Below are positions 1 to 42,500 of a stretch of 42,500 nt of DNA, in pieces. Location: the NCBI GenBank assembly GCA_001801885.1, contig MGYU01000013.1:1-42500 (forward strand), in the 5' to 3' direction. The notes under the pieces are model-generated. The model had not been told where the DNA came from. It saw only the letters and a program-made list of their open reading frames with translations, and made no database searches. The position numbers and the translations under genes were made by a program. The DNA comes from Gammaproteobacteria bacterium RIFCSPLOWO2_12_47_11 (GTDB lineage Bacteria; Pseudomonadota; Gammaproteobacteria; Eutrophobiales; Eutrophobiaceae). Within the stretch, counting starts at the first letter, position 1. Each line of letters starts with the position of its first letter.

Positions 1-1462
<1,462 letters not shown>

Positions 1463-1494
1463 TTAATTCTTACCAGTCTCTAGAGTAACCGGTT

Positions 1495-1523
1495 ATTATA
1501 GAGATACCCCCCTGATGGGTAAA
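1495..1523 (-). promoter_or_regulatory. Predicted sigma70 promoter of guaB
   Basis: Reading the minus strand, TTTACC (1523-1518) is separated by exactly 17 bases from a perfect TATAAT (1500-1495). The predicted transcription start is near 1488, giving a leader of roughly 30 bases before the guaB ATG at 1459. No operator could be assigned with confidence. Confidence 0.65.
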
Positions 1524-1570
1524 CAACGTTTATTTTATTTAAACCTGTATTTTCACAGCACAAAAGACTG

Positions 1571-2929
1571 ATGGATAACATTCAGGACAACGAAATCGCA
1601 GCGCTTGATATCTATAATGTCACGCGATTGAACCGTGAAGTACGTGCCATTCTGGAAGGGAGTTTCCCTTCGGTCTGGGTGCAGGGCGAGATCTCCAATC
1701 TTGCACAACCTGCCTCGGGCCATATCTATTTTTCCCTTAAAGACCAGTATTCACAGGTACGCTGCGCCATGTTTCAGAACCGCCGGCGTACCCTGAAATT
1801 CAGTCCGGAAAACGGAGTATCAGTTTTGATCCAGGCCAATGTCAGCCTGTATGAAAATCGTGGTGAATACCAACTCATCGTTGAACGAATGGAACCGGTA
1901 GGCGACGGCGCCCTGCAACGCGCCTTTGAAGAACTCAAACAGCGCCTGTTCAGGGAGGGACTCTTTGATGACCAACATAAAAAGCCCGTGCCACACATGG
2001 CAAGGACCATCGGCATCATCACTTCACCTACGGGTGCCGCCATTCGCGACATTCTCACAGTACTCAGACGCCGCTATCCGCTTGCAAATATTATCCTTTA
2101 CCCAACTGCAGTCCAGGGCGAAGCGGCACCGGCACAGATTATCTCCATGTTACAAACGGCTGAACGGAGAAAAGAATGCGATGTATTGATTCTTGCACGT
2201 GGTGGCGGATCACTTGAAGATCTGTGGGCATTTAATAACGAAAATCTTGCCCGTGCTGTTTTTGATTGTACTCTGCCGGTGGTCACTGGCATCGGCCATG
2301 AGATCGATTTCACCATAGCAGATTTTGTGGCCGATCACCGTGCACCGACTCCTTCTGCAGCTGCTGAGATCGTCAGTCTGGACCAGGCGCAATTGAAAAT
2401 GCATTTACAGCAAGCAAACAGAAAACTGGTGCGGTTGATGAATATACTGATCAGTGATTTGAAGCAGAACATTTATCAACTGGAAAAACGGTTGCCGCAT
2501 CCGGTCCGCACCATACAAATGATCGGCCAGCGTCTGGACAGTCTTTCCACACAGTTAATCCATCTTGTCCGGGCCGGTTTGAGCACTCATATCAGACAAC
2601 TTGCAGATTTGAACCTTGCTCTTCAACACAACAATCCGGTCCACGCATTAAAAATGAACAAGGCACATTGTCATCAGTTACAACAACGCATGACGCGTAC
2701 CATCAGGCTTTCCATGAAACATTTTGAAAACCTCATGACAAATGCAATTCGCGCCCTGGACGCCATCAGTCCAACAGCGACGCTCAATCGGGGCTATGCC
2801 ATTGTCCAGCAACAGGATGGGACTATTGTGCGTGATGCTGCGAAGCTCGGTCTGGAAGAAATAATCAAAACGCAGTTTGCCCGCGGCAGTATTGAGAGCA
2901 AGGTAAAAAAAATATTAAAGAATAAATAA
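1571..2929 (+). CDS. xseA: Exodeoxyribonuclease VII large subunit
   Basis: XseA is the catalytic subunit of exonuclease VII, which degrades single-stranded DNA processively from either end together with several XseB subunits. The 452-residue length fits the family (E. coli about 456). An N-terminal OB-fold domain spans about residues 13-110 (VWVQGEISNL, GHIYFSLKD). The catalytic domain carries GIITSPTGAAIRD (148-160), ARGGGSLEDLWAFN (209-222) and a GHEIDFTIADF block from residue 242 that continues into DHRAPTPSAA. A long helical region and a conserved C-terminal LNRGYAIV follow. The gene is divergent from guaB and convergent with lipA, from which it is separated by a hairpin. The ATG at 1571 has no strong ribosome binding site but gives the expected N-terminus. 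xseB is not in this window. Confidence 0.97.
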   Translation: MDNIQDNEIAALDIYNVTRLNREVRAILEGSFPSVWVQGEISNLAQPASGHIYFSLKDQYSQVRCAMFQNRRRTLKFSPENGVSVLIQANVSLYENRGEYQLIVERMEPVGDGALQRAFEELKQRLFREGLFDDQHKKPVPHMARTIGIITSPTGAAIRDILTVLRRRYPLANIILYPTAVQGEAAPAQIISMLQTAERRKECDVLILARGGGSLEDLWAFNNENLARAVFDCTLPVVTGIGHEIDFTIADFVADHRAPTPSAAAEIVSLDQAQLKMHLQQANRKLVRLMNILISDLKQNIYQLEKRLPHPVRTIQMIGQRLDSLSTQLIHLVRAGLSTHIRQLADLNLALQHNNPVHALKMNKAHCHQLQQRMTRTIRLSMKHFENLMTNAIRALDAISPTATLNRGYAIVQQQDGTIVRDAAKLGLEEIIKTQFARGSIESKVKKILKNK

Positions 2930-2932
2930 AAC

Positions 2933-2958
2933 AATTGCTGATTATTATTTCAGCAATT
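2933..2958 (-). terminator. Hairpin between convergent xseA and lipA
   Basis: A perfect 9-bp stem, AATTGCTGA (2933-2941) with TCAGCAATT (2950-2958), has an 8-base loop and fills the 33-base gap between the two stop codons. On the minus strand it is followed by a T-rich run, so it best serves lipA. On the plus strand only TTT follows, so termination of xseA would be weaker. Confidence 0.7.
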
Positions 2959-2962
2959 TACA

Positions 2963-3928
2963 TCAGACCGCGACTCTTCCCACTATTTCGCCCTGCGCCT
3001 GCATATCAGCATGATACGATGAACGTACCATCGGGCCGCTGGCAACATTTTTAAAACCAATGTTACGCGCATAGTCACCAAGTTTATTAAATTCATCCGG
3101 ATGGACAAAACGACCCACCGGCAGGTGGTGGCGGCTGGGTTGCAGGTACTGGCCGATGGTCAACCAGTCACAATCATGGGCGCGGAGATCATTTAACACT
3201 TCCTTCACTTCTTCGATGGTTTCACCCAAACCCAGCATCAGGCCGGATTTTGTGGGGACATCCGGATGTTGTGACTTGAAATGCCTGATGAGTTCCAGCG
3301 ATCCCTCATACACCGCTCCGGGACGCGCATACCTGTACAAACGTGGTACGGTTTCAAGATTATGATTAAAAACATCGGGGGGTGATGATTGTATTATAGC
3401 CAGCGCGATATCAGCGCGTTTCCGAAAGTCCGGTGTGAGTATCTCGATCGTGATAGCCGGCACCATTGCACGTACCTTCCGGATACATTCTGCAAAATGT
3501 CCGGCACCACCGTCTTTCAGGTCATCACGATCCACGGAGGTGATCACGACATATTGCAGTTTCATCAATTGAATGGCATGGGCAAGATTGGCCGGTTCAT
3601 TTTTATCCAGCGGTTTGGGACGGCCATGGGCAACATCGCAGAATGGGCAACGGCGTGTGCACAAATCGCCCATGATCATGAAGGTGGCCGTGCCGTGGGT
3701 GAAACACTCACCCAGGTTCGGGCATGCAGCCTCTTCACAAACAGTATGCAGATTATGTTCACGTAACAATACTTTAAGGTTTAACGCTTTCGGATCGGTA
3801 GGCGCCTTCGCACGGATCCACACCGGTTTACGTGGCAGGGAGATGTTTTCATAAACGACCCTGATCGGAAAGCGTGTCTTCAATTCACCACGCTGTTCAC
3901 GGGTTGGTTTGCTGTTTTCGTTGCGCAT
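2963..3928 (-). CDS. lipA: Lipoyl synthase
   Basis: LipA is a radical-SAM enzyme that inserts two sulfur atoms into octanoyl groups on E2 and GcvH proteins, completing lipoate synthesis. Both iron-sulfur sites are present: the auxiliary cluster motif [12 protein letters not shown] (Cys64, Cys69, Cys75) and the radical-SAM motif CTRRCPFC (Cys90, Cys94, Cys97). The conserved RSSYHA motif near the C-terminus, which supplies the serine ligand of the auxiliary cluster, is present. The 321-residue length is normal. The gene lies 12 bases downstream of lipB and is probably cotranscribed with ybeD and lipB. It ends at a hairpin shared with xseA. Confidence 0.98.
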
Positions 3929-3940
3929 TAATTAGACCAT

Positions 3941-4624
3941 TTACGCTGCCTGCGAAGTTTGCACCGGGTTGCTCAAACCCACATCTTGAGTTTGTTCATA
4001 TTCAGCAAAGCCAAGCTGTTTCAACAGATAGGGCAGTAGCGTGGTAAAGGTTGCATTAATGTCCAGCAGACATCCCTGTGCTTTCAATTGTGTCACCTCT
4101 AATCCCGGAAAACCGCAGGGGTTAATATACCGGAACGGTGCGAGGTCCATGTCCACATTCAATGCGAGTCCATGATAGCTGCAACCCCGTTTTACCCGGA
4201 TACCAAGTGCGGCAATTTTCTTGCCCGAGACATAAACTCCGGGTGCCCCTGCCTTGCGGATGGCCTTAATTCCGAGAAATGCACACATATCGATCAAGGC
4301 CTGTTCGAGCAACGCTACGTAGCGTTTTATGGTCAGTCCCTTGCGTTGCAGATCCAGCAAAAGATAAACCACCATCTGGCCGGGACCATGGTAGGTCACC
4401 TGGCCACCGCGATCGGTCCTGATGATCGGGATATCACCGGCCGCCAGAATATGTTCTTCTTTACCGGCCAGACCAAGTGTGAACACGGGCGGGTGTTGCA
4501 GGCACCATATTTCATCCGGGGAATTCTCATCACGTTCACGGGTATAGCGCACCATGGATTCATAGATCGTTTGATAATCACTTTGCCCTGACTGCCTGAT
4601 GTTTATCCGGTTCGGCATGGTCAC
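3941..4624 (-). CDS. lipB: Octanoyl-ACP:protein octanoyltransferase
   Basis: LipB moves octanoate from acyl carrier protein to the lipoyl domains of target proteins, producing the substrate of LipA. The signature RGGQVTYHGPGQ is at residues 72-83. The catalytic pair is visible as Lys136 (SGKKIAALG) and Cys170 (INPCG). The 227-residue length is typical. The start codon overlaps the ybeD stop by 4 bases (ATGA), which suggests translational coupling in the order ybeD-lipB-lipA. A second in-frame ATG two codons later is an alternative start. Confidence 0.97.
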   Translation of the reverse strand: MTMPNRINIRQSGQSDYQTIYESMVRYTRERDENSPDEIWCLQHPPVFTLGLAGKEEHILAAGDIPIIRTDRGGQVTYHGPGQMVVYLLLDLQRKGLTIKRYVALLEQALIDMCAFLGIKAIRKAGAPGVYVSGKKIAALGIRVKRGCSYHGLALNVDMDLAPFRYINPCGFPGLEVTQLKAQGCLLDINATFTTLLPYLLKQLGFAEYEQTQDVGLSNPVQTSQAA

Positions 4625-4893
4625 AATGCCATCAATACCTGTTCGTTAGTATTCAGCTCCATATACAGCTTATCGAGCTGTTCCTGGCTTTGTGCCTGTA
4701 TCGTGACTGTTACAGAAACATATTTACCACCCCGGCTCAGGCGTTTTCTGACCGTAGCGTCTGTGAATTCGGGAGAATGCCTGCGGATAATGCTGACAAC
4801 CAGCGCATCGAAATCATCGTCAGCCCGGCCCATGGCCTTGATTGGAAACTCACAGGGAAATTCGATTAAAGATTCTGTGGTGGCAGGTTTCAT
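4621..4893 (-). CDS. ybeD: DUF493/YbeD-family protein
   Basis: This is a small 90-residue cytosolic protein of the YbeD family (DUF493), with an ACT-like alpha/beta fold. Its biochemical role is not established. Family features include LIEFPCEFPIKAMG near the N-terminus and GKYVSVTVTIQAQSQEQLDKLY in the second half, which is close in layout to E. coli YbeD. Its position as first gene before lipB and lipA is conserved in many Gammaproteobacteria, so a supporting role near lipoate metabolism is often suspected. That role is inference only. The start at 4893 is 56 bases from the divergent MOSC gene. Confidence 0.93.
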   Translation of the reverse strand: MKPATTESLIEFPCEFPIKAMGRADDDFDALVVSIIRRHSPEFTDATVRKRLSRGGKYVSVTVTIQAQSQEQLDKLYMELNTNEQVLMAL

Positions 4894-4949
4894 TTGAGGT
4901 ATCTTGTTTATAATTCGATACCTTAAAGATTACCACATTATCATCATTT

Positions 4950-5456
4950 ATGACGCTTACGATTACCCAGACGCTCACAGAGTTGCAGTCTTGCCATGCG
5001 CAGTCAGGCAGACTGGAATGGTTAGGTATACGCCCACAACACCGGGATGACATGGTCGAACTTGATACTGCTGTACTTCTGATCGGGCAGGGTATCGAGG
5101 GTGACCATTATGCCGGTAAAACTGTAAATGGAGAGCGCCAGGTCACCCTGATTCAGGCCGAACATCTGCCAGTGATTGCATCATTATGCGGATTAGCAAC
5201 GGTTTATCCGGCACAATTACGCCGCAACCTGATGATCTCCGGCATCAATATTGCCGTACTCAAGGATCAGCGTTTCACCCTGGGTGCAACAGAACTTGAA
5301 GGCACCGGTTACTGCCATCCCTGCTCCAGAATGGAGGAGAATCTTGGCAGAGGGGGTTATAATGCAGTCAGGAATCACGGCGGTATGACTGCCAGAGTGG
5401 TCACCGGTAGCAGGATAGCAAGAGACGATAGACTGACCGTGATATGGCCGGGGTAA
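4950..5456 (+). CDS. Stand-alone MOSC-domain protein
   Basis: The 168-residue protein is a single MOSC domain, the fold of molybdenum-cofactor sulfurase C-termini and of YiiM/YuaD-type proteins, which handle Moco sulfuration or N-hydroxylated compounds. Visible family features are QGIEGDHYAG (47-56), RQVTLIQAEHL (63-73), PAQLRRNLMISG (87-98), and the cysteine pair GTGYCHPCSRME with Cys122 and Cys125. The C-terminal block is NHGGMTARVVTGSRIARDD. The substrate cannot be told from sequence. The gene opens the plus-strand accessory run, is divergent from ybeD, and ends in a strong terminator that overlaps its stop codon. The start at 4950 has no obvious Shine-Dalgarno sequence. Confidence 0.9.
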   Translation: MTLTITQTLTELQSCHAQSGRLEWLGIRPQHRDDMVELDTAVLLIGQGIEGDHYAGKTVNGERQVTLIQAEHLPVIASLCGLATVYPAQLRRNLMISGINIAVLKDQRFTLGATELEGTGYCHPCSRMEENLGRGGYNAVRNHGGMTARVVTGSRIARDDRLTVIWPG

Positions 5457-5477
5457 ATGCATTTACCCGGATTTTTT
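5448..5477 (+). terminator. Intrinsic terminator of the MOSC gene
   Basis: GGGTAAA and TTTACCC form a perfect palindrome (5451-5468) extended by CCG/CGG with one bulged G. ATTTTTT (5471-5477) follows. The hairpin includes the TAA stop codon of the MOSC gene, so the downstream DUF4389 gene probably has its own promoter. Confidence 0.88.
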
Positions 5478-5554
5478 AAATTTTGGTATATATACTGTCA
5501 GTACAGATACGCATTGATTTTATTACTTATAAAATAATTAACGGGGGTAGAAAA

Positions 5555-5887
5555 ATGGACGCGAACGTAAAAGAAAATGTAAAAAATGTGGATACCTGGT
5601 TGCGAGGCTTGTTCATCATCATTTTTGGGGTCATTTTTTACTTTCTCATAGGGATCATCTGGTTGCTGGTAATATTTCAATTTGTTACAAAAGTTATTAC
5701 CGGAAAATTGAATGAGCAACTTGAAAAATTCAGCAGTGGCCTGACCCAGTATGCACTGCAGATACTGGATTATGTCACTTTCCAGTCAGAAACCAGGCCT
5801 TTTCCCTTTAGTCCTTACCCCGGTTCGGGAACCTCGGGTGGGGGAAAATCAACGGAAAAAAAGAATAAAGCAGAGCCTCCAGCCTGA
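5555..5887 (+). CDS. DUF4389 small membrane protein
   Basis: The 110-residue protein matches the DUF4389 family of small gammaproteobacterial inner-membrane proteins of unknown function. After a short charged N-terminus (MDANVKENVKNVDTWLRG) comes one long hydrophobic stretch, residues about 18-48, rich in I, F, L and V. An amphipathic QLEKFSSGLTQYALQILDYV segment follows, then a proline/glycine/lysine-rich tail. I chose the ATG at 5555 because it has a G-rich site (GGGGG about 6-10 bases upstream) and gives the normal family N-terminus. An in-frame ATG at 5483 would add 24 unrelated residues. It is flanked by terminator-like hairpins, so it may be a single-gene unit. Confidence 0.85.
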   Translation: MDANVKENVKNVDTWLRGLFIIIFGVIFYFLIGIIWLLVIFQFVTKVITGKLNEQLEKFSSGLTQYALQILDYVTFQSETRPFPFSPYPGSGTSGGGKSTEKKNKAEPPA

Positions 5888-5898
5888 TCTGACAACCC

Positions 5899-5940
5899 CC
5901 GGGGACAAGGTAGACGAATAAAATACTACCCCGGTTTATT
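5899..5940 (+). terminator. Possible terminator after the DUF4389 gene
   Basis: CCGGGG (5899-5904) can pair with CCCCGG (5929-5934), with a further TAG/CTA pairing inside, and TTTATT follows. The long, partly unpaired loop makes this weaker than the other terminators in the window. The rest of the gap up to 6140 is AT-rich (about 5990-6060). It presumably holds the promoter of the next gene, but I could not fix one pair of boxes. Confidence 0.4.
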
Positions 5941-6140
5941 CCATAAGCTGCGGTCTTTTTGCACGGCTCAACTGCTGATCCGTGAAAAAATGATATTGCA
6001 ATTTGTTATTCTAAATTAATCTAAAAATATGGAAAATAATTACTTTTAATTATAGGTTGAGTCCGTTAAATTGGCGGCCTGATCAACCCCGAGCTTTACA
6101 TCCACGTTACCGTTGAATAATTACCAGCGAGGCACGAACA

Positions 6141-9100
6141 TTGGCAGCATCGCATCGAATTGCAGAAGACCATAACTTAATCCTTGGAATTCAAGGTTTC
6201 AGCTATGCTGATCTGTATAAGCCTTCGCGTCTGGCTGACCTGTTGAATGTATTTGATACCACACTCAAAGTGCTGGATGCAGGACTGTTTGCCGAGTATC
6301 AAACTTACAAAAATACACTCGGTAAAGAGATGGCACCGCAGGCCATCTCTGATCTTCTGGTGCGTCTGGCGCCGCATGTGGGGGAATTTGTTGCACGGTT
6401 GTTTCATGTCGAAGCAGAACGTGCCAATCAACAATCGGCCATCCGGGATGAAGTCGAAACAATCTTTGTTTTTCGCAACGAAATCGTTGAGAAAATTCAG
6501 GCCCGCTTCAAGGATGCGGATATCACCCGGTGGGATATAAAAAAGATTCAGGGTGATATTGATCTGTTAAAAAGAATTGCCTTTCCGGAAACGGCCACTG
6601 ACACAGATCTGGAACATGCTTTCTGCCGGGTGGGCTCCAGGCTGGCCCGGCTTTCCAATCATTACCGGGGACTGGCCAGGGGCAAGCCGGCTGAAATAAA
6701 TGATGCGGATTCAGAGGTAAACACTCTCCGGCAACGGCTTGAAGCTGACCCGCAAAGCAAAGTAGCGTTCGCTGCAGCTTTGGCAAAACAGGAACCTGCT
6801 GAATTTACCGATGTGTTGCTGGAAGCTGTCCAACGCTGGTGTTATGCAGCGCTCAATGACCCGGAACTCAATAAAATTATTTCAGGATGGATGAGCTTCA
6901 AGACACCCCGGAAAACTGATATTAAACATCTGGTCCATCATGAAACCCGGCAACGGGAAGGTTTTACTACCTGGACAGCACCGGCCGGGGAATATCGGCG
7001 CCGTGACGGTTTTGCCCTGACGGATCCACGCTTTATTGAACGACAAGTACTGTATGAGGTGGACCACTGTATATATTGTCACGACCGGGACACTGATTCC
7101 TGTTCGAAGGGCATGCGCAACAAACGTGGCGGGGACTACAAGACCAATGCCCTGGGTGTCACCATCATCGGCTGTCCATTAGGTGAGAAGATATCGGAGA
7201 TGCATGTCGTGAAACGGCAGGGTGATAATATCGGCGCACTGGCTCTGGTGACAATCGATAATCCCATGTGTCCCGGTACCGGCCACCGTATTTGCAATGA
7301 TTGCATGCGGGGTTGTATCTACCAGAAAACCGAGCCGGTCAATATCCCGCAGATCGAAACCAACGTCCTGACTGACGTCCTGTTCATGCCCTATGGAGTT
7401 GAGATATACAGCCTGCTCACCCGCTGGAATCCGTTGAATGTGAAACGGCCTTATGCCTTGCCCTACAACGGCAAAAATGTGCTGGTGGTAGGTATGGGTC
7501 CGGCGGGCTATACCCTGGCGCATTACCTGATCAATGAAGGTTTTGCCGTTGCCGGCATCGATGCCCTGAAAATTGAGCCACTGCCGGTGGAACTCACCGG
7601 CAGCAACACGCGATTACCCCGCCCGGTCAGGGATTTCCGGGAGTTGTATGAAGACCTGGATAAACGACTGTTGGCTGGTTTTGGTGGGGTAGCTGAATAC
7701 GGTATTACTGTTCGCTGGGACAAGAATTTCCTCAAGGTAATCTATCTGACCCTGGCCCGGCGCAACAATTTCCGCTGTTTTGGCGGTGTACGTTTCGGCG
7801 GGACTATCACCATTGAAGAAGCTTGGGAGATGGGATTCGACCACATCGCCATCGCCAGCGGTGCCGGCAAACCTACAATTATCGGTCTGAAAAACAACCT
7901 GATCCGGGGTATACGCAAGGCCTCGGATTTTCTCATGGCCCTGCAATTGACCGGGGCTGGCAAAAATTCCTCATTGGCCAATCTGCAGGTCCGCCTGCCG
8001 GCCGGTATTATTGGGGGTGGACTCACAGCCATTGATACGACTACAGAAGTAACTGCTTATTATCCAGTACAGGTAGAGAAAATATTGCATCGCTACACAA
8101 AACTGGTTGAGGAGCAAGGTGTAGAGACAGTGCGTGCTGTTTATGACCGGGAAGAACTTGAGATCCTGGATGAGTTTCTGTCCCATGGTCGCGCCATATT
8201 GTCCGAACGCCAGCGTGCCACTGCCGCGAGTGAAAAACCCGATTTTCAGCCACTTATTGAACAATGGGGTGGTGTTACCCTGTTTTACCGCAAGGGCATT
8301 GAAAACGCCCCGGCCTACCGGCAAAACCATGAAGAAATCCATGAGGCCTTGAAAGAGGGCATACAAATCGCCGAGGGCATGAATCCGCTGGAGGCCATAC
8401 CGGATGAATACGGGGCGCTGCAGGCCGTCCGCTTCGAACAGCTGGAAGAAAAGGAAGGCCACTGGTTGTCCACAGGCAAAGAAGTGGAAATACCATTGCT
8501 TAGCCTGTTTATCGCCGCCGGGACCTCGCCCAATACCATATATGAGCAGGAACACCCCTACAGCTTCAGGATGGATGAAAAATTCTTCCAGCGCTATGAA
8601 CCGCACTGGAATGAACCTGACCTGCCGGAACTGGTGCCCATGGACGATGCTACCATCCCCAAGATAGGCCGTCCGGCTCCGTTTTCCTCCTATCACAAGC
8701 ACGGCAAATTTATTTCATTCTACGGTGACAATCACCCGGTATATGCCGGTAATGTGGTCAAAGCCATGGCCAGTGCCAAGGATGGTTATCCCTATATCGT
8801 CAAACTGTTTGAGCAGGAATTATTGGCGCTGGATCCGGCACAACAGCAAAGCCGGAACCAGTCCATGCAGGGTTTATTCAAGCAGCTGGAAGCCGATTTA
8901 ACCGCCACAATAATCGAAGTTAACCGCCTCACCCCCACTATTATCGAGGTCATCGTGCATGCCCCCATGCAGGCCCGCAAATTCCATCCGGGACAATTTT
9001 ACCGGGTGCAGAATCTCGAGAGTCTGGCACCGGTTGTCGAAGGCACTGTACTCGCTGCCGAAGGTCTGGCCCTGACCGGGGCCTGGGTTGACAAGGAAAA

Positions 9101-9872
9101 GGGACAAATTTCACTGATAGCACTGGAAGTGGGCAGTTCTTCCAGGCTCTGTGCACTGTGGAAACCGGGCGACCCGCTCGTTGTGATGGGTGTGACCGGC
9201 GCACCGACCGAGATTACCCGGAACAAGACGGTCATGCTCATCGGTGGCGGGTTGGGAAATGCCGTACAGTTTTCGATAGGCAAGGCCTTGAGGGCCACGG
9301 GGAATAAAGTCATCTATTTTGCCGGTTACAGGCATCCCACCGATGTGTTCAAGGTGGCGGACATTGAGGCTGCATCCGATGTTATCGTCTGGGCCGTCGA
9401 TCCGGCCCCCGGCGTGAAGCCTGTTCTCACTACTCGCCCGCAGGACAAGACCTGTATAGGCAATATCCTGGATGCCATCGAAGCCTATGCCAAAGGGGAT
9501 CTGGGCGATACTTCTATCAAATTATCAGAGGTTGACCATACCATAGTGATCGGTTCGGACCGCATGATGGCAGCTGTCAAGGAGGCCCGGCATGGCCGCC
9601 TCAAACCCTGGCTGAAACCAGGGAATACTGCTATCGGTTCCATTAATTCACCCATGCAATGCATGATGAAAGGCGTATGTGCGCAATGCCTGTGCAAACA
9701 TGTTGATCCGCATACCGGCGAAGAATACTTTGTCTATTCATGCTATAACCAGGATCAGGAACTCGACCGTGTGGATTTCCCCAACCTTAATGCACGTCTG
9801 CGTCAGAACACAGTACAGGAAAAACTATCCAGAATGTGGCTGGATTATCTCCTGGAATCACACAACCGATAA
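6141..9872 (+). CDS. Fused GltD/NfnL-like and PyrK/NfnS-like iron-sulfur flavoprotein
   Basis: This is a 1243-residue predicted cytosolic electron-transfer enzyme. Residues 1-300 are mostly helical with no domain I recognise. Residues 310-392 hold exactly eight cysteines (310, 313, 321, 345, 377, 385, 388, 392), including GCPLGEKISE and a CPGTGHRICNDCMRGC-type motif. This is the arrangement that carries two [4Fe-4S] clusters in GltD, DPYD and NfnL. A GltD-like FAD/NAD(P) region follows, with VVGMGPAGYTLAHYL (449-463) and GIIGGGLTAID (622-632), and a helical insertion at about 640-780. Residues about 920-1243 resemble ferredoxin-reductase/PyrK modules: HPGQFYRVQN (949-958), LIGGGLGNAV (1033-1042), and CMMKGVCAQCLC (1174-1185) with Cys1201 as a likely [2Fe-2S] site. 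The TTG start at 6141 is supported by CGAGG eight bases upstream and an in-frame stop at 6114. Physiological substrates are unknown. Confidence 0.85.
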   Translation: MAASHRIAEDHNLILGIQGFSYADLYKPSRLADLLNVFDTTLKVLDAGLFAEYQTYKNTLGKEMAPQAISDLLVRLAPHVGEFVARLFHVEAERANQQSAIRDEVETIFVFRNEIVEKIQARFKDADITRWDIKKIQGDIDLLKRIAFPETATDTDLEHAFCRVGSRLARLSNHYRGLARGKPAEINDADSEVNTLRQRLEADPQSKVAFAAALAKQEPAEFTDVLLEAVQRWCYAALNDPELNKIISGWMSFKTPRKTDIKHLVHHETRQREGFTTWTAPAGEYRRRDGFALTDPRFIERQVLYEVDHCIYCHDRDTDSCSKGMRNKRGGDYKTNALGVTIIGCPLGEKISEMHVVKRQGDNIGALALVTIDNPMCPGTGHRICNDCMRGCIYQKTEPVNIPQIETNVLTDVLFMPYGVEIYSLLTRWNPLNVKRPYALPYNGKNVLVVGMGPAGYTLAHYLINEGFAVAGIDALKIEPLPVELTGSNTRLPRPVRDFRELYEDLDKRLLAGFGGVAEYGITVRWDKNFLKVIYLTLARRNNFRCFGGVRFGGTITIEEAWEMGFDHIAIASGAGKPTIIGLKNNLIRGIRKASDFLMALQLTGAGKNSSLANLQVRLPAGIIGGGLTAIDTTTEVTAYYPVQVEKILHRYTKLVEEQGVETVRAVYDREELEILDEFLSHGRAILSERQRATAASEKPDFQPLIEQWGGVTLFYRKGIENAPAYRQNHEEIHEALKEGIQIAEGMNPLEAIPDEYGALQAVRFEQLEEKEGHWLSTGKEVEIPLLSLFIAAGTSPNTIYEQEHPYSFRMDEKFFQRYEPHWNEPDLPELVPMDDATIPKIGRPAPFSSYHKHGKFISFYGDNHPVYAGNVVKAMASAKDGYPYIVKLFEQELLALDPAQQQSRNQSMQGLFKQLEADLTATIIEVNRLTPTIIEVIVHAPMQARKFHPGQFYRVQNLESLAPVVEGTVLAAEGLALTGAWVDKEKGQISLIALEVGSSSRLCALWKPGDPLVVMGVTGAPTEITRNKTVMLIGGGLGNAVQFSIGKALRATGNKVIYFAGYRHPTDVFKVADIEAASDVIVWAVDPAPGVKPVLTTRPQDKTCIGNILDAIEAYAKGDLGDTSIKLSEVDHTIVIGSDRMMAAVKEARHGRLKPWLKPGNTAIGSINSPMQCMMKGVCAQCLCKHVDPHTGEEYFVYSCYNQDQELDRVDFPNLNARLRQNTVQEKLSRMWLDYLLESHNR

Positions 9873-9918
9873 GTTTATTCAGGTGATAAACCAGTCACAA
9901 TTACTGTCAGGATTGTGA
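9873..9918 (+). repeat. Two tandem inverted repeats after the oxidoreductase gene
   Basis: Just past the stop codon are GTTTAT/ATAAAC (9873-9878 with 9886-9891, loop 7) and TCACAAT/ATTGTGA (9895-9901 with 9912-9918, loop 10). Both stems are perfect. No T-run follows, so they may be RNA-stabilising 3' hairpins, weak terminators or protein sites. The remaining sequence up to 10089 shows nothing I can assign. Confidence 0.45.
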
Positions 9919-10089
9919 TTAATATGGCATTTCACGCCCTGCCGGTTTTTACATTAGGCGAAATAGCGCTATGATCAGGCTTGTCAGTCGATTTTTATGA
10001 CCTGTATCAGAATTGCGTATGCAATGGCCTGGGTTTTCAACAATAAAATTACTTCAAAATATACGGCAACCTTTGAAGGTATTTAGGAT

Positions 10090-11016
10090 ATGGATGGATT
10101 ACAGTTACATATATCACTGCTCAAAAATACACCTATTTTCAGATCACTGAATGATGATCTCCTGGAGGGTATTCTGAATGCACCGGAGAATGGTATTAAG
10201 GAATACGCGCCGAAACAGCTCATTATCCGTGAGTCCGAGATTGGCGACTGCATGTATATCATTCTGGAAGGCACGGTGGAGGTGTTAATACGCGCTGAAT
10301 CCAGCAACCGGGATATATCAATTGCAACTCTGCGGGCCGGGGATTTTTTCGGTGAACGTTCCCTGATGCCCGGCAGCACGGGTCGGCGTAATGCCACCAT
10401 CAAGGCTGTTTATCCAACCAAGGTTTTCCGCATAGATAAAAAATATGTCCTGCTGAGTATCAAGCGTGACGATTTCAGTCTGAGTGATGATGAAGATGTC
10501 ACTCTGATTAACGTTGCAAGCAGCAAACCCGCTCCTCAACCCCAGGCCACACCACCCAAGCCTGTGATGCCGGCGTTTCCACCGGATGAAGTGCGCGACC
10601 TGATCATAAAAATCCGCCTGTTCAAGAGTCTCAACCGTGATGAATTGCTGACCATCCATGAATGGACCGAAGTAGTCAAGGTGGGCCCGGGAGATTTTGT
10701 CCTCAAGGAATCACAACCCGGCGATGCCATGTATGTGGTTCTGGAAGGTTCTGTTGAGATATTTACACTGGACATTGATGGCAAGATCGTCATTCTGGCA
10801 CACCTCAAAACCGGTGATTATTTTGGTGAACAATCGCTGATGCCGGACACCAAGGGTAAGCGTAATGCCTTTGCGCGCACAGAAAATGAGTCACGCCTGA
10901 TCAAGATACCCAAAGAGTATTTCAGGCTGGTATTGAAACGGGACAGCGAACTCGCCAAGGAACTTAAAAAGAAACATGAAGATCAGAAACAGAAATTGAA
11001 AGATGCACGGCAATAA
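10090..11016 (+). CDS. Tandem cyclic-nucleotide-binding domain protein
   Basis: The 308-residue cytosolic protein has two CRP/PKA-R type cyclic-nucleotide-binding domains, about residues 16-125 and 174-282, and no DNA-binding domain. Each has a phosphate-binding-cassette-like stretch with nearly the same sequence: FGERSLMPGSTGRRNA (87-102) and FGEQSLMPDTKGKRNA (245-260). Each also has a GD(C/A)MY(I/V)(I/V)LEG(T/S)VE strand pair. A proline-rich linker (about 146-165) joins them, and a lysine-rich helix (285-308) ends the protein. This resembles regulatory subunits that act by protein contact, but the partner is unknown. The ATG at 10090 has GAAGG ten bases upstream. It lies between the large flavoprotein and an ABC exporter on the same strand. 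Confidence 0.9.
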   Translation: MDGLQLHISLLKNTPIFRSLNDDLLEGILNAPENGIKEYAPKQLIIRESEIGDCMYIILEGTVEVLIRAESSNRDISIATLRAGDFFGERSLMPGSTGRRNATIKAVYPTKVFRIDKKYVLLSIKRDDFSLSDDEDVTLINVASSKPAPQPQATPPKPVMPAFPPDEVRDLIIKIRLFKSLNRDELLTIHEWTEVVKVGPGDFVLKESQPGDAMYVVLEGSVEIFTLDIDGKIVILAHLKTGDYFGEQSLMPDTKGKRNAFARTENESRLIKIPKEYFRLVLKRDSELAKELKKKHEDQKQKLKDARQ

Positions 11017-11085
11017 CCAGTCACTAGAAGCCTTGTAGTTTCCTCCTTATTATTACCTGCCCGGTCTTTTGATCATTAAATTGAT

Positions 11086-11091
11086 TATAAT
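11086..11091 (+). promoter_or_regulatory. TATAAT box directly before the yadG GTG start
   Basis: A perfect TATAAT ends 6 bases before the GTG at 11098. If used, transcription would begin at or next to the start codon, giving a leaderless or near-leaderless mRNA. No convincing -35 hexamer is found 16-18 bases upstream, so this is tentative. Confidence 0.35.
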
Positions 11092-11097
11092 CCTGCT

Positions 11098-12021
11098 GTG
11101 AAAGCGTTACGGATACAAAATCTTAAAAAGATTTATGCCAACGGCATGCATGCGCTGAAGGGCATCGACCTGGAAGTCTCCCAGGGTGATTTCTTTGCCC
11201 TGCTGGGGCCGAATGGCGCCGGTAAATCCACCACCATTGGCATCATCACCTCGCTCGTCAACAAAACGGATGGCAAGATCTTTGTCTATGACTATGATTT
11301 GGATACAAACATTATCGAGGCCAAATCCCTCATCGGCATCGTGCCGCAGGAAATAAACTTCTCCCAGTTCGAACCCTGCCTTGAGATTGTGTTGAACCAG
11401 GCCGGATATTACGGCATTCCCAGAAAACAGGCCTGGAAGCGGGCGGAAAAATACCTCACGCAACTGGGATTGTGGGATAAACGCAATGACCCCTCACGCA
11501 CCCTCTCCGGTGGACTCAAACGCCGGCTGATGATCGCGCGGGCACTGGTGCATGAACCGAAATTATTAATCCTCGACGAACCCACCGCCGGGGTGGACGT
11601 GGAGTTGCGCCGGTCCATGTGGGAATTTCTCACCGAGATTAACCGGCAAGGCACGACCATCGTCCTGACCACACACTATCTCGAGGAAGCGGAAAAGCTG
11701 TGCAAGAACATCGCCATCATCGATCACGGTAATATTATAGAAAACACCACCATGAAATCCCTGCTGAGCAAACTCAGTATTGAAACATTTATTTTTGATC
11801 TCACTGAACCGATTGCCCTGTTACCGGATGCGGGCCCATTCAAATTGCACAAGACAGATGACACCACGCTGGAGGCCGAGATTACCAACGGACAGGACCT
11901 CAATACCCTGTTTGAATTCTTTGGCAGGAACAACATCCGGGTGAAGAGCATGCGCAACAAAGCCAACCGCCTGGAAGAACTGTTCGTGCGCCTGCTGTGT
12001 AAAAACAATCATCCCCAATGA
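11098..12021 (+). CDS. yadG: ABC exporter ATP-binding protein, YadG type
   Basis: This is the ATPase half of an ABC-2 type exporter. All motifs are intact: Walker A GPNGAGKSTT (37-46), Q-loop VPQE (81-84), signature LSGGLKRR (135-142), Walker B LLILDEP (155-161) and the switch histidine His192 in LTTHYLEEAE. The C-terminal region includes the conserved SMRNKANRLEELF segment seen in E. coli YadG, which has nearly the same length (308 residues versus 307 here). The transported substrate of YadGH is not known. The GTG at 11098 matches the YadG N-terminus but lacks a Shine-Dalgarno sequence. It overlaps the permease gene by 4 bases, so the two are translationally coupled. Confidence 0.95.
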   Translation: MKALRIQNLKKIYANGMHALKGIDLEVSQGDFFALLGPNGAGKSTTIGIITSLVNKTDGKIFVYDYDLDTNIIEAKSLIGIVPQEINFSQFEPCLEIVLNQAGYYGIPRKQAWKRAEKYLTQLGLWDKRNDPSRTLSGGLKRRLMIARALVHEPKLLILDEPTAGVDVELRRSMWEFLTEINRQGTTIVLTTHYLEEAEKLCKNIAIIDHGNIIENTTMKSLLSKLSIETFIFDLTEPIALLPDAGPFKLHKTDDTTLEAEITNGQDLNTLFEFFGRNNIRVKSMRNKANRLEELFVRLLCKNNHPQ

Positions 12022-12800
12022 CCACGATGAACCGTAATCTTTTCGTGACTGCATTCTGCACGATCGTCATCAAGGAGATCACCCGCTTCACACGCATCTG
12101 GATCCAGACCATCCTGCCTCCGGCTATCAGCATGGCACTGTATTTTCTGATCTTCGGCAACCTGATAGGCCCGCGCATCGGGATGATGTCCGGCTTTTCC
12201 TATATTGAATTTATAGCGCCGGGTCTCATCATGATGTCCATTATCAATAACAGTTATGCCAATGTGGTTTCTTCGTTTTTTGGCGCGAAATTCCAGCGCC
12301 ACATTGAAGAAATGCTGGTCGCCCCTATCCCCGATTTTGTGATCCTGGGTGGCTACATAACCGGTGGTGTCGCGCGGGGTGCATTGGTGGGGTTAGTGGT
12401 AACGCTGGTTGCCATGTTTTTCACCAGGCTCAGCATCCATCATCTGGGGGTGGTGATTGCAGTCGTGCTGCTGACCTCGATCCTGTTTTCACTCGGCGGA
12501 TTCATCAATGGCATCTTCGCAAGAAAATTCGATGACATCTCCATCATCCCCACCTTCATACTGACACCACTGATATACCTCGGCGGGATATTCTATTCCA
12601 TCAACCTGCTGCCCGAATTCTGGCAAACCGTTTCAAAATTCAACCCGATATTGTATATGGTGAATGCTTTCCGCTACGGTTTGCTTGGAGTATCTGATGT
12701 CGATCTCATGTTTGCTTTTACGATTATCACCTTGTTTATCGTTATCCTGTTTATCTTCAGTCTTTATCTTATGAAGATCGGTAAAGGGATCAGGAACTAA
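12018..12800 (+). CDS. yadH: ABC-2 type permease, YadH type
   Basis: This is the membrane subunit partner of YadG, with 260 residues and about six hydrophobic segments. The ABC-2 family pattern is clear: FTRIWIQTILPPAISMALYF at the first membrane segment, a PRIGMMSGFSYIEFIAPGLI segment, GFINGIFARKFDDISIIPTF in the loop before TM5, and PLIYLGGIFYSINLLPEFWQ near the end. It closely resembles E. coli YadH (256 residues). The start at 12018 overlaps the yadG stop (ATGA). An ATG three codons on at 12027 is an alternative. No substrate can be named. The gene ends convergently with the protease-family gene. Confidence 0.94.
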   Translation: MTTMNRNLFVTAFCTIVIKEITRFTRIWIQTILPPAISMALYFLIFGNLIGPRIGMMSGFSYIEFIAPGLIMMSIINNSYANVVSSFFGAKFQRHIEEMLVAPIPDFVILGGYITGGVARGALVGLVVTLVAMFFTRLSIHHLGVVIAVVLLTSILFSLGGFINGIFARKFDDISIIPTFILTPLIYLGGIFYSINLLPEFWQTVSKFNPILYMVNAFRYGLLGVSDVDLMFAFTIITLFIVILFIFSLYLMKIGKGIRN

Positions 12801-12829
12801 AGATTACCTTGGGTGAGAATTAATCGAGG

Positions 12830-12855
12830 GATTAAACGGGTACATCCCTTTAATC
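12830..12855. terminator. Possible hairpin between convergent yadH and protease-family genes
   Basis: GATTAAA-c-GGG (12830-12840) pairs with CCC-TTTAATC (12846-12855) around a TACAT loop, with one bulged C. It overlaps the stop codon of the minus-strand gene. No clear T-run follows on either strand, so termination strength is uncertain. Confidence 0.4.
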
Positions 12856-13363
12856 AACAGCCGGGCTTCTTCATGAATTTCTTACGAGGATCAATGAGGA
12901 AATCTCCGGTTTTGAGAATGTTTCGGCCTATAAGGACGGGATAGAGGAACATGGTTCGGTCCGCTAGGTTGATTCTCCCCTCAAGACGCCTTCCGCCTAA
13001 ACAGAAATCCAATCTCACAACTGGCCGCTTGACCGTTTGCGTAGTACCCTTGCCCTTGATCTCCACCCATTCAACAATGGTTCGCTCAATAGTTTTTATT
13101 TTCCCATCGTCATCTTTAATCTGAAAGATAACCTGCTCTCCCGACCCATCCGCAGTTGGTTTGATTTCAATAATCTTCGCATCGATCGATGAGACTCCTG
13201 CGCCGGTATCTATGCGCGCCTTGATTTTTATTCTCACGTCTTCCATAACCACATATTCTACTCGTCCAATAATCGTCGCGGATTGACCCTCTGGCTTTGA
13301 ACAATTCACGAAAACAAAACACAAAAGAATCGCGCATAAGGCCGCATAAATTGAACTTCTCAT
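12854..13363 (-). CDS. Exported retropepsin-like (RimK-associated 'Zn protease') family protein
   Basis: The 169-residue protein begins with a signal sequence (SIYAALCAILLCFVFVNC). Cys21 could be a lipobox cysteine, but the VN before it is not canonical. The rest matches the family annotated as ATP-dependent zinc protease (PF05618), which has the fold and DTGA motif of retropepsin-type aspartic proteases. KARIDTGAGVSSIDA puts the candidate catalytic aspartate at residue 52. RRLEGRINLADR and PVLIGRNIL are typical family blocks. Single-domain members presumably dimerise, as retropepsins do. The signal sequence suggests action in the periplasm or at the membrane. The partner rimK-like gene is not adjacent. 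No clear Shine-Dalgarno sequence is seen. Confidence 0.85.
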   Translation of the reverse strand: MRSSIYAALCAILLCFVFVNCSKPEGQSATIIGRVEYVVMEDVRIKIKARIDTGAGVSSIDAKIIEIKPTADGSGEQVIFQIKDDDGKIKTIERTIVEWVEIKGKGTTQTVKRPVVRLDFCLGGRRLEGRINLADRTMFLYPVLIGRNILKTGDFLIDPRKKFMKKPGC

Positions 13364-13465
13364 AATAGACTAATTGAAGCAAGTAACAACTGGAGACAGG
13401 CCACGCTTATTAAATAACTCTTCAATAAATACAGATACCCAGATAACAGTTTGCAGTCATCCATT

Positions 13466-14482
13466 TCAGAATTTTCCCTTCATTCTTTCTATCACTTCCC
13501 TGGTAAATTCCCTGGTACCCAGTCTGCCGCCGATATCTGCAGTACATACCCCTTCCGCGACACAGGAAAGCATCGCCATTCTCAGTTCGTGCCCCAGATC
13601 ATAACGATCGATGTGATCCAGCAACATGCCCAAAGCGAGCAATATCGCAGTGGGATTGCATTTGTTCTGCCCGGCGATGTCGGGCGCCGTTCCGCCGGAG
13701 GGGTCAAACATCGCAATATCCACGCTATCGTCATCCCTGAAACTGAAATTTCCGCTGGCACCGGTACCGATACTGCCAATCAAGCCACTGGCCATGTCCG
13801 AGAGAAAATCACCATACTCATTCAACACCAGTACCACCTGGTATTTTCCCGGTTTGAGAATAATCTTAGCCAGCAAGGCGTCGAACAGTTCGACATGGTG
13901 TTCGATGTCCGGGTACTGTTCATGGACTTCGCTCACCACTGATTCGAATAACCCGTCCGTTGCGCGCTGGATGGTATGCTTGGATGACGATGTGACACTG
14001 AGTTTTTTCTTGCGCGCAAACTCGAAAGCATAGCGGGCCGCCTGCCGGCAGGGATCACGTTCTACGATCCTGATAGAGATCGCGGCGTCCTTGCCGATGG
14101 GCCGGCCCGGATCATCATAGGTTCCGCCGGTAGCAATACGGACGATATATAAAAACACTTCTTCGGTGAAATGAGATTTTATGCCTTTGATGGATATCAC
14201 CGGCCGCAGGATGACACTGAAATTGCACCGCCTGCGTATGATGGCATTCGGACTTGCGGTTTTGGTGACAGTGGGATACTTCAGCGCCAGTTTGGTCGAG
14301 TGCATGGATGCAATGACCTTGTCAAACAAGTCCCGGTCACCGCTCTCGCGGTTTTCCAGTGACAAATCAAAGGGAATAAAATTAAAATTCAGCGGTAAGG
14401 CTTCTGCTACCGCATAGACTGACTCACGTAATTCAGGGCCTATGCCATCTCCCAGTAATTCAGTAATGTTGATTTTGTTCAC
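13466..14482 (-). CDS. Atypical isocitrate/isopropylmalate dehydrogenase-family protein
   Basis: The 338-residue protein belongs to the beta-decarboxylating dehydrogenase superfamily (isocitrate, isopropylmalate, homoisocitrate, tartrate). Family landmarks are GDGIGPE (11-17), a tyrosine at GGTYDD (Tyr122), the Lys168 segment SSSKHTIQRATDGLF, and NEYGDFLSDMASGLIG with Asp225 and Asp229. The cofactor loop reads GGTAPDIAGQNKCNP: the usual HG of HGTAP is GG, and Asp-Ile after TAP suggests NAD rather than NADP. The substrate arginine region (IIRRRCNFSVILRP) also departs from the common LR..LDLYANLRP pattern. The substrate is therefore uncertain. It lies 35 bases downstream of queD and is probably cotranscribed with it. 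Confidence 0.85.
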   Translation of the reverse strand: MNKINITELLGDGIGPELRESVYAVAEALPLNFNFIPFDLSLENRESGDRDLFDKVIASMHSTKLALKYPTVTKTASPNAIIRRRCNFSVILRPVISIKGIKSHFTEEVFLYIVRIATGGTYDDPGRPIGKDAAISIRIVERDPCRQAARYAFEFARKKKLSVTSSSKHTIQRATDGLFESVVSEVHEQYPDIEHHVELFDALLAKIILKPGKYQVVLVLNEYGDFLSDMASGLIGSIGTGASGNFSFRDDDSVDIAMFDPSGGTAPDIAGQNKCNPTAILLALGMLLDHIDRYDLGHELRMAMLSCVAEGVCTADIGGRLGTREFTREVIERMKGKF

Positions 14483-14517
14483 GGGAATGACCTCTCAATA
14501 GAATAATAATCCTGCGC

Positions 14518-14877
14518 TCAATCTTCCCCCCGGTACACACAACCGGAGGTACAGGTTTCTTGTATGGCAACGGACGATAGCCGGGGCAAGGCCGGTTTCA
14601 GTCTTTGCCAGATCCAGACCGCCAGATTTTCGCTGGTGGGATTCTCCAGGCCGGGAACTTCGTTCAAATAATGATGATCAAGTTGTTCAAACAGGGGTTT
14701 GAAGTATTGGCTGATCTCGGCAAAGTCCATGACCCAACCCGGTTTTTTATCCACCGTGCCGGTCACATGAATTTCTATGCGGAATGAATGACCATGTAAA
14801 CGTCTGCATTTATGCCCTTCAGGCAGATTGGGTAAATGATGCGCCGCCTCAACGGTAAATGCTTTATAAAGGTCCAT
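14518..14877 (-). CDS. queD: 6-carboxytetrahydropterin synthase
   Basis: QueD converts dihydroneopterin triphosphate to 6-carboxy-5,6,7,8-tetrahydropterin, the first dedicated step toward queuosine. At 119 residues it closely matches E. coli QueD. The zinc ligands are a histidine in EAAHH (13 or 14), His28 and His30 in HGHSF. The catalytic Cys24 lies in [18 protein letters not shown] and [12 protein letters not shown] are conserved, and the C-terminal ETCTSGC segment is intact. Other queuosine genes (queC, queE, queF) are not in the window. It sits between dat and the dehydrogenase-family gene on the same strand. Confidence 0.97.
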
Positions 14878-14924
14878 AGTGTCGCCGGGATGATGGAAAC
14901 AAGGTAAATTATACTATAGTCGAA

Positions 14925-15761
14925 TTAATCCGGACTGCTCTTGAACTTCTGGTATATTTCCATCGCTTTTTCCCAGACTTTTCCGGGATTACCATCACCC
15001 ACCGGACGCTCATCCAGTTTAATAACAGGAACTATTTCCCAGGTCGAACTGGTGATCCAGATTTCACCGGCGCTGCGGAGTTCTTCTCTGGTAATGCTGG
15101 TTTCCCGGCATGGAACACCTTCCCTTTGTAACAATTCCAATACCAGGTCCCGGGTGATTCCCGGCAGAATGCTGCTGTCCTTGGGTGGGGTTTTGACTAC
15201 GCCATTACTCACGATAAACACATTGCTGGCGGCACCCTCCGTCACGATATCACCCTTGAACAATATGGCCTCGGTGGCACCGGCCTGCATTGCCCGGTGC
15301 CGCAATAACACGCTGGGTAACAGGGTAATTGCCTTGATATCACAAAGTTTCCAGCGAATATCTTCACAGGTAATGGCACTAATGCCATGTACCAAATTAC
15401 GTTGCGGCAACACCTTGCTCATGGCGAAGATGGTCGGCTCTTTCGCAAGAGCGATTGAATGATCGCGTTCAGACACACCTCTGGTGATTTGCAGATAAAG
15501 CGATTGATTGTCGGCAGGATTATCATCGACCAGATCCTTTAATATCTGCTTCCATTCATCATTGGTCCTGGGATTTTTCATATATATACCGGCAAGACTC
15601 CGATCCAGTCTTTCCAGATGTTCTGCAAGACGGAATATCTTTCTTTGATAAACCAGAAAAACTTCATAGACACCATCGCCAAAAGTAAAACCGCGATCCA
15701 GAACAGATATTTTCGCATCTTCCAGTGGCAGGTATTTGCCATTGAGATAAACATTCCCCAT
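14925..15761 (-). CDS. dat: D-amino acid aminotransferase (class IV PLP)
   Basis: This is a fold-type IV PLP aminotransferase of 278 residues. Such enzymes interconvert D-alanine and D-glutamate through their keto acids, supplying D-amino acids for peptidoglycan. The family pattern is clear: VLDRGFTFGDGVYEV (20-34), the PLP lysine Lys143 in CDIKAITLLPSVLLR, then GATEAILFKGDIVTEGAASN, and SSILPGITRDLVLELL near the cofactor phosphate. Branched-chain aminotransferase or ADC lyase is less likely given the DIK motif and the location right after dacA in a wall-synthesis cluster. The ATG at 15761 lies 6 bases after the dacA stop. Confidence 0.9.
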   Translation of the reverse strand: MGNVYLNGKYLPLEDAKISVLDRGFTFGDGVYEVFLVYQRKIFRLAEHLERLDRSLAGIYMKNPRTNDEWKQILKDLVDDNPADNQSLYLQITRGVSERDHSIALAKEPTIFAMSKVLPQRNLVHGISAITCEDIRWKLCDIKAITLLPSVLLRHRAMQAGATEAILFKGDIVTEGAASNVFIVSNGVVKTPPKDSSILPGITRDLVLELLQREGVPCRETSITREELRSAGEIWITSSTWEIVPVIKLDERPVGDGNPGKVWEKAMEIYQKFKSSPD

Positions 15762-15767
15762 ATAAAA

Positions 15768-16907
15768 TTATTCAATAATGAGTTTGATTTTATCTTTCAT
15801 GCGCTTGAAGAAACCACCTTCCGGAACGGTTTCTCTGGCATACAACGGGATGGTCATGACTTCCCTGCCAGCAAGTATTAATTTCATGTGGCCTGTTTCG
15901 ATATCCACTTTAACAGGCGCAATGATCCTTTCCGGTAATTCAAATTTCTTCTCAAGTTTGTCAAACTGACCTCTGGGAATGGTCACGTAGAGATCATCTT
16001 TCAGTCCGAGCCCGATATTGTCTATTGTACCTTTCCATATTCTAGCAGTGGTCAGGATTTCACCGGCACTGTGCAGTTTTCTGGTCTCATAGAATCTGAA
16101 TCCGTAATTCAACAGGGCCTGTACAGCACTGGCTCGTGCCTTCTCACTTTCTGCTCCCATAACCACAGCGATCAATCTCATATCATCGCGCTGTGCAGAG
16201 GCCACCAGGCAATAGCCGGCTTTTTCCGTATGCCCTGTTTTTATGCCGTCGACTGTATTGTCCAGCCATAACAGCCGGTTGCGGTTGAGTTGTTTAATAC
16301 CATTAAAGGTAAATTCCTTACGGGAGTGTATCTCATAGATATCCGGATAATCCCGGATCAGTGCAGCACCCAGTAGCGCCATGTCGTGCGCACTGGAGTA
16401 ATGCTGTCCATCCGGCAGCCCGGTTGCATCGACAAAATGACTGTTCGTCATGCCCAGTCTCCTTGCATGTTGGTTCATCAACCCTGCAAACACCGATTCA
16501 TCGCCGGAGATATGTTCCGCCAGGGCAACACTGGCATCGTTACCCGATTGAATGATGATCCCTTCCAGTAATTCCCTCACCGTGACCTGCTTGTTTACCT
16601 CGATGAACATCCTGGAACCGGTCATGCGCCATGCCTTTTCACTCACGGTTACCTTGTCATCAAGCGTGATATGATTCTCGTCCAGTTCGTGGCCTGCAAC
16701 ATAGGCTGTCATGATTTTCGTGAGACTTGCAGGTGGCAACTGATTGTCAATATTTTCTGCGGCCAGTATCTGGCCACTGTTAAAATCCATAATCAGGTAA
16801 CTGGAGGCCTTTATAACTGGTGGTGCCGGCACAATAACAGCCCCCGCGTACAATGAATGACAAAACACAATCTGTAAAAAAATGATAATAAATTTATTAA
16901 TTTGCAT
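15768..16907 (-). CDS. dacA: D-alanyl-D-alanine carboxypeptidase (PBP5/6 type)
   Basis: This low-molecular-weight penicillin-binding protein removes the terminal D-alanine of peptidoglycan pentapeptides in the periplasm. It has 379 residues with an N-terminal signal peptide ending near SLYAGA. Active-site motifs are Ser61-x-x-Lys64 (PASLTKIM), Ser121-Gly-Asn (QSGNDAS) and Lys223-Thr-Gly (IKTGHT). A PBP5 C-terminal beta domain follows (about 280-360). The final basic amphipathic helix (KRMKDKIKLIIE) is the usual membrane anchor. It lies after rlpA, and dat follows within 6 bases. dacC would be an equally fair symbol. Confidence 0.96.
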   Translation of the reverse strand: MQINKFIIIFLQIVFCHSLYAGAVIVPAPPVIKASSYLIMDFNSGQILAAENIDNQLPPASLTKIMTAYVAGHELDENHITLDDKVTVSEKAWRMTGSRMFIEVNKQVTVRELLEGIIIQSGNDASVALAEHISGDESVFAGLMNQHARRLGMTNSHFVDATGLPDGQHYSSAHDMALLGAALIRDYPDIYEIHSRKEFTFNGIKQLNRNRLLWLDNTVDGIKTGHTEKAGYCLVASAQRDDMRLIAVVMGAESEKARASAVQALLNYGFRFYETRKLHSAGEILTTARIWKGTIDNIGLGLKDDLYVTIPRGQFDKLEKKFELPERIIAPVKVDIETGHMKLILAGREVMTIPLYARETVPEGGFFKRMKDKIKLIIE

Positions 16908-16970
16908 GATTATTAAATTATTTTCCGGGATGTTTCAGTAAAACTGTAGTTAGTCAGAGATAGAATGTTA

Positions 16971-17795
16971 TTAATCAGTGACAATATGATGGTCCTGTAT
17001 ACCTATCTGTACCAACTGGTTGACTATCTGATCTGCATTTTCAACACTGGCAAGAGGACCAATCCTCACACGATACAAAGTTTTTCCTGCAACTGCTGCC
17101 TGATTGATTTGCACCAGATCAACACCAACAACACTCACTCTGACACGCAATTTTTCTGCGTTTAACAAATCTGAAAATGCTCCTACCTGTATATAGAAAG
17201 GCAGGCCCTGTTGGCCGGTTGATACTGTTCTGAACGACGGATCAGTGTTCTTCGCTCCTGCATAATTCTTCGTTGAGGCAATGGCACGTACTTCCACCAG
17301 GCCCGTACCTTTCGCCACAATACCCAGTTTTACTGCGGCAGTATAGGACAGATCGATGATTCTGTTATCATGGAAAGGTCCACGGTCATTCACCCTTAAG
17401 ATGACGGTTCTCCTGTTTTCAAGATTGGTGACTTCCACATAGGCCGGCAGTGGTAATGTCTTGTGTGCGGCAGTCATAGCGTACATGTCATAGGATTCTC
17501 CACTGGAAGTACGTTTGCCATGAAATTTTGTACCATACCACGAGGCAATACCACGCTCAACGTAGCCCTTGCTGTTCTCCATGACATAATAACGATGGCC
17601 AAATACCTCATAGGAAGATGGATTGCCATACTGGCTGCGCGGTTCATCTCTGGGCACTGCATCGGGGATTGAAGTTACATCGACCGTTCTTGATGGAGGA
17701 CTGTCACGATCTACACCTGTGATAGCACATGCAGCTGATAAGATACAAATCACAACAAGTAATGAGATTCTACAGTACGGACTTGCCTGATTCAT
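16971..17795 (-). CDS. rlpA: RlpA septal-ring-type lipoprotein (DPBB plus SPOR)
   Basis: RlpA is an outer-membrane lipoprotein. In Pseudomonas it is a lytic transglycosylase acting on denuded glycan strands. The chosen ATG at 17795 lies 4 bases after the mltB stop and gives a short lipoprotein signal ending in ILSAAC. The double-psi beta-barrel domain is shown by GIASWYGTKFHGKRTSSGE, MTAAHKTLPLPAYVEVTNL and VNDRGPFHDNRIIDLS. A C-terminal SPOR domain, which binds denuded peptidoglycan, covers the last 75 or so residues (PFYIQVGAF, YRVRIGPL). An upstream ATG at 17819, inside the end of mltB, is also possible. The longest frame, from 17873, would run deeper into mltB and is unlikely. Confidence 0.94.
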   Translation of the reverse strand: MNQASPYCRISLLVVICILSAACAITGVDRDSPPSRTVDVTSIPDAVPRDEPRSQYGNPSSYEVFGHRYYVMENSKGYVERGIASWYGTKFHGKRTSSGESYDMYAMTAAHKTLPLPAYVEVTNLENRRTVILRVNDRGPFHDNRIIDLSYTAAVKLGIVAKGTGLVEVRAIASTKNYAGAKNTDPSFRTVSTGQQGLPFYIQVGAFSDLLNAEKLRVRVSVVGVDLVQINQAAVAGKTLYRVRIGPLASVENADQIVNQLVQIGIQDHHIVTD

Positions 17796-17799
17796 TTTA

Positions 17800-18795
17800 T
17801 TATTTAAGATGTGCAACATTATTACCGTATTTCCCAAGTATTTCTTCTGAAAGCTGATAGACGGCCATGGCATACAACGGACTGCGATTATAGCGGGTTA
17901 TCACATAAAAATTATTTAAACAGATCCATATCTCCTCGCCATCAGGCCCTTCCAGACTTAATACCTTGACGTTGACTCCCGGCGGTATTTTCTCATTTAT
18001 CTCAATTCCATAGGAATAAAGCATACCTGCGTTGATGCCTGGCTTTAAATCATCAGTTAATGTCTGGGTATATTTGTCACCTGTGACACTGCCTGGCACC
18101 ACGACCTTCTGGCCCAATGTCCAGCCATGTTGACAGAAATAATTAGCCACACTGCCTATCGCATCCGCCGGATTATTCCAGATATCGATCTTGCCATCCC
18201 TGTCGAAATCCACCGCATAATGCCTGTAACTGCTGGATATAAACTGCGGCATGCCCATTGCTCCGGCATATGAACCGTTCAGAGACAAAGGATCAATGTT
18301 CTGCTCTCTGGCGAGCAAGAGAAAATGCTCCAGCTCACTGCGAAAAAAAGCGGCCCGTATTGGATAATGAAAGGCCAAAGTTGCCAGTGCGTCCATCACC
18401 CTGTCTTTCCCTGTATTCGTCCCGTACATGGTTTCGACACCAATGATGGCGACGATGATCTGTGCCGGCACACCATATTCCTTCTCTGCACGCGCCAATA
18501 AGTCCTGGTGCCTTACCCAAAAGGCCAGTCCCTGCTCGATACGGTTCTGTTGTATGAAGATGGGACGATATTTATACCAGGGTAATGCCTCAGCCGGTTT
18601 TGAGATTGCCGCCAGTACCCTTTCAGATTTATTGGTCCTTTTGAAAACAGCTTCCAGTTCAGCGCGGTTATACTGATGAGTAGAGACCATATGATCAATA
18701 AAATTACTAATCTCTTTTTGATCCAGCAATTGGGCGCCTGCATTCCCCGAATTAATCATTACGGCAAGTACTGTTAGTTTGATAATTTTTTGCAT
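17800..18795 (-). CDS. mltB: Membrane-bound lytic murein transglycosylase B
   Basis: MltB cleaves the glycan strand of peptidoglycan, forming 1,6-anhydromuramic ends. The 331-residue protein has an N-terminal export signal (LTVLAVMINSGNAGA) without a clear lipobox cysteine, so it may be periplasmic rather than lipid-anchored. The catalytic glutamate is Glu121 in GVETMYG. Family blocks GSYAGAMGMPQFISSSYRHY and DFDRDGKIDIWNNPADAIGS (a calcium-binding-like loop) are clear, as is the ITRYNRSPLYAMAVYQL end. It follows rodA by 15 bases and precedes rlpA by 4, so it belongs to the wall operon. Confidence 0.96.
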   Translation of the reverse strand: MQKIIKLTVLAVMINSGNAGAQLLDQKEISNFIDHMVSTHQYNRAELEAVFKRTNKSERVLAAISKPAEALPWYKYRPIFIQQNRIEQGLAFWVRHQDLLARAEKEYGVPAQIIVAIIGVETMYGTNTGKDRVMDALATLAFHYPIRAAFFRSELEHFLLLAREQNIDPLSLNGSYAGAMGMPQFISSSYRHYAVDFDRDGKIDIWNNPADAIGSVANYFCQHGWTLGQKVVVPGSVTGDKYTQTLTDDLKPGINAGMLYSYGIEINEKIPPGVNVKVLSLEGPDGEEIWICLNNFYVITRYNRSPLYAMAVYQLSEEILGKYGNNVAHLK

Positions 18796-18810
18796 GGTTA
18801 ATCCGGTTGT

Positions 18811-19902
18811 TTACTCTGACAACATCCTGCGATGTGTATTGATGGACATCAAAATGCCGAATGCTAACATTAATGTAACAATGGATGTGCCGCCCTGGCT
18901 AATCAATGGCAAGGGGACGCCAACAACAGGGAGCTGACCTATGGCCATTCCGATATTCACAAATACATAGACAGAAAAAGTAAGAATTATTCCCGCAGCG
19001 AGTAATTTTCCGTAGGTCTGCTGGGCAGACACAGCTATAGTCAGGCCCCGGCTGATTACGAAAAGATAGATTGAAATTAAAAGTATCGCCCCCATTAATC
19101 CGAATTCTTCCGAATAAACGGCAAAGATAAAATCCGTGGATCGTTCCGGCAAAAATTCAAGATGTGATTGCGTGCCATTCAACCAGCCCTTGCCATAAAT
19201 ACCACCAGACCCTATAGCGATCTGTGACTGGATGATGTGGTATCCGGAACCGAGTGGATCCTGTTCAGGATCGAGAAACATCAACAATCTGCGTTTCTGG
19301 TAATCATGCATGAAATGCCATAATAGCGGGGCCGCTGTCGCTCCTAATATGAACAGGGCTGTAATCAGACGCCAGCTGATTCCTGCTATGAATAATATGG
19401 ACAGTCCTGCGATGGCAACGAGCAAGGCCGTCCCGAGATCCGGTTGTTTTGCAATGAGGACAACCGGCACCATAATCATTACGCAGGCAATGACCACACG
19501 CCCGATTTTTACCGGCAGGTTGCTACTGGCAAGAAACCAGGCCACGGCCATCGGGACGGCCAGTTTCATGATTTCCGAAGGCTGGAAACGAACCAGACCA
19601 ATATCGATCCAGCGTTGTGCACCTTTACTGATATGGCCGATGTACAATACCACTATGAGTAATATCACCCCGCCCAGATAAACCCATAAAGACCAGCGTT
19701 CCATCTGCGTGGGTGTCAGTTGCGCAACTGCGAACATCAACATAATTGCAAGAAACATGCGGACGCCTTGGCGAATCACGATGTCTATGTCCTGGCCTCC
19801 AGCACTATAGAGTATGATTAGACCCATGCCACAAAGTAACACTAGCCCGAATAACAGCGGGATATCTATATGCAGCCGTTGTGCCAGTGATTTTTGTTCC
19901 AT
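18811..19902 (-). CDS. rodA: Peptidoglycan glycosyltransferase RodA (SEDS)
   Basis: RodA is the SEDS-family polymerase that extends glycan strands during cell elongation, together with PBP2. It has 363 residues and about ten membrane segments. The conserved extracellular-loop aspartate essential in SEDS proteins is Asp257 in LPERSTDFIFAV. Other signatures are GAQRWIDIG, RFQPSEIMKLA, KQPDLGTALL and the C-terminal PLPLISQGGTS. The ATG at 19902 comes 1 base after the mrdA stop, indicating tight coupling with PBP2. Confidence 0.98.
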   Translation of the reverse strand: MEQKSLAQRLHIDIPLLFGLVLLCGMGLIILYSAGGQDIDIVIRQGVRMFLAIMLMFAVAQLTPTQMERWSLWVYLGGVILLIVVLYIGHISKGAQRWIDIGLVRFQPSEIMKLAVPMAVAWFLASSNLPVKIGRVVIACVMIMVPVVLIAKQPDLGTALLVAIAGLSILFIAGISWRLITALFILGATAAPLLWHFMHDYQKRRLLMFLDPEQDPLGSGYHIIQSQIAIGSGGIYGKGWLNGTQSHLEFLPERSTDFIFAVYSEEFGLMGAILLISIYLFVISRGLTIAVSAQQTYGKLLAAGIILTFSVYVFVNIGMAIGQLPVVGVPLPLISQGGTSIVTLMLAFGILMSINTHRRMLSE

Positions 19903-19903
19903 A

Positions 19904-21781
19904 TTATGTGTTATTTTCCTTTACTTCAGACACAGGTTGCAGACCCAACAGATAATGGTCGAACAAAATTCTGGCTATCGGTGCAGCAGCGCCAGAACCG
20001 CTGCCGCCATTCTCCACTATAATCGCCACTGCAATTTTCGGTGAGTCAACCGGCGCAAAGGCAATGAATAATGCGTGATCCTGAAATTCCTCTGCAATGT
20101 CTTCCTTTTTATATGCTTCATTCTGGTCAATACCGATAACCTGGGCTGTACCTGTTTTTCCGGCAAATTTATATTTTGCATCCATGCCACTTCTGCGCGC
20201 CGTACCATATGCCCCATGTACAACATCTGTCATGGCCTCAATTATAAATTTCCATATCCCTGGATCCTGAAAAGCCACCTGATGTGAATGAGCGTGTTCC
20301 AGAATTTGTACCTGATTGGTTATAGGGTCTCTTGCTTCATAAGCAAGATGTGGTGATACAATTTTGCCTTGACTGGCGACGGCGGCGGTTGCCACAGCCA
20401 GCTGTACAGGCGTTGTCAAAACAGCACCCTGCCCTATCCCGGCAATCAGAGTCTCTCCCTGATACCAGGGTTGGTTGTAGACCCTGCGTTTCCATTCTAC
20501 TGATGGCACCAGACCGGTGCTTTCGCCGCTGATATCAATACCGGTTTTCTCACCGAAACCAAAGTTCGCCAGTCCGTCATATAATCGATTAATCCCCAGA
20601 TCGTTGGCCAGGGAATAGTAGTAAACATCACATGATTGCACGATGGCAGTATTGAGATTGACGTGCCCATGACCTCCCCTTTTCCAATCCCTGTAACGGT
20701 GTTCGTGACCTTTCAGAGCATACCAACCAGGACACCAGGTTGTTTCATCTTTTGTGCGTACACCATAGGCAAGTGCAACTGCACCGAGGAAGGGTTTGAT
20801 GACCGAACCGGGCGGATATTTGCCCTGTACAGCCCGGTTGATCAACGGAGTTGATTTTGATTCGAGCAGAGCCTGGTAAGACTTTGCATCTATACCATTA
20901 ACAAAAGGATTCGGATCATAGCCCGGCGAACTCACCAGTGCGAGGACGTCTCCATTGGCTGGATCAACAGCAACAATGGCTCCCTTCTTGTCTTTTAAGG
21001 CCTCTACTGCAACTTTTTGTAGTGAAACATCCAGTGACAGGTATATATTCTTGCCTGGCTCGGGTGCAGTACGTTCCAGCACACGGATAATTCTCCCTTG
21101 CGCATTAACCTCCACCTGCTGATGACCGACACGTCCATGCAGCAGTTCTTCATAAGTCTTTTCTATGCCTAATTTACCGATATGGGTTATACCCAGATAA
21201 TTGGAGTTATCCAGTTGTGCCATGTCGTTATCATCGATCCTGCCTACATAACCAATAACATGTGAGGTGATATCTTTCAGTGGATAACGGCGATATGGAC
21301 GCGCGACGACTTCAACCCCGGGGAATAAATGATTATTGACCGCGAAATTTGCCACTTCAATCTCGTCCAGGTTATAGCGTAATGGCACACTGTCATGCCG
21401 GCGTTTTTCTTTTAACAATTTATAAAATCGCCTTGTATCTTCATCCTGAATTGAAACAATCCTTGCCAATGCCTTGATGACATCATCCATGTTTTCTACC
21501 TGTTCCGGGATGATCTCCAGACTGAAGGCAGGCTGGTTTTCAGCCAGCAAGATATCGTCCCGGCTGTAAATCAGGCCCCGGATAGGAGGAATAGGTAACA
21601 CCTTGACCCGGTTATTCTGCGACAGGGTAATAAAATGTTCATGTTTGATCATTTGCAGATTAACCAGTCGCAGCAACAACAGGCCCATCAACAAAATTAC
21701 GATACTGGCTGCAATAATTATCCGCCGTTTTATCAAACGGGATTCTTCAATATTGTCTTTGAAATAAAATTTGAGCGACAT
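19904..21781 (-). CDS. mrdA: Penicillin-binding protein 2 (elongation transpeptidase)
   Basis: PBP2 crosslinks peptidoglycan in the Rod complex and partners RodA. It has 625 residues from the ATG at 21781, beginning MSLKFYFKDN, with one membrane anchor at about 19-42. The pedestal domain follows (PIPPIRGLIYSRD). Transpeptidase motifs are Ser326-x-x-Lys329 (PPGSVIKP), Ser383-Cys-Asp385 (VQSCDVYYY, the usual SxD form in PBP2) and Lys542-Thr-Gly (AGKTGTAQV). The frame is open upstream to 22168, but that part lies over mreD and is not PBP2-like. The start is 8 bases after the mreD stop. Confidence 0.98.
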   Translation of the reverse strand: MSLKFYFKDNIEESRLIKRRIIIAASIVILLMGLLLLRLVNLQMIKHEHFITLSQNNRVKVLPIPPIRGLIYSRDDILLAENQPAFSLEIIPEQVENMDDVIKALARIVSIQDEDTRRFYKLLKEKRRHDSVPLRYNLDEIEVANFAVNNHLFPGVEVVARPYRRYPLKDITSHVIGYVGRIDDNDMAQLDNSNYLGITHIGKLGIEKTYEELLHGRVGHQQVEVNAQGRIIRVLERTAPEPGKNIYLSLDVSLQKVAVEALKDKKGAIVAVDPANGDVLALVSSPGYDPNPFVNGIDAKSYQALLESKSTPLINRAVQGKYPPGSVIKPFLGAVALAYGVRTKDETTWCPGWYALKGHEHRYRDWKRGGHGHVNLNTAIVQSCDVYYYSLANDLGINRLYDGLANFGFGEKTGIDISGESTGLVPSVEWKRRVYNQPWYQGETLIAGIGQGAVLTTPVQLAVATAAVASQGKIVSPHLAYEARDPITNQVQILEHAHSHQVAFQDPGIWKFIIEAMTDVVHGAYGTARRSGMDAKYKFAGKTGTAQVIGIDQNEAYKKEDIAEEFQDHALFIAFAPVDSPKIAVAIIVENGGSGSGAAAPIARILFDHYLLGLQPVSEVKENNT

Positions 21782-21789
21782 GTCCGGGT

Positions 21790-22278
21790 TCAGGACACAT
21801 GATAGCGGCGGCGTAAATCCCGTAGAATGATAAATAACCAGGGCCACAATACCATACTGGTGAAGGCAGGCATCCAGTAAGTCCATGACCTGGGTGGTAT
21901 GCCCATGATGCCACGTACCCACAATGACAGTAATTGATAAACAACAACAAAAAGACAAATCACCAGTGCTTGCTGTACCAGCGGGTACATTCTGACGCGT
22001 TGATGTGATTTCAGTGTAAGGAACGCAAGAATGGCAAGACCAATTGCATTTTGACCGAGGAGGGTCCCTTGCAATACGTCTAGGAATATACCCAACAACC
22101 AGCCAACCCCGATACCCACCCGGTGTGGCAATGCCATACACCAATAGATCAATACCATGGCAACCCACGCCGGGCGCCAGTTAATCGCCCATTCAGGCAA
22201 CGGCATGGCAGTTAACATCAATGCCACGATAAAACTGAAAAAAATAACCCCGCCACCGTGTTGTTTTTCTGTATTCAT
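21790..22278 (-). CDS. mreD: Rod shape-determining protein MreD
   Basis: MreD is a small polytopic inner-membrane protein of the elongation complex that modulates MreC-PBP2 interaction. It has 162 residues with about five hydrophobic segments. Family features are LPEWAINWRPAWVAMVLIYW near the N-terminus and VGIGVGWLLGIFLDVLQGTL with GQNAIGLAILAFL in the middle. The start codon overlaps the mreC stop by 4 bases (22275-22278), as is usual for mreC-mreD. The product is recognised mainly by topology, these short motifs and its location. Confidence 0.95.
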   Translation of the reverse strand: MNTEKQHGGGVIFFSFIVALMLTAMPLPEWAINWRPAWVAMVLIYWCMALPHRVGIGVGWLLGIFLDVLQGTLLGQNAIGLAILAFLTLKSHQRVRMYPLVQQALVICLFVVVYQLLSLWVRGIMGIPPRSWTYWMPAFTSMVLWPWLFIILRDLRRRYHVS

Positions 22279-23141
22279 TGGTTCACCGCATAATCACTGC
22301 TGTAAAAACCAATCCTGACATAATCATTCGGCCATACCAGTAATACTTCCCGGATCTGTTCCAGTTTGGCACTGGGCGCAACCTTGACCTTGGCAAAAGG
22401 TTCGGCAGGGTCGAGCATGATATCTATTACTACACCTACCGGATATCCAGGCGGAAAACGGCTGCCCAGCCCCGAAGACACAATCAAATCCCCTTTTTCA
22501 ATGTCTGCATTATTGGGTAAATATTCCAGCTGCAGGCTCTGGCTCAGACCAGTGCCCACGGCGATAGCGCGCAAACCATTCCGGTTGATCTGCACGGGTA
22601 TGGCGTGAGTCGGATCAGTAATCAATAAAACCGTGCTGCTGAATGGCCCGACATGGACTATCTGGCCCATGATCCCGTTTGCATCAACAATAGGTTGTCC
22701 ATCATAAGCCCCTTCACGTTTGCCCTTGTTGATGACTACTGTATGACGGAATGGTTGCATATTGACCGCAAGCAATTCGGCAATAACAACCTTGTCGCCA
22801 AGCTTGAATGAGGATTCAAGCAGTCTGCGTAAACGTTCATTTTCCGTCTCCAGGATTTCATATTTTTGCAGTTTTGAACTTAACAATAATTGTTCTTTAC
22901 GCAATCGCTCATTTTCACTCAGTAATGATTCATGTGTGACAAATGAATCCTTGGCCCAGCGTGTCACCATGAAAGGAGTATTTACAAGATATTGCAGGGG
23001 ATAAACAAGTACAGAAAGCGCCGAACGAACAGATTCAAGATGACTGTGACGATGATCGACAGTCATCAGTATTATTGAAGCCAATATAAACACAACCACT
23101 TTTACATTGGCTGAGGGACCCTTTAAAAACAGTGTATTAAT
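22275..23141 (-). CDS. mreC: Rod shape-determining protein MreC, apparent AUU start
   Basis: MreC is a bitopic inner-membrane protein whose periplasmic domain forms filaments and activates PBP2. The conserved N-terminal block (x)LF.(R/K)GPS before the membrane segment is present here as NTLFLKGPSANVKVVV, but it lies upstream of the first GTG (23099) and no ATG opens it. The best start is ATT at 23141, with a perfect AGGAGG six bases before it and an in-frame TAG at 23147-23145. This gives 288 residues: membrane helix about 15-29, coiled coil about 60-100 (ENERLRKEQLL, ETENERLRRLL), then the beta-barrel core (NKGKREGAYDGQPIV, GLVVSS-like DLIVSSGLGSRFPPGYPVG). The start is inferred; the identity is certain. 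Confidence 0.93.
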   Translation of the reverse strand: MNTLFLKGPSANVKVVVFILASIILMTVDHRHSHLESVRSALSVLVYPLQYLVNTPFMVTRWAKDSFVTHESLLSENERLRKEQLLLSSKLQKYEILETENERLRRLLESSFKLGDKVVIAELLAVNMQPFRHTVVINKGKREGAYDGQPIVDANGIMGQIVHVGPFSSTVLLITDPTHAIPVQINRNGLRAIAVGTGLSQSLQLEYLPNNADIEKGDLIVSSGLGSRFPPGYPVGVVIDIMLDPAEPFAKVKVAPSAKLEQIREVLLVWPNDYVRIGFYSSDYAVNQ

Positions 23142-23147
23142 GATCTA

Positions 23148-23153
23148 CCTCCT
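23148..23153 (-). promoter_or_regulatory. Shine-Dalgarno of mreC that decides its start
   Basis: On the minus strand this reads AGGAGG. It is 6 bases before ATT at 23141, 15 bases before CTG at 23132 and 48 bases before GTG at 23099. Its placement favours ATT as the mreC initiation codon. Confidence 0.7.
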
Positions 23154-23173
23154 GTTTTTATAAAAACAGCGGG

Positions 23174-24277
<1,104 letters not shown>

Positions 24278-24394
24278 TCATTATCCGGCCAGAGATTTGC
24301 CAGCACAGTTTCGGTCGCTTTTTATCACAATTACCCGGTAAAATCATACCAAGATAGGGATTTTTCCAGTTAATATCAAGCGGCTGCAGGAATA

Positions 24395-24423
24395 ATTATA
24401 CCTAATACTGTAAATGTAGTTAT
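24395..24423 (-). promoter_or_regulatory. Possible mreB promoter
   Basis: On the minus strand a perfect TATAAT (24400-24395) lies in the 271-base gap before mreB. The -35 hexamer 17 bases upstream is poor (ATAACT), and TTGATA lies at a longer spacing of 20. A leader of about 170 bases would result. The rest of the leader shows no structure I can assign. Confidence 0.4.
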
Positions 24424-24433
24424 CAAGATGCCT

Positions 24434-24461
24434 TTGGACAAGTGCTGGTATATGGTAAATT
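24434..24461 (+). promoter_or_regulatory. Possible gatC promoter
   Basis: TTGGAC (24434-24439), a 16-base spacer and TAAATT (24456-24461) precede gatC by about 30 bases. This would give a short leader with the GGGG ribosome-binding stretch at 24484-24487. Confidence 0.4.
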
Positions 24462-24491
24462 GTTAATTTTAAAGAATAATTACGGGGTTTT

Positions 24492-24779
24492 ATGTTACTT
24501 CATAAATCCGATATTGATAAAATTGCCTGGCTGGCACGGCTTGCAATTGCCGAACATGACGTTTCGAATTATACCCGGGATCTGTCCAATATTCTTGATC
24601 TTGTAGAACAGATGGATCAGGTCGAAACAGGGGAAATTGAGGCCATGGCACATCCCTTGGAAATCCCCGCACGATTGAGACCGGATGAAATTACAGAAAA
24701 CAATCAAAAAGATCACTTTCAGCAGGTTGCGCCTGCCGTGAAGAATGGCCATTACCTTGTGCCCAAGGTCATAGAATAA
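24492..24779 (+). CDS. gatC: Asp/Glu-tRNA amidotransferase subunit C
   Basis: GatC is the small subunit that clamps GatA to GatB in the GatCAB amidotransferase. The 95-residue protein begins [19 protein letters not shown] and contains the family blocks [16 protein letters not shown] and [15 protein letters not shown], ending with [16 protein letters not shown] as usual. The ATG follows a GGGG stretch by 4 bases. It is the first gene of gatCAB on the plus strand. Confidence 0.96.
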
Positions 24780-24816
24780 TACCAAACTGGTTTGTAAACG
24801 GAAAAATCTTCTGTTC

Positions 24817-26271
24817 ATGCACAAAAAAAATATTGCCGAACTGGTACAGGTATTACAACATCGTGATATAAGCAGCGTGGAACTGACTCGTCTTGTGCTT
24901 GAGCGCTGTACCAATATCAATCAAAAGCTGAATTGCTTTATCAGTATCACACCTGAACATGCACTGCTGCAGGCAAAACTTGCCGATGAAAAAATCAACC
25001 AGGGAAATGCCGGTCCACTCACCGGTATCCCAATCGCACAAAAAGACATCTTCTGCACAGACGGCGTAAAGACCTCTTGTGGATCGAAGATGCTGGATAA
25101 CTTTATTGCACCATACGATGCCACGGTTGTAGAAAAATTGAATAATGCAGGAATGGTGATGATCGGCAAAACCAACATGGATGAATTTGCCATGGGTTCA
25201 TCCAACGAAACGAGTTTTTATGGCCCGGTATTGAATCCCTGGGACATGGATCGTGTTCCTGGCGGTTCTTCCGGCGGATCAGCTGCTGCAGTTGCCGCGC
25301 GCCTTGTTCCGGTTGCCACCGGTACTGATACCGGTGGCTCCATACGGCAACCTGCTTCTCTATGTGGTATTACCGGATTGAAACCAACGTACGGAAGAAT
25401 CTCACGTTATGGCATGATTGCCTTTGCCTCAAGCCTGGACCAGGGCGGACCAATGACGCGAACAGCGGAAGATGCCGCATTAATCATGAATGCGATCGCC
25501 GGGTTTGATGAACGTGATTCCACATCAGCAGAAAATCCAGTAGAAGATTACACACAACATCTCAATAACAGTATTGCAGGCCTAAAGATAGGATTGCCAA
25601 AGGAATATTTTGATGAGCAGTTGAATCCCGACATCGGCCGGATTATCCATGAAGGTGTGAAAGAACTGGAAAAACTCGGCGCGAATGTGAAAGAGATCAG
25701 TCTGCCTGGTTCGAAATTATCCATTCCCGTTTATTATGTTGTTGCACCGGCCGAGTGTTCATCCAATCTCGCCCGCTTCGATGGTGTGCGATTTGGCTAC
25801 CGTTGTAATGATCCCGAAGATTTATCTGATCTGTATTGCCGCTCCCGTGGTGAAGGTTTTGGCCGTGAGGTGAAACGCCGGATCATGATCGGCACCTATG
25901 TATTGTCTGCCGGATATTACGATGCCTATTACCTTAAGGCACAGAAGATACGCCGGTTGATCCGGGATGAATTCAGGCAGGCCTTGTCAAAAGTAGACGT
26001 TATTATCGGTCCAACAGCACCCGGCCCGGCATTCAGGATCAATGAACTGCTGGATGATCCCATCACCATGTACCTGTCGGATATTTATACGGTTTCCGTA
26101 AACCTGGCTGGCCTGCCTGCGATTTCCATACCGGCAGGTATGCTGGGTGGACTCCCGGTGGGTATGCAGGTTATCGGTAACTATTTCGCAGAACCACGTT
26201 TGCTGAATATTGCCCATAGATTCCAGCAGGTAACCCACTGGCACAAGCTGGCACCGGCAGGATTTGATTGA
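24817..26271 (+). CDS. gatA: Asp/Glu-tRNA amidotransferase subunit A
   Basis: GatA is the amidase subunit. It hydrolyses glutamine and feeds ammonia to GatB to convert misacylated Asp-tRNA(Asn) and/or Glu-tRNA(Gln). The 484-residue protein has the amidase-signature Ser-cisSer-Lys triad: Lys76 (IAQKDIF), a serine at 151-152 in PGGSSGGS, and nucleophile Ser175 in DTGGSIRQP. The C-terminal part has [10 protein letters not shown] and LPVGMQVIG. It starts 37 bases after gatC. Its stop lies within 3 bases of the gatB start. Which tRNA is served cannot be told without knowing whether AsnRS and GlnRS genes exist. Confidence 0.98.
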
Positions 26272-26273
26272 AC

Positions 26274-27725
26274 ATGGAATGGGAAACTGTTATCGGTCTT
26301 GAAATACACGCGCAACTTGCAACACGGAGCAAGATATTCTCTGGTGCGGCGACGGTGTATGGTGCAGAGGCCAATGTACAGGCCTGTGCAGTCGATCTGG
26401 GATTGCCCGGTGTACTTCCGGTACTCAATGCCAAAGTTGTAGAGATGGCAATCCGGTTTGGCCTGGCGGTCAATGCAGAAATACCTTCGCGCTCGGTTTT
26501 TGCACGCAAGAACTATTTCTATCCGGATCTGCCCAAGGGCTACCAGATCAGCCAGTATGAACACCCTATCGTCAGCAAGGGACGAATTGATATAAAGCTT
26601 GAAGATGGCTCCACAAAAACCATCGGTATTACCCGTGCGCACCTGGAAGAAGATGCTGGCAAGTCAGTACATGAAGGTTTTGGCAATTTTACCGGAATTG
26701 ATCTGAACCGTGCCGGCACGCCATTAATCGAGATTGTCTCAGAACCCGACATGCGTTCGGCGAAAGAAGCAGTTGCCTATATGAAAAAGATCCATTCCAT
26801 CGTGCGCTATCTCGAAATCTGTGACGGTAACATGCAGGAGGGCTCCTTCCGCTGTGATGCGAATGTGTCTATCAGGCCCAAAGGTCAGAAGGAATTCGGA
26901 ACCCGTTCAGAATTGAAGAATCTGAACTCTTTTAAATTTGTTGAACTCGCCATTAACCATGAAGTTGAACGTCAGATCGATATTCTTGAATCCGGCGGCA
27001 AAGTGATTCAGGAAACCCGGCTATACGATCCGAATAAAAATGAAACCCGCTCTATGCGCAGCAAGGAAGAAGCCAACGATTATCGTTACTTTCCCGACCC
27101 CGATTTGCTGCCTGTTGAGATAGATAAAGAAACTATTGAACGTATCCGGTCAACACTACCTGAATTACCAGATGCGAAAAAACAGCGATTCATGGATGAA
27201 TATCGTCTGTCTGAGTATGACAGTGAAATCCTTACTGCCAACAAGGACATGGCCGCCTATTTTGAAAAGGCAATTCAATCAGCAGATGGTGAGGCCAAGC
27301 TCTGTGCAAACTGGATCATGGGTGATCTCTCCGCTGTATTGAACCGTGAAAACAGGGACATTATGGAGAGTCCAGTCACACCGGAAATGCTTGGCGGGTT
27401 GATTTTGCGTATCAAGGACAACACTATTTCCAGCAAAATTGCCAAAGAGATATTTGAAGCTATGTGGGACGGCGAAGGTGATGCAGGTACAATCATCGAG
27501 AAGAAAGGATTGAGGCAGGTAACTGACGCCGGGGCCATAGAAAAACTAGTAGATGAAGTTATAGTAGAAAGCCCGGCACAGGTTGAACAATACCAAAACA
27601 GTACGCCGGAGAAACAGGGCAAGCTGATTGGTTACTTCGTCGGCCAGATCATGAAAAAATCGCAGGGCAAGGCCAACCCGGAACAGGTCAATGAATTATT
27701 AATTAATAAATTAAAAACAGATTAA
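26274..27725 (+). CDS. gatB: Asp/Glu-tRNA amidotransferase subunit B
   Basis: GatB phosphorylates the side chain of the misacylated amino acid on tRNA and completes amidation with ammonia from GatA. From the ATG at 26274 it has 483 residues and begins [15 protein letters not shown], as in Pseudomonas. The catalytic cradle motifs include [30 protein letters not shown] and [11 protein letters not shown]. The C-terminal YqeY-like tail domain, which binds the tRNA elbow, covers the last 150 or so residues. A TTG at 26268, overlapping the gatA stop and better spaced from AGGA, would add two residues. No clear terminator follows in the gap to 27851. Confidence 0.97.
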
Positions 27726-27851
27726 AAATCCGCTTATTTCTATTCACCTTTAAATGATATTTTATTTCTTCGTATACTCTTTTCTTGAGACTCTCTGCAG
27801 GCAATTATAATCACCGATTTATTATTGCCCTGCAATAACCTGTTTATGACC

Positions 27852-27916
27852 TGCCTAGTATGCCCGGTGCATCCCCGGTGGGGTATTCTTTATATTCAGG
27901 GGAAAATTGCTAGGCA
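27852..27916. repeat. Long-loop inverted repeat between gatB and the DUF62 gene
   Basis: TGCCTAG (27852-27858) and CTAGGCA (27910-27916) are perfect inverted copies enclosing 51 bases. Inside, CCCC (27873-27876) can pair with GGGG at 27880-27883 or at about 27899-27902. The layout suggests a folded transcript or a small mobile or regulatory element between convergent genes. Function is unknown. Confidence 0.45.
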
Positions 27917-27950
27917 CATAACCAATTTCAAATGTCCCTAATAGAGAACG

Positions 27951-28676
27951 CTATGCTTTTACCTCAATAGTAGAACCAATAGACAATTTTAATAGTTTTT
28001 CTGCACTACCTTTATTAACTGCAATCTCCACCAGGCCATTCGAATTTTCATACCAGAATGCATCCCCTTCAGCCATTGCAGAAAATGTTTTCGCATAATT
28101 CAATTCCTTGCCGGATATATGCAGTATTGCATTTTTGTTTTTACTGGATGCAGTAATCCCCGTCATACAATTGCCAAATGCATCGATATAAATAATCTCA
28201 TTCAATTCATCCGGCCATTGGTGCTGGTCCTGCCATTGGATTTTTTCACCCGGGATATCGATACCATTAGAGATCATGGCGCAGACCGGGGCGTAGAGAT
28301 CGCGGCCATGGAAACTCGACGATAGCTTTTCCGGCCGCCAATGGATTTTCCAGCATTCAGTTTTTTCCGACCGGCGCACCAGAATATCAAATACACCATT
28401 GTCCGGCCCGATAAACCAGCGATTATCAATTCTCATCACTACCGGATTATCCTCAAAGCTGCCAACGCCGGGATCCACGACACAGAAGAAGATAGAGCCT
28501 GGTGGGAATTCGGTTGCATAAGCAGCAAGCAGATAGGCTGCAGCCTTTGGATTTTGTCTGGGTAAATCCGTAAACAGGTTAATCACTGTCGACTTGGAGG
28601 ATTCATGGCACAGGACTGCCTCGATCTGGCCGATATAGGGCCCCTGTAAACCATAGTCTGTGAAGAGGACTATCAT
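27951..28676 (-). CDS. SAM hydroxide adenosyltransferase family protein (DUF62)
   Basis: The 241-residue protein belongs to the DUF62 / SAM-dependent halogenase-like family, most members of which hydrolyse S-adenosylmethionine to adenosine and methionine. Landmarks are LFTDYGLQGPYIGQIEAVL at the N-terminus, VVDPGVGS (67-73, Asp68), FIGPDNGVFD (88-97), SFHGRDLYAP (His123) and YIDAFGNCMTG. The water-activating Asp-Arg-His triad known from the archaeal enzyme (Asp68, Arg75, His127) is only partly kept: the residue at position 75 here is Glu (GSFEDNPV). Fluorinase or chlorinase activity is unlikely. It is a single minus-strand gene with no close partner, convergent with gatB. Confidence 0.88.
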   Translation of the reverse strand: MIVLFTDYGLQGPYIGQIEAVLCHESSKSTVINLFTDLPRQNPKAAAYLLAAYATEFPPGSIFFCVVDPGVGSFEDNPVVMRIDNRWFIGPDNGVFDILVRRSEKTECWKIHWRPEKLSSSFHGRDLYAPVCAMISNGIDIPGEKIQWQDQHQWPDELNEIIYIDAFGNCMTGITASSKNKNAILHISGKELNYAKTFSAMAEGDAFWYENSNGLVEIAVNKGSAEKLLKLSIGSTIEVKA

Positions 28677-28681
28677 AAAGA

Positions 28682-28711
28682 CAGTGTAGAGTTGAAAGTA
28701 AAAAGTGCAAG
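28682..28711. repeat. Degenerate heptad repeat near the DUF62 start
   Basis: After CAGTGTAG come AGTTGAA, AGTAAAA and AGTGCAA, three related 7-base units. The core AGTTGAAAGTaAAAAG matches, with one change, the arm of the inverted element between rpsN and rpsH (35841-35866 read in reverse). This suggests a dispersed repeat family in this genome. Confidence 0.45.
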
Positions 28712-28725
28712 GTTATATTAACTGA

Positions 28726-28851
28726 TTCTGGTGAGCAGAAATTGCGTCAAGACGAGGCGCGGTACTTTCGAGTAGCGGAGTTTATATGAAAATAAGTGAG
28801 CAACGGAGAAAGTGTCGCAACGAAGTATAGGCGCAATTTCTGCCACCAGAA
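28726..28851. mobile_element. MITE-like 126-bp element
   Basis: Near-perfect terminal inverted repeats of about 20 bases bound the element. The left arm (28726-28746) starts TTCTGGTG and ends AGAAATTGCG. The right arm (28832-28851) is its inverse with a single base missing. The 85 bases between encode nothing and contain short partly symmetrical blocks (ACTTTCGAGTAGCGGAG against CAACGGAGAAAGTG). The element abuts the T-run of the rplQ terminator. It looks like a non-autonomous repeat mobilised in trans, but I can see only this one full copy in the window. Confidence 0.65.
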
Positions 28852-28877
28852 AAAACAAAAACCGGGCTATGCCCGGT
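28850..28877 (-). terminator. Intrinsic terminator of the ribosomal super-operon
   Basis: On the minus strand ACCGGGC (28877-28871), loop ATA, GCCCGGT (28867-28861) is followed by TTTTGTTTTTT. It lies 22 bases after the rplQ stop codon and is the only strong terminator seen in the whole tuf-rplQ run. Confidence 0.95.
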
Positions 28878-28899
28878 ACTATATAGATATTATTATTAT

Positions 28900-29301
28900 T
28901 TATGCCGCATCCGCGGTCTTTTTGTTTTCTTCCGCTGTATCTGATTTTCTGTCTATCAATTCCACGATGGCCATCGGGGCCTTGTCACCCGGACGGAAAC
29001 CACATTTCAATATACGCAGATAGCCACCGGGACGGTTCTTGTAACGTGGTCCCAATTCATTGAACAGTTTGGTCACCGCATCACGATCCCGCAACCGTGA
29101 GAAGGCCAGACGGCGCTTCGCAACGGAATCACTCTTGGCTATGGTGATCAGGGGTTCGGCAACGCGGCGTAGCTCCTTGGCCTTGGGCAGTGTCGTTCTG
29201 ATCATTTCATGATGCATGAGCGACACCGCCATGTTACGAAACATGGCATTTCGGTGACTGCTGTTGCGATTCAGTTTTCTACCACTTTGACGATGACGCA
29301 T
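28900..29301 (-). CDS. rplQ: Large ribosomal subunit protein L17
   Basis: L17 binds 23S rRNA near the peptide exit side of the large subunit. The 133-residue protein begins [17 protein letters not shown] and carries [20 protein letters not shown] and [20 protein letters not shown], all typical. The C-terminus has a short alanine/lysine/glutamate tail. It is the last gene of the alpha operon, 21 bases after rpoA and followed by the operon terminator. Confidence 0.98.
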
Positions 29302-29322
29302 AAAAAATCTCTCTTGTTACTA

Positions 29323-30327
29323 TTAGGCGGATACTACGGTATCTTTATTTTCATAAAGTCCAGCCGGTGGCCAGTTTTCAAGGCGCATACCCAGGGACAA
29401 CCCGCGTGATGCCAGTACATCCTTGATCTCGGTGAGTGACTTCTTGCCGAGATTAGGGGTCTTTAATAACTCTACCTCGGTCCGCTGAATCAGATCACCA
29501 ATGTAATATATACTCTCGGCCTTGAGACAATTTGCCGAACGTACTGTGAGTTCCAGGTCATCTACCGGTCTGAGCAGTATCGGATCGACATCCGGTTCAT
29601 GGCTGATGGCGGCAACTTCTGCTTCTTCAGCTTCCAGATCAACAAATACTGCTAACTGACTGCGCATTATCCTTGCTGCTTCCCGTACGGCATCTTCCGG
29701 ATCAATAGTGCCATTGGTTTCGATTTCAAGCACCAGTTTGTCCAGGTTGGTACGCTGTTCAACACGGGCACTCTGTACTTCATACGAAACTCGCCGGATC
29801 GGGCTGAAAGAGGCATCAAGTTTCAGACGGCCTATGGCCTGGTCCTCTTCACTGCTACCCACGATCACGGGCTGGTAACCACGGCCACGTACGATTTTCA
29901 TGGTCATGTTCAGTTCACCTGATTTGGTCAGGTTGGCAATAAGATGGTCGGGGTTGGCGATCTCGACATCATGATCAACGGTAATATCACTGGCCCTGAC
30001 TTCACCCGGTCCGCTTTTTCTGAGCGCCAGCACAGCTTCATCCTTGGCATGCATACGAATAGCCAGACCCTTGAGGTTGAGCAGGATATCGGTGACATCC
30101 TCCTGCACGCCTTCAATGGTTGTATATTCATGGAGAACATTCAGTATCTCTGCCTCAACAACGGCACAACCCGGCATGGATGAAAGTAATACACGGCGCA
30201 ATGCGTTACCAAGCGTATGTCCGAATCCACGATCCAGAGGCTCAATGGTAATTTTCGCGCAGAATTCATTGATCGGGTCGACTTCAACCCGCCGGGGTTT
30301 TAATAATTCATTAAATGCGACAGTCAT
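29323..30327 (-). CDS. rpoA: RNA polymerase alpha subunit
   Basis: The alpha subunit dimerises to start RNA polymerase assembly and contacts UP elements and activators through its C-terminal domain. It has 334 residues. The N-terminal domain shows [14 protein letters not shown]-type sequence ([19 protein letters not shown]) and [15 protein letters not shown]. The C-terminal domain has [12 protein letters not shown], containing the DNA-contacting Arg and Asn (265 and 268 in E. coli), and [19 protein letters not shown]. It lies between rpsD and rplQ, as in E. coli. Confidence 0.99.
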
Positions 30328-30348
30328 GCGTCATGTTCCTCCTTAAGC

Positions 30349-30969
30349 TTACTTGGAGTAAAGCTCAACTACGAGTTGTTCATTGAGGTCCGGAGGTAAC
30401 TCACTGCGTTCCGGAACGGATTTAAATACGCCCTCCATTTTCTTTGTATTAACATCTACCCAGTCAGGAAAACCAAATTGTTCCGCAATGTTCAATGCGT
30501 CCTGAATCCGAACCTGCTTTTTGCTTTTTTCTCTTATCGTTATTGTGTCAGATGGTTTGACCTGATACGAAGGTATATTAACAACCTTGCCATTTACCTG
30601 GATCGCCTTGTGGCTGACCAGTTGTCTGGCTTCATTCCTGGTGGTGCCAAAACCCATACGGTAAACAACATTATCAAGACGGCACTCAAGCAATTTTAAC
30701 AGGTTCTCACCTGTCGACCCCTTGATACGTGCGGCTTCAAAGTAATATTTACGAAACTGCCGTTCCAGAATGCCATAAATACGGCGCAGTTTCTGTTTTT
30801 CACGCAACTGCAAACCATAGTTGGAAAGACGCTTGGTCTTGCCTGCTGCTTCGCCGGGGATTTTGTCGATCTGGCATTTTGATTCAAGCGGACGTGCCCT
30901 GCTCTTTAATAAAAGATCGGTGCCCTCACGCCGGCTGAGTTTACATTTTGGTCCTAAATAACGTGCCAT
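30349..30969 (-). CDS. rpsD: Small ribosomal subunit protein S4
   Basis: S4 is a primary 16S rRNA binder that nucleates 30S assembly, and it represses the alpha operon in E. coli. The 206-residue protein begins [19 protein letters not shown] and contains the S4 RNA-binding domain ([33 protein letters not shown]). It has a single N-terminal cysteine (Cys9) and no CxxC zinc motif, so it is the zinc-free form. It is spaced 15 bases from rpsK and 21 from rpoA. Confidence 0.98.
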
Positions 30970-30984
30970 AACTAAGCTCCAGTC

Positions 30985-31371
30985 TTATACGCGCCGCTTT
31001 TTAGGCGGGCGACAACCATTGTGTGGGACAGGTGTCACATCAGTGATATTGGTGATCTTGTAACCCACTGCATTCAATGCGCGTACAGCAGATTCACGGC
31101 CCGGTCCTGGCCCCTTGATCAACACTTCCAAGTTTTTAAGACCAAATTCCTTTGCCGCTTCTCCGGCTTTCTGTGAAGCCACCTGTGCAGCAAATGGTGT
31201 ACTTTTGCGTGAACCGCGAAAACCGCTGCCACCGGATGTTGCCCATGCCAGTGAATTCCCCTGACGATCGGTGATCGTGACAATGGTGTTGTTAAATGAG
31301 GCGTGTATATGTGCCACGCCGTCAATGACAGTTCTTTTTACACGCTTTTTACGGCTGGTTACTTTTGCCAT
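30985..31371 (-). CDS. rpsK: Small ribosomal subunit protein S11
   Basis: S11 sits on the 30S platform next to the 3' end of 16S rRNA and the mRNA exit. The 128-residue protein has [20 protein letters not shown], the [19 protein letters not shown] block, [15 protein letters not shown] and the basic C-terminus [13 protein letters not shown]. It is 20 bases downstream of rpsM. Confidence 0.98.
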
Positions 31372-31391
31372 AGTCTTAACCTGTTATCACC

Positions 31392-31748
31392 CTATTTTTT
31401 TACACTGCGCCTTGGACCCTTTCGGGTTCTGGCATTGGTTTGTGTACGCTGACCACGGACCGGCAACCCTTTCCTGTGGCGTATGCCGCGGTAAGTACCG
31501 AGATCCATCAAACGTTTGATGTTCATTGAAACTTCACGCCGCAGATCGCCTTCCAGACTGAATTCACCAACAGCTGTCCTTAATTTATCCAGATCGCCCT
31601 CAGTCAGTTCCCGGACTTTGGTCTGTGGTTGTAGACCAACTGTACTGCAAATATTCAGGGCACGGGCATGCCCGATGCCATAGATATAGGTCAGTGCAAT
31701 ATTCAAATGCTTGTTGTCCGGTATATTTACACCTGCGATACGGGCCAT
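31392..31748 (-). CDS. rpsM: Small ribosomal subunit protein S13
   Basis: S13 is in the 30S head. It forms bridges to the 50S subunit, and its basic tail reaches the P-site tRNA. The 118-residue protein begins [20 protein letters not shown] and carries the helix-hairpin-helix-like [34 protein letters not shown] and the tail [13 protein letters not shown]. It is first of the alpha-operon genes after rpmJ. Confidence 0.98.
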
Positions 31749-31779
31749 CTTTATATTTCTCCAATAATACGGGCTGTGA

Positions 31780-31893
31780 TCAGCCTTGACGTTGTTTATG
31801 CCGTGGATCAGAGCAAATCACGCGCACAGCACCCCGGCGCCGGATGATGCGGCAATTACGGCACATTTTTTTAACTGAAGCTCTAACTTTCAT
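31780..31893 (-). CDS. rpmJ: Large ribosomal subunit protein L36, zinc-binding form
   Basis: A 37-codon gene lies between secY and rpsM. The translation begins [20 protein letters not shown] and ends [11 protein letters not shown]. It keeps the zinc site C-x2-C (MCRNC) followed by C-x4-H (CSDPRH), so it is the C+ form. L36 helps fold 23S rRNA near the L16 region. Location between secY and rpsM is standard. A zinc-free paralogue elsewhere in the genome cannot be excluded. Confidence 0.97.
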
Positions 31894-31936
31894 GATTGCT
31901 CTCCAAATTCCTGTCCGGCATATTCGCGGGTTTACC

Positions 31937-33265
31937 CTAGCGCCTGCCGTGACCTTTCAGGTTGGCCTTTTTCAACAATCCTTCATATTGATGTGACATC
32001 AAATGGGCCTGCACCTGTGACATAAAATCCATTACCACAACAACGATAATCAACAATGATGTGCCGCCAAAATAGAAAGGCACGTTATATTGCAAAATCA
32101 AAAATTCCGGCAACAGGCAGACGCCGGTAATATATATCGCACCTGCCGCCGTCAATTTAGTCAGTACACTGTCCAGATACAACGCTGTCTGTTCACCTGG
32201 CCGCATGCCCGGCACGAAAGCACCGGATTTCTTCAGATTTTCTGCTGTTTCGCGGGGATCAAAAACTATCGCCGTATAAAAAAAACAGAAGAACACTATG
32301 AATGCGGCATACATCATTACATAGAGCGGCTGGCCTGGTGACATACCTGCCACCAGATTTTGCAGCCATTGCATCCCTTCACTTTGCCCAAACCAGCTGC
32401 CCAACGTGGCCGGGAATAAAATAATGCTGGAAGCAAATATCGGTGGTATGACACCAGACATATTCAGTTTCAAGGGCAAATGACTGGACTGCCCTGCATA
32501 CATTTTTCTTCCCACCTGCCGCTTGGCATAATTTATAGTGATACGCCGCTGCCCGCGCTCTACAAACACCACAAAACCCGTTACCACCACGGCCAGAGCA
32601 AACAGGCCGATGACGGCCAGAAGATGCAGCTCTCCGGTACGTGATAATTCCAGCGTACCACCAATCGCAGCCGGCAGACCGGCCACAATACCGGCAAAAA
32701 TAATCATCGAAATTCCGTTACCCACACCGCGTTCGGTAATCTGTTCACCCAGCCACATTAAAAACATGGTCCCGGTGACCAGCGACACCACTGTCGTAAT
32801 CCTGAAACTCAGGCCCGCATTTAAAACGACATTCTGTCCCTCCAGTGCAATAGCAACACCGAATGCCTGAAAGGTTGCCAGTAATACCGTGCCGTAGCGG
32901 GTGTACTGCGTAATCTTGCGACGGCCCATCTCGCCTTCCTTGCGCAGTTGCTTCAATTTCGGATCAATGAAAGACAGCAACTGCATAATAATCGACGCCG
33001 AAATATACGGCATGATCCCGAGCGCAACTACAGACAATCGTTGCAATGCCCCGCCTGAAAACATGTTAAACATATCCAGGATCGTGCCACTCTGCCGGTT
33101 AAACATATCCATCAGTGCCTGGGCATTTATGCCGGGTACCGGAATATGCGTTGTTATCCTGAATACAAACAATGCAATCAACACAAACAGCAGGCGTTGG
33201 CGCAGCTCCTTGAGCTTGCTGAGTCCTGCCAAACCTCCCGGGATTACCGGATTAGCAACTGACAT
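31937..33265 (-). CDS. secY: Protein translocase channel subunit SecY
   Basis: SecY forms the central channel of the SecYEG translocon in the inner membrane. The 442-residue protein shows ten membrane segments. Recognisable blocks are [15 protein letters not shown] at TM1, the plug region [37 protein letters not shown], and the cytoplasmic loop [19 protein letters not shown] that docks ribosomes and SecA. The C-terminal [17 protein letters not shown] is standard. The start codon directly abuts the rplO stop codon. It is the last major gene of the spc operon. Confidence 0.99.
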
Positions 33266-33703
33266 TTATTCTTCTACCACCTTGCCGCCTGCAGCTTCAA
33301 TTGCTGCACGCGCACCCTTGGTAACTCCCAGTCCCTTGATTGTGACAGCCTTCTCCAGTTTGCCGGAGCAAATCACTTTAACGTGGATAATATGCTTTGC
33401 CAGAAGATTGGCAGCTTTCAATGCGGCCAGATCGATAATGTCAGCTTCAACTTTCGCCAGCTCATTCAGGCGTATTTCTCCGGTGACCTCAGACAATTGG
33501 GAGTGAAAACCCAACTTGGGCAAACGGCGCTGCAAGGGCATTTGACCACCCTCAAAACCCACCTTGTGGAAACCGCCCGCCCTGGCTTTCTGGCCTTTGT
33601 GTCCGCGGCCACCGGTCTTGCCCAACCCGGATCCCATACCACGACCTGCTCTTTTTGCCACCGGCTTGGAACCCTCTTTCGGCTTTATCGTATTCAGTCG
33701 CAT
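33266..33703 (-). CDS. rplO: Large ribosomal subunit protein L15
   Basis: L15 is a late-assembly 50S protein that threads through 23S rRNA. I chose the ATG at 33703 ([12 protein letters not shown]), which has GAGG nine bases upstream and leaves 1 base after the rpmD stop; an ATG at 33712 would add three residues. The 145-residue protein has the glycine-rich [19 protein letters not shown] segment, [10 protein letters not shown], and the C-terminal [17 protein letters not shown]. Confidence 0.97.
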
Positions 33704-33704
33704 C

Positions 33705-33896
33705 TCATGCATCCTCTACGGCAACCATATAAGCCACCTTGTTAATCATGCCGCGAATCTCGGGTGTATCAATTAATGTCACAGTGTGGCCAATACGCCG
33801 CAGGCCCAGTCCGGCAATTGTGGCCTTGTGAGCTGCAAGACGCTTGTTGGTGCTGCGTGTAAGCGTAACCTTGACCTGCTTCTTCTTGCTCGCCAT
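33705..33896 (-). CDS. rpmD: Large ribosomal subunit protein L30
   Basis: L30 is a small 50S protein of 63 residues. It has [20 protein letters not shown] at the N-terminus and the family signature [20 protein letters not shown]. It lies 2 bases after rpsE and directly before rplO, the normal spc order. Confidence 0.97.
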
Positions 33897-33898
33897 GT

Positions 33899-34405
33899 TT
33901 AATCCGCTAATTCCTCGACTTTCTTGCCTCTCTTGGCAGCAATAAGCTCAGGAGAGGAAATTTGCTGTAACCCTTTAATGGTGGCACGAACTACATTAAT
34001 CGGATTGGTTGAACCAATAGATTTAGCCAATATATTGTGGATACCCACAACTTCAAATACTGCGCGCATCGCACCGCCGGCAATGATCCCGGTGCCGTCA
34101 GAGGCCGGTTGCATGTAGACCTTGGCAGCACCATGGCTCGCAGTCACTGCATAGTGCAATGTGCCTTCCTTAAGAGCAACAGAAACCATGTTACGACGGG
34201 CGTCTTCCATTGCCTTTTGTATCGCCAGCGGTACCTCGCGTGATTTACCGCAACCCAAACCCACCTTGCCATTGCCATCGCCCACTACCGTCAGCGCGGA
34301 GAATCGGAACTGTCTGCCACCCTTGACTACTTTTGCAACGCGATTGACTGCAACCAGTTTTTCCTGGAGGTCTTCGTTACCTGTAATTGATTCAGTGACT
34401 GCCAT
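33899..34405 (-). CDS. rpsE: Small ribosomal subunit protein S5
   Basis: S5 lies at the back of the 30S subunit near the mRNA entry. It affects decoding accuracy and is the site of spectinomycin resistance changes. The 168-residue protein has [19 protein letters not shown] (the double-stranded-RNA-binding-like domain), [20 protein letters not shown] and the C-terminal [19 protein letters not shown] and [12 protein letters not shown] blocks. Confidence 0.98.
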
Positions 34406-34417
34406 CGCTTATGACCT

Positions 34418-34771
34418 CTATAGTTCCATACCTTGTTCGCGGGCAGCATCGGCCAATGCCTTGATGCGCCCGTGATATTTAAATCCGGAACGATCAAAAG
34501 CCACCTTCGTCACACCTGCTTTCTTGGCCCGCTCCGCCAAAATCTTGCCGACTACCGTAGCGGCGGCAATATTACCGCTGTATTTGATCTGCGCTTTCAC
34601 TTCCTTATCCAGGGTAGAAGCACTCGTGATCACCTGTGAACCATTTGGTGCAATTATCTGCGCATACATATGTCTCGGAGTTTTGTGAACACAGAGGCGG
34701 TTGCACCCGTTGAGTCTGATCCTCGCCCGGGTCAGTTGTGCACGGCGTAATCTGGCTATTTTCTTATTCAT
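34418..34771 (-). CDS. rplR: Large ribosomal subunit protein L18
   Basis: L18 binds 5S rRNA with L5 in the central protuberance. The 117-residue protein begins [19 protein letters not shown] and has [39 protein letters not shown] and [20 protein letters not shown]. Order rplF-rplR-rpsE is standard. Confidence 0.98.
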
Positions 34772-34793
34772 GTCTCTTTAAAAACCTGTTGCA

Positions 34794-35327
34794 TTAGGCC
34801 TTCTTGGCTTCTTTACGGATAATGACTTCATCAGCATAACGTACACCCTTGCCCTTGTAGGGTTCCGGTGGACGGTAATCACGGATATTTGCAGCTACCT
34901 GGCCCACCTGCTGTTTGTCTATTCCTTTGATGACTATTTCAGTCTGTGAAGGTGTCTCTACAGTTATACCTTCAGGGACAGGAAAGTTGATCGGATGTGA
35001 AAAACCCAAGGTCAGATTCAACATTTTCCCTTGTGCCTGGGCACGATATCCCACTCCAGTAATTTCCAGCTTGCGCTGGTAACCTTCACTGACACCTGTA
35101 ACATTATTCTGTAACAGTGCACGGGTTGTCCCTGATAATGCCTTGGCGGATTTCGAGTTGTTTCTCACACCGATTTTAAGCATGCCATCTTCCTGTTGCA
35201 CGGTGATCAGTTGATGTGCCTCATGAATCAATTGACCCTTTTTCCCCTTGATGGCCACAGTATTCCCTTTGATGCTGACTTCAACACCTGACGGAATAGT
35301 GACTGGATATTTTGCAATGCGTGACAT
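34794..35327 (-). CDS. rplF: Large ribosomal subunit protein L6
   Basis: L6 is a two-domain protein near the sarcin-ricin loop and the factor-binding site. From the ATG at 35327 it has 177 residues beginning [19 protein letters not shown]; the frame is open further upstream, over the end of rpsH, but those residues are not L6-like. The second repeat contains [20 protein letters not shown] and [20 protein letters not shown] with [13 protein letters not shown]. Confidence 0.98.
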
Positions 35328-35340
35328 CTCTCTTATCTCA

Positions 35341-35736
35341 TCAAGCGACAATACACAGCACTTCGCCCCCGATACCCTGGGCACGTGCGTTCTTGTCCGT
35401 CATTAAACCTCTGGATGTGGAAATTATCGCCATACCGAAACCACCGAGCACTCTGGGCAGATCATCTTTGGATTTGAATCTACGCAGACTGGGTTTGCTT
35501 ACCCTCTGCAGTTTTTCTATCACAGGTTTGCCATCAAAATATTTGAGTTCCACAATCAGCGTTTTTTTATTGTCATTATCATTGACCTCATAACCGCTAA
35601 TGTATCCTTCCTGCCTGAGGATCTCGGCAATTGCCACCTTGAGCTTGGATGAAGGCATATCAATCTTGATCCTGGCTCTGGCCTGGCCATTACTTATCTG
35701 GCAGAACATATCTGCTATAGGGTCTTGCATACTCAT
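35341..35736 (-). CDS. rpsH: Small ribosomal subunit protein S8
   Basis: S8 binds the central domain of 16S rRNA, and in E. coli it also represses the spc operon by binding mRNA near the start of rplE. The 131-residue protein begins [20 protein letters not shown] and ends with [20 protein letters not shown] and GGEVLCIVA. It follows rpsN only after an unusual 132-base gap holding an inverted-repeat element. Confidence 0.98.
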
Positions 35737-35743
35737 ATAAATT

Positions 35744-35866
35744 CAGTTCAAAGTTTAAAGTTAAAAGTATTATTAAAAATTTCTCTCAAGCATAAAATTG
35801 AGCGTGATATATTTCCGGAACACTTATGTACCATTCTTTTCACTTTCAACTTTATACCTTTCACTG
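35744..35866. repeat. Inverted element with heptad-repeat arms inside the spc operon
   Basis: Two 26-base arms, 35744-35769 and 35841-35866, are inverted copies with about 20 of 26 positions matching. Each arm is built from degenerate 7-base units (AAGTTTA, AAGTTAA on the left; the reverse of the right arm has AAGTTGA, AAGTGAA). The 71 bases between are AT-rich and non-coding. rpsN and rpsH are normally separated by a short gap, so this looks like an insertion. The transcript would fold into a long hairpin. Confidence 0.6.
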
Positions 35867-35868
35867 TC

Positions 35869-36174
35869 TTACCAACTTGCCTTGACCAGCCCAGGAACAT
35901 CCCCACGCATGGCGGCTTCACGCAATTTGTTTCTGCCTAGACCGAATTTACGGTAATAACCATGCGGACGGCCGGTAATGCTGCAACGATTACGCAGTCT
36001 GGACTTGCTTGAATCACGTGGCAGCATGTTTAATTTATTTCGTGCTGCTGTCCGTTCCTCTTCACTCAGGGACATATCAATTATTTTTACCTTGAGTGCC
36101 AGACGTTTTGCAGCATATTTTCTGACCAGGCGGTTGCGCTTGATCTCGCGATTAACCATAGAGGTTTTTGCCAT
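35869..36174 (-). CDS. rpsN: Small ribosomal subunit protein S14, zinc-free long form
   Basis: S14 is a late-assembling protein of the 30S head. The 101-residue protein is the long form without CxxC zinc motifs (only one cysteine, in [19 protein letters not shown]). It begins [20 protein letters not shown] and ends [12 protein letters not shown]. It follows rplE by 15 bases, and 132 bases separate it from rpsH. Confidence 0.98.
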
Positions 36175-36189
36175 ATTCTCGATCTGCTC

Positions 36190-36729
36190 TTATGTGCGTA
36201 ATGGAAACTTGAATGCCGCTAATAACGCACGCGCCTCTTCGTCAGAACGTGCAGTTGTGGTGATGGTAATGTCCATGCCACGTAATGTATCAATCTTGTC
36301 GTAATCAATTTCCGGGAAAATAATCTGTTCTTTTACACCGATGGTGTAATTTCCACGGCCATCGAAAGAACGCGGGCTGAAACCACGAAAATCCCGGATT
36401 CTGGGTATCGCAATTGTAATCAGGCGATCCAGAAATTCATACATGCGATTACGTCTCAGGGTTACTTTACAACCGATGGGCCAGCCTTCACGCAACTTGA
36501 AATTAGCAACCGATTTTTTTGCATGAGTGACAACCGGTTTCTGGCCACTGATCTTGGTTAAATCTTCTACTGCATGTTCTATAATTTTCTTGTCCGCAGT
36601 AGCCTCACCCAAACCCATATTGATGGTAATCTTGCTTATACGTGGCACCTGCATCACCGATTTGTACTTGAACTGCCCGGTTAACTGAGGCATCACCGTT
36701 TCGCGGTAGTAATCTTCTAATCTTGGCAT
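36190..36729 (-). CDS. rplE: Large ribosomal subunit protein L5
   Basis: L5 binds 5S rRNA, and its loop contacts P-site tRNA and S13. The 179-residue protein begins [20 protein letters not shown] and contains [11 protein letters not shown], the [20 protein letters not shown] block, [19 protein letters not shown] and [20 protein letters not shown]. Spacing to rplX is 11 bases. Confidence 0.98.
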
Positions 36730-36740
36730 AACGCTAAACC

Positions 36741-37061
36741 TCAGATATCCACGACTTCATTGTTGGACTTGTGAAAACGTACTTTCTTCCCGTCTTCCAG
36801 TGTCCTGAACCCGATCCGGTCCGCCTTTTGGGTGACCGGATTCCGGATAGCCACATTTGAAACATGTATGGGCATTTCCTTCTCAATAATTCCACCAGCG
36901 GCACCCTGCATCGGATTACCTTTGGTATGGCGTTTGGCCATATTAATGTTCTCAACAATGACCTTTGTTTCAACTTTCAAAACACTCAGCACGGTACCGG
37001 TCTTGCCTTTATCCTTGCCGGCAAGCACGACGACCTCATCACCTTTCCTGATCTTCTGCAT
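36741..37061 (-). CDS. rplX: Large ribosomal subunit protein L24
   Basis: L24 is one of the two proteins that initiate 50S assembly. The 106-residue protein has the N-terminal KOW motif ([20 protein letters not shown]) and later [17 protein letters not shown]. It follows rplN by 3 bases. Confidence 0.98.
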
Positions 37062-37064
37062 GTT

Positions 37065-37433
37065 CTATAAAACCTCAGGTGCCAGAGAAACAATCTTCAT
37101 GAATTCAGCGCTTCTTAATTCACGTGTTACGGGGCCAAAAATACGTGTGCCAATAGGCTGCAACTGGTTATTCAGCAATACCGCGGCATTGCTGTCAAAG
37201 CGGATCAACGAACCATCTGCACGGCGCACACCCTTACGGGTACGCACAACCAGTGCATTGTAAACCTCACCCTTTTTTACCTTACCACGTGCAATGGCTT
37301 CCTTGACGCTCACCTTGATCACATCACCAACATTGGCATAACGCCGTTTAGAACCACCTAATACCTTCACACACATCAGCCGACGCGCACCGCTGTTATC
37401 AGCGGCCTCAAGCATTGTCTGCATCTGAATCAT
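37065..37433 (-). CDS. rplN: Large ribosomal subunit protein L14
   Basis: L14 contributes to intersubunit bridges and is the binding site of the silencing factor RsfS. From the ATG at 37433 it has 122 residues, beginning [20 protein letters not shown], with GGGAGA-like GGGAGA-type site (AGGGAGA) about seven bases upstream. An open frame reaching 37499 overlaps rpsQ and is not L14. [19 protein letters not shown] and [17 protein letters not shown] are family signatures. Confidence 0.98.
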
Positions 37434-37456
37434 GCGTCGTTCTCCCTTAATCTCTC

Positions 37457-37726
37457 TTAAATTTCTTGTGCCTTGGTGACAATCTTCTGCAACCGCCATG
37501 ACTTTCTTTTGGAAATAGGTCTTGATGATTCGATCACAACAAAATCACCTTCTTTACATTCATTTTTATCATCATGTGCGAGTAATTTTGTTGAGCGCCG
37601 CATGTATTTCCCGTAGAGCGGATGTTGTACTGTACGTTCTATCAAGACGGAAATCGTCTTGTTCATCTTTACACTCACCACTTGGCCTGAGAGCGTTTTT
37701 GGTTGTTTCCCGGATTCAGTCATCAT
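37457..37726 (-). CDS. rpsQ: Small ribosomal subunit protein S17
   Basis: S17 is an OB-fold primary binder of the 5' domain of 16S rRNA. The 89-residue protein contains [20 protein letters not shown], the [19 protein letters not shown] block and the C-terminal [17 protein letters not shown]. Two successive ATGs (37726 and 37723) are possible starts; the first overlaps the rpmC stop by 4 bases. Confidence 0.97.
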
Positions 37727-37920
37727 TTATTACCCATGGACGATTCATTCATAATGGTCTTGATCCTGGCAATATCACGCCGCACACGTTTTACTTCGCT
37801 AGGTTTGCTTAACTGGCCAGAGCCTTTCTGCATGCGCAAATTAAATTGCTCACGCCGCAGTTCAAGGAGCAAGTTGTTAAGCTCCTCATTGTTTTTTTTT
37901 CTTAATTCTGATGTGTTCAT
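37723..37920 (-). CDS. rpmC: Large ribosomal subunit protein L29
   Basis: L29 is a two-helix protein at the polypeptide exit, next to L23. The 65-residue protein begins [20 protein letters not shown] and has [20 protein letters not shown] and [11 protein letters not shown]. Its ATG shares one base with the rplP stop (TAATG), so the two are coupled. Confidence 0.97.
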
Positions 37921-38333
37921 TAGAGTAATGTCCTGGCGACAAATGCAGTTTGCACCGGCAATTTGGCAGCCGCCAGTTTCAGGGCATCACGAGCCTGATC
38001 TTCAGGAATCCCTTCAATTTCATATAACATCCTGCCGGGCTGAACTTGTGCCACCCAATACTCAACATTACCCTTGCCGCCGCCCATACGAACCTCGAGC
38101 GGTTTCTTGCTGACCGGCTTGTCCGGAAATATACGGATCCAGACCTTGCCACCACGTTTGATGCTGCGTGTGATTGCACGCCGGGCAGCCTCAATCTGAC
38201 GTGCAGTAATGCGTCCACGTGAGATTGCCTTGAGGCCATACTCACCAAAGCTCACCTTGATACCAGCCTTCGCGTTACCGCGATTGCGAAGCTTCATTTG
38301 CTTTCTGTATTTTGTTTTCTTGGGCTGTAACAC
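37920..38333 (-). CDS. rplP: Large ribosomal subunit protein L16, GTG start
   Basis: L16 helps place A-site tRNA and is needed for peptidyl transferase function. The 137-residue protein begins with a GTG codon (38333), GGGA lying seven bases upstream. [59 protein letters not shown] and [15 protein letters not shown] are all characteristic. It lies between rpsC and rpmC. Confidence 0.98.
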
Positions 38334-38345
38334 CGTCGTATCCCG

Positions 38346-39029
38346 TTAGCTTACCGTAGCATTTTCAGTAGCAGCGGTGTCATCTTCACGCTGATCATCT
38401 TTACCAAAAATCTCACCTTTAAAAATCCAGACCTTGATACCAATCACACCATAAGTAGTGTGTGATTCGGCAAATCCATAATCAATATCTGCACGCAGGG
38501 TATGCAATGGTACGCGGCCTTCGCGATACCATTCCGAGCGAGCTATTTCTGCACCATTCAAACGTCCACTGACGTTAATCTTGATGCCCAGCGCACCGAG
38601 CCGCATGGTATTGGTCACGGCCCGTTTCATTGCTCGCCTGAACATGATGCGGCGTGCAATCTGCTGCGCAACACTTTCGGCTACCAGATAAGCATCCAGT
38701 TCCGGTTTGCGTATTTCTTCCACACTGACCTGGGCAGGAACACCCATCATGTTGGAAATATCCATTCGAAGGCGTTCTATATCTTCACCTTTCTTACCGA
38801 TCACAATACCCGGCCGCGCCGTGTGTATGATGATCCTGGCGTTACTGGCCAGCCGCTCTATCTGTATACGGCTGACCGAAGCGGTAGCAAGTTTCTTGCG
38901 CAAATACTCACGCACTTTGATATCTGTGTGCAGATAATTTGCATAGTCCTTGGTATTGGCATACCAGGTCGATGTCCAGTCCTTGACTATGCCCAGACGA
39001 AATCCAGTTGGATGTACTTTTTGACCCAT
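38346..39029 (-). CDS. rpsC: Small ribosomal subunit protein S3
   Basis: S3 lines the mRNA entry channel and contributes to helicase action and mRNA binding. From the ATG at 39029 it has 227 residues beginning [19 protein letters not shown]. The KH domain motif is [14 protein letters not shown]. The C-terminal domain has [20 protein letters not shown] and an acidic, threonine-rich tail. Nine extra upstream codons in frame lie over the end of rplV and are not used. Confidence 0.98.
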
Positions 39030-39036
39030 TACATTC

Positions 39037-39375
39037 TCACTCTTCGGTGCCAGCAACCATTATGGTTACATGACTGGTTCTTTTTAAAACCCTGTCAGCA
39101 CGGCCTCTGGCCCGTGTCTGCAGACGTTTCATTGTGGGACCTTGATCAATACATATGGACTTGACCGTTAGTTCATCAATATCCGCGCCATCGTTATGCT
39201 CGGCATTTGCAATGGCTGATTCCAGTAATTTCCTGACTATCACTGCCGCCTTCTTGTTACTGAATGACAGTATATTCAATGCGCGGTCCACCGGCAGACC
39301 ACGTATCTGATCTGCCACCAGCCGCACTTTTTGCGGTGATATTCTGGTAAACCTTAGTTTTGCGGATGTAGTCAT
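39037..39375 (-). CDS. rplV: Large ribosomal subunit protein L22
   Basis: L22 lines the nascent-chain exit tunnel with a long beta hairpin where macrolide-resistance changes occur. The 112-residue protein has ARLRF-type start ([20 protein letters not shown]), [37 protein letters not shown] and the hairpin [19 protein letters not shown]. It overlaps rpsS by 4 bases. Confidence 0.98.
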
Positions 39376-39656
39376 AATGGTTTAGCCACCACTTTCTTGT
39401 CAGCGGAATGACCGCGGAAGGTTCGCGTAATAGCAAACTCCCCCAATTTATGACCCACCATATTCTCGGTGATAAGAATAGGCATATGATCGCGCCCGTT
39501 ATGCACGCCAATGGTCAGACCCACCATATCAGGCAGGATCATGGAACGACGCGACCATGTTTTAATTGGCCGTTTGTCGTTTTTCTCTTTTGCAGTTTCA
39601 ACTTTCCTGATCAAATGATGATCAACAAAAGGGCCTTTTTTAATTGAACGTGGCAC
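39372..39656 (-). CDS. rpsS: Small ribosomal subunit protein S19
   Basis: S19 works with S13 in the 30S head near the A-site tRNA. The 94-residue protein begins [20 protein letters not shown] and contains [40 protein letters not shown] and [12 protein letters not shown]. It follows rplB by 11 bases. Confidence 0.98.
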
Positions 39657-39667
39657 TGTTTTCCCCG

Positions 39668-40492
39668 TTATTTTTTACGTCTGTTAACTATTAAATTATT
39701 TGAACGCTTGTTCTTGCGTGTCTTGTAACCTTTGGTTGGCTGTCCCCAGGGTGAAACCGGATGACGGCCGCCAGAAGTTTTTCCTTCACCACCACCATGT
39801 GGATGATCTACCGGGTTCATGGCGACACCACGTACCGTGGGCCTTATACCACGCCAGCGTTTCGCACCTGCCTTGCCCAGCTGTTCCAGTGAATGTTCGT
39901 TGTTACCAACTTCACCTATGGTTGCCCGGCAATCAGACAATACCTTGCGCATTTCACCTGAACGTAAACGCAAAGTGGAATGTGCGCCTTCACGCGCCAT
40001 AAGCTGCACACCGGCACCGGCGCTTCTTGCGATCTGTGCACCCTTGCCCGGCTTCATCTCCACACAATGTATGGTTGTACCCACCGGGATATTACGCAGT
40101 GGCAGACAATTCCCTGCCTTGATCGCGGCATTGGCCCCGGACATCAATTCTGCACCTGCAGAAACGCCTTGTGGCGCGATGATGTAACGGCGTTCGCCAT
40201 CTGTATATAGTAACAACGCAATATGCGCAGAGCGGTTTGGATCATATTCAATATGCTCGACCTTCGCCGTTATAGCATCTTTGTCCCGTTTGAAATCAAT
40301 AACACGGTAACGCTGTTTGGCACCACCGCCACGATGCCTGACCGTAATATGGCCATGGTTATTGCGGCCGGAAGACTTGGCCTGCTTCTCCAGCAATGGT
40401 TCATAGGGCTGGCCCTTGTAGAGACCCGGCGTAATTACTTTAAGCTGTGCCCGGCGCCCGGCTGATGTCGGTTTTGGTTTAACTAATGGCAT
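39668..40492 (-). CDS. rplB: Large ribosomal subunit protein L2
   Basis: L2 joins the subunits and supports the peptidyl transferase centre. From the ATG at 40492 it has 274 residues, beginning [19 protein letters not shown], with GGAA nine bases upstream. A TTG two codons earlier is a less likely start. [20 protein letters not shown] and the conserved [19 protein letters not shown] segment, which includes the functionally important histidine, are intact. Confidence 0.98.
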
Positions 40493-40512
40493 ATTCAATC
40501 ATTCCGCTATAA

Positions 40513-40806
40513 CTATGCACCCAGAAAATCAATATCAAATCCGGGTTTCAATCTCACATAGGCCTTCTTCAAGCCCTGACGGCTACCTTGCTGGGACCTT
40601 GTCAATTTGGTTTTACCCTTGATGTTGCATACCTGTACTGAAGCGACTTCAACAGCAAACATCTTCTCGACAGCACGTTTTATCTCCTGCTTGTTGGCAT
40701 TGCCTGCAACCTTGAAAACAAACTGGTTATTTTTATCAGCAACCATCGTACTTTTTTCGGAAACACGCGGCTCAAGCAATATGCTCATTAAACGTTCCTG
40801 GTTCAT
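40513..40806 (-). CDS. rplW: Large ribosomal subunit protein L23
   Basis: L23 at the tunnel exit is the docking site for trigger factor and signal recognition particle. The ATG at 40806 overlaps the rplD stop by 4 bases, has GGAGG ten bases upstream and gives 97 residues starting [38 protein letters not shown] and the basic [18 protein letters not shown] end are typical. A GTG at 40815 is possible but badly spaced. Confidence 0.97.
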
Positions 40807-41420
40807 GCCAGCCACGCCTCCACTTTTTGCACGGCCTCTTTGGTCATCACAATATTTTCATATCCGATCAACGTATACGGATTGATTTCCAGAGTATCGA
40901 CTATGCTGACGCATGGAATATTTCTGGATGCCAGATAGAGATTCTCTGATATCTCATCAGTGATGATTAATACCTCTTTCAGTTTCAGTTCATTCAACTT
41001 TTCCACGAATGACTTGGTTTTTGAATTTTCCAGAACAATATTATCGATCAATATCAATCTGTCTTGTCTTGCAAGTTCAGAAAGTATGGAGCGCATTGCC
41101 CCCCGGTACATTTTTTTGTTTACCTTTTGCGAAAAATCACGCACTTTTGCTGCAAACGTCACACCGCCACCGCGCCATATCGGGCTGCGTATGGTTCCCG
41201 CGCGTGCACGCCCCAAACCTTTCTGCCGCCAGGGTTTTCTGCCACCACCCCTGACTTCTGCGCGTGTCTTTTGCGCCTTGGTACCTGCACGGGAGCCGGC
41301 CATATATGCAGTGACCACTTGATGGATCAAAGCTTCATTATAGTCAGCAGCAAAAATGCTATCCGAAACCTTGACCTTGCCGGCCGTTTTCTTTCCAAAT
41401 TTATGTAATTTCAATTCCAT
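40803..41420 (-). CDS. rplD: Large ribosomal subunit protein L4
   Basis: L4 sends a loop into the exit tunnel beside L22, and in E. coli it represses the S10 operon. The 205-residue protein shows [20 protein letters not shown], the loop [20 protein letters not shown] and [18 protein letters not shown]. The S10 leader on which E. coli L4 acts has no room here (see the tuf-rpsJ junction), so autoregulation, if present, must differ. Confidence 0.98.
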
Positions 41421-41430
41421 GGCTTGCTCT

Positions 41431-42075
41431 TCACGCCCGGGCCTTTACTGCAGGCTTGATCAATACCTCGCCGCCCTTGGCACCAGGGACGGAACCCCTG
41501 ATCAATATCAGGTTCCTGTCACCATCGACACGGACTACTTCAAGATTCTGGGCCGTCTGCCTGGTATTACCCATTTGACCCGCCATTTTCTTGCCTTTAA
41601 AGACACGGCCGGGAGTCTGGTTTTGACCGATTGAACCAGCTGACCGGTGAGATACAGAACAACCATGAGTTGCATTATTCATGCGAAAATTATGGCGTTT
41701 GACAGCGCCAGCAAAACCTTTACCCATAGTCGTCCCCGCAACATCAACGATCTGGCCCGCTGTAAATATATTCACCTTGATCTCACTGCCCGTAGCCAGA
41801 TCCTTGCCTTCATCTGCACCCAGACGAAACTCTGCCAGACCTTCACCTGCGGTTATTTCAGCCTTGGCATATATTCCGGTAATGGCCTTGTTTACTTTTG
41901 CCGGCTTTTTGTTGCCCCATGCGATCTGCACAGCACGATAGCCATCATGATCTTGATCGATCAGACGTATCACGCGGTTTGGTTCCGCTACTATTACCGT
42001 AACAGGAATAGACTGGCCTTCTTCATTGAAGACCCGGGTCATTCCACGCTTACGGCCTATTATTCCAATCGTCAT
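41431..42075 (-). CDS. rplC: Large ribosomal subunit protein L3
   Basis: L3 is one of the two 50S assembly initiators and reaches the peptidyl transferase centre. The 214-residue protein begins [20 protein letters not shown] and has [40 protein letters not shown] and [16 protein letters not shown]. The glutamine in the NQTPG segment corresponds to the residue methylated by PrmB in E. coli. It follows rpsJ by 16 bases. Confidence 0.98.
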
Positions 42076-42091
42076 TGCAGTAACCTTTTTA

Positions 42092-42406
42092 TCAATTCAA
42101 TTTGATCTGTACGTCTACACCAGCGGCCAGATCCAGTTTCATTAACGCGTCAACAGTTTTGTCCGTCGGATTTACAATATCCAGCAAGCGCTTATGGGTC
42201 CGGATTTCATACTGATCACGTGCATCTTTATTAGCGTGTGGCGAAATCAGGATGGTAAAGCGCTCCTTCTTGGTCGGCAGTGGAATAGGCCCTTTGACCT
42301 GTGCACCGGTGCGACGTGCAGTCTCCACGATTTCGCGGGTCGACTGATCGATCAAACGATGATCAAAGGCCTTGAGGCGAATTCTTATGTTTTGTTTTTC
42401 TGCCAT
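42092..42406 (-). CDS. rpsJ: Small ribosomal subunit protein S10
   Basis: S10 is part of the 30S head and, as NusE, pairs with NusB in antitermination. The 104-residue protein begins [20 protein letters not shown] and contains [20 protein letters not shown] and [20 protein letters not shown]. It starts only 6 bases after the tuf stop codon. Confidence 0.98.
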
Positions 42407-42412
42407 TTAAAT

Positions 42413-42500
42413 TTACTCAATAATCTTGGAGACGACACCGGCACCCACGGTGCGGCCACCCTCACGTATCGCAAAGCGCAATCCCTCTTCCATCGCAATC
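42413..42500 (-). CDS. tuf: Elongation factor Tu, C-terminal end only
   Basis: The last 28 residues of EF-Tu are readable, from MEEGLRFAIREGGRTVGAGV to SKIIE and a TAA stop (42415-42413). This is the conserved domain 3 ending. The rest of the gene lies beyond the window. It delivers aminoacyl-tRNA to the ribosome. Only 6 bases separate it from rpsJ, so the str and S10 operons are joined. Confidence 0.97.
   Translation of the reverse strand, partial: IAMEEGLRFAIREGGRTVGAGVVSKIIE

Follow-up and report, generated by a model that had tools for sequence, protein, structure and literature searches.

The window analysed here, a 42,500-nucleotide stretch that is contig C13 of a 2.35 Mb genome in 115 contigs, carries mreB, mreC, mreD, mrdA and rodA in that order. 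All three mre genes lie on the minus strand. The mreB gene (23174-24220) begins with ATG and scores above the NF010539/TIGR00904 cut-off, while mreD (21790-22278) scores above the TIGR03426 cut-off and has an ATG that overlaps the mreC stop codon as ATGA. Between them, mreC (22275-23141, aligned with 12 relatives) spans 288 codons plus a stop when read from an ATT, and its product matches TIGR00219 with 218.8 bits (curated cut-off 92.75) and PF04085 with 149.7 bits (cut-off 28). An earlier note on this DNA had proposed that mreC starts at this ATT, and the features on which it relied are seen in the sequence. Reading along the minus strand, a perfect AGGAGG Shine-Dalgarno hexamer (23153-23148) is followed by an in-frame TAG (23147-23145), which excludes any start further upstream, then by ATC (23144-23142), the ATT (23141-23139) and the codons AAT ACA CTG TTT TTA AAG GGT CCC TCA. 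Only ATC, ATT and CTG are start-like between the TAG and the conserved N-terminus, and of these only ATT is properly spaced, lying 6 nt behind the hexamer compared with 3 nt for ATC and 15 nt for CTG (23132-23130, codon 4 of mreC). The CTG was rejected as the start, since Leu4 is encoded by CTG in just 36 of 96 cases. The first in-frame ATG, GTG or TTG after the TAG is a GTG at 23099-23097 (minus strand), which is in the open reading frame list and would be the usual choice of gene callers; it is codon 15 of mreC and falls inside the membrane helix, so that the MreC N-terminus is indeed encoded upstream of every ATG and GTG.

In an alignment with E. coli MreC (PDB 7eft), residue 3 falls on residue 3 and the N-terminus is gap-free, which places the window's ATT at the position of the ATG encoding E. 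coli Met1. The same codon was then compared among relatives, as the earlier note had advised. Of 58 genomes in this first comparison, 57 had a match, and the mreC loci given for 30 of them have ATT (20), ATC (7) or ATA (3) at the aligned codon, and ATG in none. Because all 30 loci carry one of these three codons (hereafter ATH, at the codon aligned with the window's mreC ATT), the ATT is neither chance nor the sequence error at 23139-23141 that the note had wished to see checked. In 28 of the 30 loci, the interval from the upstream in-frame stop to the ATH codon is free of ATG, GTG and TTG, the exceptions being L011 and L024. Within the window's own family (f1), ATH is found in 36 of 36 readable genomes, 29 from the first comparison and 7 further ones, where readable leaves aside G020 with its mreC fragment. 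With an obligate ATT in the window, an AUU, AUC or AUA codon kept in its relatives, a strong Shine-Dalgarno sequence and normal starts in mreB and mreD, initiation of mreC at ATT 23141 is strongly supported by comparative sequence evidence.

Translation could alternatively begin at the downstream canonical codon (GTG 15 in the window, GTG 17 in Pseudomonas-like genomes), with the upstream block left untranslated. Databases seem to use this downstream start, gene callers can choose only such codons, and the published numbering of P. aeruginosa MreC, as far as the source was consulted, agrees with a start at codon 17. Against this, codons 2-14 change in the manner of protein-coding DNA, their amino acids being conserved and their third positions free and mostly the most variable, and the aligned block is translated from an ATG in E. 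coli. The next canonical codon also shifts among relatives, from 3 to 25 codons past the mreC start, the Shine-Dalgarno sequence points to codon 1, and a downstream start would cut into the membrane helix. Initiation at GTG 23099, which the earlier note had named as the outcome that would overturn its proposal, would remove a conserved N-terminus, and we regard it as very improbable.

The case of Pseudomonas bears directly on the numbering of MreC. PrrF, which we take to be a Pseudomonas RNA, scored above its gathering threshold in all six genomes of family f145 and in none of four genomes from other families, and f145 was therefore taken as Pseudomonadaceae. The mreC start position is ATC or ATT in each of the six; in three of them (L346, L347 and L349) a stop lies just upstream, separated by three codons, and no canonical codon precedes a GTG at codon 17. 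When the P. aeruginosa MreC crystal chain 6zlv is aligned, Glu110 and Arg112 correspond to Glu188 and Arg190 in the consulted part of the published account (PMC8137920), and comparison with L346 suggests that the published numbering runs 16 short, which would place the start precisely at codon 17. That account also has the first 14 residues span both the cytoplasmic portion and the membrane region (PMC8137920), for which 14 residues are too few. Judged from these alignments, the P. aeruginosa numbering appears to be 16 residues short, structural constructs and alignments of this protein probably lack the 16 N-terminal residues, and Pseudomonas is apparently among the lineages with an AUH (AUU, AUC or AUA) mreC start.

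The earlier note had viewed the AUU start as a local rarity, and in this respect it was mistaken, as the feature is lineage-wide. Of 370 genomes drawn from the Gammaproteobacteria, 339 have a TIGR00219 match, and starts were read under one rule for at least one genome in most of the families drawn, giving 221 genomes, of which 216 were readable; the survey totals count 7 genomes classed as "other" and 5 unreadable ones within the 221. ATH was found in 116 of the 216, comprising 103 that lack any canonical codon between the in-frame stop and codon 4 inclusive, and so have no canonical start able to encode the conserved N-terminus, and 13 with a far-upstream canonical codon or an open frame. The 93 canonical genomes comprise 73 with a canonical codon near the aligned start and 20 with a far one only, in a class that is drawn generously, as it includes 10 genomes with an ATG, GTG or TTG three codons past the aligned start, which in several of them is the conserved Leu4 written as TTG. 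By family (164 in total, 159 readable), ATH occurs in at least one genome of 72. A scan of named genomes, drawing partly on the same contigs as the first comparison, returned ATH at 72 of 80 gammaproteobacterial loci (all except L060, L075, L093, L094, L097, L103, L106 and L108), including an ATC in the named isolate Methylohalomonas lacus HMT 1 (L062). Which of the three codons is used tracks base composition, with a mean GC3 of 0.71 for genomes with ATC, 0.50 with ATT and 0.54 with ATA. The choice among them does not seem to matter, and such interchangeability is what one would expect if poor start codons were used as a class and no single codon were favoured.

The strength of the Shine-Dalgarno sequence was measured as the energy of its duplex with the anti-Shine-Dalgarno (kcal/mol). 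The hexamer most like AGGAGG is found 5-8 nt ahead of the start in 109 of the 116 ATH genomes. Median energies for mreC are -7.7 in the 116 ATH genomes and -2.9 in the 93 canonical ones (p = 6e-19), or -7.4 (72) against -2.9 (80) when counted by family (p = 2e-14). Genomes with ATG at the aligned codon have a median of -3.2 (n = 38), and E. coli mreC, with its ATG, has -3.0; canonical mreC genes are thus close to the upstream background, whose median is -2.7 (n = 115). At 86 ATH loci with readable neighbours the energies are -8.3 for mreC, -4.0 for mreB and -5.7 for mreD, and at 29 canonical loci -3.1, -3.5 and -5.8, respectively. In general, a poor mreC start codon is paired with a strong Shine-Dalgarno sequence and a good one with almost none, the exceptions being 21 of the 116 ATH genomes weaker than -6 and 22 of the 93 canonical genomes at least that strong. 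Once phylogeny is allowed for, the link is modest, with 9 supported independent pairs of which 5.1 run in the same direction and 0.2 in the opposite one (median p 0.06), and just 3 independent pairs when ATG alone is set against ATH. A strong Shine-Dalgarno sequence may be required for any AUH start to function, whatever its output. Nor does a weak sequence simply mean low output, because mreB, the presumed abundant partner, has a weak one itself.

It could then be that the AUH start is a neutral relic, compensated by the strong Shine-Dalgarno sequence and devoid of regulatory meaning. On a class-wide tree (209 genomes, short N-terminal stretches), parsimony gives 54 changes in four states, 37 of them within ATH, with no clear deficit of changes between ATH and ATG, and lineages with canonical and non-canonical mreC starts coexist, as a relic would allow. 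Around the window the pattern is different: the tree of 115 full-length MreC proteins has 24 changes among ATT, ATC and ATA and 3 between ATH and ATG, for which the binomial P is 0.008 (3 or fewer of 27, expecting one third of third-position changes to lead to ATG). Avoidance of ATG is therefore shown by the full-length tree only, and not by the class-wide parsimony. A relic is also hard to reconcile with the uniform ATH of family f1 when a single mutation would give ATG, usually the favoured codon, and with the near-background Shine-Dalgarno energies of canonical mreC genes. On balance we consider neutral persistence unlikely.

Two further explanations would make the start codon incidental or move the start elsewhere. 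In the first, regulation would reside in a structured or switching RNA at the start of mreC, an idea raised by the arrangement CTGTTTTT-AAAAACAG-CTGTTTTT around the start (window 23172-23123, minus strand). Folding was no better than that of shuffled sequences, with z of -0.50 for an 81-nt stretch of the window, -1.27 for a shorter stretch and -1.66 to 0.45 in three relatives, and an Rfam search of the window gave no match; a regulatory RNA was rejected on these grounds, and this account has very little probability left. As an observation in its own right, CTGTTTTT, AAAAACAG and CTGTTTTT permit two alternative pairings about the mreC Shine-Dalgarno sequence, and they are not found whole in the relatives read. 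In the second, a longer MreC would arise by readthrough or frameshifting from upstream, where the frame is open in a few relatives, such as L011. However, in-frame stops lie at most 3 codons upstream in 26 of the 103 obligate ATH genomes, and the ATH position is that of E. coli Met1, and a longer product is very improbable.

Initiation at the AUH codon itself can be set against the starts of neighbouring and comparable genes. Under a loose rule, mreB has a canonical start at 104 of 105 loci (the remaining one being cut by a contig edge) and mreD at 110 of 110, and the mreD start lies 4 or 1 nt inside the end of mreC at 74 of 92 distinct ATH loci. The earlier note had cited infC and pcnB as examples of rare AUU starts. 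The first holds here: infC of the window's genome (G000:C68, L228) starts with ATC behind GGAGGA, and ATC, ATT or ATA stands behind GGAGG in most of the 27 infC starts listed. The second does not, as pcnB starts mostly with ATG in these relatives, in the 26 genomes listed, and it was dropped as a second positive control. When 33 proteins of the window were scanned against NCBIfam, 31 had family matches, and there were no other odd starts in the window, mreC being the only gene in which the best family match reaches beyond the first ATG, GTG or TTG by more than 3 residues on the upstream side. For rodA, one model begins its match 3 residues upstream, and a plain ATG is present.

We consider it likely that mreC, in this organism and across much of the Gammaproteobacteria, has a conserved, IF3-discriminated AUU, AUC or AUA start that would hold MreC, and probably MreD, below MreB. 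The start position, its conservation, the Shine-Dalgarno sequence, the normal mreB and mreD starts and the ATC of infC are read from sequence; the low set point of MreC, the coupling of mreC to mreD and the response of mreC to IF3 are inferred. In this mechanism, the strong Shine-Dalgarno sequence would recruit the 30S subunit ahead of mreC, but owing to the poor codon-anticodon fit, proofread by IF3, only part of the 30S complexes would start. MreC would thereby be kept below MreB, which is freely initiated from the same operon. As mreD starts within the end of mreC and probably depends on its translation, the throttle would carry over to mreD if the two are coupled, and MreC and MreD would be limited together while mreB stays free. 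As with infC, a shortage of IF3 relative to 30S subunits would be expected to raise mreC output. According to the consulted part of a study of Streptomyces sigR, IF3 represses starts other than ATG, GTG and TTG (PMC5472188), and if the start is right, an IF3 response of mreC follows from such known biochemistry. In E. coli, the consulted part of another study reports that excess MreC alone makes cells shorter and wider that MreD suppresses this effect at least in part, and that balance matters (PMC7793260). The earlier note had suggested that a rare start would keep MreC low relative to MreB or link it to initiation-factor levels, and both ideas fit the comparative pattern and the known IF3 biochemistry, with control of the MreC ratio the most likely function. 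A counterpoint is that the 93 canonical genomes, and E. coli, manage with canonical mreC starts. A wider scenario is doubtful and is offered only tentatively: ancestral gammaproteobacterial control of mreC by IF3 might make the elongasome (MreC itself, with MreD following through coupling) respond to how much IF3 there is per free 30S subunit, such that cell-wall elongation and width would track translation capacity, with E. coli-like lineages later swapping to AUG and almost no Shine-Dalgarno sequence.

Several known systems resemble this arrangement. infC uses IF3 discrimination for its autocontrol, and mreC resembles it in having AUU, AUC or AUA, codons of the IF3-discriminated class, directly behind a strong GGAGG-type sequence at normal spacing, with no canonical alternative and with the codon class conserved. 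While infC feeds back on its own IF3, mreC encodes a cell-shape protein, and any control would thus be one-way, with no feedback loop. E. coli pcnB has an AUU start and, like mreC, lies outside the translation apparatus, but comparable conservation was not seen among the 26 genomes. E. coli mreC shares the operon order and the N-terminal block of the window but differs in its ATG and its near-background Shine-Dalgarno sequence. A parallel in ratio control is described in the consulted part of the Streptomyces sigR study, where a conserved GTC (32 of 34, with GTT in 2) behind AGGAGGTG sets the ratio to RsrA, an operon partner made in a different amount (PMC5472188). Like mreC, sigR combines an extensive AGGAGGTG with a non-canonical start conserved across relatives; unlike mreC, which is known from sequence in at least 72 family-level groups, it concerns one genus, and there the start and its repression by IF3 were proven experimentally (PMC5472188). 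Among the open-access papers that the literature searches listed, none dealt with a non-canonical mreC start, and in the consulted part of PMC4448311 mreC appears only in a table row.

The start of mreC would thus join a known kind, with infC, sigR and pcnB, as a newcomer whose conservation is apparently much wider, in which the AUH codon is probably a built-in brake on the amount of MreC. To our knowledge, only very few bacterial genes have a confirmed non-canonical start. If the proposal is true, start-codon proofreading would be used outside the translation apparatus as an enduring means of setting a protein ratio, here in a core gene of cell shape and across dozens of family-level groups, and the mreC start would offer a direct test of translation capacity feeding into cell shape. 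On the practical side, the annotated MreC is probably wrong by some 14-20 residues in many genomes, among them those of Pseudomonas, and constructs or alignments of such proteins would miss the cytoplasmic tail along with some of the membrane helix.

Some observations stand apart from this argument. In L075, a Chromatiales MAG, the mreC start position holds GTT, preceded by GGAGG; two Streptomyces species have this codon as their variant of the sigR start. The mreC fragment of G020 comprises 72 codons, and a TAA lies within the match in G027, G271 and G073; these four are perhaps decayed genes or assembly errors. Elsewhere in the window, a 1251-codon frame (6117-9872, plus strand) has piecewise matches to glutamate synthase beta and polyprenylphenol hydroxylase models, scoring far under the model cut-offs (613 of 1072 bits).
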